Source of the DNA: Nitrospinota bacterium
GTDB taxonomy: Bacteria; Nitrospinota; Nitrospinia; Nitrospinales; VA-1
Length of the DNA: 38,496 nucleotides
NCBI GenBank assembly: GCA_027619975.1
Contig: JAQCGX010000033.1
Coordinates: 1 to 38,496 of the forward strand
Reading direction: 5' to 3'
Shown: positions 1 to 38,496 of the stretch, in pieces
Layout: each line of letters starts with the position of its first letter
Numbering within the stretch: the stretch's first letter is position 1
The notes under the pieces: generated by a model
The model's database searches: none
Told to the model about the DNA's origin: nothing
Seen by the model: only the letters and a program-made list of their open reading frames with translations
Program-made: the position numbers and the translations under genes

Positions 1-25
1 AGATGACCAGTGCTTATGCAAAGGT

Positions 26-79
26 CTCCTTGCAAAGGAGGGGAATGTGAAAGGAAACCCCGTAGCAGAGCTACGAGGA
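26..79. repeat. Two short palindromes at left edge
   Basis: Two hairpins lie just beyond the 3' end of the minus-strand metalloprotease gene. At 26-40 a 6-bp stem (CTCCTT/AAGGAG) closes a 3-nt loop. At 61-75 a 6-bp stem (CGTAGC/GCTACG) closes a 3-nt AGA loop, with further partial pairing outside. There is also a short direct repeat, TGCAAAGG, at 17-24 and 31-38. No uridine tract follows either hairpin on the minus strand, so they are not convincing terminators; an extragenic palindromic repeat is more likely. That they recur elsewhere in the genome is inference. Confidence 0.4.
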
Positions 80-89
80 ATTCTTTTGA

Positions 90-1784
90 TTAAAGAGGAG
101 GCGGTGGAAGTATGGGCCGGCGAAGAGGTTGTTCATGAGACAGTTGCAATTCAACCTCAGAAAGCAAAAAGCTGGGAGTCACACTGGTTACCGGTAAAAA
201 TCCGGATTCCGCTCCACAAAAGCCATTGATCACCTGGTCATCATCGCCCGTTGCGATGACTTTACTGATCATCGAAAGTGGCGTCCCGACGAACTCGACC
301 CCGCGGACAAGCTCTTCTCTTCCATCTTCCGGGTAAACTTTGTACAAATAAAGTGGCTTGCCTTTAAATACCTGGAAATTGGCAGATTCGGTTTGAGTTT
401 CTCCCCCTTCGATTTTTTTTATAAAAAGGCCATAAGGTTTTTTTTGCTTTTGAACTTCTTCAATCAGCAACTGTTTCAATTTTTCAGAAGAGGCCATTTT
501 TGTGGAATGAACAATCAGGTTGCCCATACGTGACATGGGGGCTTTGATTCCATCGCTTCTGGCATGTCCATTGGTCTTCTCCGAGCCCAAAACAGGAGAC
601 CGGGATAACAGAAAACTTTTCAAAATCCCCTGATCAATAAGAACGACTTCCTCGCCTTTTTGCCCTTCATCATCGAACATATAATGACCCGCCAGGTCAA
701 CACCATCCAACTGCTTTATTTGCGGATTATCCAGCACCGTCAGAAAAGGGGGTAATATCCTTTTACCGATTTTCTTCATAAAAGTTTTGCCGTCAGTGGC
801 AATACGCAACCGGTCCCCTTCCAACCGATGACCCACCGCTTCGTGAATCAAAACTGCGGCGGCATCCGGGCTGAACAGTGCAGGTCCCACGTAGGTTTCA
901 GCTTGCGAAGCCCCCTGCAACGCTTTAATACCTTGAATCAGCCGGGTAACTTTTTCTTCCAGCAAATCTTTTGAAGGAAAATTTTCCTGCTGGGTAAAAA
1001 ATAAGGTTTCCTGGTCGTGGATGGGGCTTCCGTTCTCTGCCTTGGTTGACGCTTCGAGCGTTAATTGATAATTGATGGAGTCTGAACGAATTTTATTTCC
1101 CTCGGAATCGTAATAGTAGCGAACTGCCCGATCCGCATGAATTTTGACGCTTGATTTTTCGATTTCCGGAGCCTGTTTGAATAAAGCGGATGTCCTTCTA
1201 ACGACATTCTCCCATTCCCGAATATTTGGGCTGAATTCGGGAGCGGGGGCGATCCGAACCACCGGGCTGTGGCCTTTTGAAAAGTCCGCCAATTCGTGTT
1301 TTTCAACCCCGCTGACAAACCGCCCCTTCTTTTTCATATAATTCATGATGGCCTGTTTGTAACGCAAATCCGTTTCGTACCATAAGGCCCTCTTCAGAGC
1401 ATCAATATCATCATCAAGCGGGAGTAAATGTTTTACTTGATATTGGTGGCTTCCCGGTGTGGAGCTGTCAAATTTGGAGTCTCCCAACCGGACATCAACG
1501 AAAAGAGTGCGTTCCTGAAATTCATTCGAGTCAATCAAGGACCCGAAACTGCCAACAACTTTTACATGGTCATTGTGACGGATTTGATATTTGATAAAAT
1601 AGGGAGGGTCAAAAATATCAATTTTTAAATGATTTAATGAGCGGTTCATTTCATCTTCCATTGCCTGAAAAATGATGGAGGACGTGGTATCCATGCAACG
1701 GGCAGTTGCGGGGATGCTTAACTGCCATAAAAACAAACCTAAAAGTAAAACCACAGTCCTCATATGATATGCAGTAGGTCGCAT
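90..1784 (-). CDS. Exported TldD/PmbA-family metalloprotease
   Basis: About 564 residues. The HEAVGHRLEGD stretch near residue 313 is the zinc-binding HExxxH motif typical of TldD, the catalytic partner of the TldD/TldE (PmbA) peptidase pair. Known TldD proteins are cytosolic and about 480 residues; this one begins with a basic start and a hydrophobic segment ending in ATARC, which reads as a signal peptide, so export is inferred. A GTG occurs at 1796, but ATG at 1784 is preferred because GGAGG stands 5 nt upstream. The C-terminus ends in a proline-rich tail (RRPILPPPPL). No TldE-like partner is visible in the window; it could lie beyond the left edge. Confidence 0.85.
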   Translation of the reverse strand: MRPTAYHMRTVVLLLGLFLWQLSIPATARCMDTTSSIIFQAMEDEMNRSLNHLKIDIFDPPYFIKYQIRHNDHVKVVGSFGSLIDSNEFQERTLFVDVRLGDSKFDSSTPGSHQYQVKHLLPLDDDIDALKRALWYETDLRYKQAIMNYMKKKGRFVSGVEKHELADFSKGHSPVVRIAPAPEFSPNIREWENVVRRTSALFKQAPEIEKSSVKIHADRAVRYYYDSEGNKIRSDSINYQLTLEASTKAENGSPIHDQETLFFTQQENFPSKDLLEEKVTRLIQGIKALQGASQAETYVGPALFSPDAAAVLIHEAVGHRLEGDRLRIATDGKTFMKKIGKRILPPFLTVLDNPQIKQLDGVDLAGHYMFDDEGQKGEEVVLIDQGILKSFLLSRSPVLGSEKTNGHARSDGIKAPMSRMGNLIVHSTKMASSEKLKQLLIEEVQKQKKPYGLFIKKIEGGETQTESANFQVFKGKPLYLYKVYPEDGREELVRGVEFVGTPLSMISKVIATGDDDQVINGFCGAESGFLPVTSVTPSFLLSEVELQLSHEQPLRRPILPPPPL

Positions 1785-1796
1785 GGATTCCTCCAC

Positions 1797-2123
1797 TTAA
1801 TGAATGTCTTGGAATTATAACTAAAAAATGGCTATTTTAAATAATTTTCATTAAAAAGAGATTTTTACTTGACTCAATCAAGAACCCCTTCCGCAAAAAT
1901 TGGATATTGCCTGGGGATTCCTATCTTAAGATAAAAATTCTTCCAAAACCATTAAATATATATCCAATATTTTGGAAAAATATAATATCATGTGAAGTTG
2001 GCGTTTTTAATTTCCTGAAGCAACGGACCCACCTTGCAGCACCCAGGAATCCATTTGAATTGGCATAAATAGGGAAATGTTCAATTTAAAGAGAACATTT
2101 CTTAAAAATTGCTCGCTAACCTA
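1797..2123. other. AT-rich intergenic region, divergent genes
   Basis: About 330 bases between the start of the minus-strand metalloprotease and the yqeY promoter. It is strongly AT-rich, with no convincing ORF, tRNA or terminator. It must carry the promoter of the metalloprotease gene, but I could not assign one with confidence. Confidence 0.5.
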
Positions 2124-2152
2124 TTGACAAAATTGACATCAGTCCATATATT
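2124..2152 (+). promoter_or_regulatory. Sigma70-type promoter of yqeY-dnaG-rpoD
   Basis: TTGACA at 2124-2129 and TATATT at 2147-2152 are separated by exactly 17 bp. The predicted transcript would start near 2159, about 20 nt before the yqeY ATG. This probably drives the housekeeping operon including rpoD. Confidence 0.75.
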
Positions 2153-2179
2153 TGGAGCTTTGTTTACTGGAATAAAACT

Positions 2180-2626
2180 ATGAGTTTAAAAGCAATACTC
2201 CTTTCCGACATGAAGGAGGCAATGAAGGCAAAAGACAAGATTCGACTGAATACAATCCGCGGCCTGCATTCGGAGATAAGAAATCAGGAAATCGACATCA
2301 AAAAGGACCTTGATGACGAGGCAATCATCACCATCATTGCGAGCCAGATTAAAAAGAGAAAAGAGTCTATTACTCTGTTTGAAAAGGGTGACCGGTTCGA
2401 TCTGAGCGAAATAGAGCAAAAAGAGATCGAGATTTTGCAAGTATATATGCCGGAGCAAGTGTCAGAAGAAGCTCTCAGGAATCGGGTACAAGAGGTGATC
2501 AAGGACCTGGGGGTTCAAAATCAGGGAGAGATGGGACGGATCATGAAAGTATTGGTCCCGGAGTTTAAAGGAAAAGCAGACAATAAATTGATTAAAGACC
2601 TGGTTGGTGAATACCTGGGGAATTAA
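2180..2626 (+). CDS. yqeY: GatB/YqeY domain-containing protein
   Basis: 148 residues, the usual length of free-standing YqeY proteins. The N-terminus (MSLKAILLSDMKEAMKAKDK), the segment with EIEILQVYMPEQVSEE and the end (MGRIMKVLVPEFKGKADNKL) match the family. YqeY resembles the tRNA-binding tail domain of the GatB subunit of Glu/Asp-tRNA amidotransferase; its own role is not firmly established. It is first in a run with dnaG and rpoD, an arrangement known from many bacteria. The ATG is preceded by GGA at reasonable spacing, and a good promoter lies just upstream. Confidence 0.93.
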   Translation: MSLKAILLSDMKEAMKAKDKIRLNTIRGLHSEIRNQEIDIKKDLDDEAIITIIASQIKKRKESITLFEKGDRFDLSEIEQKEIEILQVYMPEQVSEEALRNRVQEVIKDLGVQNQGEMGRIMKVLVPEFKGKADNKLIKDLVGEYLGN

Positions 2627-2792
2627 CACCCTTTTTATTCCCTCCATATAGGGCAAGAGCTTCAAGTCTCATTTAGAAAACATACATTAAAAGGGAAGTT
2701 TTTCCGCCGGAACACTATTCCATTTCTGAGAACAATATTAAACCCGGAAATGGAAGCGATTTCTTTCATCCCAGGATTGCCTTTTAAATAAA

Positions 2793-4571
2793 TTGAAACA
2801 CTTTATTCCTGAAAATATCATTGAAGAAATACGATCCCGCGCAGATATTGTCGAGATCGTCTCAGATGCCCTGTTGCTTAAAAAAAACGGGCAGAACTAT
2901 AAAGGTCTTTGCCCGTTCCATTCGGAAAAAACACCTTCATTTACAGTGAGCCCTGAAAAACAGATTTACCACTGCTTTGGCTGTGGTGCTGGCGGCAATG
3001 TCTTCAAATTTTTGATGGAGACGCAAAGCATTCCGTTTGTGGAAGCGGTGAAAATACTGGCCTCCCGGACGAGTATTACCCTGCCCTCCCCCGAGCGGAG
3101 TAAAACGCAGGATAAAAAAGAGCAGGAGCGACAAGCATTATTGAAATTTAATCAACTGGCGGCGGAATATTTTACCGCCACATTGAATCACCCTCAAAAA
3201 GGGGAAAAAGCTCGTGAGTATCTAAAATCACGGCATATAAGCGAAGACAGTTTGGCTAAATATCAGATGGGGTGGGCCACCCAGAACTGGCAGGACCTGA
3301 TAACTGCACTCGGAGGAACCAACCCGTCTTCCCTTCAGGAGATGGCCAAGGCTGGGTTGATTATCAAGAAAAATGACGGGTCGGACAAAGACTATTTCGA
3401 CCGATTTCATGGCCGGGTCATGTTCCCGTTAAAAGACCTGTATGGAAATATTATTGGGTTTTGTGGCCGGGTCATTGATAAGGGCGAACCAAAATACATG
3501 AATTCGCCGGAAACACCGCTTTATGTAAAAGGGAAACACCTTTTTGGCATGGATTTAGCCAAAGCGGCCATTCGTAAAGAAAATCTGGCAATTCTGGTTG
3601 AAGGCCATTTGGACCAGGTTCGGGCTTATCAGCACGGGATCCACAACGTTGTAGCAACTTGCGGGACTGCATTGACTCCAGACCAAGCCGGTTTGATCAA
3701 AAACCACTCTCACAATGTGGTGTTGGTCTTCGATTCCGATGCAGCAGGAAAAAAGGCGGCACAAAAAGGGTTTGAAACTCTTTTGGAAGCCGATTTAATC
3801 ACTAAAGTCGTCCAACTTCCGGACGGGCAAGATCCTGACTCTTTTATTCACGAGTTTGGCGGAGAAGCTTTTTTAAAACAAATTCAAAACGCAAAGCCCT
3901 ATTTTGAATCTTATATTGATGAGATCATCGAAAAAGGCACGCTCCAGACGCCTTCGGGACGCATGGATGTGGTCAACAAGGTTCTTCCCCTGTTGAAGAA
4001 AATAAAAACTGATCTGGAAAGAAGTGAGTGGATAAAATATCTTTGGGAGAAGGTCGGTATTGATGACACCGCCTTGCGCAAAGAACTGAAAAAGGCTTTG
4101 ACTCAAAATCAACCTAAACTTAATGTCCTGGAAACCCGCTCTTCCAAAAAAAACAGACCGGAGTTGTATTTGATTCATCTCATGTTGTCTGACCCGCAGG
4201 TGGCCCGGAAAATTTGTAGCCAGATTTCGATTGAGGAATTTATTGACCCGGATTTAAAGCAGGTTGGAGAGTATATCTATCAATTTATTGAAGCCGGACA
4301 ACCGATTCAGATTTCCCCGTTACTGGATCAAATAGAAAACCCGGAAGTCAGAACCTTATTGACCCAGATAGGCCTTGAGCCTATTACCTTTGATGACACT
4401 GATCAGGGAGCCATCGACTGCATCAATGAGTTAAGAAAAGAAAATCTCGAACAGAAAATTAAAGAATTAAAACGAATGAGAAATGAAGCGGAAAAAGCCG
4501 GAAAATCGGAACAGTCCCGTGAGTTTCACAGTCAGCTTCAAAAAATACAGATTTCGTTAATTCAAGGATAA
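2793..4571 (+). CDS. dnaG: DNA primase DnaG
   Basis: 592 residues, normal primase length. The N-terminal CHC2 zinc finger is C40-x2-H43-x17-C61-x2-C64. The Toprim core follows, with an acidic EGHLD around residue 270 and the metal-binding DSD in VFDSDAAGKKAAQKG around residue 312. The C-terminal part is the helical DnaB-helicase-interacting region. DnaG makes RNA primers at the replication fork. The start is TTG (no in-frame ATG nearby fits the conserved N-terminus) and its ribosome site is weak, which may limit expression. In most primases the first Toprim acidic motif reads EGYxD; here tyrosine is replaced by histidine. Confidence 0.97.
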   Translation: MKHFIPENIIEEIRSRADIVEIVSDALLLKKNGQNYKGLCPFHSEKTPSFTVSPEKQIYHCFGCGAGGNVFKFLMETQSIPFVEAVKILASRTSITLPSPERSKTQDKKEQERQALLKFNQLAAEYFTATLNHPQKGEKAREYLKSRHISEDSLAKYQMGWATQNWQDLITALGGTNPSSLQEMAKAGLIIKKNDGSDKDYFDRFHGRVMFPLKDLYGNIIGFCGRVIDKGEPKYMNSPETPLYVKGKHLFGMDLAKAAIRKENLAILVEGHLDQVRAYQHGIHNVVATCGTALTPDQAGLIKNHSHNVVLVFDSDAAGKKAAQKGFETLLEADLITKVVQLPDGQDPDSFIHEFGGEAFLKQIQNAKPYFESYIDEIIEKGTLQTPSGRMDVVNKVLPLLKKIKTDLERSEWIKYLWEKVGIDDTALRKELKKALTQNQPKLNVLETRSSKKNRPELYLIHLMLSDPQVARKICSQISIEEFIDPDLKQVGEYIYQFIEAGQPIQISPLLDQIENPEVRTLLTQIGLEPITFDDTDQGAIDCINELRKENLEQKIKELKRMRNEAEKAGKSEQSREFHSQLQKIQISLIQG

Positions 4572-4615
4572 AAATTTCAATTAATTATACAGCTAATTGA
4601 GGAGAAACTTCGTCG

Positions 4616-6382
4616 ATGCCCACCACCCATAAACTCACGAACGTTGCAGAAATCAACCAATTGATTTCTCATGGCAAGGAAAAGGGGTACCTGACCTATG
4701 AAGAAGTGAATGATGTACTTCCCCAGGACCTTGTGACTCCTGAACAAATCGATGACCTGATGCACCTGTTCGGGGAAAACGAGATCGATATCGTAGACAA
4801 CCGGTTGAAGGGGGAAAAACTGCTCGCCGAAAAAGGCGATCAGGAAAAATCCGGCAATGGCGCCGATGAAGAAATCCACAGCGCAAAGGCCGATTCCGTA
4901 TCCATCGACGACCCGGTACGCATGTACCTGCGTGAAATGGGTACCATCTCCCTTCTGACTCGAAAGGGTGAAGTAGACATCGCCAAGAGAATCGAAGCGG
5001 GTCAGCAGGAGGTTATTTCAGCCGTTGCCAACTGTTCGGTTACGGTGAATGAAATCATCGCACTGGGGGAAAAAGTAAAAAATGAGGAAGTCAGTGTTTT
5101 TAAAATCAGTACGGTGGCAGAACCCGAAGTAAAAAATGAAGACTTTGAGAAAAAAGAGACCAAAAAATTCCTCAAGAACATAAAGAATCTCAAAATCCAG
5201 GAACAGAAACTCCAGCGCATCCAAAAGGATAAAATGGCCTCAAGGATCTCCGAAAAAATGAAAGCCAAGCTGGACAAGGAAGAAAAAACCCAACAAAAAT
5301 TGATGGAGCAAATCGTTTCAGAAATCAACCTGAGCGTGAATGTGATGGATAGAATCATTGAGAAAATCTACGAAATTGCCGGTCAGATTCGCTCCGCAGG
5401 AAGAGAGGAACGCAACCTGGAAAAACAATTGGGGGTCACTCTAGCCGAAATCAAAAAGCTGGCCAAAAACTGGACCAACCAAAAGAGCGTTAAAATAACC
5501 TCCGGAAAAGTCATCACCAAGATCCAATATGACAATCACCTGAAAGCGATGCAAAGCGGCCGAAAAAAAATCAAAAAAATCGAAAAGGAAACGGATACTC
5601 CGAAAGAGCATTTACTGATGACCGTCCGTTCCATTGCCCGTGGCCGGGTAAAAGACAAAACCGCGAAAAGAGAACTGGCAGAAGCCAATTTGCGTTTGGT
5701 CGTCAGTATTGCAAAAAAATACACCAACCGCGGACTCCAGTTTCTGGACTTGATCCAGGAAGGAAATATTGGACTGATGAAAGCCGTTGATAAGTTCGAA
5801 TACCAGCGGGGCTATAAGTTCAGCACCTATGCTACCTGGTGGATCCGTCAGGCAATCACCCGCGCCATCGCAGACCAGGCCCGCACCATTCGTATTCCGG
5901 TGCACATGATTGAAACGATCAACAAGCTGATCCGGGTCTCCCGTCATCTGGTGCAGGAACTCGGCCGCGAACCCAGCCCGGAGGAAATCGCCGAAAAAAT
6001 GAACCTGCCTGTGGATAAAGTCCGCAAGGTATTAAAAATCGCCAAGGAACCCATTTCCCTGGAGACCCCGATTGGCGAAGAAGAAAACAGTCATCTGGGA
6101 GACTTCATCGAAGATAAAAAGATTCTTTCTCCCATAGATGCCGTGGTCAAGAAAGACCTCAAGGAGCAAACGCTGAAAGTCCTGTCCACCCTTGCCGCAC
6201 GGGAGGAAAAAGTTCTCAGAAAGCGTTTTGGCATCGGATTGGATTCGGAACACACGCTCGAAGAAGTGGGGCAGGATTTTTCCGTTACCCGTGAGCGAAT
6301 CCGGCAGATAGAAGCCAAGGCACTGCGCAAATTGCGGCATCCCAGTCGCAGTAAAAAACTCCGCAGTTTTATAGAAGGATAA
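4616..6382 (+). CDS. rpoD: RNA polymerase primary sigma factor RpoD (sigma70)
   Basis: 588 residues. Region 1.1 occupies the N-terminus and region 1.2 ([12 protein letters not shown]) lies near residue 99. A charged non-conserved insert of about 200 residues follows. Regions 2.1-2.4 start near residue 358 ([34 protein letters not shown]), then region 3, and region 4 at the end ([20 protein letters not shown]). This is the housekeeping sigma factor. AGGAG precedes the ATG at 4616 and the gene follows dnaG by about 45 nt, so it is probably co-transcribed with yqeY-dnaG. Its stop codon is only 8 nt from a tRNA gene. Confidence 0.98.
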
Positions 6383-6390
6383 ATAGTATC

Positions 6391-6463
6391 GGGCCTATAG
6401 CTCAGTTGGTAGAGCCCCCGGCTCATAACCGGTAGGTCGTAGGTTCGAATCCTGCTGGGCCCA
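6391..6463 (+). tRNA. tRNA with CAU anticodon (Met or Ile2)
   Basis: 73-nt cloverleaf without an encoded CCA end. Acceptor arms GGGCCTA and TGGGCCC pair with one G-U; the D arm is GCTC/GAGC; the anticodon loop CTCATAA carries CAT; the T arm is GTAGG/CCTGC around TTCGAAT. The top anticodon-stem pair (27-43) is a C-U mismatch. A CAU anticodon fits elongator or initiator methionine or the lysidine-modified Ile2 tRNA. The acceptor stem begins with G-C pairing, so a typical initiator is unlikely, and the general look favours Ile2, but I cannot settle this. It lies 8 nt after the rpoD stop and shares the next terminator, implying processing from the rpoD transcript. Confidence 0.93.
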
Positions 6464-6475
6464 CTTTAAATATAA

Positions 6476-6508
6476 ATGACTTACGGCTTCGGCTGTAAGT
6501 CATTTTTG
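6476..6508 (+). terminator. Intrinsic terminator after rpoD-tRNA
   Basis: A 12-bp stem (6476-6487 with 6492-6503, one G-T pair) closes a TTCG tetraloop and runs straight into TTTTT. This is a textbook rho-independent terminator ending the yqeY-dnaG-rpoD-tRNA unit. Confidence 0.93.
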
Positions 6509-6541
6509 TTTGTGGGGAGTGTTTGGGCCCTAAAATTGAAT

Positions 6542-6682
6542 TCAAACCCCGCCGCCTATCACCGCATAGACCTCATACTTTAAAGCCAATTCCGATATCG
6601 GAACCTCCTCCCGCTACGTCGCTAAAGCAACTTTTGCCTTAAAACTTGCCGGATAATTCTTACGTGTCTTACTCATATCCAT
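6542..6682 (-). pseudogene. Relic of IS3-family transposase OrfA
   Basis: Reading the minus strand from ATG at 6682 gives MDMSKTRKNYPASFKAKVAL, then AT, an in-frame TAG, then REEVPISELALKYEVYAVIG. The pattern (short basic start, SFKAKVAL, then a helix-turn-helix SELALKYEV) is that of the small IS3/IS911-type OrfA. A good ribosome site (AAAGGAGG) still stands before the ATG. The reading frame is lost after about 45 codons and no OrfB is present. The element is therefore dead and truncated. The sequence upstream of the ATG (about 6683-6740) may be the IS terminal region, but no inverted-repeat partner was found. Confidence 0.72.
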
Positions 6683-6863
6683 GACCCTCCTTTGATCATA
6701 AATCGTAGCTTAACACCCTGTCCGAATTTATGGGACCACCTCTACTCCCTTCCCTAACCGTACTCCGAAACTTTATCCCCCGCTGTTTTACCTGCATTTG
6801 ACGGTCTCTTTTTCATGACTCTGTCTGAAAAACTGAAACATTAAAATTAACTCTTCCATCCCC

Positions 6864-6892
6864 TTGACACGCTGGCATTGCGATACTATTTA
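6864..6892 (+). promoter_or_regulatory. Sigma70-type promoter of hsp20
   Basis: TTGACA at 6864-6869 and TATTTA at 6887-6892 with 17-bp spacing. The inferred transcript starts near 6899, about 64 nt before the preferred hsp20 ATG. No CIRCE operator was seen, so heat regulation is not shown by this sequence. The site also argues against the longer reading frame that begins inside it. Confidence 0.72.
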
Positions 6893-6962
6893 TATAGCAG
6901 GAGAGGCAAACAACGAGGTCATGACCCATCTTGAAACTTTGTCCAGAATGAGAGGTATTAAA

Positions 6963-7409
6963 ATGAAACTGACGACTTACAATCCAAATAAAAACCTTCA
7001 GAATTTTTTTAATGGCGATATGGAGCCGTTTTTCCCGAGGAACTTGATGGATTTCTTTGATCCTGAGACCGTTCGTGCGGTCCATCCAAGGGTGAATATT
7101 GTCGAAAATGAGAACGAGTTTCTTCTCACGGCTGAGGTTCCTGGAATGGTACAGGATGATATTAATGTGGAAATCAAGGAAGGCGTGCTGAGTCTTCGGG
7201 GAAGCGTAAAAGAGGAAAAAGAAACCAAGGAAGATAATTACCGTATTCGGGAGTTTCGTTCGCAGAATTTCGAGAGGAGCTTCCGCCTTGGCGATCAGGT
7301 AGACCCCGATAAAGTAGTCGCCAAATTGGAAAAAGGGATTCTCAGAGTTTCTCTTGGGAAGAAGGAAGTCGCAAAACCCAAGAGGGTGGAAATTAAAATC
7401 GGTTCCTGA
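6963..7409 (+). CDS. Small heat-shock protein, Hsp20/alpha-crystallin family
   Basis: 148 residues with an alpha-crystallin domain from about residue 40 to the end (NEFLLTAEVPGMVQDDINVE; GVLSLRGSVKEEKE; RSFRLGDQVDPDKVVAKLEK; GILRVSLGK). The family forms ATP-independent holdase oligomers in the cytosol that keep unfolding proteins soluble. ATG at 6963 is preferred over upstream in-frame starts (6864, 6921, 6948): GAGAGG stands 7 nt before it, and the promoter overlaps the longest frame. The typical C-terminal I-x-I anchoring motif appears as VEIKI near the end. Confidence 0.93.
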   Translation: MKLTTYNPNKNLQNFFNGDMEPFFPRNLMDFFDPETVRAVHPRVNIVENENEFLLTAEVPGMVQDDINVEIKEGVLSLRGSVKEEKETKEDNYRIREFRSQNFERSFRLGDQVDPDKVVAKLEKGILRVSLGKKEVAKPKRVEIKIGS

Positions 7410-7433
7410 TTTCCGTTGATCGTCTGAACCGCT

Positions 7434-7474
7434 GGTTTGCCCCGCAAAAAGCCGGGCAAACCGGCATTTTTTTT
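7434..7474 (+). terminator. Intrinsic terminator after hsp20
   Basis: GGTTTGCCC (from 7434) pairs with GGGCAAACC (ending 7462), with two further pairs around an AAAAA loop, followed four bases later by eight T residues. It lies about 25 nt after the hsp20 stop. Confidence 0.85.
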
Positions 7475-7693
7475 CACAGTTACCGCCACCACCCTGCTGA
7501 AAAACTCCTAAATCCTCTGAATTTAAAAATTTTGCTTACTTCCATATAAAATATCGGGTAAATTACGTTATATTATATTAGGCGGTTTGTTGACATGACG
7601 GCGTTCCGTTTTCGTCCGTACCTACCGCCAGATCCATAAACTCATGAACTCTCTGACTATCCCTATAGTCTTGATTTTGCAGGAAGGGTGAAA

Positions 7694-8044
7694 ATGAAAT
7701 CCTTAGCTTCGATCAGCGAAAAAGATATCGACATCATCAAAATGGCTTTGAACGATTCCATTTCTGATATGAATACAGAACTCAAAGGCAATATCTCCGA
7801 AAAAAAACGGAATACCCTTTTTGAATACCACGCGAAATACACCCGTGTTTTTGACAAACTCAAACAAAATTCATCCCTGTATGCTTTGAATGAATCCGAT
7901 CTGGATATTGTGGCCGGGGGATTGAATGACGCAATAGAATTGCTCGAGGAGCATTTAGCGGATGATCTTGACGAGGAAGAAAGGGAAGATATTCTCACCT
8001 ATAAAAATGACTGCGATCGGTTGGTCGAAGTTCTATCCAGGTGA
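7694..8044 (+). CDS. Hypothetical acidic helical protein with internal duplication
   Basis: 116 residues, not recognised. Two halves of about 50 residues look homologous: SEKDIDIIKMALNDSISDMN in the first and NESDLDIVAGGLNDAIELLE in the second, each followed by a basic/acidic patch and ending in a conserved hydrophobic D(K/R)L motif. It is charged and predicted helical, with no signal peptide or membrane segment, so probably cytosolic. ATG at 7694 is chosen over the in-frame GTG at 7688 because AGGAAGGG lies directly upstream at good spacing. It is a single gene facing a convergent minus-strand operon. Confidence 0.75.
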   Translation: MKSLASISEKDIDIIKMALNDSISDMNTELKGNISEKKRNTLFEYHAKYTRVFDKLKQNSSLYALNESDLDIVAGGLNDAIELLEEHLADDLDEEEREDILTYKNDCDRLVEVLSR

Positions 8045-8115
8045 ACTTTGACGGGCTCTATTTGAAGCTGAACGGGTTGTTGGAAGATGGACTCCCTTTC
8101 CCCAAATAAGACCCA

Positions 8116-8331
8116 TCATCGAACGAAATTCATATAATACCCGTAATAAAACATCCAGCCAGTGACCCCGGTTCCCGCTATCATGCATAGAACCCAACTT
8201 TTTTTACTGTCACCTTTCATATTATTTTTATCTTCATACATAAACGCGGAGTGGAGTAACATTCCCATGGAAAAGGAAATCCCCAGAAACGATAAAAATA
8301 AGAAAAAAAACATGAACGGTGAAAATTCCAC
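8116..8331 (-). CDS. Small two-helix membrane protein
   Basis: 71 residues, not recognised. A strongly hydrophobic N-terminal helix (MFFFLFLSFLGISFSMGMLL), a charged loop (YEDKNNMKGDSKKS) and a second hydrophobic helix ending in a Tyr-rich tail make it an inner-membrane hairpin protein. The start is GTG at 8331: AGGAG, five bases upstream, overlaps the TAG stop of the preceding gene, so translation is probably coupled to it. It is last in the minus-strand run with pyruvate kinase. Function unknown. Confidence 0.65.
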   Translation of the reverse strand: MEFSPFMFFFLFLSFLGISFSMGMLLHSAFMYEDKNNMKGDSKKSWVLCMIAGTGVTGWMFYYGYYMNFVR

Positions 8332-8339
8332 AGGCGCTC

Positions 8340-8549
8340 CTATAAAACGAACCCTGACTGCGCGATGCCGAGCATTTCCATCAACTTGGCAACACCTGCC
8401 ACAATCCCCAGAATAACGGCAAGACCAAAAACCACCTGGCAGAGAACTGTCAATATCTCCCGCCTGGTTTTTTTCTGCCGCCAGACACTGATGGCCGCGG
8501 TGAGGGTCAATACGAGAATGGCTGAAATAATATAATAACGGAACGACAT
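8340..8549 (-). CDS. Small two-helix membrane protein
   Basis: 69 residues, not recognised. Two hydrophobic segments (YYIISAILVLTLTAAISVW and VVFGLAVILGIVAGVAKLM) flank a basic loop (RQKKTRRE), so both ends probably face the periplasm and the loop the cytoplasm. ATG at 8549 is preferred over a TTG two codons upstream. It starts about 40 nt after the pyruvate kinase stop and its end overlaps the ribosome site of the next small membrane gene, indicating one transcript. Confidence 0.65.
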   Translation of the reverse strand: MSFRYYIISAILVLTLTAAISVWRQKKTRREILTVLCQVVFGLAVILGIVAGVAKLMEMLGIAQSGFVL

Positions 8550-8589
8550 CAACAAATTTTATCAGGAATTTTTGCCAACGGGAAATAAA

Positions 8590-10017
8590 TCAAGAGACCA
8601 CTTCCACCCGAACGACATTTGTCCGGTTTGGAATATGGTAAGGAAGTCCGGCGGTGATGACCAGCCGGTCATTTTTCTTCACCAGACGCCGATCTTTCAG
8701 AACCCGGAACAACGCCTCCATATCCTCAAGAAAATCCTTATTTTTATCCATGAGCAATGAAATCGTGCCCCGTAGCAATGTCAACCGTCTGGCCCGATCC
8801 AAACTTGAGGTAAAAGCGAATATCGGCACCATCGGATTCGGAGCCGCCATCATCCGGGCCGTTCCCCCGCTTAAGGTAAATACGATAACAGCTTGCGCCT
8901 GAAGCAATTCCACCAGATGATTGGCTGTATGGGTGATCCCCATGGCAATAGATGTGTCTCCCCTTTCAGACGCATTCCAGCGCATGATCCGGGGGCTTTG
9001 CCTTTGGAAGGTTTCCGTCTTGATCGCCGTTTCGACCATTACCCTGACCGCCGCCACCGGGTGCTTGCCCATAGCCGTTTCGCCGGAAAGCATGACCGCA
9101 TCGGCATAATACATGACGGAATTGGCAATATCTGAAACTTCTGCCCGAGTGGGCCTTGGGTTGGTTATCATCGATTCCAGCATCTGGGTGGCAACGATCA
9201 CCGGTTTGCACATTCGGGCGCATTCCATTAAAATTTTCTGCTGAACCACAGGAACGTCCGCAAAAGGAATTTCCACCCCCAAATCGCCACGGGCCACCAT
9301 CACCGCGTCTGTCGCCGCCACGATTTCTTCCAAATTTTGCACCGCCTGTTTCCGTTCGATCTTGGCAATGATCTCCGCATCCCCTCCTGACGTGCGGATC
9401 AGCCGTCGCAGTTGATCGATATCTTTTCCTCGACCCACAAATGACAGGGCCACGAAATCAACCCCGGCTTTCAAGCCGAATTGCAGATCCTTGCGGCTTT
9501 TGGGTGTCAGTGGGCTTGTGGTGAGAGAGGAATCCGGCAGATTCACACCCTTGTGATCGGACAAAGTCCCTCCGGCTTTCACAACCACCGTCACCCGATG
9601 CCCCGAAACTTTCTTTACTTCCACGCACAGATTGCCGTCGTTTAAAAACACCTGGTCGCCCGGCTTCACATCTTTGTGAAAACTCGCGTACTGGATAGGA
9701 ATCAGAGTTTCTGAGCCAACCACTTTTTCGGTGGTGAACACCACTTCCTTGCCGTTCTTGAGTTCGATGGACCCGTCTTTAAATTTTCCCACACGGATCT
9801 TGGGCCCTTGAAGATCCAGAAGAATGCCGATGAAGGTTTTCAGTTCTTCCTCGGTTTCGCGTATCCAGTCGATCCATTGGCGAACGACTTCATGATCGCC
9901 GTGCGAGAGGTTGAGGCGAAATACGTTGACCCCCGTTTTAACCAGTTCTTTGATCTTGATTTTAGTGCCGCTGGCGGGTCCGAGGGTGGCGATGATTTTA
10001 GTCAGGCGAACGGTCAT
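8590..10017 (-). CDS. pyk: Pyruvate kinase
   Basis: 475 residues, the standard length. It converts phosphoenolpyruvate and ADP to pyruvate and ATP, the last step of glycolysis. Visible signatures are the N-terminal TKIIATLGPAS, the catalytic AKIERKQAVQN near residue 213, the metal/substrate-binding MVARGDLG near 240, and the segment ATQMLESMITNPRPTRAEVS followed by DAVMLSGETA. The C-terminal domain begins around residue 350. AGGAG sits eight bases before the ATG. It follows a fatty-acid-hydroxylase-like gene by 35 nt and precedes two small membrane proteins. Confidence 0.97.
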   Translation of the reverse strand: MTVRLTKIIATLGPASGTKIKIKELVKTGVNVFRLNLSHGDHEVVRQWIDWIRETEEELKTFIGILLDLQGPKIRVGKFKDGSIELKNGKEVVFTTEKVVGSETLIPIQYASFHKDVKPGDQVFLNDGNLCVEVKKVSGHRVTVVVKAGGTLSDHKGVNLPDSSLTTSPLTPKSRKDLQFGLKAGVDFVALSFVGRGKDIDQLRRLIRTSGGDAEIIAKIERKQAVQNLEEIVAATDAVMVARGDLGVEIPFADVPVVQQKILMECARMCKPVIVATQMLESMITNPRPTRAEVSDIANSVMYYADAVMLSGETAMGKHPVAAVRVMVETAIKTETFQRQSPRIMRWNASERGDTSIAMGITHTANHLVELLQAQAVIVFTLSGGTARMMAAPNPMVPIFAFTSSLDRARRLTLLRGTISLLMDKNKDFLEDMEALFRVLKDRRLVKKNDRLVITAGLPYHIPNRTNVVRVEVVS

Positions 10018-10052
10018 GAGTGTTTCTCCTGCTACGGTTCAAGGAAGGAAGG

Positions 10053-10841
10053 TCAGGGAATTTTGCGAAACGGGATGAGCAGTAAATTTAAAAGCGATAC
10101 CTCCTCGGGTTTGCGGAAGGAATGAACGCCGATCACGATTTCCGGCTGAGGTCTCTTGGCGTTATGAATATAGGTGCCGAGCAGACGGTCCCATATTGAC
10201 AGATTGAACCCGTAATTGGAATTAGTTTCGTTCGTCTCGATAGAGTGGTGAATGCGGTGCATATCCGGCGTCACGATCACATAGCGCAGAGCGTTGTCCA
10301 ACCACAGGGGCAGGGCGATGTTGGAATGGGAGAACATGGCCATGCCATTGAGTATGGCCTCAAACACCAGCACCGCAAACGGCGTGGGACCGAGCGCCAG
10401 AATGATTCCAATCTTAAACAGCAGCGAGCCTAGAATTTCGACGGGGTGAAACCGCAAGCCAGATGAAACGTCCAGATCGAGATCGGAATGATGCACGATG
10501 TGAAACCGCCAAAAAAAAGGAATCATGTGCACCACCACATGCTGAACGTAAATCATGAAATCGAGAAACACCACGGTGATGGCAAGCTCCACCCCGGATG
10601 GGAGTTCCCAGTAGTTGAGCACCCCCCATCCTCTTTTCTGAACGAACTCAGCCGCGCCCACCGCCGCCGCACCAAACACCAGCCGCGCCAGAATAATGTC
10701 CAACCCGGTGATGCCGAGGTTGATACCCAATCGACGCGGCTTGGAGTCGACCAACGGATGCCGCCGGATAAATTGCTCCAGCGCCAACATCAGAATGAAG
10801 ACTCCCAGGAAAATAGCGAAACGAATTTGATTCACGTCCAT
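10053..10841 (-). CDS. Sterol desaturase / fatty acid hydroxylase family membrane protein
   Basis: 262 residues with several membrane helices and the diiron histidine clusters of the superfamily: HVVVH at 101-105, HIVHH at 114-118 followed by RFHP near 131, an isolated His near 172, and HRIHH at 195-199. Members use a nonheme diiron centre to hydroxylate or desaturate lipids in the membrane. The substrate cannot be read from the sequence. It is the first gene of the run leading to pyk, though a metabolic link is not obvious. The ATG has only a weak ribosome site. Confidence 0.9.
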   Translation of the reverse strand: MDVNQIRFAIFLGVFILMLALEQFIRRHPLVDSKPRRLGINLGITGLDIILARLVFGAAAVGAAEFVQKRGWGVLNYWELPSGVELAITVVFLDFMIYVQHVVVHMIPFFWRFHIVHHSDLDLDVSSGLRFHPVEILGSLLFKIGIILALGPTPFAVLVFEAILNGMAMFSHSNIALPLWLDNALRYVIVTPDMHRIHHSIETNETNSNYGFNLSIWDRLLGTYIHNAKRPQPEIVIGVHSFRKPEEVSLLNLLLIPFRKIP

Positions 10842-10954
10842 AGAGACATTTTAACTCAAGAAGCAGATGAGGGGAATTTATATGGCTGGTAAAAATCAGG
10901 TTAAAGGGTGTATCTCGGTCTGATTCGAGAGAGATACAAAGATAAAATCACTCC

Positions 10955-12055
10955 TCACATTCTACCCTCTGATCGAAGTTTTTGAAACAAAGCAGTCAAT
11001 CGTTGGGTGAACAGTGTGGCGTCCACTTTTTTGAGGTGCGACCATTCGGGGCAGTCAAATCCACTCAACTCGGGATAGTCCTCAAAGTGAATACCCGGTG
11101 CGTTGGTGACTTCCAGAATCCGGTCCCAGGTATCAGTTCGCGGACTGTATTTGGTTTCAAGCTCCCGCAACTCCCCTGTCGATGGAAAACGCACAAACAC
11201 CACCTTGCCGCCACGGGCGCGAATTTGTTCCACATGGCCCTTGGTTTTCTCCAGAATTTCATCGATCGTCTTTTGGTGTTGGGCACGATTTTCCAAATCC
11301 GTGGTTCCTGGCGGAGGAGGTGGAGGCGTGAATAGCGGAATCCAGATTTGCTGAATGCGTTTTTGCAGCTTGATATCTTTCTCTGCGATGTCGGTCATGC
11401 CTCCCTGCCGCTCGGCATCGACCTCATAGAAATACGGCGGTAACTCCGGCGGGACCTTGGCTTTTGCTCGATTCGGGATTTTCAACGACAGCAGGAGTTG
11501 GTTCAAAGTCAGGTCGTCCTGTTGTAGTAACGCCAGTTGCCCTTCCAGAAACATCCCCAGATGATGGCCCACCCGCTGGGTCGGGCTCCATTCACGGTAG
11601 CGCTTGAAGTGTTTTTTCGGGCTTTCCACCGGCGGACCGCCGGGAGCAAAAAACAGCCCCGGCACCACACCGACGATGACCGTTCCTTTGAATTCTGGAT
11701 GATCGGCCAGGTCCTTAAGATAAGCCCCCGGATTGGTTCCAACAGTTGCCAGTTGCAGAGGCCGCTCGCCCATTGCTTTTTCGTACACATCCATATCAAA
11801 ATCGAAAAGCGTGCGCGAAGCGCCGATCAATACCGTCCGGGTGGGGTCCTCATCGACCAGCACGCGGCGGCTGGCCCACAGATCCTCAGTGTCGTTCAAG
11901 GTTGGCTGATATCCCAGATGGCGGCAGTAAAGTTCCCATCCCAGGGTCAACGCCAGAGTGAACGCAAGACTGACCAGGGCGAGGCGCACCCAGTGGTGAC
12001 GCGGAATGATCCGCTCCAACCTGAAGGTTTTAAAACTGGAAGTAGATGAAGGCAT
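10955..12055 (-). CDS. SGNH-hydrolase-like membrane-anchored partner of MBOAT
   Basis: 366 residues. One N-terminal membrane helix (LALVSLAFTLALTLGWELYC) precedes a periplasmic domain. VLIGASRTLFDFD near residue 78 resembles the SGNH block I with its serine nucleophile, and DCPEWSHLKKVD near the C-terminus resembles the Asp/His block of SGNH enzymes. A run of six prolines lies in the middle. Such proteins commonly accompany MBOAT acyltransferases and complete transfer of acyl groups to envelope polysaccharides. The gene overlaps the MBOAT gene by 26 nt and has GGAGG before its ATG, so it is translationally coupled. The acceptor molecule is unknown. Confidence 0.75.
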   Translation of the reverse strand: MPSSTSSFKTFRLERIIPRHHWVRLALVSLAFTLALTLGWELYCRHLGYQPTLNDTEDLWASRRVLVDEDPTRTVLIGASRTLFDFDMDVYEKAMGERPLQLATVGTNPGAYLKDLADHPEFKGTVIVGVVPGLFFAPGGPPVESPKKHFKRYREWSPTQRVGHHLGMFLEGQLALLQQDDLTLNQLLLSLKIPNRAKAKVPPELPPYFYEVDAERQGGMTDIAEKDIKLQKRIQQIWIPLFTPPPPPPGTTDLENRAQHQKTIDEILEKTKGHVEQIRARGGKVVFVRFPSTGELRELETKYSPRTDTWDRILEVTNAPGIHFEDYPELSGFDCPEWSHLKKVDATLFTQRLTALFQKLRSEGRM

Positions 12056-13454
12056 TGGCCCCTCCCTGCATCAGGATCAATCCACACAACATGATGACCC
12101 AGACGCTCACCACGAACGATGCGGAAAATTTTTCCATGGCATGCTCCAGGCGTTTCTCGTGCAAATACCAGTGCGAGCCAAGCAGTCCCACAACCACAAT
12201 GGACACTTGGAGAATCTCGCGTGTCGATAAAAGTTGAGAGCCTTGGTCATAAAAACCGAAAAGAGAACGCATCAACAACCAAGCGGAAGAAAAATCAGCG
12301 GAGCGAAAGAAAACCCAGGCCAGGGAAACCAGAAAAAACGTGAGCAACCCCAGCCCCAATCGGCCCCATCGCTCTTTAGTCCAGGTGGCGCCACCGAAAT
12401 GCTGCCGCAAAAAATGTTCCACCACCAGATAGAATCCATGCAGGATGCCCCAAGCGACGAACGTCCAGGATGCCCCATGCCAGAGGCCACCCAGAAACAG
12501 AGTGACCATGAGATTGATCCCGGTCCGCACATTGCCGAGCCGATTGCCGCCCAGTGGAATGTACAGATAATCCCTGAGCCAGGTGGACAGGGTCATGTGC
12601 CAGCGACGCCAGAAATCGGAAAAGCCAATCGCCGCGTAGGGAGAACGGAAATTGTCAGGAAGCACGAACCCCAGACACAGCGCCACGCCAATGGCGCAGG
12701 TGGAATAGCCTGCAAAATCGAAGAAAATCTGCGCTGAAAAAGCCAGAACGCCCATCCAGGCATCAAAATAATAAACCGCTCCAACGCCATGACCGAACAC
12801 CGTATCCGTCGATGAGGAAAGCAGCCCGTCCGCCAGAACCACTTTCTGGAATATTCCCAAAGTAATGAAATACAGCCCCCAGCCAAACTGGTCGCGGGTG
12901 GCCCTTCGGGGTTTTTCGCATTGCGGGAGAAATTCCGTCGCCCGGACAATCGGCCCCGCAACAAGCTGAGGGAAGAATGTGACGTAAAGGGCGAAATCCA
13001 GAAACGACTGGCTGGCCCTGGCTCTGCGGAAATAGACATCCAGCGTGTAAGAAAGAGTTTGGAAGGTGTAAAACGAAATTCCTACAGGAAGGATGATGTC
13101 GGGTGAAGCGGCTTGATACTCAATGCCCGCCAGGTTCATCAGCTCGACAAAATTCTCCAGTAAAAATCCGCCGTACTTGAAAAACCCCAAAAGCCCTAAA
13201 TTTCCCGTCAGGCTGATGGTCAATAACCATCGCCGCCTTCCTACCCTCTCTTCCTTTTCCAAAGCCCTGGCCACGTACCAATCTATTCCCGTTGAAATCC
13301 AGAGCAAAAGGACAAACGGGGGATTCCAGGCGGCATAAAAAATATAACTGGCGCTGAGTAATATGAGTTTTTGCAGGGGCCACGATCGGATCGTGGTGTG
13401 CAGCCCCAGGACAACCAAGAAAAAAACGATGAATGTGAGGGAATTGAATAACAT
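12030..13454 (-). CDS. MBOAT family O-acyltransferase (AlgI-like)
   Basis: 474 residues with about ten membrane helices. The catalytic histidine lies in GGLWHGASWTFVAWGILHG near residue 325, and FPQLVAGPIVRATEFLPQ and FWRRWHMTLSTWLRDYLYIP are the characteristic AlgI/PatA-like motifs. These inner-membrane proteins pass acetyl or other acyl groups from cytosolic CoA donors to periplasmic glycans. The only apparent partner is the downstream overlapping SGNH-like gene; no polysaccharide synthase lies nearby, so this may modify peptidoglycan, lipopolysaccharide or an exopolysaccharide made elsewhere. Confidence 0.93.
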   Translation of the reverse strand: MLFNSLTFIVFFLVVLGLHTTIRSWPLQKLILLSASYIFYAAWNPPFVLLLWISTGIDWYVARALEKEERVGRRRWLLTISLTGNLGLLGFFKYGGFLLENFVELMNLAGIEYQAASPDIILPVGISFYTFQTLSYTLDVYFRRARASQSFLDFALYVTFFPQLVAGPIVRATEFLPQCEKPRRATRDQFGWGLYFITLGIFQKVVLADGLLSSSTDTVFGHGVGAVYYFDAWMGVLAFSAQIFFDFAGYSTCAIGVALCLGFVLPDNFRSPYAAIGFSDFWRRWHMTLSTWLRDYLYIPLGGNRLGNVRTGINLMVTLFLGGLWHGASWTFVAWGILHGFYLVVEHFLRQHFGGATWTKERWGRLGLGLLTFFLVSLAWVFFRSADFSSAWLLMRSLFGFYDQGSQLLSTREILQVSIVVVGLLGSHWYLHEKRLEHAMEKFSASFVVSVWVIMLCGLILMQGGANAFIYFQF

Positions 13455-13583
13455 CGTAAAATTTTAATGCCAGTGAGGATGAAAGTGTAAGGGCTGTTTT
13501 CACACTTCGACATACCCCTCTGGGGCATGAAGGCAATGGTAAAATACCACAAGCTCAGTGTGACAGTTGTGGGTAGCGAAAAT

Positions 13584-13606
13584 AGTTTTTCAGCAACCTG
13601 CTAGTT
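13584..13606. repeat. Dispersed repeat copy (AGCAGGTTGCTGAAAAA type)
   Basis: Read on the minus strand this contains ACTAGCAGGTTGCTGAAAAA, matching ACTAACAGGTTGCTGAAAAA at 38383-38402 on the plus strand at 19 of 20 positions. It overlaps the stop codon of the minus-strand membrane protein gene. A partial relative (CTGCTGAAAAACTCCT) occurs near 7494. This indicates a dispersed genomic repeat. Confidence 0.55.
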
Positions 13607-14056
13607 CCTTTTAACCTTGTCCCGGCGCACGAGAATAATGGCTCCTACCGTCATCAGGCCGATGAACCAAAAGCCGGTAAAAAATATGGTCCACAAAAAT
13701 ACGATATTGAACCAATACTGATTCGGGGTGTAGTCAAAGGATATATGGATCAGGCCTCTGATTCTCTCCCTCTCGACCTCGGACGCACTCAAATATTGAG
13801 CGTAAAAGGGATGCGTTTTCTTTTCGGCAAACTCTTTCTGATCCTCTCTGGGCAGTCGAATGAATTTAGCAACGTCCCGGCTCTGTTTATTAAAAAATAT
13901 GCGCATTTCCCGAATTTCTTTAGTCTCGGGAGGATTGGTGGCGACATAATACATAGCAATCGAGGTGGACAGAATAAGGGCGAGCCAGAAGGATATCCGT
14001 CTATACAGATTTTCTTTTTTTTCATCTCGAAACTCTTCGGTCTCTCCTGGTTCCAT
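13601..14056 (-). CDS. Hypothetical membrane protein with two helices
   Basis: 151 residues, not recognised. A charged N-terminus leads to a first membrane helix (FWLALILSTSIAMYYVA), a soluble domain of about 70 residues rich in Arg, Glu and Lys, and a second helix (IVFLWTIFFTGFWFIGLMTV) followed by a basic tail (RRDKVKRN). The central domain would sit in the periplasm under the positive-inside rule. AGGAGA stands upstream of the ATG. It is divergent from the MFS gene. Confidence 0.7.
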   Translation of the reverse strand: MEPGETEEFRDEKKENLYRRISFWLALILSTSIAMYYVATNPPETKEIREMRIFFNKQSRDVAKFIRLPREDQKEFAEKKTHPFYAQYLSASEVERERIRGLIHISFDYTPNQYWFNIVFLWTIFFTGFWFIGLMTVGAIILVRRDKVKRN

Positions 14057-14207
14057 ACCTGAACAATCTCCTTGACTGATATCAATTTTATTTTGGAAAA
14101 TATTATACCTAATTTTCTAGCATGATTATGCCTGTTGTTCAACTGTCAGCCGCACTTCAACCTCGAAACCCTGAGAGCGAAATCCCGTCACCGCCGTGTT
14201 ATGATTA

Positions 14208-15581
14208 ATGAATATGGAATCCCCGCGTCCAATTGGTTACCTCAATCTATTGAAAACCCATCGCCCCTTCCGTAACCTCTGGTACGGTCAGGTGGTCTCG
14301 GAACTCGGCGACTGGCTGAACAGCATCGCCATCTATTCCCTGATACTGCAACTCAGCGGGTCCGGAATGGCGGTGGCAACCGCGATGATGGCAAAACTGC
14401 TGCCCATCTTTTTTGTCAGTCCCATAGCGGGGGTCGTCATCGACCGCACCAGTCGTAAAGGCGTCATGATTCTTAGCGACGTGTTACGGTTCTTCATCGT
14501 TCTTGGTTTTTTATTTGTGGACGATAAAGGCGACCTTTGGCTGGTTTATACCCTGGTGGTCCTGGAAATTTCCATGGCCGGTTTTTTTGAACCGGCCCGC
14601 AGCGCCATCATTCCTTCTCTCATCCCCCGACAACACTTAGTGTCGGCCAACGCCCTGAGCGGCTCCACCTGGTCGGTCATGCTGGCGTTTGGCGCCGCCC
14701 TCGGAGGGCTGGTGGTGGCTTTTTTTGGAATCCAGACAGCGTTCGTTCTCGATGCCTTCACTTTCCTGATTTCTGCCTGGTTCATTTCCAGAATCCCCAA
14801 CAGTCCGAAAAAGACCGCTAAAGAAACAGAGGAGAATGACCAGGGCGGCTATAAAAATTTTGTTGAGGGGATACGGTACCTGCGTTCTCAACCCATTATT
14901 TTAGCCTTCGCACTGTTAAAATCAGGATTGTCTGTCTCTGGCGGCGTCATGACGCTGATCCCCTTATACGCAAACAAATTATTGACCAGTCCTTCGGCGG
15001 TATCCCTATGGATCGGCATCATGTATTTTTCCCGGGGATTGGGAGCGGCTATTGGCCCGGTTCTGGTGAGATGGCTTTTCGGCGATTCATCCAGGGTCCT
15101 GCAATCCGCTATTTCCGTTGGCTTTTTCATGGGAGCGGCCTCTTTCCTGTTTTTGGCGAACTCGGACTCTCTTATAGGAGCGTCAGTGAGCATAGGATTG
15201 GCTACATTATTCGGATCGATCGTCTGGGTATACAGTTCCTCCTTGATCCATTTAGAAGCCGAGGAACGCTTTCTAGGGCGAATTTTCAGTATGGAAATGG
15301 GGTTCCTGACTCTCTTCATGGGAATCAGCAACTGGGCGGTTGGCTATGCGGTCGATAACCTGGAACTTACTCTGGGGACGGTTGCCCTCTGGATGGCCGG
15401 TCTGTTTTTGGTTCCGGGTTTCTTATGGGCAGGATTCCTGCTGTTTGCGCATGACAGACTCAAACAGGGAAAATGCGTGACGTCAGTTTGCCCTGTCGAT
15501 CCGAGCGGTTTTAATCCGGTTCCGGCCACCACTCGCCGTGGGGACGGCTTGTTGACCAGGCTCCGGCCTGGAGCGGATTAG
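14208..15581 (+). CDS. MFS transporter (drug/siderophore efflux type)
   Basis: 457 residues, about twelve membrane helices. The start (FRNLWYGQVVSELGDWLNSI) and the loop 2-3 motif (GVVIDRTSRKGVMILSDVLR) match MFS exporters related to the EntS/MFS_3 group. These use the proton gradient for export; the substrate cannot be deduced. The last 35 residues are hydrophilic and unlike a family C-terminus, possibly a recent extension into former intergenic DNA. No strong ribosome site is seen at either nearby ATG (14208 or 14214). Confidence 0.88.
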   Translation: MNMESPRPIGYLNLLKTHRPFRNLWYGQVVSELGDWLNSIAIYSLILQLSGSGMAVATAMMAKLLPIFFVSPIAGVVIDRTSRKGVMILSDVLRFFIVLGFLFVDDKGDLWLVYTLVVLEISMAGFFEPARSAIIPSLIPRQHLVSANALSGSTWSVMLAFGAALGGLVVAFFGIQTAFVLDAFTFLISAWFISRIPNSPKKTAKETEENDQGGYKNFVEGIRYLRSQPIILAFALLKSGLSVSGGVMTLIPLYANKLLTSPSAVSLWIGIMYFSRGLGAAIGPVLVRWLFGDSSRVLQSAISVGFFMGAASFLFLANSDSLIGASVSIGLATLFGSIVWVYSSSLIHLEAEERFLGRIFSMEMGFLTLFMGISNWAVGYAVDNLELTLGTVALWMAGLFLVPGFLWAGFLLFAHDRLKQGKCVTSVCPVDPSGFNPVPATTRRGDGLLTRLRPGAD

Positions 15582-15680
15582 CGACCAGCGTGATGCTGGA
15601 CCTGATATTAACCTGCACGGAAAGGATATCACAAGCGTTTGCCGCGAATTTGCTCCAGCCCTGGGCTGGCCGCGGAGGAG

Positions 15681-16034
15681 TCAACTCCTGATGAAATGGT
15701 CGGCAATTGAAATGCCAATATCGAAATGGTGTTTGATGGATTGCGCGTCATCCCGGTCGTCAGCCAGTCGGTAGGCATTGTGGACGGCCTGCTCCATTCC
15801 CAAGGCATGCAGGACCGCCACGGAAACCAAACTGGACGACAAGTCCATGGACTCGGAAAATCCGACCACCATCTCCTGCATCCTGGCTTTGCCGGAGTCG
15901 TTTAACCCCCGGTATTTTTCCACCAGATTGACTATGTTTTCTTCCCCGTACATATTGGAATATCCCGACCCGATGGCAGGTAAATGATAAAGATGAAGAA
16001 TTTCCTCATCCAGCGAGTCCGATGTTTCCGTCAT
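15681..16034 (-). CDS. Hypothetical protein
   Basis: 117 residues, not recognised. Mostly helical with an acidic N-terminus and three histidines near the C-terminus (SIKHHFDIGISIADHF); no signal peptide or membrane segment. ATG at 16034 is chosen over GTG at 16040 because GGAGG lies seven bases before the ATG but almost abuts the GTG. It lies about 100 nt downstream of the deformylase gene and may share its transcript. Confidence 0.65.
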   Translation of the reverse strand: MTETSDSLDEEILHLYHLPAIGSGYSNMYGEENIVNLVEKYRGLNDSGKARMQEMVVGFSESMDLSSSLVSVAVLHALGMEQAVHNAYRLADDRDDAQSIKHHFDIGISIADHFIRS

Positions 16035-16131
16035 ACCCACACCTCCGGCGACGAACCCAAGGAATGAAATGCAATCCGATGCCCTGCGCTTTCACGAAAA
16101 CCTTTTTTCTTGCCAACGAAGAAATTATTCA

Positions 16132-16686
16132 TCAAGACTCACTTGGCTTTTGATTCAGCCAGTAGGTTTCAAACTCTTTCATGTAGGATAGCTTGGTAAA
16201 ATCTTCCATGCGGTCGATAAAAACAATTCCATTCAAATGGTCTATCTCATGCTGAAGAACGATCGCCAAAAAATCCCTGGCCTCGACAACGGTCTTTTCC
16301 CCCTTACGATTAAAGGCCTCCACCGTCACTTCTGTTGACCGGGGAACCAGCCCACGAAAATCAATCAGACTCAAACAACTCTCCCAACCCATTGCTTTTT
16401 CCTCACTGTAATGGGTGATCACGGGATTGATCAGAACCGTCAACGGAATATCCTCTCGATCGGGATATCTATTATTGTCCTCGGCTTCAATAATGATGAG
16501 TTGAAGAGACCGGGACACCTGGGGCGCTGCCAGCCCAACGCCTCCTTCTTCGTGCATGGTTTCCACCATGTCATCAATCAAAATCTGAATGTCACATTCA
16601 GGATCATTCAGCGCTTTTAAATTCACAGGTTGGGCGACCTGACGCAGCACAGGATTTCCCAACCTTGCAATTTCAAGTTTGGCCAT
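16132..16686 (-). CDS. def: Peptide deformylase
   Basis: 184 residues. It removes the formyl group from N-terminal methionine of nascent proteins, using Fe or Zn. The three family motifs are present: GVGLAAPQ (49-56), a Cys-ligand motif reading ESCLS (102-106), and HEIDH (146-150), which supplies two His ligands and the catalytic Glu. The usual second motif is EGCLS, so Gly is replaced by Ser here while the metal-binding Cys is kept. No fmt gene is adjacent. Confidence 0.96.
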   Translation of the reverse strand: MAKLEIARLGNPVLRQVAQPVNLKALNDPECDIQILIDDMVETMHEEGGVGLAAPQVSRSLQLIIIEAEDNNRYPDREDIPLTVLINPVITHYSEEKAMGWESCLSLIDFRGLVPRSTEVTVEAFNRKGEKTVVEARDFLAIVLQHEIDHLNGIVFIDRMEDFTKLSYMKEFETYWLNQKPSES

Positions 16687-16717
16687 GATTTATATTTCCA
16701 ATTTTTAACGAATTAAA

Positions 16718-16901
16718 TTAAGGGCATCTCTAAAAATTAGTTTATTACAGGAAATCGAACACTGTACAAGGATTTCTTATATTGGTGGCACGGGCGACCT
16801 ATCCTTAAATTTAAGGGCAGGTCGCCTGTCCCACTGAAACAAAGCCATCTCCTTAAGTTGACGATTAGGAGCATTTAGTCAATTTTTAGAGATACCCTTA
16901 A
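16718..16901. repeat. MITE-like palindromic element
   Basis: 184 bp bounded by inverted ends: TTAAGGGCATCTCTAAAAAT on the left and, inverted, TTAAGGGTATCTCTAAAAAT on the right (19 of 20 identical). Inside, a second imperfect 16-bp inverted repeat (around 16783 and 16824) encloses the perfect palindrome CCTTAAATTTAAGG. No coding frame is present. Nested inverted repeats of this size suggest a miniature inverted-repeat element or a long extragenic palindrome. A target duplication is not clear. It lies between def and the HU gene. Confidence 0.65.
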
Positions 16902-16918
16902 AAAAAAAGTCACTCGAC

Positions 16919-16938
16919 TTTTCCACATGTTATCCACA
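16919..16938 (+). promoter_or_regulatory. Two DnaA-box-like 9-mers
   Basis: TTATCCACA at 16930-16938 is a perfect DnaA box and TTTTCCACA at 16919-16927 differs by one base. They are in direct orientation, 11 bp (about one helical turn) apart. They may be DnaA-binding sites upstream of the HU gene. Two boxes alone do not make an origin, and no dnaA or dnaN is in the window. Confidence 0.45.
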
Positions 16939-17076
16939 TTTTCAATTTAAGGAGATTTATAAATTGATGCAATGATTTCCTCGCTATAGAACAGCTTATT
17001 TTAGCATAGACGGACTTACCAAGGCTTTAAAACTGGATTTCCGCGTGTGCCAAAAAATTTTTTCCGGTTTTTTTAA

Positions 17077-17105
17077 TTGACTTTTAATACGGGGTTTTTG
17101 ATAAT
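17077..17105 (+). promoter_or_regulatory. Sigma70-type promoter of HU gene
   Basis: TTGACT at 17077-17082 and GATAAT at 17100-17105, spaced 17 bp. The transcript would start near 17112, about 35 nt before the TTG start codon. Confidence 0.72.
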
Positions 17106-17146
17106 GCTCTCGCCGGTACACTAATTAAGAAAGGAGGGGATGATCA

Positions 17147-17425
17147 TTGACTAAAGACGAATTGATCACCAGTATAATCAAAAGTTGTAAAGATGATAAT
17201 CTATCTAAAAGGTTGGCAGGTGATATTGTCGATGCAGCTTTCGATAACATGTCCAAAGCAATTAAAAAAGACAAACGGTTTGCGTATCCTGGTTTTGGAA
17301 CTTTCACAGTAAGAAATCGGAAAGCCCGGAAAGGGAGGAACCCGCAAACGGGAGAGGAAATCAAAATTAAAGCCAGTAAGACTGTTGGCTTTAAACCCGC
17401 CCCTACATTGAAAAGCTCTCTATAA
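17147..17425 (+). CDS. HU/IHF family DNA-binding protein
   Basis: 92 residues. MTKDELITSI at the start, FGTFTVRNRKARKGRNPQTG and the C-terminal KTVGFKPAPTLK identify a DNABII architectural protein; GRNPQTGEEI is the beta-arm that inserts into the minor groove. It bends and compacts DNA as a dimer. The start is TTG at 17147: the ATG just before it reads into TAA after four codons, and AAGGAGG stands at good distance. A promoter and a strong terminator frame it as a single-gene unit. Confidence 0.95.
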   Translation: MTKDELITSIIKSCKDDNLSKRLAGDIVDAAFDNMSKAIKKDKRFAYPGFGTFTVRNRKARKGRNPQTGEEIKIKASKTVGFKPAPTLKSSL

Positions 17426-17458
17426 CTAGTTGTTTTAAAAGAGCAAAGCATCAAAAGA

Positions 17459-17488
17459 AACCGCCTCCATCCGGGGGCGGTTTTTTTT
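17459..17488 (+). terminator. Intrinsic terminator after HU gene
   Basis: A 10-bp stem (AACCGCCTCC with GGGGGCGGTT, one T-G pair) around an ATCC loop, followed by T8. It lies about 35 nt after the HU stop. Confidence 0.92.
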
Positions 17489-17501
17489 ATGATCTCACTC
17501 G

Positions 17502-18017
17502 TTAAGGAGTCATGAGTTTATATGTGAGCTGTCTGGCCTTCAGATCATCAGATAACCGGGTCGCATCCTTCTCCGTCGTAAACGCTCCAACCAAGACTCT
17601 GAACTTGGGATTCAAAAATTCTTTTTCGCTGAAGGTAAACAATAATGGAGACAAGCCCAAGGACCTCAGGTTAAGCATCAAACTCTCTGCTTCATTTTCA
17701 TGGTCATACTCTCCCATCAAAAACGCATAAGGTTTTTTTACAGGAATCGCATGCTTGGAAATATCATGCTTTCTAAGTTCCGAGATCAGTTCGTGCGCTA
17801 AATCCAGACTCGCAAAACGGCCCACGTAAACCCGGTAAATTTTTCTATTTCTGGAAATATTTACCGGCGCAGAATAAGCATTGAAGCCCAACTTTCTCAT
17901 CTCATTGACGGCCTGGGTGGCCATGGGATAATCCATATGGCTGGAAGCATGGATGGTAAATGCAACGGCGAGGTTTCGGTCCTTTGAAAAAATTTCTTCG
18001 CTCGGCGTTGCCGACAC
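17502..18017 (-). CDS. SPOR-domain protein (C-terminal part of a split envelope protein)
   Basis: 171 residues from a GTG at 18017. Two SPOR-like repeats are visible: about 15-85 (AVAFTIHASSHMDYPMATQA to YRVYVGRFASLDLAHELISE) and 88-168 (AFLMGEYDHENEAESLMLNL to FRVLVGAFTTEKDATRLSDD). SPOR domains bind denuded septal peptidoglycan in the periplasm, yet this frame has no signal peptide and no ribosome site. It is in the same frame as the FimV-like gene upstream, separated only by two TAG codons (18096-18098 and 18048-18050). It is therefore best read as the detached C-terminus of that protein. Confidence 0.75.
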   Translation of the reverse strand: MSATPSEEIFSKDRNLAVAFTIHASSHMDYPMATQAVNEMRKLGFNAYSAPVNISRNRKIYRVYVGRFASLDLAHELISELRKHDISKHAIPVKKPYAFLMGEYDHENEAESLMLNLRSLGLSPLLFTFSEKEFLNPKFRVLVGAFTTEKDATRLSDDLKARQLTYKLMTP

Positions 18018-18095
18018 ATCGGGGGAAGCTTCTGGTCTTTCCAGGTACTAGTTTACTTTAAATTTTTCCTTAAGAATTTTCCAGGCCCCGTTCTC

Positions 18096-19628
18096 CTAGA
18101 CAATGCCTACATCCTTGCGTCCATAGCTTTCCATTGTCCCGGAGGAAAAACTTTGGCCGAATGAGACCATCGGCTGTCCGCCCATTAACACCAATGAAGC
18201 CTGTTTGATGCCAAGCTTGATATTTTTATGACGAGCGAACATCCTTTTTTTCAGGAATCTTAAATTCGCAATGTCCTCGGAAAATGAGTCAGTGGTTTGA
18301 TCCGCTAACAAGGCCAGATGTTGCTCCAGATCCCCGTTTTCCCAACTTGTTTTCCATTTCTGGAGCATTTCAAAGATCATCTTTTTTTCCTCTTCACTTT
18401 CCAGGGGAAGGGGAATTTCCTGCGTCATCACACTCAAGGCTCCATCTTCCATGGAGGGCAGTTTGTTCTGAATGATCTTCCATTCCTGTTGCTGACTCAG
18501 AAGAATTTGCTCGGCCAGGTTGGAATCAATCTCTTCCAGTCTTTTCTCGAGGTTTTCCAGATTGATCTGACTACCCGCTTTCAGCCCATTCATATTTCCA
18601 TACAAAAAGCTTTCAGGGTTATCCATCCAAATAGCGGCGGCGACACGAGCACCGTTGGTTGAAAAGGTATTTAGTTTACTTGCTATGGAGAGCAGATTTT
18701 CTCCCTGGGCCAGCCCATAGCTCAGCTCAGTCGAGGGGCTCTCCTTTTGGCGGATCAGTTCAGGTGGAGCCGGGGATTCAATATCCGTAGAGACTGGAGA
18801 ATCTAAAGGTCCCTTTGCTACTGTTTTCGTGGCGGCTTTGATATCTTCCTCACTAGGAGGTTGAGACGGGTCCATGGAAGGCATGCGGGGGATGGAAACC
18901 GGGGGTGAAATCCAGGTTGCACCTGGAAAGTAAGAATCCTCACCTCTATTGCCCTTGATATGAGCAGGAGGTTTTGCCATCCATGAGGGTGCATTGACCC
19001 GAGAACTCTTGGAAAACCCGGTCTTCTCAGACACATCAGGAGGACCCGTTTCGGAATCACCCTCAGCACCTTCAAGTTCTTTGTCTATTGCTTGAGAGTT
19101 CGATGCTTCGACTGCGGCTTCTCCTCCATTCAACGAATCCACCTTTTTTATGGAAGGGGGGTCTTCAGAAGATTGCCTTTCTTTGCCAATGACGTTAAGA
19201 GCCAGACTTTGTTTGAAGTCCACAGTGATCAAATATGGCTCTAGCAACACCCCGCCTTTAAAAGTTCCACGAACGACCAAATGGAAAGAAGGAAAAAACA
19301 AAGGCCTTCTTGAAATCACCCGAACTGTTTTCCGCCGACCTTCAGTTCCAGCAGGTTGCTCTATAACCAGATCGTCAATGATCAACGGGCGGTCGATATC
19401 AAGACGGCGGTAATCATTAACATCTCCCAGCTGAACCTGAAGCTCCCCCTCCTCTTCAAGGATCACATCCTGTTCGGCATCAAACCGTTCCCCGAATTTA
19501 CTATGGATATCTATTCCACCGAATGAAAAAGCCAAGGCATCGGGCGCCTTGCCAACCAGGGTCATCACCGCAATCAAAATAACGAAGTTAAAGATTCTTA
19601 GTATCAATTCAGCACCCTTGATCTTCAA
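18096..19628 (-). CDS. FimV-like N-domain / LysM / Cds6-like envelope protein, ending at premature TAG
   Basis: 510 residues. A hydrophobic N-terminus ending near APDALA reads as a signal peptide. Residues about 35-140 resemble the FimV/HubP N-terminal domain (SKFGERFDAEQDVILEEEGE; LFFPSFHLVVRGTFKGGVLL). A Pro/Ser/Glu-rich linker follows. A LysM-like stretch near 305-360 (YGLAQGENLLSIASKLN; GNMNGLKAGSQI) corresponds to FimV's peptidoglycan-binding region. From about residue 420 a SnoaL/Cds6-like domain starts (KWKTSWENGDLEQHLALLAD) and is cut at SYGRKDVGIV by TAG; the expected end, ENGAWKILKEKF, follows in frame after the stop. The start is TTG at 19628 with no strong ribosome site; a second TTG at 19607 is possible. 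Confidence 0.75.
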   Translation of the reverse strand: MKIKGAELILRIFNFVILIAVMTLVGKAPDALAFSFGGIDIHSKFGERFDAEQDVILEEEGELQVQLGDVNDYRRLDIDRPLIIDDLVIEQPAGTEGRRKTVRVISRRPLFFPSFHLVVRGTFKGGVLLEPYLITVDFKQSLALNVIGKERQSSEDPPSIKKVDSLNGGEAAVEASNSQAIDKELEGAEGDSETGPPDVSEKTGFSKSSRVNAPSWMAKPPAHIKGNRGEDSYFPGATWISPPVSIPRMPSMDPSQPPSEEDIKAATKTVAKGPLDSPVSTDIESPAPPELIRQKESPSTELSYGLAQGENLLSIASKLNTFSTNGARVAAAIWMDNPESFLYGNMNGLKAGSQINLENLEKRLEEIDSNLAEQILLSQQQEWKIIQNKLPSMEDGALSVMTQEIPLPLESEEEKKMIFEMLQKWKTSWENGDLEQHLALLADQTTDSFSEDIANLRFLKKRMFARHKNIKLGIKQASLVLMGGQPMVSFGQSFSSGTMESYGRKDVGIV

Positions 19629-19701
19629 AAATATGAAAACAGTTTTGCAAAAGAATCAGGCTTAAAAAAAGTGTCGATGATAATAAGGGAGTTGTGTTTT
19701 C

Positions 19702-20103
19702 CTAGTTTTTCTGTTTTCCGTTTTTTTTCATTTGCTTTATTTCCGCATGCTCAAAATCCCGAAAGGCGCCTCGATTTGCTTTCTCGGGGTTCCTTGTCTT
19801 CCTGTGGTAATCATTGGTGACCCAGTTTTTTTCTATGTAATGACAGGCTCGGCATTCATGAGTTTTTTTGAAGTAGGGGCTTTTATAATTGTTTCTGATC
19901 GACTCCATGTGATCGGCGGGATCGAAGGTTTTATGGACGTGACAACTTTGGCAATACTCATTTATAACTTTATTGTTTTCTACAGAAGCAAATTTTCCCT
20001 GAAAAGCATCTTCAATGCGCCGTTCAGCGCATCCTGCTGTAAAAAAAATCAGCGCGGCCAAAATAATCCAGAAAAAAACGACCCGATAATTTTTCACCCC
20101 CAT
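19702..20103 (-). CDS. Diheme c-type cytochrome lipoprotein
   Basis: 133 residues from ATG at 20103. A short basic start and hydrophobic helix lead to the lipobox FTAGC, so it should be lipid-anchored. Two heme-binding CxxCH motifs follow, CQSCH and CRACH, about 30 residues apart, with extra histidines (HVHKTFDPADH, HECRACHY, DYHRK) that could be distal ligands. It probably transfers electrons in the periplasm or at a membrane face; the partner is not in the window. The frame is open to an ATG at 20166, but that would place 21 residues before the signal sequence. Translation ends in TAG at 19702. Confidence 0.82.
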   Translation of the reverse strand: MGVKNYRVVFFWIILAALIFFTAGCAERRIEDAFQGKFASVENNKVINEYCQSCHVHKTFDPADHMESIRNNYKSPYFKKTHECRACHYIEKNWVTNDYHRKTRNPEKANRGAFRDFEHAEIKQMKKNGKQKN

Positions 20104-20335
20104 TGGGCGTGTGCAAGCATCTCGACATTGTGGCGGGAAATATTTTTTTTTAACTTTTAACGGCATTACAAACCAATGGATGATTAAAAAAAAGGAGGAA
20201 CTGGAAAGTTAACGAATTTTGCCAAAATGGAAAATCCACAAAAACATCGAAGGCTTTGGTTAGCGCCTATCTATTGCGCCGGGTAATATCTTATATCGAG
20301 CATTTTTCATCATCAAAAAACGCCTCGCCTTTCTG

Positions 20336-21046
20336 TTATATCGACTGAGCCCGGATCATTTCGTATCGGTGGATCACTTTTCGAGAATAGCCTTCAGGCC
20401 GGTAGCCTTTTCTCAAGTATCGGGCTAATTTGGTAGGGCCGTGATTATACGCTTCCAGAGCCAAATGAAGATCGCCAAACCGTTTCACCAGTTTGTCCAG
20501 ATAATACGCGCCCAATGCGATATTGGCTCCGGGGTCATACAAGGTGGGATTGCCGTTCCATTCTCTACTGGTTTCTCTGGCCATCGCAATCGCTGTTTTA
20601 GGCAGAATCTGCATCAATCCCAAGGCCCCCTGCCGGGACCTAGCCCAATTATTAAAGGAACTTTCAGTGATGATGACGGCCGTTAAAAACAACGGATCAT
20701 AACCATACTTTTTGCTCTCATGAATTATCACCGCAGGAATTGTATCTCTGAACCCTCGCCCCAGCCCCGTTTTGTAATTGGCAAGAACCTTGACAATCTG
20801 ATCCCGCACCTCATCACCTGATAGAAATTCATCAGATGCTGAAGAATTCTGGTTTTGCAGAAAAACCCGTTCTTCCCATTGGCCGGCTGCAATATAATAC
20901 GGGGACAATCCCGGAACAGGGTGGGTGGCATTTTCCATAAAAAATCCTGCACAGAATATGGCGAGGACTCCAGCGAAAATGGCGGTGCAGGTCTTGGAAA
21001 ATTTCATCTTAAAATTTCGAAAATAAGTCATTTTATATAATACCAT
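20336..21046 (-). CDS. Lytic transglycosylase, SLT domain
   Basis: 236 residues. An N-terminal signal/anchor (CTAIFAGVLAIFCAGFFMEN) precedes a Slt70-type catalytic domain from about residue 105: AVIITESSFNNWARSRQGAL carries the catalytic Glu (in TESSF), GLMQILPKTA and NIALGAYYLDKLVKRFGD are family motifs, and LALEAYNHGPTKLARYL closes the fold. It cleaves peptidoglycan between MurNAc and GlcNAc, forming 1,6-anhydroMurNAc. In-frame ATGs at 21031 and 21007 are alternative starts; none has a strong ribosome site. It is divergent from the zinc-ribbon/FliL-like gene. Confidence 0.9.
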   Translation of the reverse strand: MVLYKMTYFRNFKMKFSKTCTAIFAGVLAIFCAGFFMENATHPVPGLSPYYIAAGQWEERVFLQNQNSSASDEFLSGDEVRDQIVKVLANYKTGLGRGFRDTIPAVIIHESKKYGYDPLFLTAVIITESSFNNWARSRQGALGLMQILPKTAIAMARETSREWNGNPTLYDPGANIALGAYYLDKLVKRFGDLHLALEAYNHGPTKLARYLRKGYRPEGYSRKVIHRYEMIRAQSI

Positions 21047-21188
21047 AACATCATAAAACCCCTATCCGTTTTGGCCGAAATTTAAGAACGCCGATTATAG
21101 TTCAGAGCCCCTTGCTTGTCAATCAACTATCAAATTGGAAAACAAGGGATTAGCTTAAATTAGATAAACATATTTAGACAGGAATAGG

Positions 21189-21218
21189 TTGATATATTAA
21201 AAAAAAATGACCTATAAT
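21189..21218 (+). promoter_or_regulatory. Sigma70-type promoter of zinc-ribbon/FliL-like gene
   Basis: TTGATA at 21189-21194 and a consensus TATAAT at 21213-21218, 18 bp apart with an A-rich spacer. Predicted transcript start near 21225, 30 nt before the ATG. Confidence 0.75.
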
Positions 21219-21254
21219 GGAAGACTTCCCTAAGCTAAGGAAAAACAAGTCGTT

Positions 21255-23348
21255 ATGAAAATTGTTTGCCCCGAATGCCAAGCCGCCTACGAAATAGACA
21301 TTCCTGAATCTCCAGTAAAGGATGTATCGGCAAAATGTGCTGTTTGCAATAGCAAATTTCTTGTCAGGAAGGGGTCCTCGACGCAAACCCGCCACACCCA
21401 CAAAACCATGTCGGGTCCGCCCCTGGCTCACATAGATTCCGCATCGGATACAGACCCTGATGATGATTTTCTTTTTGGGTTACAGGAAGATTTTTCTGAA
21501 CTTTATTCTGACCATGAAGATAATTCTTCCGAAGATGAAAAAACCCTCGATGACTATCTGGATAAACTTCTGGAAGAAGAATTGGAAGAGCCAACCCATC
21601 AAGCTATTGCCAAACCTGCAGAGCAGATTGAAGTAGATTCTACAAACTTTGAAATGCCTTCCGAAGAGGAACTGGATGACCTGTTTGATTCTATTATCAC
21701 TGAAGAGATCAAAACTGAAGACCCTCAGGAAAATCCCAAAGCTTCCACTGTCTCTGTTCAGACTGACCTTTCCGAAGATGATTTGGATGCCCTCTTCGAT
21801 GACATTATTAACGACATGGACTCCACTGAATCGGGAGATGCCGTAGAAGGTATCGATAAAAATGAAACCGTATTAACAGATCCCGATTTATTATTCGAAG
21901 AAAAGGATGAGGCATCTGAAACGGAAACAGAAGGATCAGATGTTGCTATCCCGGCAATTTATTCCGCGAAGGTAACAAATCAGGAAGATCTTTTGGAAGA
22001 CATTCCTGCTGAGGAAAAAAATTCAAACCAGATCGACCCGGAAGAAGATTTGGAGATCGCATCCGATGCCAGCGTACCTGAAACTTCTGAACCTGCTGTT
22101 ATAGATTCCGATGATGAAGAAAACGATGTCGAAGCGCAAGCGGAAGCCGACATCGAACAAATATCGGAGGAAAAAGATTCCCCGTCGCTGGCCGAGGCAT
22201 TCGCCGATCAGGAGGCGACCGAAGCACCGGCAACCGACGCAAAAGAAGAAACCGCTCAGGAGCCGGAAGAAGAGAAAAGCGATGACGACTTGTGGGCTGA
22301 AGCCTTCGCCGATCAGGAGGCAACCGAAGCACCGGCAACCGACGCAAAAGAAGAAACCGCTCAGGAGCCGGAAGAAGAGAAAAGCGATGACGACTTGTGG
22401 GCTGAAGCCTTCGCCGATCAGGAGGCAACCGAAGCACCGGCAACCGACGTAAAAGAAGAAACCGCTCAGGAGCCGCAAGCCGAAACTGCCCTTGATGAAG
22501 AGCCCAATGAGAAAAACGCTATTCCTGAGCTAGAGTACGATGATGCGGATGATGATAAAGAGGAGGTAGATGCTGAGGAAGAAGACCCGTATGCAGAATA
22601 CGATGACGACGAGGAAGACTTTTCTCCACCTCCAAAGAAAAAGTCGGGCATCTTCAGTCTGCCTTCTACACTGACGGGGAAATTGGTTTTAGGGAGCGGC
22701 GTCCTGGCAGTTTTACTGACAGGAGGGGGCATTTATTTTACCTTGCAAACCCTTGCCCCTCCTGAACTGACACAAATGGGGAAAACCGAATCTGAGATCC
22801 CTGATGGCTTAAAATCTAAACAGGTTGAGGAAACACCCACTGGCCAACAAAATGACTCTGGAAACGCAACATCCGCAACCGACCAGCAGGTACCTGCATT
22901 GGCTTCAGAGCCTGCATCCCCGGCGAACCCGGAAAAGGCTCCAGACATCACCCAGGCATTGGCGAAGACCAATAATCCTCTTGATGTGGCAATGAGTTCG
23001 GATGTTTCTGAAGGTCTTGTAGCCAGCTTTGCTCCAAGCAATCACGCCGTAGAGTTGACCGCAATCCTGCCCGTGGCTTATAACGTGAACGACATTAGGG
23101 TCCTGAGTTTCAGTCTGGAGGTGGAGATGTCAGATGAGGAAAGCGCTCAAGTCGTTCGGGAGGCGTTGCCTGTGTTTGAGAAAATCACCCTCACCACTAT
23201 AGAACAGCTTTTGGAAAAAGAATTCTTCAACGACATCCTTTACGTACAGGAAAAATTAAAGAAAAACCTGCAAACCAATTTCAACAAAACTCTGACCGGA
23301 GGGGGCCGAGTCAAAAAAATCAACTTCAAGGAATTCACTATTCAGTAA
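21255..23348 (+). CDS. Zinc-ribbon, acidic-repeat, FliL-like membrane protein
   Basis: 697 residues. A zinc ribbon at the N-terminus uses C5-x2-C8 and C28-x2-C31 (the MJ0042 type). Residues about 60-460 are extremely acidic, low-complexity and include near-perfect 35-residue repeats. One membrane helix spans about 476-497. The C-terminal 120 residues resemble a FliL domain: a beta segment with SFSLEVEMSDEESAQVVREA, helices, and the ending VKKINFKEFTIQ, like the VYFTEFVVQ-type end of FliL. FliL homologues act at flagellar or other motor complexes, but no flagellar gene is nearby, so the role is open. The cytoplasmic ribbon plus disordered spacer suggests a tether between cytosol and periplasm. 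Confidence 0.75.
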   Translation: MKIVCPECQAAYEIDIPESPVKDVSAKCAVCNSKFLVRKGSSTQTRHTHKTMSGPPLAHIDSASDTDPDDDFLFGLQEDFSELYSDHEDNSSEDEKTLDDYLDKLLEEELEEPTHQAIAKPAEQIEVDSTNFEMPSEEELDDLFDSIITEEIKTEDPQENPKASTVSVQTDLSEDDLDALFDDIINDMDSTESGDAVEGIDKNETVLTDPDLLFEEKDEASETETEGSDVAIPAIYSAKVTNQEDLLEDIPAEEKNSNQIDPEEDLEIASDASVPETSEPAVIDSDDEENDVEAQAEADIEQISEEKDSPSLAEAFADQEATEAPATDAKEETAQEPEEEKSDDDLWAEAFADQEATEAPATDAKEETAQEPEEEKSDDDLWAEAFADQEATEAPATDVKEETAQEPQAETALDEEPNEKNAIPELEYDDADDDKEEVDAEEEDPYAEYDDDEEDFSPPPKKKSGIFSLPSTLTGKLVLGSGVLAVLLTGGGIYFTLQTLAPPELTQMGKTESEIPDGLKSKQVEETPTGQQNDSGNATSATDQQVPALASEPASPANPEKAPDITQALAKTNNPLDVAMSSDVSEGLVASFAPSNHAVELTAILPVAYNVNDIRVLSFSLEVEMSDEESAQVVREALPVFEKITLTTIEQLLEKEFFNDILYVQEKLKKNLQTNFNKTLTGGGRVKKINFKEFTIQ
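22195..22470 (+). repeat. 105-bp direct repeats inside the acidic region
   Basis: About 2.7 copies of a 105-bp unit (35 codons), with the TTCGCCGATCAGGAGG segment recurring at about 22200, 22305 and 22410. Copies are nearly identical at DNA level, differing by a few single bases, so the expansion is recent. The encoded unit includes DDDLWAEAFADQEATEAPAT. Copy number may vary between strains or be mis-assembled. Confidence 0.9.
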
Positions 23349-23358
23349 ATCCTCGCCG

Positions 23359-24387
23359 TCAATCCTCCTTCGATGCGTGAGCTTCCAGCTTAAACTGCAT
23401 CAGCATGTCATTAACCCTTTTCAGCAGTGGCGGAAGGCCTTGCCCCGTGACGGACGAAATGGCAAAAAATTCCGGGTTGAGTTCACGCATTCGATCCCTG
23501 TAAAGCTCAAACCTTTCTTGCGCGTCAGGATGATCCACCTTGGTGGCCACAAGAATCTGGGGTTTGAGATAAAGGTCTGGACTGAAGCTTTTCAACTCCT
23601 TTTGAATGGCATGGTAATCTGCAACCGGGTCTCGGGAATGGATTTCGGAAAAATCGATAAGGTGCAGCAACAGGTGAGAGCGTTCAATATGTTTCAGAAA
23701 ACGTATACCCAGCCCCTTGCCCGTATGGGCGCCTTCAATCAGACCAGGAATATCCGCCGCCACAAAGGAGCGGGAATCGTCGATCCGTACCACACCCAGT
23801 TGAGGAACCAGAGTGGTGAATGGGTAATTGGCTATTTTGGGCCGGGCCTTTGAAATTCGTGAAATCAATGTGGATTTCCCGGCATTTGGGAATCCAATAA
23901 TTGCGACATCGGCTAGAAGTTTAAGTTCCAGGAAAAGTTTCCTTTGCGCTCCTGGCTCTCCCGTCGTGAAAGTTCGAGGCGCCCGGTTGATCGAGGATTT
24001 AAACCGGGTGTTGCCATGTCCACCCTTCCCTCCCGATACAACGGTAAACTGTTGCCACGGCTCTTTAAGATCAACCAGCAGGTTCCCGGTCTCCAGGTCT
24101 TTCACCAGAGTGCCAACAGGAACCCTTAGGACCAAATCCTTTCCACTTCGTCCCGTCATTTGCTTGCCTCGCCCAGCACGGCCGTTTTCAGCTTGATATA
24201 ACCGCTGATAGCGCAGATCAATGAGTGTGGAAAGGTTGGGGTCTGCTTCCAGAACAATGTCGGCGCCTTTGCCCCCATCTCCGCCGTCGGGACCGCCAAG
24301 GGGAATAAACTTCTCTCGCCGGAAACTGCTGCATCCGTCCCCGCCGTTTCCGGCTTGAACGGAGATAGTTACTTGATCAACAAACAT
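23359..24387 (-). CDS. obg: GTPase Obg/CgtA
   Basis: 343 residues. The glycine-rich Obg fold fills the first 157 residues (AGNGGDGCSSFRREKFIPLG; GGPDGGDGGKG). The G domain follows with the P-loop GFPNAGKSTL, the switch II DIPGLIEGAHTG and the base-recognition ATKVD. It binds the large ribosomal subunit and links ribosome assembly to growth. There is no extended C-terminal OCT domain. ATG at 24387 is chosen because families start MFVD; the frame is open ten codons further to 24417. It lies downstream of rplU-rpmA, as in most bacteria, but after a terminator. Confidence 0.96.
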   Translation of the reverse strand: MFVDQVTISVQAGNGGDGCSSFRREKFIPLGGPDGGDGGKGADIVLEADPNLSTLIDLRYQRLYQAENGRAGRGKQMTGRSGKDLVLRVPVGTLVKDLETGNLLVDLKEPWQQFTVVSGGKGGHGNTRFKSSINRAPRTFTTGEPGAQRKLFLELKLLADVAIIGFPNAGKSTLISRISKARPKIANYPFTTLVPQLGVVRIDDSRSFVAADIPGLIEGAHTGKGLGIRFLKHIERSHLLLHLIDFSEIHSRDPVADYHAIQKELKSFSPDLYLKPQILVATKVDHPDAQERFELYRDRMRELNPEFFAISSVTGQGLPPLLKRVNDMLMQFKLEAHASKED

Positions 24388-24453
24388 GAGGAATCTGCCA
24401 GGAAGGACCTCTCTCAAAGAGGTCTTAAAGGGTCGCGGGCATAATATGCGGGC

Positions 24454-24488
24454 AAAAAAACAGGCCTTAACTTATTCGCAAAGGCCTG
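24454..24488 (-). terminator. Intrinsic terminator between rpmA and obg
   Basis: On the minus strand CAGGCCTT (24488-24481) pairs with AAGGCCTG (24468-24461) around a 12-nt loop, followed directly by seven T residues. It lies about 30 nt after the rpmA stop and would end most rplU-rpmA transcripts, with obg served by read-through or its own promoter. Confidence 0.88.
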
Positions 24489-24518
24489 GTCCTTAAATCA
24501 GCGCGGAAAATAAAAATT

Positions 24519-24776
24519 TCAGCTGGCGGTATGAACGCTGATTTTCTTCTTTTTACGATTCAGATATTCAAACTGAACCACTCCGGGAACTTTGGAGAAC
24601 AGGGTATAATCACTGCCCACTCCGACATTCGTGCCGGGGTGAAAAGTTGTCCCCCGCTGGCGAACCAGAATTTCTCCTGCTTTCACCACTTGCCCGCCGT
24701 ATCTTTTAACTCCCAGCCGTTTGCCAATACTATCCCGACCATTGGTCGTACTTCCTTGCCCTTTTTTATGTGCCAT
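24519..24776 (-). CDS. rpmA: 50S ribosomal protein L27
   Basis: 85 residues, standard length. [20 protein letters not shown] at the N-terminus and [19 protein letters not shown] are diagnostic. The L27 N-terminus reaches the peptidyl-transferase centre. It begins directly with MAHKKG, so the cleavable N-terminal extension of Firmicutes L27 is absent. AGGA precedes the ATG. Nine nt separate it from rplU. Confidence 0.98.
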
Positions 24777-24784
24777 CGTTTTTC

Positions 24785-25099
24785 CTAATTTTTAGCAATA
24801 TCGATAATTTTAAGTCTGGTATACAACTGTCGGTGACCGTTTTTATTGCGGTAACCTTTTCTTCGCTTTTTCTTGAAGACGATGATTTTCTTACCCTTCA
24901 ATTGTTCATCCACTTCACAGATGACGGAACAACCCGTCAACAGTGGAGAACCTGTCTGCACGTCATCCCCTTCACCGATCATTAATACCTGATCCAGGGT
25001 CACCGTCTCGCCCAGTAGATGCTCAAGCTTTTCAACCTGAATGACATCACCTTTCGCAACTTTATACTGTTTTCCGCCTGTCGAAACCACTGCAAACAT
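24785..25099 (-). CDS. rplU: 50S ribosomal protein L21
   Basis: 104 residues, standard length. [20 protein letters not shown] and the basic C-terminal [18 protein letters not shown] are diagnostic of bL21, which binds 23S rRNA. GGGAG stands eight bases before the ATG. It ends in TAG, nine nt before rpmA. A promoter about 100 nt upstream leaves a leader of roughly 95 nt, where autogenous control could act; no specific structure is claimed. Confidence 0.98.
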
Positions 25100-25199
25100 T
25101 TTTTAAACTCCCAAATTCTAATGAAATTTTCACCAATAATTTGACCTAAACAGGCCGCAATATAGAGGAGGGGGGGGATCATCGGGTGCAAAGTTAGGT

Positions 25200-25228
25200 A
25201 TGTTAGTTAATTTCAGTGGCCTTGTCAA
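25200..25228 (-). promoter_or_regulatory. Sigma70-type promoter of rplU-rpmA
   Basis: On the minus strand TTGACA (25228-25223) and TAACAT (25205-25200) are spaced 17 bp. The transcript would start near 25193, giving a 5' leader of about 95 nt. Confidence 0.7.
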
Positions 25229-25414
25229 GAGAATCATCCACAATCATCCTAAAGAAGGTTTTCTTCCCCACCGCCCCTTGCTTGATTCCTGCCCCCAGCC
25301 ACCTTCTCCCTCGTAGACTTTCACAACCATATTTCATAGATACTTGATTTTATTATTCAAAGTGATATAAAAAGAATGCCCTCCATCAACCTGGTTGTGT
25401 ATTTAGCGGTATTT

Positions 25415-25978
25415 ATGTCCCTTAAAGATAAAGAAAAATGGAATCGCAAATATCAGGCAACCGAATATACTTCGGGCCGGGAGCCCTGCCAGTGGCTGAG
25501 AGAGAATTCCGGGCTGTTGCCTGGGAAAGGCAAGGCGCTGGATATTGCTTCTGGAGAAGGCCGGAACGCGGTTTATGCCGCCTCTCTGGGATACGAGGTG
25601 CTGGGGCTCGATATTTCGGAGAAGGGGCTTCAAAATGCCCAGGACCTGGCCCACGAAAAAAATCTCCCCATCGACACCCTGGTCACGGATCTTGACGGCT
25701 TCGAGTTCGAGGAAAATGCATTTGATCTGGTCATGTGCTTTTACTTTCTGGACCGCAACCTGTTTCCAGGTATCCGCAAAACTCTCAAACCGGGAGGTCT
25801 GCTGATCTATGAAACATTCACACTGGATCATTTGAAATACACTGGCTTAAAAAGAGAATGGGTTTTGGAATACAATGAATTACTTAGAGAGTTTCAAACG
25901 TTTCGCGTCCTCGGGTATCGCGAAGTGGACCGGGATGAAAAAGGATTCGCGTCCCTCATCGCCTGTAAAATGGACTGA
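25415..25978 (+). CDS. Class I SAM-dependent methyltransferase (TehB-like)
   Basis: 187 residues from ATG at 25415. Motif I is ALDIASGEGRNAVYAASLG, with the SAM-ribose acidic residue in VLGLDISEKGL, then VTDLDGFEFEENAFDLVMCF and KTLKPGGLLIYETFT. The layout resembles the TehB/thiopurine-resistance-like methyltransferases; substrate unknown. The frame is open to an ATG at 25376, which would add 13 hydrophobic residues (MPSINLVVYLAVF). The internal start is preferred since related proteins begin near DKEKWN, but neither has a strong ribosome site. Confidence 0.85.
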   Translation: MSLKDKEKWNRKYQATEYTSGREPCQWLRENSGLLPGKGKALDIASGEGRNAVYAASLGYEVLGLDISEKGLQNAQDLAHEKNLPIDTLVTDLDGFEFEENAFDLVMCFYFLDRNLFPGIRKTLKPGGLLIYETFTLDHLKYTGLKREWVLEYNELLREFQTFRVLGYREVDRDEKGFASLIACKMD

Positions 25979-25987
25979 TAACTAAAT

Positions 25988-26800
25988 ATGATTCAACATC
26001 TCTACATAAAAAATATGCGGCCATTTTGGGCGTTTCTAACTTTTCTTATGGCTCTCAGCTTATTCCTTGGATGCGGCACGACCAAAGAAAAAAAACTGGA
26101 GAGAGAAGGTCTCACCCTGATTTACCGCCCAAAACACCAGGCAGACGCTACAATCGAAAAGATGCACCTGAATCATCCGATAAAAATTTCGGAAGAAGAA
26201 TTTCAAAACCATCTTTACTCCCTTCAATATGAAGAACTTTTTCTCCTGGGAAAAAATAAGTACGTCATTTCCCTTCAGGATGTGAGCAAAATCAGCAAAG
26301 ATTTGACCAAGGCGGTCAATCACTTGACGCCCCAAAATATCCTTGTTTTCGAGTTGGACACCTCTCGGGGCACCACCCGAGGAGAAATTTTTGCAGCCGA
26401 AGGCAAAATCAATTTTCGTTTTGATACCATCAAGGGGGCCGCTTTTTCCAGCAATTCCCTTGCCAGAAGTACAGCCTCCGTGTGGCGGCTTGTTCCGGTG
26501 AAGGGACAAATACAAAAAACAACCAATAGAATTCTGGGATCGAGCACCTTGGGAAACTGGATCGTTGCTGATATGACACTGCCCGAGAAATCCCGAAGAC
26601 TGTTGAAGGGCAAAAAGACCCAAAGCCAACCATCACAACCCTCCCCTTCCCCTCAGCCCGTGCCAAGCACCCCCCCAGGGAATAATGACCAGGAACTGGA
26701 GAAAAAACTAAAGTTCTTGAAAGATTTGCGGAGTAAGGACCTGATTGATGAAGAGGAGTATGAAAAAAAGAGAAAGGAACTTCTCGATAGTTTCCTTTAG
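25988..26800 (+). CDS. SHOCT-domain lipoprotein, function unknown
   Basis: 270 residues. A signal peptide ends in the lipobox LFLGC. The middle (about 35-205) is not recognised. A Pro/Gln/Ser linker follows, and the C-terminal 30 residues form a SHOCT motif (KLKFLKDLRSKDLIDEEEYE), a short helical hairpin thought to mediate oligomerisation. It starts ten nt after the methyltransferase and is probably co-transcribed with it. Its TAG stop overlaps the end of the convergent gene by four bases. Confidence 0.8.
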   Translation: MIQHLYIKNMRPFWAFLTFLMALSLFLGCGTTKEKKLEREGLTLIYRPKHQADATIEKMHLNHPIKISEEEFQNHLYSLQYEELFLLGKNKYVISLQDVSKISKDLTKAVNHLTPQNILVFELDTSRGTTRGEIFAAEGKINFRFDTIKGAAFSSNSLARSTASVWRLVPVKGQIQKTTNRILGSSTLGNWIVADMTLPEKSRRLLKGKKTQSQPSQPSPSPQPVPSTPPGNNDQELEKKLKFLKDLRSKDLIDEEEYEKKRKELLDSFL

Positions 26801-27282
26801 GAGGAGACTTCTTTTCTTTGCTGTGCCTCGTTCGCTAGAATCTGATCGACTTTATCCATCAAGTCGTTTCTTTCCTGATTGGTCGCATCGATTCTCCGTT
26901 TCAATTGAACAATCTCAGCGTCTAGAAGATCTTCGCGGCGCACCTCGTCTTCCAGATGCCAGCAACGTATGTTTCTCATCGCCAACTCGCTGACCGCTAG
27001 GCCCAGCTCTTTGATGCTATCGCTCGGTTTGACATTTTTATTGGTGTAAAGTTTCACCTTTTCATCGCGAATTTTTACTTTGCCTTCCAGGGCGTCGGCG
27101 AAGAAGGCATTGATCTCACCCATGAGTTCCTGGCTTTGCTTCAAAACCAATTCGCGTTTGGTTTGCAATTCGTCCTTTTTAGAATCAGAATCGCTCATTG
27201 CCTCCAGAGCTTCGTCGAGATGCCAAAGGCGCAGGTTTTTTATCGAAAGTTTATCGACCAGACTTCCCAGTGTTTCCGCCAT
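26797..27282 (-). CDS. DUF4254-like helical protein
   Basis: 161 residues. Two tryptophan-histidine signatures are seen, NLRLWHLDEALE near residue 18 and NIRCWHLEDEVR near residue 105, with SLVDKLSIKN at the start and LKRRIDATNQERNDLMDKVD near the end. This is the pattern of DUF4254 proteins, whose role is not established. It is all-helical and soluble. It lies about 45 nt downstream of the O-methyltransferase gene, so an operon is plausible. Confidence 0.7.
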   Translation of the reverse strand: MAETLGSLVDKLSIKNLRLWHLDEALEAMSDSDSKKDELQTKRELVLKQSQELMGEINAFFADALEGKVKIRDEKVKLYTNKNVKPSDSIKELGLAVSELAMRNIRCWHLEDEVRREDLLDAEIVQLKRRIDATNQERNDLMDKVDQILANEAQQRKEVSS

Positions 27283-27326
27283 TTTATATTGTGTCTCCCA
27301 TGATTAAAGCTAGCTTCCTGTTTTCT

Positions 27327-27959
27327 TCAACGTTTCCTGAGGCAATAAATTCCGTCGCGGACGGTCAACATAACCGCTTCGACGCGGGCATCCTGTCTGA
27401 CCCGGTCATTAAACTGATGGATAGCCTTATCGCTTGCGTCCACTGGACTCAACACCCTGCCGCTCCACAAAACATTATCGACCACGATCAATCCGCCCGG
27501 CACGATCATGGGAAAGATCGCCTCGTAATAGTTCCAATAGTTTTCTTTATCGGCGTCGATAAAAGCCAGGTCGAAGGAACCGGAAAGGGTCTTTAACGAC
27601 TCCAGAGCCGGACCTTCCAGCAGGGTGATTTTTTTTCCATGCTCGCTTTGGGAAAAAAACCGTTTCGCAAACGCGATCGCCGGAGGGTCGATATCACAAG
27701 TGAAAAGGTGTCCGTCTTCCGGGAGCGCCGCCGCCATAGAGAGGGAAGCGTAGCCGCCAAAGGTGCCAATCTCCAGAACCCGTTTGGCTTTGAGAAGATG
27801 GACCAGCATTTTTAAAAATTGACCCTCAATACGACCCGTGGTCATATGCGGAATTTCCAGCGTTTCGTAGGTTTCCTTCTCCAATTGCGCCAATAATTCC
27901 CCTTCATCCTGCGTATGCTCGTAGGCATAATTTTCTATTTTTTCATCAATGAAATCCAT
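27327..27959 (-). CDS. O-methyltransferase, caffeoyl-CoA OMT family
   Basis: 210 residues. Motif I VLEIGTFGGYASLSMA, the acidic DIDPPAIAFAKRFF, the metal-binding FDLAFIDADKENYWNYY and GGLIVVDNVLWSGRV identify the Mg2+-dependent class. Bacterial members methylate varied catechol-type substrates; the substrate is unknown. ATG at 27959 is preferred over an adjacent TTG at 27962. It follows the DNA glycosylase gene by about 25 nt. Confidence 0.92.
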   Translation of the reverse strand: MDFIDEKIENYAYEHTQDEGELLAQLEKETYETLEIPHMTTGRIEGQFLKMLVHLLKAKRVLEIGTFGGYASLSMAAALPEDGHLFTCDIDPPAIAFAKRFFSQSEHGKKITLLEGPALESLKTLSGSFDLAFIDADKENYWNYYEAIFPMIVPGGLIVVDNVLWSGRVLSPVDASDKAIHQFNDRVRQDARVEAVMLTVRDGIYCLRKR

Positions 27960-27986
27960 CAAGCTCCCCTCATCCTAAAGCCCGGT

Positions 27987-28619
27987 TTAATAGGCAACAA
28001 TATTTTCATCCAGTTTTCTCCAGGCATACCAGGTTGCGACCGTTTCCAGGGGATTCCATTTCTTGCCGAGGGAACGGATTTTTTTAAGGGTCGGTTGGCT
28101 TTTCATACCATACAGAATTTTTACGGCGTTTTGCAGTCCTAAATCCGCAACCGGTAACACATCCATGCGGTTGAGGGAAAATATCAGAAACATTTCTGCC
28201 GTCCAGCGGCCAATGCCATGAACACCGGTCAAACTGAGAATAACGTCCTCGTTGCTGAGATGAGGCAGTCGATGCGGGCGGATGGATTTCTCAACGAAAT
28301 GCCTGCTCAAATCTTTTAGATACGCCGCCTTTTGCCGGGACAAGCCGACACTGCGCAGATTGGGCTCCGGCATTGCAAATACGCTTTGAGGGGTCGGAGA
28401 TTGTCCATCAAACAAACCATAAAAACGTACCGTGATCGAATGTGCCGCCTTGGTGGATATTTGCTGGGAAATAATCGCCTTGCAAAGGACCTGAAAGTAT
28501 TTGCGGTTTTTCTTTAACTGAAAGGGTCCGATCTCCCGGATGAGTTCTGCCATAACGGGGTCCTTCCGGTCAAAATGATCCAGTATCTCTCTTAGGCTGG
28601 GAATATTTCCTTTCAACAC
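27987..28619 (-). CDS. DNA-3-methyladenine glycosylase II-like (AlkA/HhH-GPD)
   Basis: 210 residues from GTG at 28619. SQQISTKAAHSI, the helix-hairpin-helix LTGVHGIGRWTAEMFLIFSL and the catalytic-Asp segment VLPVADLGLQNAV identify the HhH-GPD glycosylase superfamily. It excises alkylated bases such as 3-methyladenine to start base-excision repair. The frame is open to an ATG at 28670 inside the preceding LRR gene. GTG is preferred because GGAGAG lies shortly upstream and the length then matches short AlkA-type enzymes. Confidence 0.87.
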   Translation of the reverse strand: MLKGNIPSLREILDHFDRKDPVMAELIREIGPFQLKKNRKYFQVLCKAIISQQISTKAAHSITVRFYGLFDGQSPTPQSVFAMPEPNLRSVGLSRQKAAYLKDLSRHFVEKSIRPHRLPHLSNEDVILSLTGVHGIGRWTAEMFLIFSLNRMDVLPVADLGLQNAVKILYGMKSQPTLKKIRSLGKKWNPLETVATWYAWRKLDENIVAY

Positions 28620-28647
28620 TATGCTCTTCTCTCCATGGAGCTGCTTA

Positions 28648-29454
28648 TCACCAATCCACCTGCAAGGCATGAAGATTTGGAAGATGGGGTGAGGTTTTGA
28701 TCTTGGCGATGGCCTCCTGACTCAAGTGACTGCCATACACGTCCAGGGTTTTCAAATTGGACAAGGCTTTGCATCCAGCAAGGATATCCGCCGCCCGGTC
28801 ATCCAGCCCGTTATAGGCAAGAGACAGCAGGGCAACGTTGGATAATGCATCGCCAGCACAAAGAGCCTCAAGACCTTCGATTCCCAGCCTGGTTTTCGCC
28901 AGGTAAAGCTCTTTAAGGTTTTTCATGGAAGAGGCCTGCCCCAAAGCCCGGCCCCCTTCCGGCCCCAGAGGATTGCCCTTGAGATAAAGAATTTCGACTC
29001 CGGCCAGAGCCTGAGAATTGGCCAAAGCCTTGAGTCCCGCAGCCCCTATGGGATTGCCCTGCAGATAAAGGGTTCGAAGACGCTTCAAATGGGGCGATCC
29101 GGCAAGGGCGATGGCTCCCCGATCGGTGATTTTATTGTATCCCAACGACAGGGACGCCAGCTTGAACAAACATGCGGCCTGGGCGAGGGCTTCCACTCCT
29201 TGATCTCCCAAACCATTCTTGTCCAGTTGCAGGACCTTGACTTTTCCTATCCGGGAATAGCCTAAAAGGTCTCCCAACTCCTCAAGGATAAGATCTTTAT
29301 CGTTCAGGTCGAGTTTGAATTTAGGCTCTTCGCTTTCTTCCGCGTCGGAATGAATGTCGGCCTCCATGAGCACCATCGCCGTGTCATCTCCCGGCTCATC
29401 GGCTATCAGGCTCATGTTGTTGTAAATCAGGCTTTCAAATAACGGGCTTAACAT
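28648..29454 (-). CDS. Leucine-rich repeat protein (ribonuclease-inhibitor-like)
   Basis: 268 residues. After an acidic N-terminal region of about 65 residues come seven or eight LRR units of about 25 residues (VKVLQLDKNGLGDQGVEALA; LASLSLGYNKITDRGAIALA; LRTLYLQGNPIGAAGLKALA). No signal peptide is clear. Such proteins normally bind other proteins. Two further LRR genes of the same style lie at 30835 and 31507. No ATG here has a strong ribosome site; an internal ATG at 29415 is an alternative start. Confidence 0.88.
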   Translation of the reverse strand: MLSPLFESLIYNNMSLIADEPGDDTAMVLMEADIHSDAEESEEPKFKLDLNDKDLILEELGDLLGYSRIGKVKVLQLDKNGLGDQGVEALAQAACLFKLASLSLGYNKITDRGAIALAGSPHLKRLRTLYLQGNPIGAAGLKALANSQALAGVEILYLKGNPLGPEGGRALGQASSMKNLKELYLAKTRLGIEGLEALCAGDALSNVALLSLAYNGLDDRAADILAGCKALSNLKTLDVYGSHLSQEAIAKIKTSPHLPNLHALQVDW

Positions 29455-29558
29455 TTTAATAAGATCTCAAAAAAATTGATACTTTTGCCTTTTACAATCG
29501 CCAACCCTTTAAAACAGAAGGCGGGCTCACAGCCCACGTTGAATTTATCGAAGCGCCC

Positions 29559-30080
29559 TTAAATCCAGTTTCTTTTTTGGAAAAATTTTATGATCTGCAA
29601 AACCGTTTCCACAGGTTTTTGCCGCGTCGTGTCACAAATCATATCGGCGGCGGCGAGGTACTTAGGTTCCCGTTCCGCCAGGATCATTTTTTGCTCTTCT
29701 TCAAAAGAAACACCTTCCTTAAGTGGAGGGCGATTGGAATCGTTTTTAATGCGCCTCAATATAACTTTTATATCAGCTTTTAAGAGCACGGCTTTCCCAT
29801 GCTCTTTCAGGCAAATCATATTTTGATCGTCGAGAACCACGCCGCCGCCGCAATCAATCACGCTGTCCCGTTCTTCGTTTGCAATTTCATGAACAAGGCG
29901 GGATTCGATCTCCCTAAATTTGGGCCAGCCCTCTTGTTCTACGATTTTTGGGATGGACATTCCCGCAGACTGGGCAATCAATTCATCAATCCGAATGAGC
30001 TTTCTACTCAGTTTTTGGGCCAGGATTTTGGAAATGACGGATTTCCCCGTTCCTCGATACCCCAGTAGCACAATATTCAT
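29559..30080 (-). CDS. aroK: Shikimate kinase
   Basis: 173 residues from ATG at 30080. Walker A GYRGTGKS (7-14), the shikimate-binding RIDELI, IDCGGGVVL and the lid RPPL identify AroK, which phosphorylates shikimate to shikimate-3-phosphate in aromatic amino-acid synthesis. The frame is open twelve codons further (to 30116), but family members start just before the P-loop strand. No other aro gene is adjacent. Confidence 0.93.
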   Translation of the reverse strand: MNIVLLGYRGTGKSVISKILAQKLSRKLIRIDELIAQSAGMSIPKIVEQEGWPKFREIESRLVHEIANEERDSVIDCGGGVVLDDQNMICLKEHGKAVLLKADIKVILRRIKNDSNRPPLKEGVSFEEEQKMILAEREPKYLAAADMICDTTRQKPVETVLQIIKFFQKRNWI

Positions 30081-30347
30081 AGCAACCCATTTTTGCCAAA
30101 CTACAAAACTCAGCACTTAAAAATATCCCTTAATGGCCTCGGAATCCCTTTAAGTCGAAATAAACTAAACCCTTTTTCTCAGCAGGTTAGAATATTATGG
30201 TAAGGGATGCAAACAAAACATGGATCCCCCGGAAGCCCTGATTTTTTAAATAAAGCCCGGCATGAAAGTCATGCTACAATCTGAAGACCCTTATGGAGAT
30301 GGCTTTAAATCCTTTCATGATCAACCCTTTCTGGAAAGGTTCCTGAT

Positions 30348-30815
30348 GTGAAAAACCTAATTGCTGCTACCCTGTTGATGGTGGGAATGATTTTTTTCAG
30401 TTTGAACGAAGTCCGAGCTGAAGACGATCCTGATGTTGCCAAGCAAAAAGCGCTGTGTGAGAAGGGCAACGGCACTTCCTGTTTCAAAATTGGCGAAAGA
30501 TATCGAGTCGTGGAAATCGATAATAAATCCGCCACTGTATATCACTTGAAGGCTTGTGACCACGGCTACATTACGGGATGCACTCATGCCGGAATTTTGA
30601 TTCAAATGACCGGGAAGCAATACAGCCCGGAATGGAAACAAGCGGCAACACTGTTCACAAAGGGGTGTGATGTGAACTCCGACAAAGCCTGCTTCAATCT
30701 GGGTCAATTAAAATACAAGGAAGGTCGGCAAAAGGCCGCCTTGAAGTATTGGGGGAAAGCCTGTGATTTGGGAAACCAGATTGCCTGTGCAAATAATAAA
30801 AGACTAAAAGATTGA
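30348..30815 (+). CDS. Exported Sel1/Hcp-like protein with paired cysteines
   Basis: 155 residues. A signal peptide (IAATLLMVGMIFFSLNEVRA) is followed by four helical repeats, each carrying a C-x7-C pair (CEKGNGTSC, CDHGYITGC, CDVNSDKAC, CDLGNQIAC). This is the layout of disulfide-stabilised Sel1-like repeats as in Helicobacter cysteine-rich proteins. It should be periplasmic or secreted and bind peptides or proteins. The start is GTG, because the overlapping ATG runs straight into TGA; AAAGG lies upstream. The next LRR gene begins 20 nt after its stop. Confidence 0.85.
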   Translation: MKNLIAATLLMVGMIFFSLNEVRAEDDPDVAKQKALCEKGNGTSCFKIGERYRVVEIDNKSATVYHLKACDHGYITGCTHAGILIQMTGKQYSPEWKQAATLFTKGCDVNSDKACFNLGQLKYKEGRQKAALKYWGKACDLGNQIACANNKRLKD

Positions 30816-30834
30816 TTCTTCCGCTAAAGGCAAA

Positions 30835-31491
30835 ATGACAAAACCAACCAACTGGGAAGCCCTGGTTAATGACGGGGAAAATTACGGCGATTCAGGTGAG
30901 AACCTCTCGCCACAGGAAAAAATCATTTTTGAATCCATTAAGGATCAAACCGTTCTGAAAATTCAGGACAGTTATGCTTTTTCCAAAAAGGGACAGGTGA
31001 CCGCCGATCACGGGAAAGAGCTGGCGACCCTTATCGCAGGTTTTGAGCCGGCAAAAAATATCGCGACCCTGATTTTAACGCATAACCATCTCGGTCCCGA
31101 AGGCGCCAGAATTCTGTCCGAGTCGTCCATCCTGCCCAAAGTAACTTATCTGCATTTGGGGTCCAATCATTTGGGTGATGAGGGGGTCAAATATATCACC
31201 CAGGCGGAAATTTTTTCAGAGGTAAAAACTCTCAACCTGGAATGCAACGGCATCACCGCCGAAGGAGCCAAGGCGCTGGCCGCATCTCCCGTATTCACCA
31301 AGCTGACGTCGCTCAACCTTGTGGACAACCGCATCGGCGACGAAGGCGCACTGGCCCTCGCCAATTCGGACTCCCTGACCCAACTGACTTATCTCCACCT
31401 GGGAGGCAACCGGATAAAATCCGAAGAAGCAAAACAAGCGTTGAAAGAATCCTCAAAACTCACGCAGCTAAAAACGTTAAAAGTTTTTTAA
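30835..31491 (+). CDS. Leucine-rich repeat protein
   Basis: 218 residues. A charged N-terminal part of about 75 residues precedes five LRR units of 24-25 residues (IATLILTHNHLGPEGARILS; VTYLHLGSNHLGDEGVKYIT; VKTLNLECNGITAEGAKALA; LTSLNLVDNRIGDEGALALA; LTYLHLGGNRIKSEEAKQAL). No signal peptide. AAGG precedes the ATG. It is probably co-transcribed with the Sel1/Hcp-like gene and is convergent with another LRR gene. Confidence 0.88.
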   Translation: MTKPTNWEALVNDGENYGDSGENLSPQEKIIFESIKDQTVLKIQDSYAFSKKGQVTADHGKELATLIAGFEPAKNIATLILTHNHLGPEGARILSESSILPKVTYLHLGSNHLGDEGVKYITQAEIFSEVKTLNLECNGITAEGAKALAASPVFTKLTSLNLVDNRIGDEGALALANSDSLTQLTYLHLGGNRIKSEEAKQALKESSKLTQLKTLKVF

Positions 31492-31506
31492 CCGCGAAGC
31501 CTTATA

Positions 31507-32442
31507 TTATGGATCTTCCGGACGGAGTAATTCCGGGCGGGAATAGTTGACCAGATCAGGCGTGGTTTCCACCCCTTCCTGCAGCATCAGGACTTTTAAA
31601 TTTATCAGAGTTTTAGTTTCGGAAATGGCTTTAGCGCCGTCGGGACCAAAATAGTTACGCCCCATGTAAAGATGCGTCAGGCCAGTCAGAGTGGTCGATT
31701 CCCCAAGGGCCTTCGCCCCCTCGTCGCCAATCAGATTTTGTGAAAGCCTGAAAATGCGCAAGGAAGCCAGTTTGGGAGTGGTCGCAAGCTCCTTGATGGA
31801 ATCGTCCTTCAACTTATTGGCCGACAGATTGAGTTCTTCCAACTGCTCTATGACTCTCCCCTTTAGCAACTCCTGAACTCCGTCGCCGTCAATGTAGCCC
31901 CGTTCCAACTCCAGTTTTTTGAGGCTGGTCATATGCTCCGTTTCCCCAAGCGCCTTGACGGTTCCGTTGCCAATTTCATTCCACCCCACATCCAGAGATT
32001 CCAATCCATCAAAATTTGGAGATTTGACCATTTCTGCAACGGAAGCATCGGTCAATTTATTATCGGAAAGAATCAAACTTTTCAGGTTTTTCAAAGCCAG
32101 GGACGACGAGGCCGCCGCGTCCAGAATTCCCTGGTCGGTGATGAAATTAACCCCCAGGTGCAACTCTTCGACTGCCGCCAGGTTTTCCGATTCCAACAGA
32201 GATTTTAACCCGGCATCGTTGATCTGGTTATCGGACAAGTCCAGAATTTTGACTGCTTTCACCTGGTCTGACCGGGAGATAATAGCCGCTTCATCAGCGC
32301 CCAGGTACTTCCCTGATAGTTTCAATACTGAAGACTCATTTTGCAGGCAGGCCCCGATCACCGCTTCAAGCTTGACGGTTTTCTCTTCCAGGGTCGGCTC
32401 ATCTTCATGATACTCAGCATCTCCGCCTCGAATAATACCCAT
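31507..32442 (-). CDS. Leucine-rich repeat protein
   Basis: 311 residues with about nine LRR units (VKILDLSDNQINDAGLKSLL; LKSLILSDNKLTDASVAEMV; LEELNLSANKLKDDSIKELA; LTHLYMGRNYFGPDGAKAIS) after a 45-residue acidic N-terminus. AGGAG stands six bases before the ATG at 32442. No signal peptide or membrane segment. Its 3' end faces that of the previous LRR gene 15 nt away. Confidence 0.88.
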   Translation of the reverse strand: MGIIRGGDAEYHEDEPTLEEKTVKLEAVIGACLQNESSVLKLSGKYLGADEAAIISRSDQVKAVKILDLSDNQINDAGLKSLLESENLAAVEELHLGVNFITDQGILDAAASSSLALKNLKSLILSDNKLTDASVAEMVKSPNFDGLESLDVGWNEIGNGTVKALGETEHMTSLKKLELERGYIDGDGVQELLKGRVIEQLEELNLSANKLKDDSIKELATTPKLASLRIFRLSQNLIGDEGAKALGESTTLTGLTHLYMGRNYFGPDGAKAISETKTLINLKVLMLQEGVETTPDLVNYSRPELLRPEDP

Positions 32443-32569
32443 TCACAACTCCTGATATTAAGATGAAATTTTATTAAAAGAATTTAATCACTGATTAACC
32501 GGCTTTTAATATTATTTTTTTAAAATATCCACATTTTAAACAATCGATTACACAGGAGGATACTTTGCT

Positions 32570-32821
32570 ATGGTCATGTTCAAAACTCTGGATATACGCG
32601 GTCTCTCCTTTTTTAATGCCTTTCAGGAAGCATCCAAGGCTTTTTCTGGAATAAAAAAGAACGGAGCTTTGGAAATTATTTCGGACCGCAAAAAAAATTT
32701 TACGGATGCATTTAAAACCTGGGCAAAATCCAAGGGTTATAAAATATCCGATATTGACGACGGCCATCAAATGGTTCGTCTGTTCATAAAAAATGTACAA
32801 CCCAATATCGTGAAGAAGTGA
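32570..32821 (+). CDS. TusA-like protein lacking the catalytic cysteine
   Basis: 83 residues. The start KTLDIRGLSFFNAFQEASKA aligns with TusA-type sulfur carriers, whose motif reads (D)xRGLxCPxP; here the Cys-Pro is replaced by FF. The rest (GALEIISDRKKNFTDAFKTW, then AKSKGYKISDIDDGHQMVRL) keeps the two-layer fold pattern. Without the cysteine it cannot carry persulfide sulfur, so a binding or regulatory role is inferred. AGGAGG lies ten bases before the first ATG; a second ATG at 32576 would be slightly too far. Confidence 0.75.
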   Translation: MVMFKTLDIRGLSFFNAFQEASKAFSGIKKNGALEIISDRKKNFTDAFKTWAKSKGYKISDIDDGHQMVRLFIKNVQPNIVKK

Positions 32822-32843
32822 TCCCGTTTTTCTTAAATTCATT

Positions 32844-32929
32844 CAGGCACGGGTAGCTCTAATCGACGTTCCCGGTGATTTGATTCCGACCGGCTCCCTT
32901 TAACGGGAGTCGGCGAGTCCTATTGCCTG
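32844..32929. other. Candidate structured element (CAGGC...GCCTG closed)
   Basis: Between the TusA-like gene (+) and coaX (-). Outer arms CAGGC (32844-32848) and GCCTG (32925-32929) enclose an ACGGG/CCCGG(T) pairing and a hairpin CCGA...CTCCC-loop-GGGAG-TCGG (32886-32913). I do not recognise it as a known riboswitch or RNA family on either strand. It is either a 3'-UTR structured RNA or an extragenic repeat. Confidence 0.35.
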
Positions 32930-32963
32930 TTTCGGCTTAATCGGACCCAGTGCTGACAAATTA

Positions 32964-33746
32964 TCAGACCTCCGTCCCGGTCTCCCTGTTTTTTTCATAA
33001 ATAATTCTTAATCCTTCCAGGGTGAGGAAGGGATCAATGACATCAATCGTATCCGTTTGTGAGGCGATCCAATCCACAATCCCCCCGGTCCCGATCACCT
33101 TGGCCTTTGCCCCCAGTTCTCCTCGAATTTTTGCAACGATTGCATCGATCATCCCGGCAAACCCGTGCACAGCTCCCGACTGAATACTTTCCATGGTGGA
33201 TCGTCCAATCACCCGTTCCGGCACCACCAGTTCCACTCTTGGAAGTTTGGCGGCGTTATTAAACAAGGCATCCATTGCGATCTGCACACCGGGAAAAATG
33301 ACTCCACCCAGGTATTCACCCTTCTTGGAAACGGCGTCAAAGGTTGTGGCGGTGCCGAAATCAATGATGATGATGGGGCCTCCGTATTTCTCAAAAGCCG
33401 CTACCGCGTTGACAATCCGGTCCGCCCCAACTTCTGTGGGGTTTCTATACAGGATGGATATTCCCGTTTTTACTCCCGGACCTACAAAAAGCGGTTCGCA
33501 GGAAAAATACTTGCGGGCCATCTCCTTGAGAATGGGCGCAAGCCGGGGAACCACACAGGCGATAACAATATCGTCGATGGTTTCCGCCTCTACCTTGTTC
33601 AGCACGATAAATTCTTTAATCAACACCCAGTATTCGTCGGCGGTCCGGTTCCACTCCGTGCGAATCCGCCAATGGGTCAGTAATTTTGTCTTCGAAAACA
33701 ACCCAATCACGTTATGGGAATTGCCAACATCAATCACCAGAACCAT
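32964..33746 (-). CDS. coaX: Type III pantothenate kinase
   Basis: 260 residues. VIDVGNSHNVIGLF at the N-terminus (ATP-binding Asp), GADRIVNAVAAFEKYGGP, IIDFGTATTFDAVS and GRSTMESIQSGAVHG are diagnostic of CoaX. It phosphorylates pantothenate, the first step of coenzyme A synthesis, needs a monovalent cation and is not feedback-inhibited by CoA. The usual neighbour birA is not seen. Confidence 0.95.
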   Translation of the reverse strand: MVLVIDVGNSHNVIGLFSKTKLLTHWRIRTEWNRTADEYWVLIKEFIVLNKVEAETIDDIVIACVVPRLAPILKEMARKYFSCEPLFVGPGVKTGISILYRNPTEVGADRIVNAVAAFEKYGGPIIIIDFGTATTFDAVSKKGEYLGGVIFPGVQIAMDALFNNAAKLPRVELVVPERVIGRSTMESIQSGAVHGFAGMIDAIVAKIRGELGAKAKVIGTGGIVDWIASQTDTIDVIDPFLTLEGLRIIYEKNRETGTEV

Positions 33747-33807
33747 AGGAACTCCATTAATTCAATACAGTTATCCTGCAGCCAGCCACAGCCATTATTC
33801 TTCAGGG

Positions 33808-33855
33808 TGGATTGCGACCAAACTATCAGACCCCTGAGTGGTTCGCAACGTGGAA
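33808..33855. repeat. Imperfect hairpin upstream of small hypothetical
   Basis: TTGCGACCA and TGGTTCGCAA form a 9-bp stem with one bulged T, around a loop that holds a 4-bp inner pairing (TCAG/CTGA). It lies in the 265-base intergenic region between coaX and 34012. No U-tract follows. The rest of the region shows nothing recognisable. Confidence 0.35.
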
Positions 33856-34011
33856 ATCATATGCCTTTACGAATATCGGAAGACACCGTTCTATTAATCA
33901 ATCTTCAATTAATAAGCTGGAATCTTGTCTGCCCATGAAATATGATGATCTGTTCGCAAAATGTATTATTTCCAGGGCGCATGAACTACAACTTTTTTGA
34001 CAAGGTGACTC

Positions 34012-34233
34012 ATGGTGGAAGATCAATTTCATATTGAAATGGAAGAAATATCAGAATTTTCTGTCGAAAGGTCCGCAGATGATTCCTTTTGGGAAGAAAT
34101 CAGCCATGAAGAAATTCTCGGCCAAGTGCTGGCCAATCTGCCTGAGGAAAAAATCAAACGATTTTTTGGAGTGGTGCGAAACGGGGGCGCATTTAAGCTG
34201 GGAGACTATTTTTACCGTATCAAAGCGGGTTGA
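34012..34233 (+). CDS. Small acidic hypothetical protein
   Basis: 73 residues, not recognised. The first half is strongly acidic (EMEEISEFSVERSADDSFWE); the second ends in FGVVRNGGAFKLGDYFYRIK, which looks like beta strands. No signal peptide. AAGGTG lies four bases before the ATG, a close but usable ribosome site. It stands alone between coaX and the diacylglycerol-kinase-like gene. Confidence 0.55.
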   Translation: MVEDQFHIEMEEISEFSVERSADDSFWEEISHEEILGQVLANLPEEKIKRFFGVVRNGGAFKLGDYFYRIKAG

Positions 34234-34348
34234 CGCGATCCTCATGAATGATGAATTAACGTAAAGAAGGATCATCCATTTTACATGGGAGATTTGAGCC
34301 ACACCTCCTCATCCGAGGATTCACTCTTCCCACCGTATTCTCTAATCT

Positions 34349-35293
34349 TTATTTCTCACCTTCAGGGCCGACTTGCGCGGAACAGGGCATGATGAGCTCA
34401 AGGGATTGTGGCGCAGATGTGATGGTCAGCGGCAAAGTCTCAAAATGATCACCGTCCATCTGCGTGGGTTCCTCTTTTGAAGCTGTTATGCTGACGTTGT
34501 TCACCGGGGCTACCTGTTTCCAGGCGGATTTAGTTTTTCGATTCAGCCCCATCTCCACCAAGCCGCAGATAAGAGCCCATCGAGTTTTACCGGATACCAG
34601 TGAAACTTCAAAGCCCGGAGATTCCAGATCGGTTTCAGAAGCCAGTAAAAATTTTCCGCCATAAAAAGAACTATTCGAAACCACCGCCCAGGACGCCGGG
34701 TACTGAGCCCCATCCACATCGACGACCAGTTCGGCTGGGCAATTTAATAAAATTTCCTTCAGCCCACTAACCACATAGGCCATCTGCCCGAGGAACTTTT
34801 TCAGTTTTGAAGAAACTCCGGCGACCACCCGCCCATCAAACCCGGCACCCACCATTAAAAGGAAAGCCCGGCCATTGGCGATGCCCACATTCACCGATCG
34901 TGCGGGACCAAAAATAATAGTCCGCGCCACCTGCTCAGGGTCTTTTAAAAGCCCCAGTTCCAGAGCCAGGACGTTGACCGTTCCCAATGGGATGATGCCC
35001 AACGGCAGGTTCGTCCCCAGCAAACCGTTCACCACTTCATTGATTGTGCCATCTCCGCCCGCCGCCACCACCGCATCATAGGAATTTTCAAGCCCTTTCC
35101 CGCGCACAGCTTTTTCGGCATCGCCAGGCCCCCGGGTTTCGTGGAGGTCGAATTGCAAACCATGCACTGTCAGCCTCTGCAAAGTTTGCTCCAGCATGGA
35201 TGATCGAGCCCCTGCAATGGGATTGTATACAATCAGCGCCCGCTTTCGCGGCACCTCTTTTTGTTCAGCTTTAGGAATAAAACACCTCCTCAC
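34349..35293 (-). CDS. Diacylglycerol kinase / YegS-LCB5 family lipid kinase
   Basis: 314 residues. RALIVYNPIAGAR, the catalytic AAGGDGTINEVVNGLLG and LGIIPLGTVNVLALELGL are the family motifs, and the C-terminal beta-rich domain is complete. It phosphorylates a lipid such as diacylglycerol at the membrane; the exact substrate is unknown. The annotated start is GTG at 35293. GAGGAGG overlaps this GTG, so a downstream non-ATG start is possible and the first 15 residues are uncertain. Confidence 0.9.
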   Translation of the reverse strand: MRRCFIPKAEQKEVPRKRALIVYNPIAGARSSMLEQTLQRLTVHGLQFDLHETRGPGDAEKAVRGKGLENSYDAVVAAGGDGTINEVVNGLLGTNLPLGIIPLGTVNVLALELGLLKDPEQVARTIIFGPARSVNVGIANGRAFLLMVGAGFDGRVVAGVSSKLKKFLGQMAYVVSGLKEILLNCPAELVVDVDGAQYPASWAVVSNSSFYGGKFLLASETDLESPGFEVSLVSGKTRWALICGLVEMGLNRKTKSAWKQVAPVNNVSITASKEEPTQMDGDHFETLPLTITSAPQSLELIMPCSAQVGPEGEK

Positions 35294-35605
35294 TCATTGC
35301 CATCCCGGGGAACCGTTTGAAAAGGATAATTTCAGACAAGGGATATTTCTCATCCAGCTACCGGTCTCATCTCCCCTTCAGCAAGCCCACAAAAGCTCTC
35401 AGGGGGGGGGATAAAATTTGGGCGACAAAACTATCAATTATTTCACGAAGGCTTCTTGGCCTCAAGCGGCATTTTAAAATATGAGGGTAAAGAAATTGAC
35501 AGAAAAGTAATTTGACGATAAATTGTTCTCAATTCCTCATTCATACACAAGGTCTGCCAGGTAATTTCAACCTTCTTTTCCCTTTTAGGGCGATGAGAAA
35601 TTCAC
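35294..35605. other. Intergenic region with possible promoter
   Basis: About 310 bases between divergent genes. A run of eight G's lies near 35402. TTGACA at 35496-35501 and TAAATT at 35519-35524, 17 bp apart, could be a promoter for the gene at 35606. Otherwise nothing recognisable. Confidence 0.45.
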
Positions 35606-35986
35606 ATGGATTTGAATTCCCAGCAAAATTTTTTTCTCAACAATTTTGGCTCCGCCTTTACATTTCTGGATACCGCCGTGCAAGTTATCTCTTTTGTCAT
35701 TATAGTTATTCTGCTTCCGATTCTTTTATACTCTTGTCAAAAAAATATCCTGCGGTGCTATCAGGAACTCAAAAGGCAAAACCATCATTTGCAAACCCAG
35801 AGCCAATGCCTTGATGAGATGAACCGATGGATGCAATATATTGTCGACAAAAATATCCATAATGAAAAAGTTTCATCTCCCGAAAAGCCGGTTAGTCAAC
35901 AAAAAAAGCAGCCGCGCACGCCCGAGCCACCAGATGACGAGTCACTCTCTCTCCCACTCATTTCTCCTTACAAAAAGGTCATCTGA
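35606..35986 (+). CDS. Hypothetical single-pass membrane protein
   Basis: 126 residues, not recognised. One membrane helix at about 24-45 (VQVISFVIIVILLPILLYSC) is followed by a helical, possibly coiled-coil stretch (CYQELKRQNHHLQTQSQCLD) and a Lys/Pro-rich disordered tail. It probably has its soluble part in the cytoplasm. The ribosome site is weak. Confidence 0.55.
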   Translation: MDLNSQQNFFLNNFGSAFTFLDTAVQVISFVIIVILLPILLYSCQKNILRCYQELKRQNHHLQTQSQCLDEMNRWMQYIVDKNIHNEKVSSPEKPVSQQKKQPRTPEPPDDESLSLPLISPYKKVI

Positions 35987-36040
35987 AAAATACCCTCCTC
36001 CGTACCAACTTTCATCATTGATACAAACCTTTAAGTACCT

Positions 36041-36250
36041 TTAAATCTTTATTGAGGAGATACCCTCAATAATGACCCTGCCAATCATTTTCCCATCGAC
36101 AGAGGGGGCATTGGCTCGAAGATATTCTTTTACTTTCATAACAGCATATCTATCATCTATGGCTTTCATAAAAATATTGAAATCTTCATCCATTTTGGGA
36201 TCATCGTTTTTAATTCGCCCCCGGACCTTAAAAAAGGATTCTTTGATCAT
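36041..36250 (-). CDS. Small conserved-looking hypothetical protein
   Basis: 69 residues, not recognised. It has a compact alternating pattern: a basic start with a strand (FFKVRGRIKN), an acidic helix (DEDFNIFMKAIDDRYAVMKV), and a C-terminal strand (MIGRVIIEGISSI). This suggests a small alpha/beta fold. GAGA lies seven bases before the ATG. It is convergent with the gene at 35606. Confidence 0.55.
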   Translation of the reverse strand: MIKESFFKVRGRIKNDDPKMDEDFNIFMKAIDDRYAVMKVKEYLRANAPSVDGKMIGRVIIEGISSIKI

Positions 36251-36302
36251 TTTATGTTCTCTGCTTTTTAGCGAGTATTTGTGGGAAATTGTTTTTTCAG
36301 AG

Positions 36303-36395
36303 TGCCTTTAAAAATTTATCCTGAATGGAGAAGAGCCAACCAAAAAAAGAGGGGTGCCGATTGTAATAACCTGAAAATATTAATTTTAAAGGCAT
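36303..36395. repeat. Inverted repeat of about 93 bp
   Basis: TGCCTTTAAAAATTTA (36303-36318) and, inverted, TGCCTTTAAAATTAAT (36380-36395) flank about 60 bases with no gene. The arms share an 11-base core. This could be a small MITE-like remnant; function unknown. Confidence 0.35.
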
Positions 36396-36496
36396 CCTAA
36401 AAACTTTATTGGTTTTAATAGGTAAAAATCAATAAAATTGTTAGTATTCTATTTCCGTTGCAGAAAAAGAACCCCTATTTATACAGGAATATATCT

Positions 36497-36967
36497 ATGC
36501 TTGCAGATTGGATATTAAAGCGAATAGAGGTGGAAAAATCCAAAAACAACCTCAAGGGGGCAGATCTCAGCGATGCGAAACTGATGCAGGCAAAGCTCAG
36601 TGACGCTAATCTAAGGGATGCAGACCTCAGTGGGGCCTACTTCATTAAAGCGGATTTGGCAAATGCCGACCTTGGAAACTCCGACCTTTCCCGGGCCGTT
36701 CTCAGCGAGGCCAACTTAAAAGGAGCCAATCTTGGTGGCGCAAACCTCAAAGAGGCTTTCCTCAATGAGGCCGACCTGCAAGGAGCTGATCTGGAAGAAG
36801 CAGAATTAGAGGATACCGACTTGAGGGGAGCGGACCTACGACAGGTAAAAAATCTAACCTGCGAGCAAATTGAGTGGGCAGTTATTGATAAATCCACCCA
36901 GTTTCCTGAATACATTCAATTAGCCTGGACCGATGAAGACACTTTCAATTGCAATGACAACTGCTGA
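36497..36967 (+). CDS. Pentapeptide-repeat protein 1
   Basis: 156 residues from ATG at 36497, which has AGGA upstream; a TTG at 36458 would extend the frame but has no such site. About 20 residues of amphipathic helix precede some 19 pentapeptide repeats (A(D/N)LxX) from about residue 22 to 115, which should form a right-handed square beta-helix. The last 40 residues (CEQIEWAVIDKSTQFPEYI, then QLAWTDE) form a non-repeat cap shared with the next two genes. The cellular role of most such proteins is unknown. Confidence 0.88.
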   Translation: MLADWILKRIEVEKSKNNLKGADLSDAKLMQAKLSDANLRDADLSGAYFIKADLANADLGNSDLSRAVLSEANLKGANLGGANLKEAFLNEADLQGADLEEAELEDTDLRGADLRQVKNLTCEQIEWAVIDKSTQFPEYIQLAWTDEDTFNCNDNC

Positions 36968-37100
36968 AATTTCGAAAAACCTGGCAACTCCCTGCTGGAA
37001 TATTTACCCGTTTAGGGGTATGTTGTAGACTCAACCCCAAGGGACATTATTTAGAAATTAATTTTATCGGATGGATCGATACCATAAGCAATGAGGAATT

Positions 37101-37664
37101 ATGTCTGATCAAGAAGTTACGGATAAAGAACGGGCGCAGACATCCAAAAAAGATCTTCAGGGAGCTGATTTCAGCGGCGGGGATCTTGTCCAGGCCGACC
37201 TGCGTCGAGGAAATCTAGCGAATGCGGACCTCAGTCGGGCCGATCTCACTGAAGCCCGGCTCAATCACGCCAACCTCAGTGGAGCCAATCTCAGCAAGGC
37301 AAAACTGAATTTTGCCAACCTCAGTGAAGCCAACCTCAGTGAAGCCAACCTCAGTGAAGCGGATCTAAAAGAGGCTGACCTAAGCTACGCCAAACTGAAC
37401 CATGCGGATCTGACTTCAACAAAAATGGACGGAACCAACTTGTCCGGTGCCGACCTTAAAGATTCCATCAACCTTTCCTGTCAACAAATTGAATCGGCAA
37501 TCATCGATAAAAAAACCAAGTTCCCCGATTACTTACAAGTCACCTGGACCTATGTGGGACGATACGGTGCCAATTTTCATTGCAAGCTAAGTTCACCGAA
37601 ACAAACGGAAAGTAAAAAGAAAAAGGCTAATTTTCACGACAGTAAATTGTATCAACAAGGGTAA
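37101..37664 (+). CDS. Pentapeptide-repeat protein 2
   Basis: 187 residues. A charged 20-residue N-terminus is followed by about 22 pentapeptides (ADLRRGNLANADLSRADLTE and on) and the same cap as its neighbours (CQQIESAIIDKKTKFPDYLQ, then VTWTY), then a basic Lys/Ser tail. AGGAATT lies close upstream of the ATG. It starts about 130 nt after the previous pentapeptide gene with no terminator between them. Three perfect 15-bp units lie inside. Confidence 0.88.
   Translation: MSDQEVTDKERAQTSKKDLQGADFSGGDLVQADLRRGNLANADLSRADLTEARLNHANLSGANLSKAKLNFANLSEANLSEANLSEADLKEADLSYAKLNHADLTSTKMDGTNLSGADLKDSINLSCQQIESAIIDKKTKFPDYLQVTWTYVGRYGANFHCKLSSPKQTESKKKKANFHDSKLYQQG
37314..37358 (+). repeat. Three perfect 15-bp tandem repeats
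   Basis: GCCAACCTCAGTGAA occurs three times head to tail (37314, 37329, 37344). Each unit encodes five residues, so gain or loss by slippage would add or remove one beta-helix step without shifting the frame. Confidence 0.95.
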
Positions 37665-37743
37665 GAGCGGCAGGATCAATAAACTTCGGGACTTTTTCGA
37701 GTCGTAGGACGAGGAATAATATCCAATAAAATAAAAATAAGGT

Positions 37744-38343
37744 ATGTCCTTGACAAGGGTATTTCGCAAGAGAATTTTTTCTCCAGACGATCTTAAAGAA
37801 GCGGATCTTCATGGCAGGGATCTCACTTCAATGAATCTGATCCGGGCGGATTTGAGGGGAAAGAATCTCTGCAAAACAAAGTTAAAAGGCGTTAATCTCA
37901 TTGATGCTGATTTAAGCGGCGCCAACTTGAGCGAGGCAAATCTCATTCGCGCGGTCCTCATAGGCGCCAACCTCACCAACGCCAGCCTCATTCAGTCCAA
38001 CCTGATCGCCGCCAACCTGCTGAGAGCCAACCTCAGCGATGCAAAATTGTTTAAAGCCGACCTCCTTAGGGCCAACCTAATGAGCGCCAATTTGAAAAAT
38101 GCCAACCTCAGCGGCGCCGATTTAATGGAAGCCAATTTGGGCGGTGCTGACTTTACAGGCACCATCCTTAGCGGAGCAAATCTCACGGGAGCCAACCTCC
38201 GATTTGCAACCAACCTTTCGCTGCAAGAAGTCGAATCCGCCGTTTTTAACAAGACAACACAATTTCCCGATTCCATTCCAATACTCTGGACCAGCGAATC
38301 CACCTATGAAATCGCAGACAGCCCTTCCCACTCTACAAAATAG
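37744..38343 (+). CDS. Pentapeptide-repeat protein 3
   Basis: 199 residues, the longest of the three. A short basic start (MSLTRVFRKRIFSPDDLKEA) leads into about 28 near-continuous pentapeptides, with many Leu, Asn and Ala at the core positions. The C-terminal cap (LSLQEVESAVFNKTTQFPDS, then IPILWTSE) has lost the Cys present in the other two. AAGG precedes the ATG. It lies 80 nt after gene 2, consistent with one transcript or a tandem duplication. Confidence 0.88.
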   Translation: MSLTRVFRKRIFSPDDLKEADLHGRDLTSMNLIRADLRGKNLCKTKLKGVNLIDADLSGANLSEANLIRAVLIGANLTNASLIQSNLIAANLLRANLSDAKLFKADLLRANLMSANLKNANLSGADLMEANLGGADFTGTILSGANLTGANLRFATNLSLQEVESAVFNKTTQFPDSIPILWTSESTYEIADSPSHSTK

Positions 38344-38382
38344 TTGCCCCATAAAATTTGATAATTTGCGATTTTTCAGCCA

Positions 38383-38496
38383 CTAACAGGTTGCTGAAAA
38401 AGAGAAAAATCCGCCAGCGAGTTAAGCTTTACAGGTTTTTGCTTTTAAGTGGCACAGCCTTTCCAGGCTGTGCGCACAGGCTAGAAAGGCGGAATT
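38383..38496. repeat. Dispersed repeat and long hairpin at right edge
   Basis: Begins with ACTAACAGGTTGCTGAAAAA, the motif also found at 13584-13606. A perfect 9-bp hairpin GCACAGCCT-TTCC-AGGCTGTGC stands at 38452-38473. TCCGCC (38410) and GGCGGA (38488) form an outer inverted repeat. No gene is visible. The arrangement suggests a REP/MITE-like element, possibly continuing beyond the window. Confidence 0.55.

Follow-up and report, generated by a model that had tools for sequence, protein, structure and literature searches.

A FimV-like/SPOR gene interrupted by two in-frame TAG codons in a Nitrospinota bacterium, probably a recently damaged gene

Is a conserved gene that carries two in-frame TAG codons read across them, or has it been broken by them? 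The question is raised by a 38,496-nucleotide stretch of DNA (the window), a contig (C33) from a 72-contig draft genome of 2.93 Mb whose named relatives belong to Nitrospinaceae or Nitrospinota. Translation of the open reading frames of the window identified a minus-strand frame at 19628–17502, 708 codons long before its closing TAA, with exactly two internal stops, both TAG and spaced by 16 codons (Table 1). Because homology runs in-frame across both stops, such a frame is far beyond chance. The initial annotation had assigned a FimV-like part and a SPOR part to this one frame, and apart from the two TAGs the frame is indeed open. The proposed end at 17502 also held, while the proposed start at TTG 19628 gave way to TTG 19607, the likely start given an AAGGG motif seven bases upstream.

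Table 1. Positions in the window of the interrupted frame, its stops and predicted domains, and neighboring features.
Feature	Position	Strand	Remarks
FimV-like/Cds6_C/SPOR frame with two TAGs	17502..19607	-	homologues unbroken
First premature stop, TAG	18096..18098	-	W (TGG) in three congeners, R (AGG) in G003
Second premature stop, TAG	18048..18050	-	E (GAA/GAG) in all congeners
Ancestral stop, TAA	17502..17504	-	position matches the stop of relatives
Signal-peptide-like N-terminus, MILRIFNFVILIAVMTLVGKAPDALA	19530..19607	-	putative; translation judged by eye
FimV_N Ig-like domain (PF25800)	19218..19523	-	34.8 bits, cut-off 27
FimV core/LysM-like region (TIGR03505)	18480..18701	-	30.4 bits, under curated cut-off of 43.45
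Cds6_C NTF2-like domain (PF24125)	18063..18377	-	profile match; cut by first TAG
SPOR domain 1 (PF05036)	17754..17921	-	profile match
SPOR domain 2 (PF05036)	17532..17735	-	profile match
Terminator-like hairpin and T-run	17453..17480	-	by eye; loop too long for terminator scan
Small two-CxxCH (haem-binding) protein, cytochrome	19702..20166	-	upstream; no Pfam match
Lytic transglycosylase SLT (PF01464)	20336..21046	-	upstream neighbor
Sigma-70 consensus promoter, TTGACA-17-TATAAT	21094..21122	-	12/12 matches, motif scan; before SLT gene

With the TAGs entered as X, a domain search of the whole frame returned, from the N- to the C-terminus, FimV_N, the LysM-like core, Cds6_C, and two successive SPOR domains. 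The match to the TIGR03505 core spans the full length of the model at a score under the curated cut-off, and the homologue in congener G003 likewise scores below it (36.4 bits; cut-off 43.45). The SPOR match exceeds the gathering cut-off; NCBIfam models additionally gave weak FtsN matches and, for the G003 homologue, RlpA and DedD matches, all under their curated cut-offs. The location of the first TAG inside a Cds6-type domain, proposed from the letters of the sequence, was borne out by the profile comparison: stopped at this codon, the Cds6_C match scores 31.3 bits and covers profile positions 2–95 of 111, and with the codon read through the match grows to positions 2–111 of 111 with a score of 45.3 bits.

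The homologues agree with the domain picture. A match is present in 49 of the 64 genomes of the order, and, with the window excluded, the 18 matches of this order-wide search that cover most of the length of the protein are all free of internal stops. All 18 are single proteins, which fully supports the claim of one ancestral FimV/LysM/NTF2/SPOR protein; no homologue ends at the first TAG, and no split version of the gene is found among the near relatives. Open frames in the nearest relatives encode 717–756 amino acids, and in five near relatives both halves of the window frame align to one unbroken protein at 51–61% identity, the C-terminal part aligning to its G003 counterpart without gaps. 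At both TAG sites, the four congeners and one further relative (G008) have sense codons; because in the congeners W or R stands at the first site and E at the second, the stops are, as judged from these alignments, private nonsense changes in this genome. The combination of FimV_N, LysM-like core, Cds6_C, and two SPOR domains in the intact relatives is itself an unusual architecture that is widespread in the order.

The terminator-like hairpin sits after the ancestral TAA and not after the TAGs, and the order of lytic transglycosylase, cytochrome, and FimV-like genes is also found in G003. The consensus promoter upstream of the lytic transglycosylase probably drives all three as an operon. Since Cds6_C is completed by read-through, a hairpin follows the TAA, and a promoter and a conserved gene order lie upstream, the whole frame was originally one gene, probably at the operon end. 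At the far end of the window (36458–38343, plus strand), three adjacent and mutually similar genes (36458–36967, 37101–37664, and 37744–38343) form an apparent tandem family, which is present in G003 too.

The reading that we favor, with a probability of about 0.75, is that this gene, which is single-copy in the genome, was recently inactivated or truncated with loss of its SPOR half: a premature in-frame stop removes a conserved domain, and the orthologues in close relatives are intact. The ancestral gene would have encoded an exported envelope protein possessing a signal peptide, a FimV Ig-like domain, a LysM-like region, Cds6_C, and two SPOR domains, and would have been transcribed last in its operon, after the lytic transglycosylase and the small cytochrome. 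Two nonsense substitutions in the present lineage would halt translation within the last part of Cds6_C, leaving at most a truncated, periplasmic FimV/LysM fragment of 500 residues. At GTG 18017, the first possible start for the SPOR half, neither a signal peptide nor a ribosome site was seen by eye, as the initial annotation had described, so that the septal peptidoglycan-binding part would be lost. SPOR domains bind denuded septal peptidoglycan. The LysM region of Pseudomonas putida FimV binds peptidoglycan (PMC12918733). On these two grounds, the truncation would be expected to entail a loss of septal targeting; several further SPOR proteins are present in this genome.

Against a loss of function stands the state of the downstream half, which still resembles a working gene: the C-terminal part is free of indels and the sign of relaxation is weak. 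On the window branch, compared with G003, the ratio of changes at codon positions 1 and 2 to those at position 3 is 1.7-fold after the first TAG and 1.0-fold before it, with a bootstrap P(≤1) of 0.07 for the former, which is not significant. These values hint at a recent relaxation of constraint in the SPOR half only, for the decay of which there may have been too little time.

The two TAGs are part of a wider load of gene damage that involves all three stop types, because other genes of this genome (G000) show clear lesions as well. We compared 0.90 Mb of G000 with 1.6 Mb of G003 (436 genes one way, 424 the other) and also with 0.23 Mb of G002; genes were called by codon score to remove antisense and shadow frames, the remainder of which were removed by eye. 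About 12 of the ~440 genes tested in G000 are broken, by 11 nonsense changes and at least four frameshifts distributed over contigs C1, C2, C3, C4, C5, and C10; annotation of this draft genome must therefore allow for ~3% broken conserved genes. Nonsense changes interrupt a Maf/MptE-like flagellin-modification gene (TGA, TAA, and TAA), an MlaC-like gene (TAA), a hybrid histidine kinase (TAA), a FecR protein (TAG), one of four flagellins (TAA), and, found by comparison with more distant homologues, a GspE/PilB ATPase (TAA) and a ClpB-type ATPase (TAG). Frameshifts affect an ornithine aminotransferase, two glycosyltransferases, and a family-4 uracil-DNA glycosylase. Two of the broken genes, for example, have intact counterparts in G003, and the same test detected no clear lesion in 424 genes of G003, where the single event lies beside an alignment gap and is not a clear lesion. 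Two G000 frameshift calls (C3:26298–27889 and C3:53866–54056) were unclear and left uncounted. Five matches of G002 genes in G003 were rejected as lesions, being out-of-frame translations, as were two matches of G000 genes in G002, one of them a start region and the other a short ORF. A search of the literature for pseudogenes in Nitrospinota returned nothing relevant.

An explanation that we consider unlikely, and that nevertheless fits part of these data, is that the stops arose by consensus, binning, or assembly error; they would then be absent from the living organism, or be a minor allele in a metagenome-type draft, and the gene would be whole. The fragmentation of the draft into 72 contigs is compatible with such error, as are the far higher frequency of broken genes than in G003 and the otherwise well-conserved appearance of the broken genes. 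Substitutions at the G000 stops lean to transversions (E to stop, for example), and C-to-T accounts for only a minority of the nonsense changes, a pattern that random error explains no worse than natural mutation does. However, only about 3–4% of random substitutions in the FimV-like gene would be nonsense, and yet both oddities in this locally flawless stretch are of that kind. Stops also cluster within genes, one gene having three and a second having two (P = 4.5e-5 for nine stops scattered by length), and this clustering speaks for real pseudogenes and against scattered errors. The known lesions, furthermore, fall in genes of dispensable or duplicated kinds, the flagellin having three intact paralogues and the GspE/PilB-type ATPase two that are full-length, and conservation tends to be lower in the broken genes (median identity 74.9 versus 81.1, P = 0.07). 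We infer that the TAG changes are real mutations rather than consensus errors.

Functional read-through, in which TAG would be decoded at both sites and the full protein made, we regard as very improbable, even though the frame is open and conserved around both stops, its C-terminal part has no indel, and frequent read-through of in-frame stops has been proposed for conserved prokaryotic genes (PMC7918605). The safeguard used in the same literature for functional in-frame stops is that the stop be kept in orthologues of at least two species (PMC7918605); neither window TAG is so kept, as no relative has either stop. Nor is decoding machinery apparent: in this genome, which is 96.6% complete, pylS was not found, none of the 42 tRNA genes found has a CUA anticodon, and an intact RF1 (prfA) scores 539 bits, so the earlier suggestion to look for an amber-suppressor tRNA or a pyrrolysine system led to neither. 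TAG is the terminator of 51 conserved genes whose ends lie within 6 codons of the end of the G003 orthologue, 28 of which have TAA or TGA in that orthologue, and in a sample of 0.52 Mb it closes 32 of the 254 long ORFs. A wholesale reassignment of TAG, already judged unlikely when the locus was first described, is rejected on account of these gene ends together with the different residues, W or R and E, that the two codons replace; the difference in residues likewise argues against local decoding. Two serial stops would moreover multiply the loss of product, and lesions by TAA, TGA, and frameshift elsewhere in the genome would be beyond rescue by TAG decoding. A codon-usage scan for read-through candidates was too weak a tool, the FimV-like gene itself scoring ~0.1 per codon. 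Between the two options that the initial annotation had left standing, nonsense mutation thus prevails over local read-through; this is most probably an ordinary, recently damaged gene with no new way of decoding TAG, and a false lead for TAG recoding is removed.

Equally hard to credit is a working split, with a periplasmic FimV/LysM protein and a SPOR protein translated separately. The unrelaxed constraint before the first TAG would be in keeping with an N-terminal fragment that may still be useful, but the first stop cuts off the last part of the Cds6_C fold, the near relatives possess no split gene, and the SPOR part, though SPOR acts in the periplasm, lacks a signal peptide and ribosome site by eye. 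Least probable of all is that leaky termination lets the lineage tolerate all three kinds of premature stop in genes that are otherwise conserved, some full-length protein still being made from such genes, this one included.

As a recently inactivated or truncated gene, the interrupted frame resembles bacterial nonsense pseudogenes, with in-frame stops confined to a single genome, orthologues that are whole in relatives, and other broken genes alongside; it differs from them in having two stops, no frameshift, and a weak sign of relaxation. With pyrrolysine and amber-suppressor decoding it shares in-frame TAG codons inside a conserved protein, and it departs from those systems in its unconserved stops, the ordinary use of TAG as a stop, and the missing pylS and CUA tRNA. 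The C-terminal placement of the SPOR domains is that of the septal proteins FtsN, DedD, and RlpA, whereas the window protein joins two such domains to FimV-type and NTF2-like domains. The FimV/HubP polar landmark proteins likewise have an Ig-like domain and a LysM-like core after a signal peptide, the core and the signal peptide being putative here; in Pfam and NCBIfam matches, the ancestral-type protein carries Cds6_C and two SPOR domains and not the transmembrane and cytoplasmic acidic part with C-terminal TPR of that family. The intact FimV_N/NTF2-like/SPOR fusion may therefore be a periplasmic landmark built otherwise than FimV/HubP, and this variant architecture in the relatives is a more interesting object than the TAGs.
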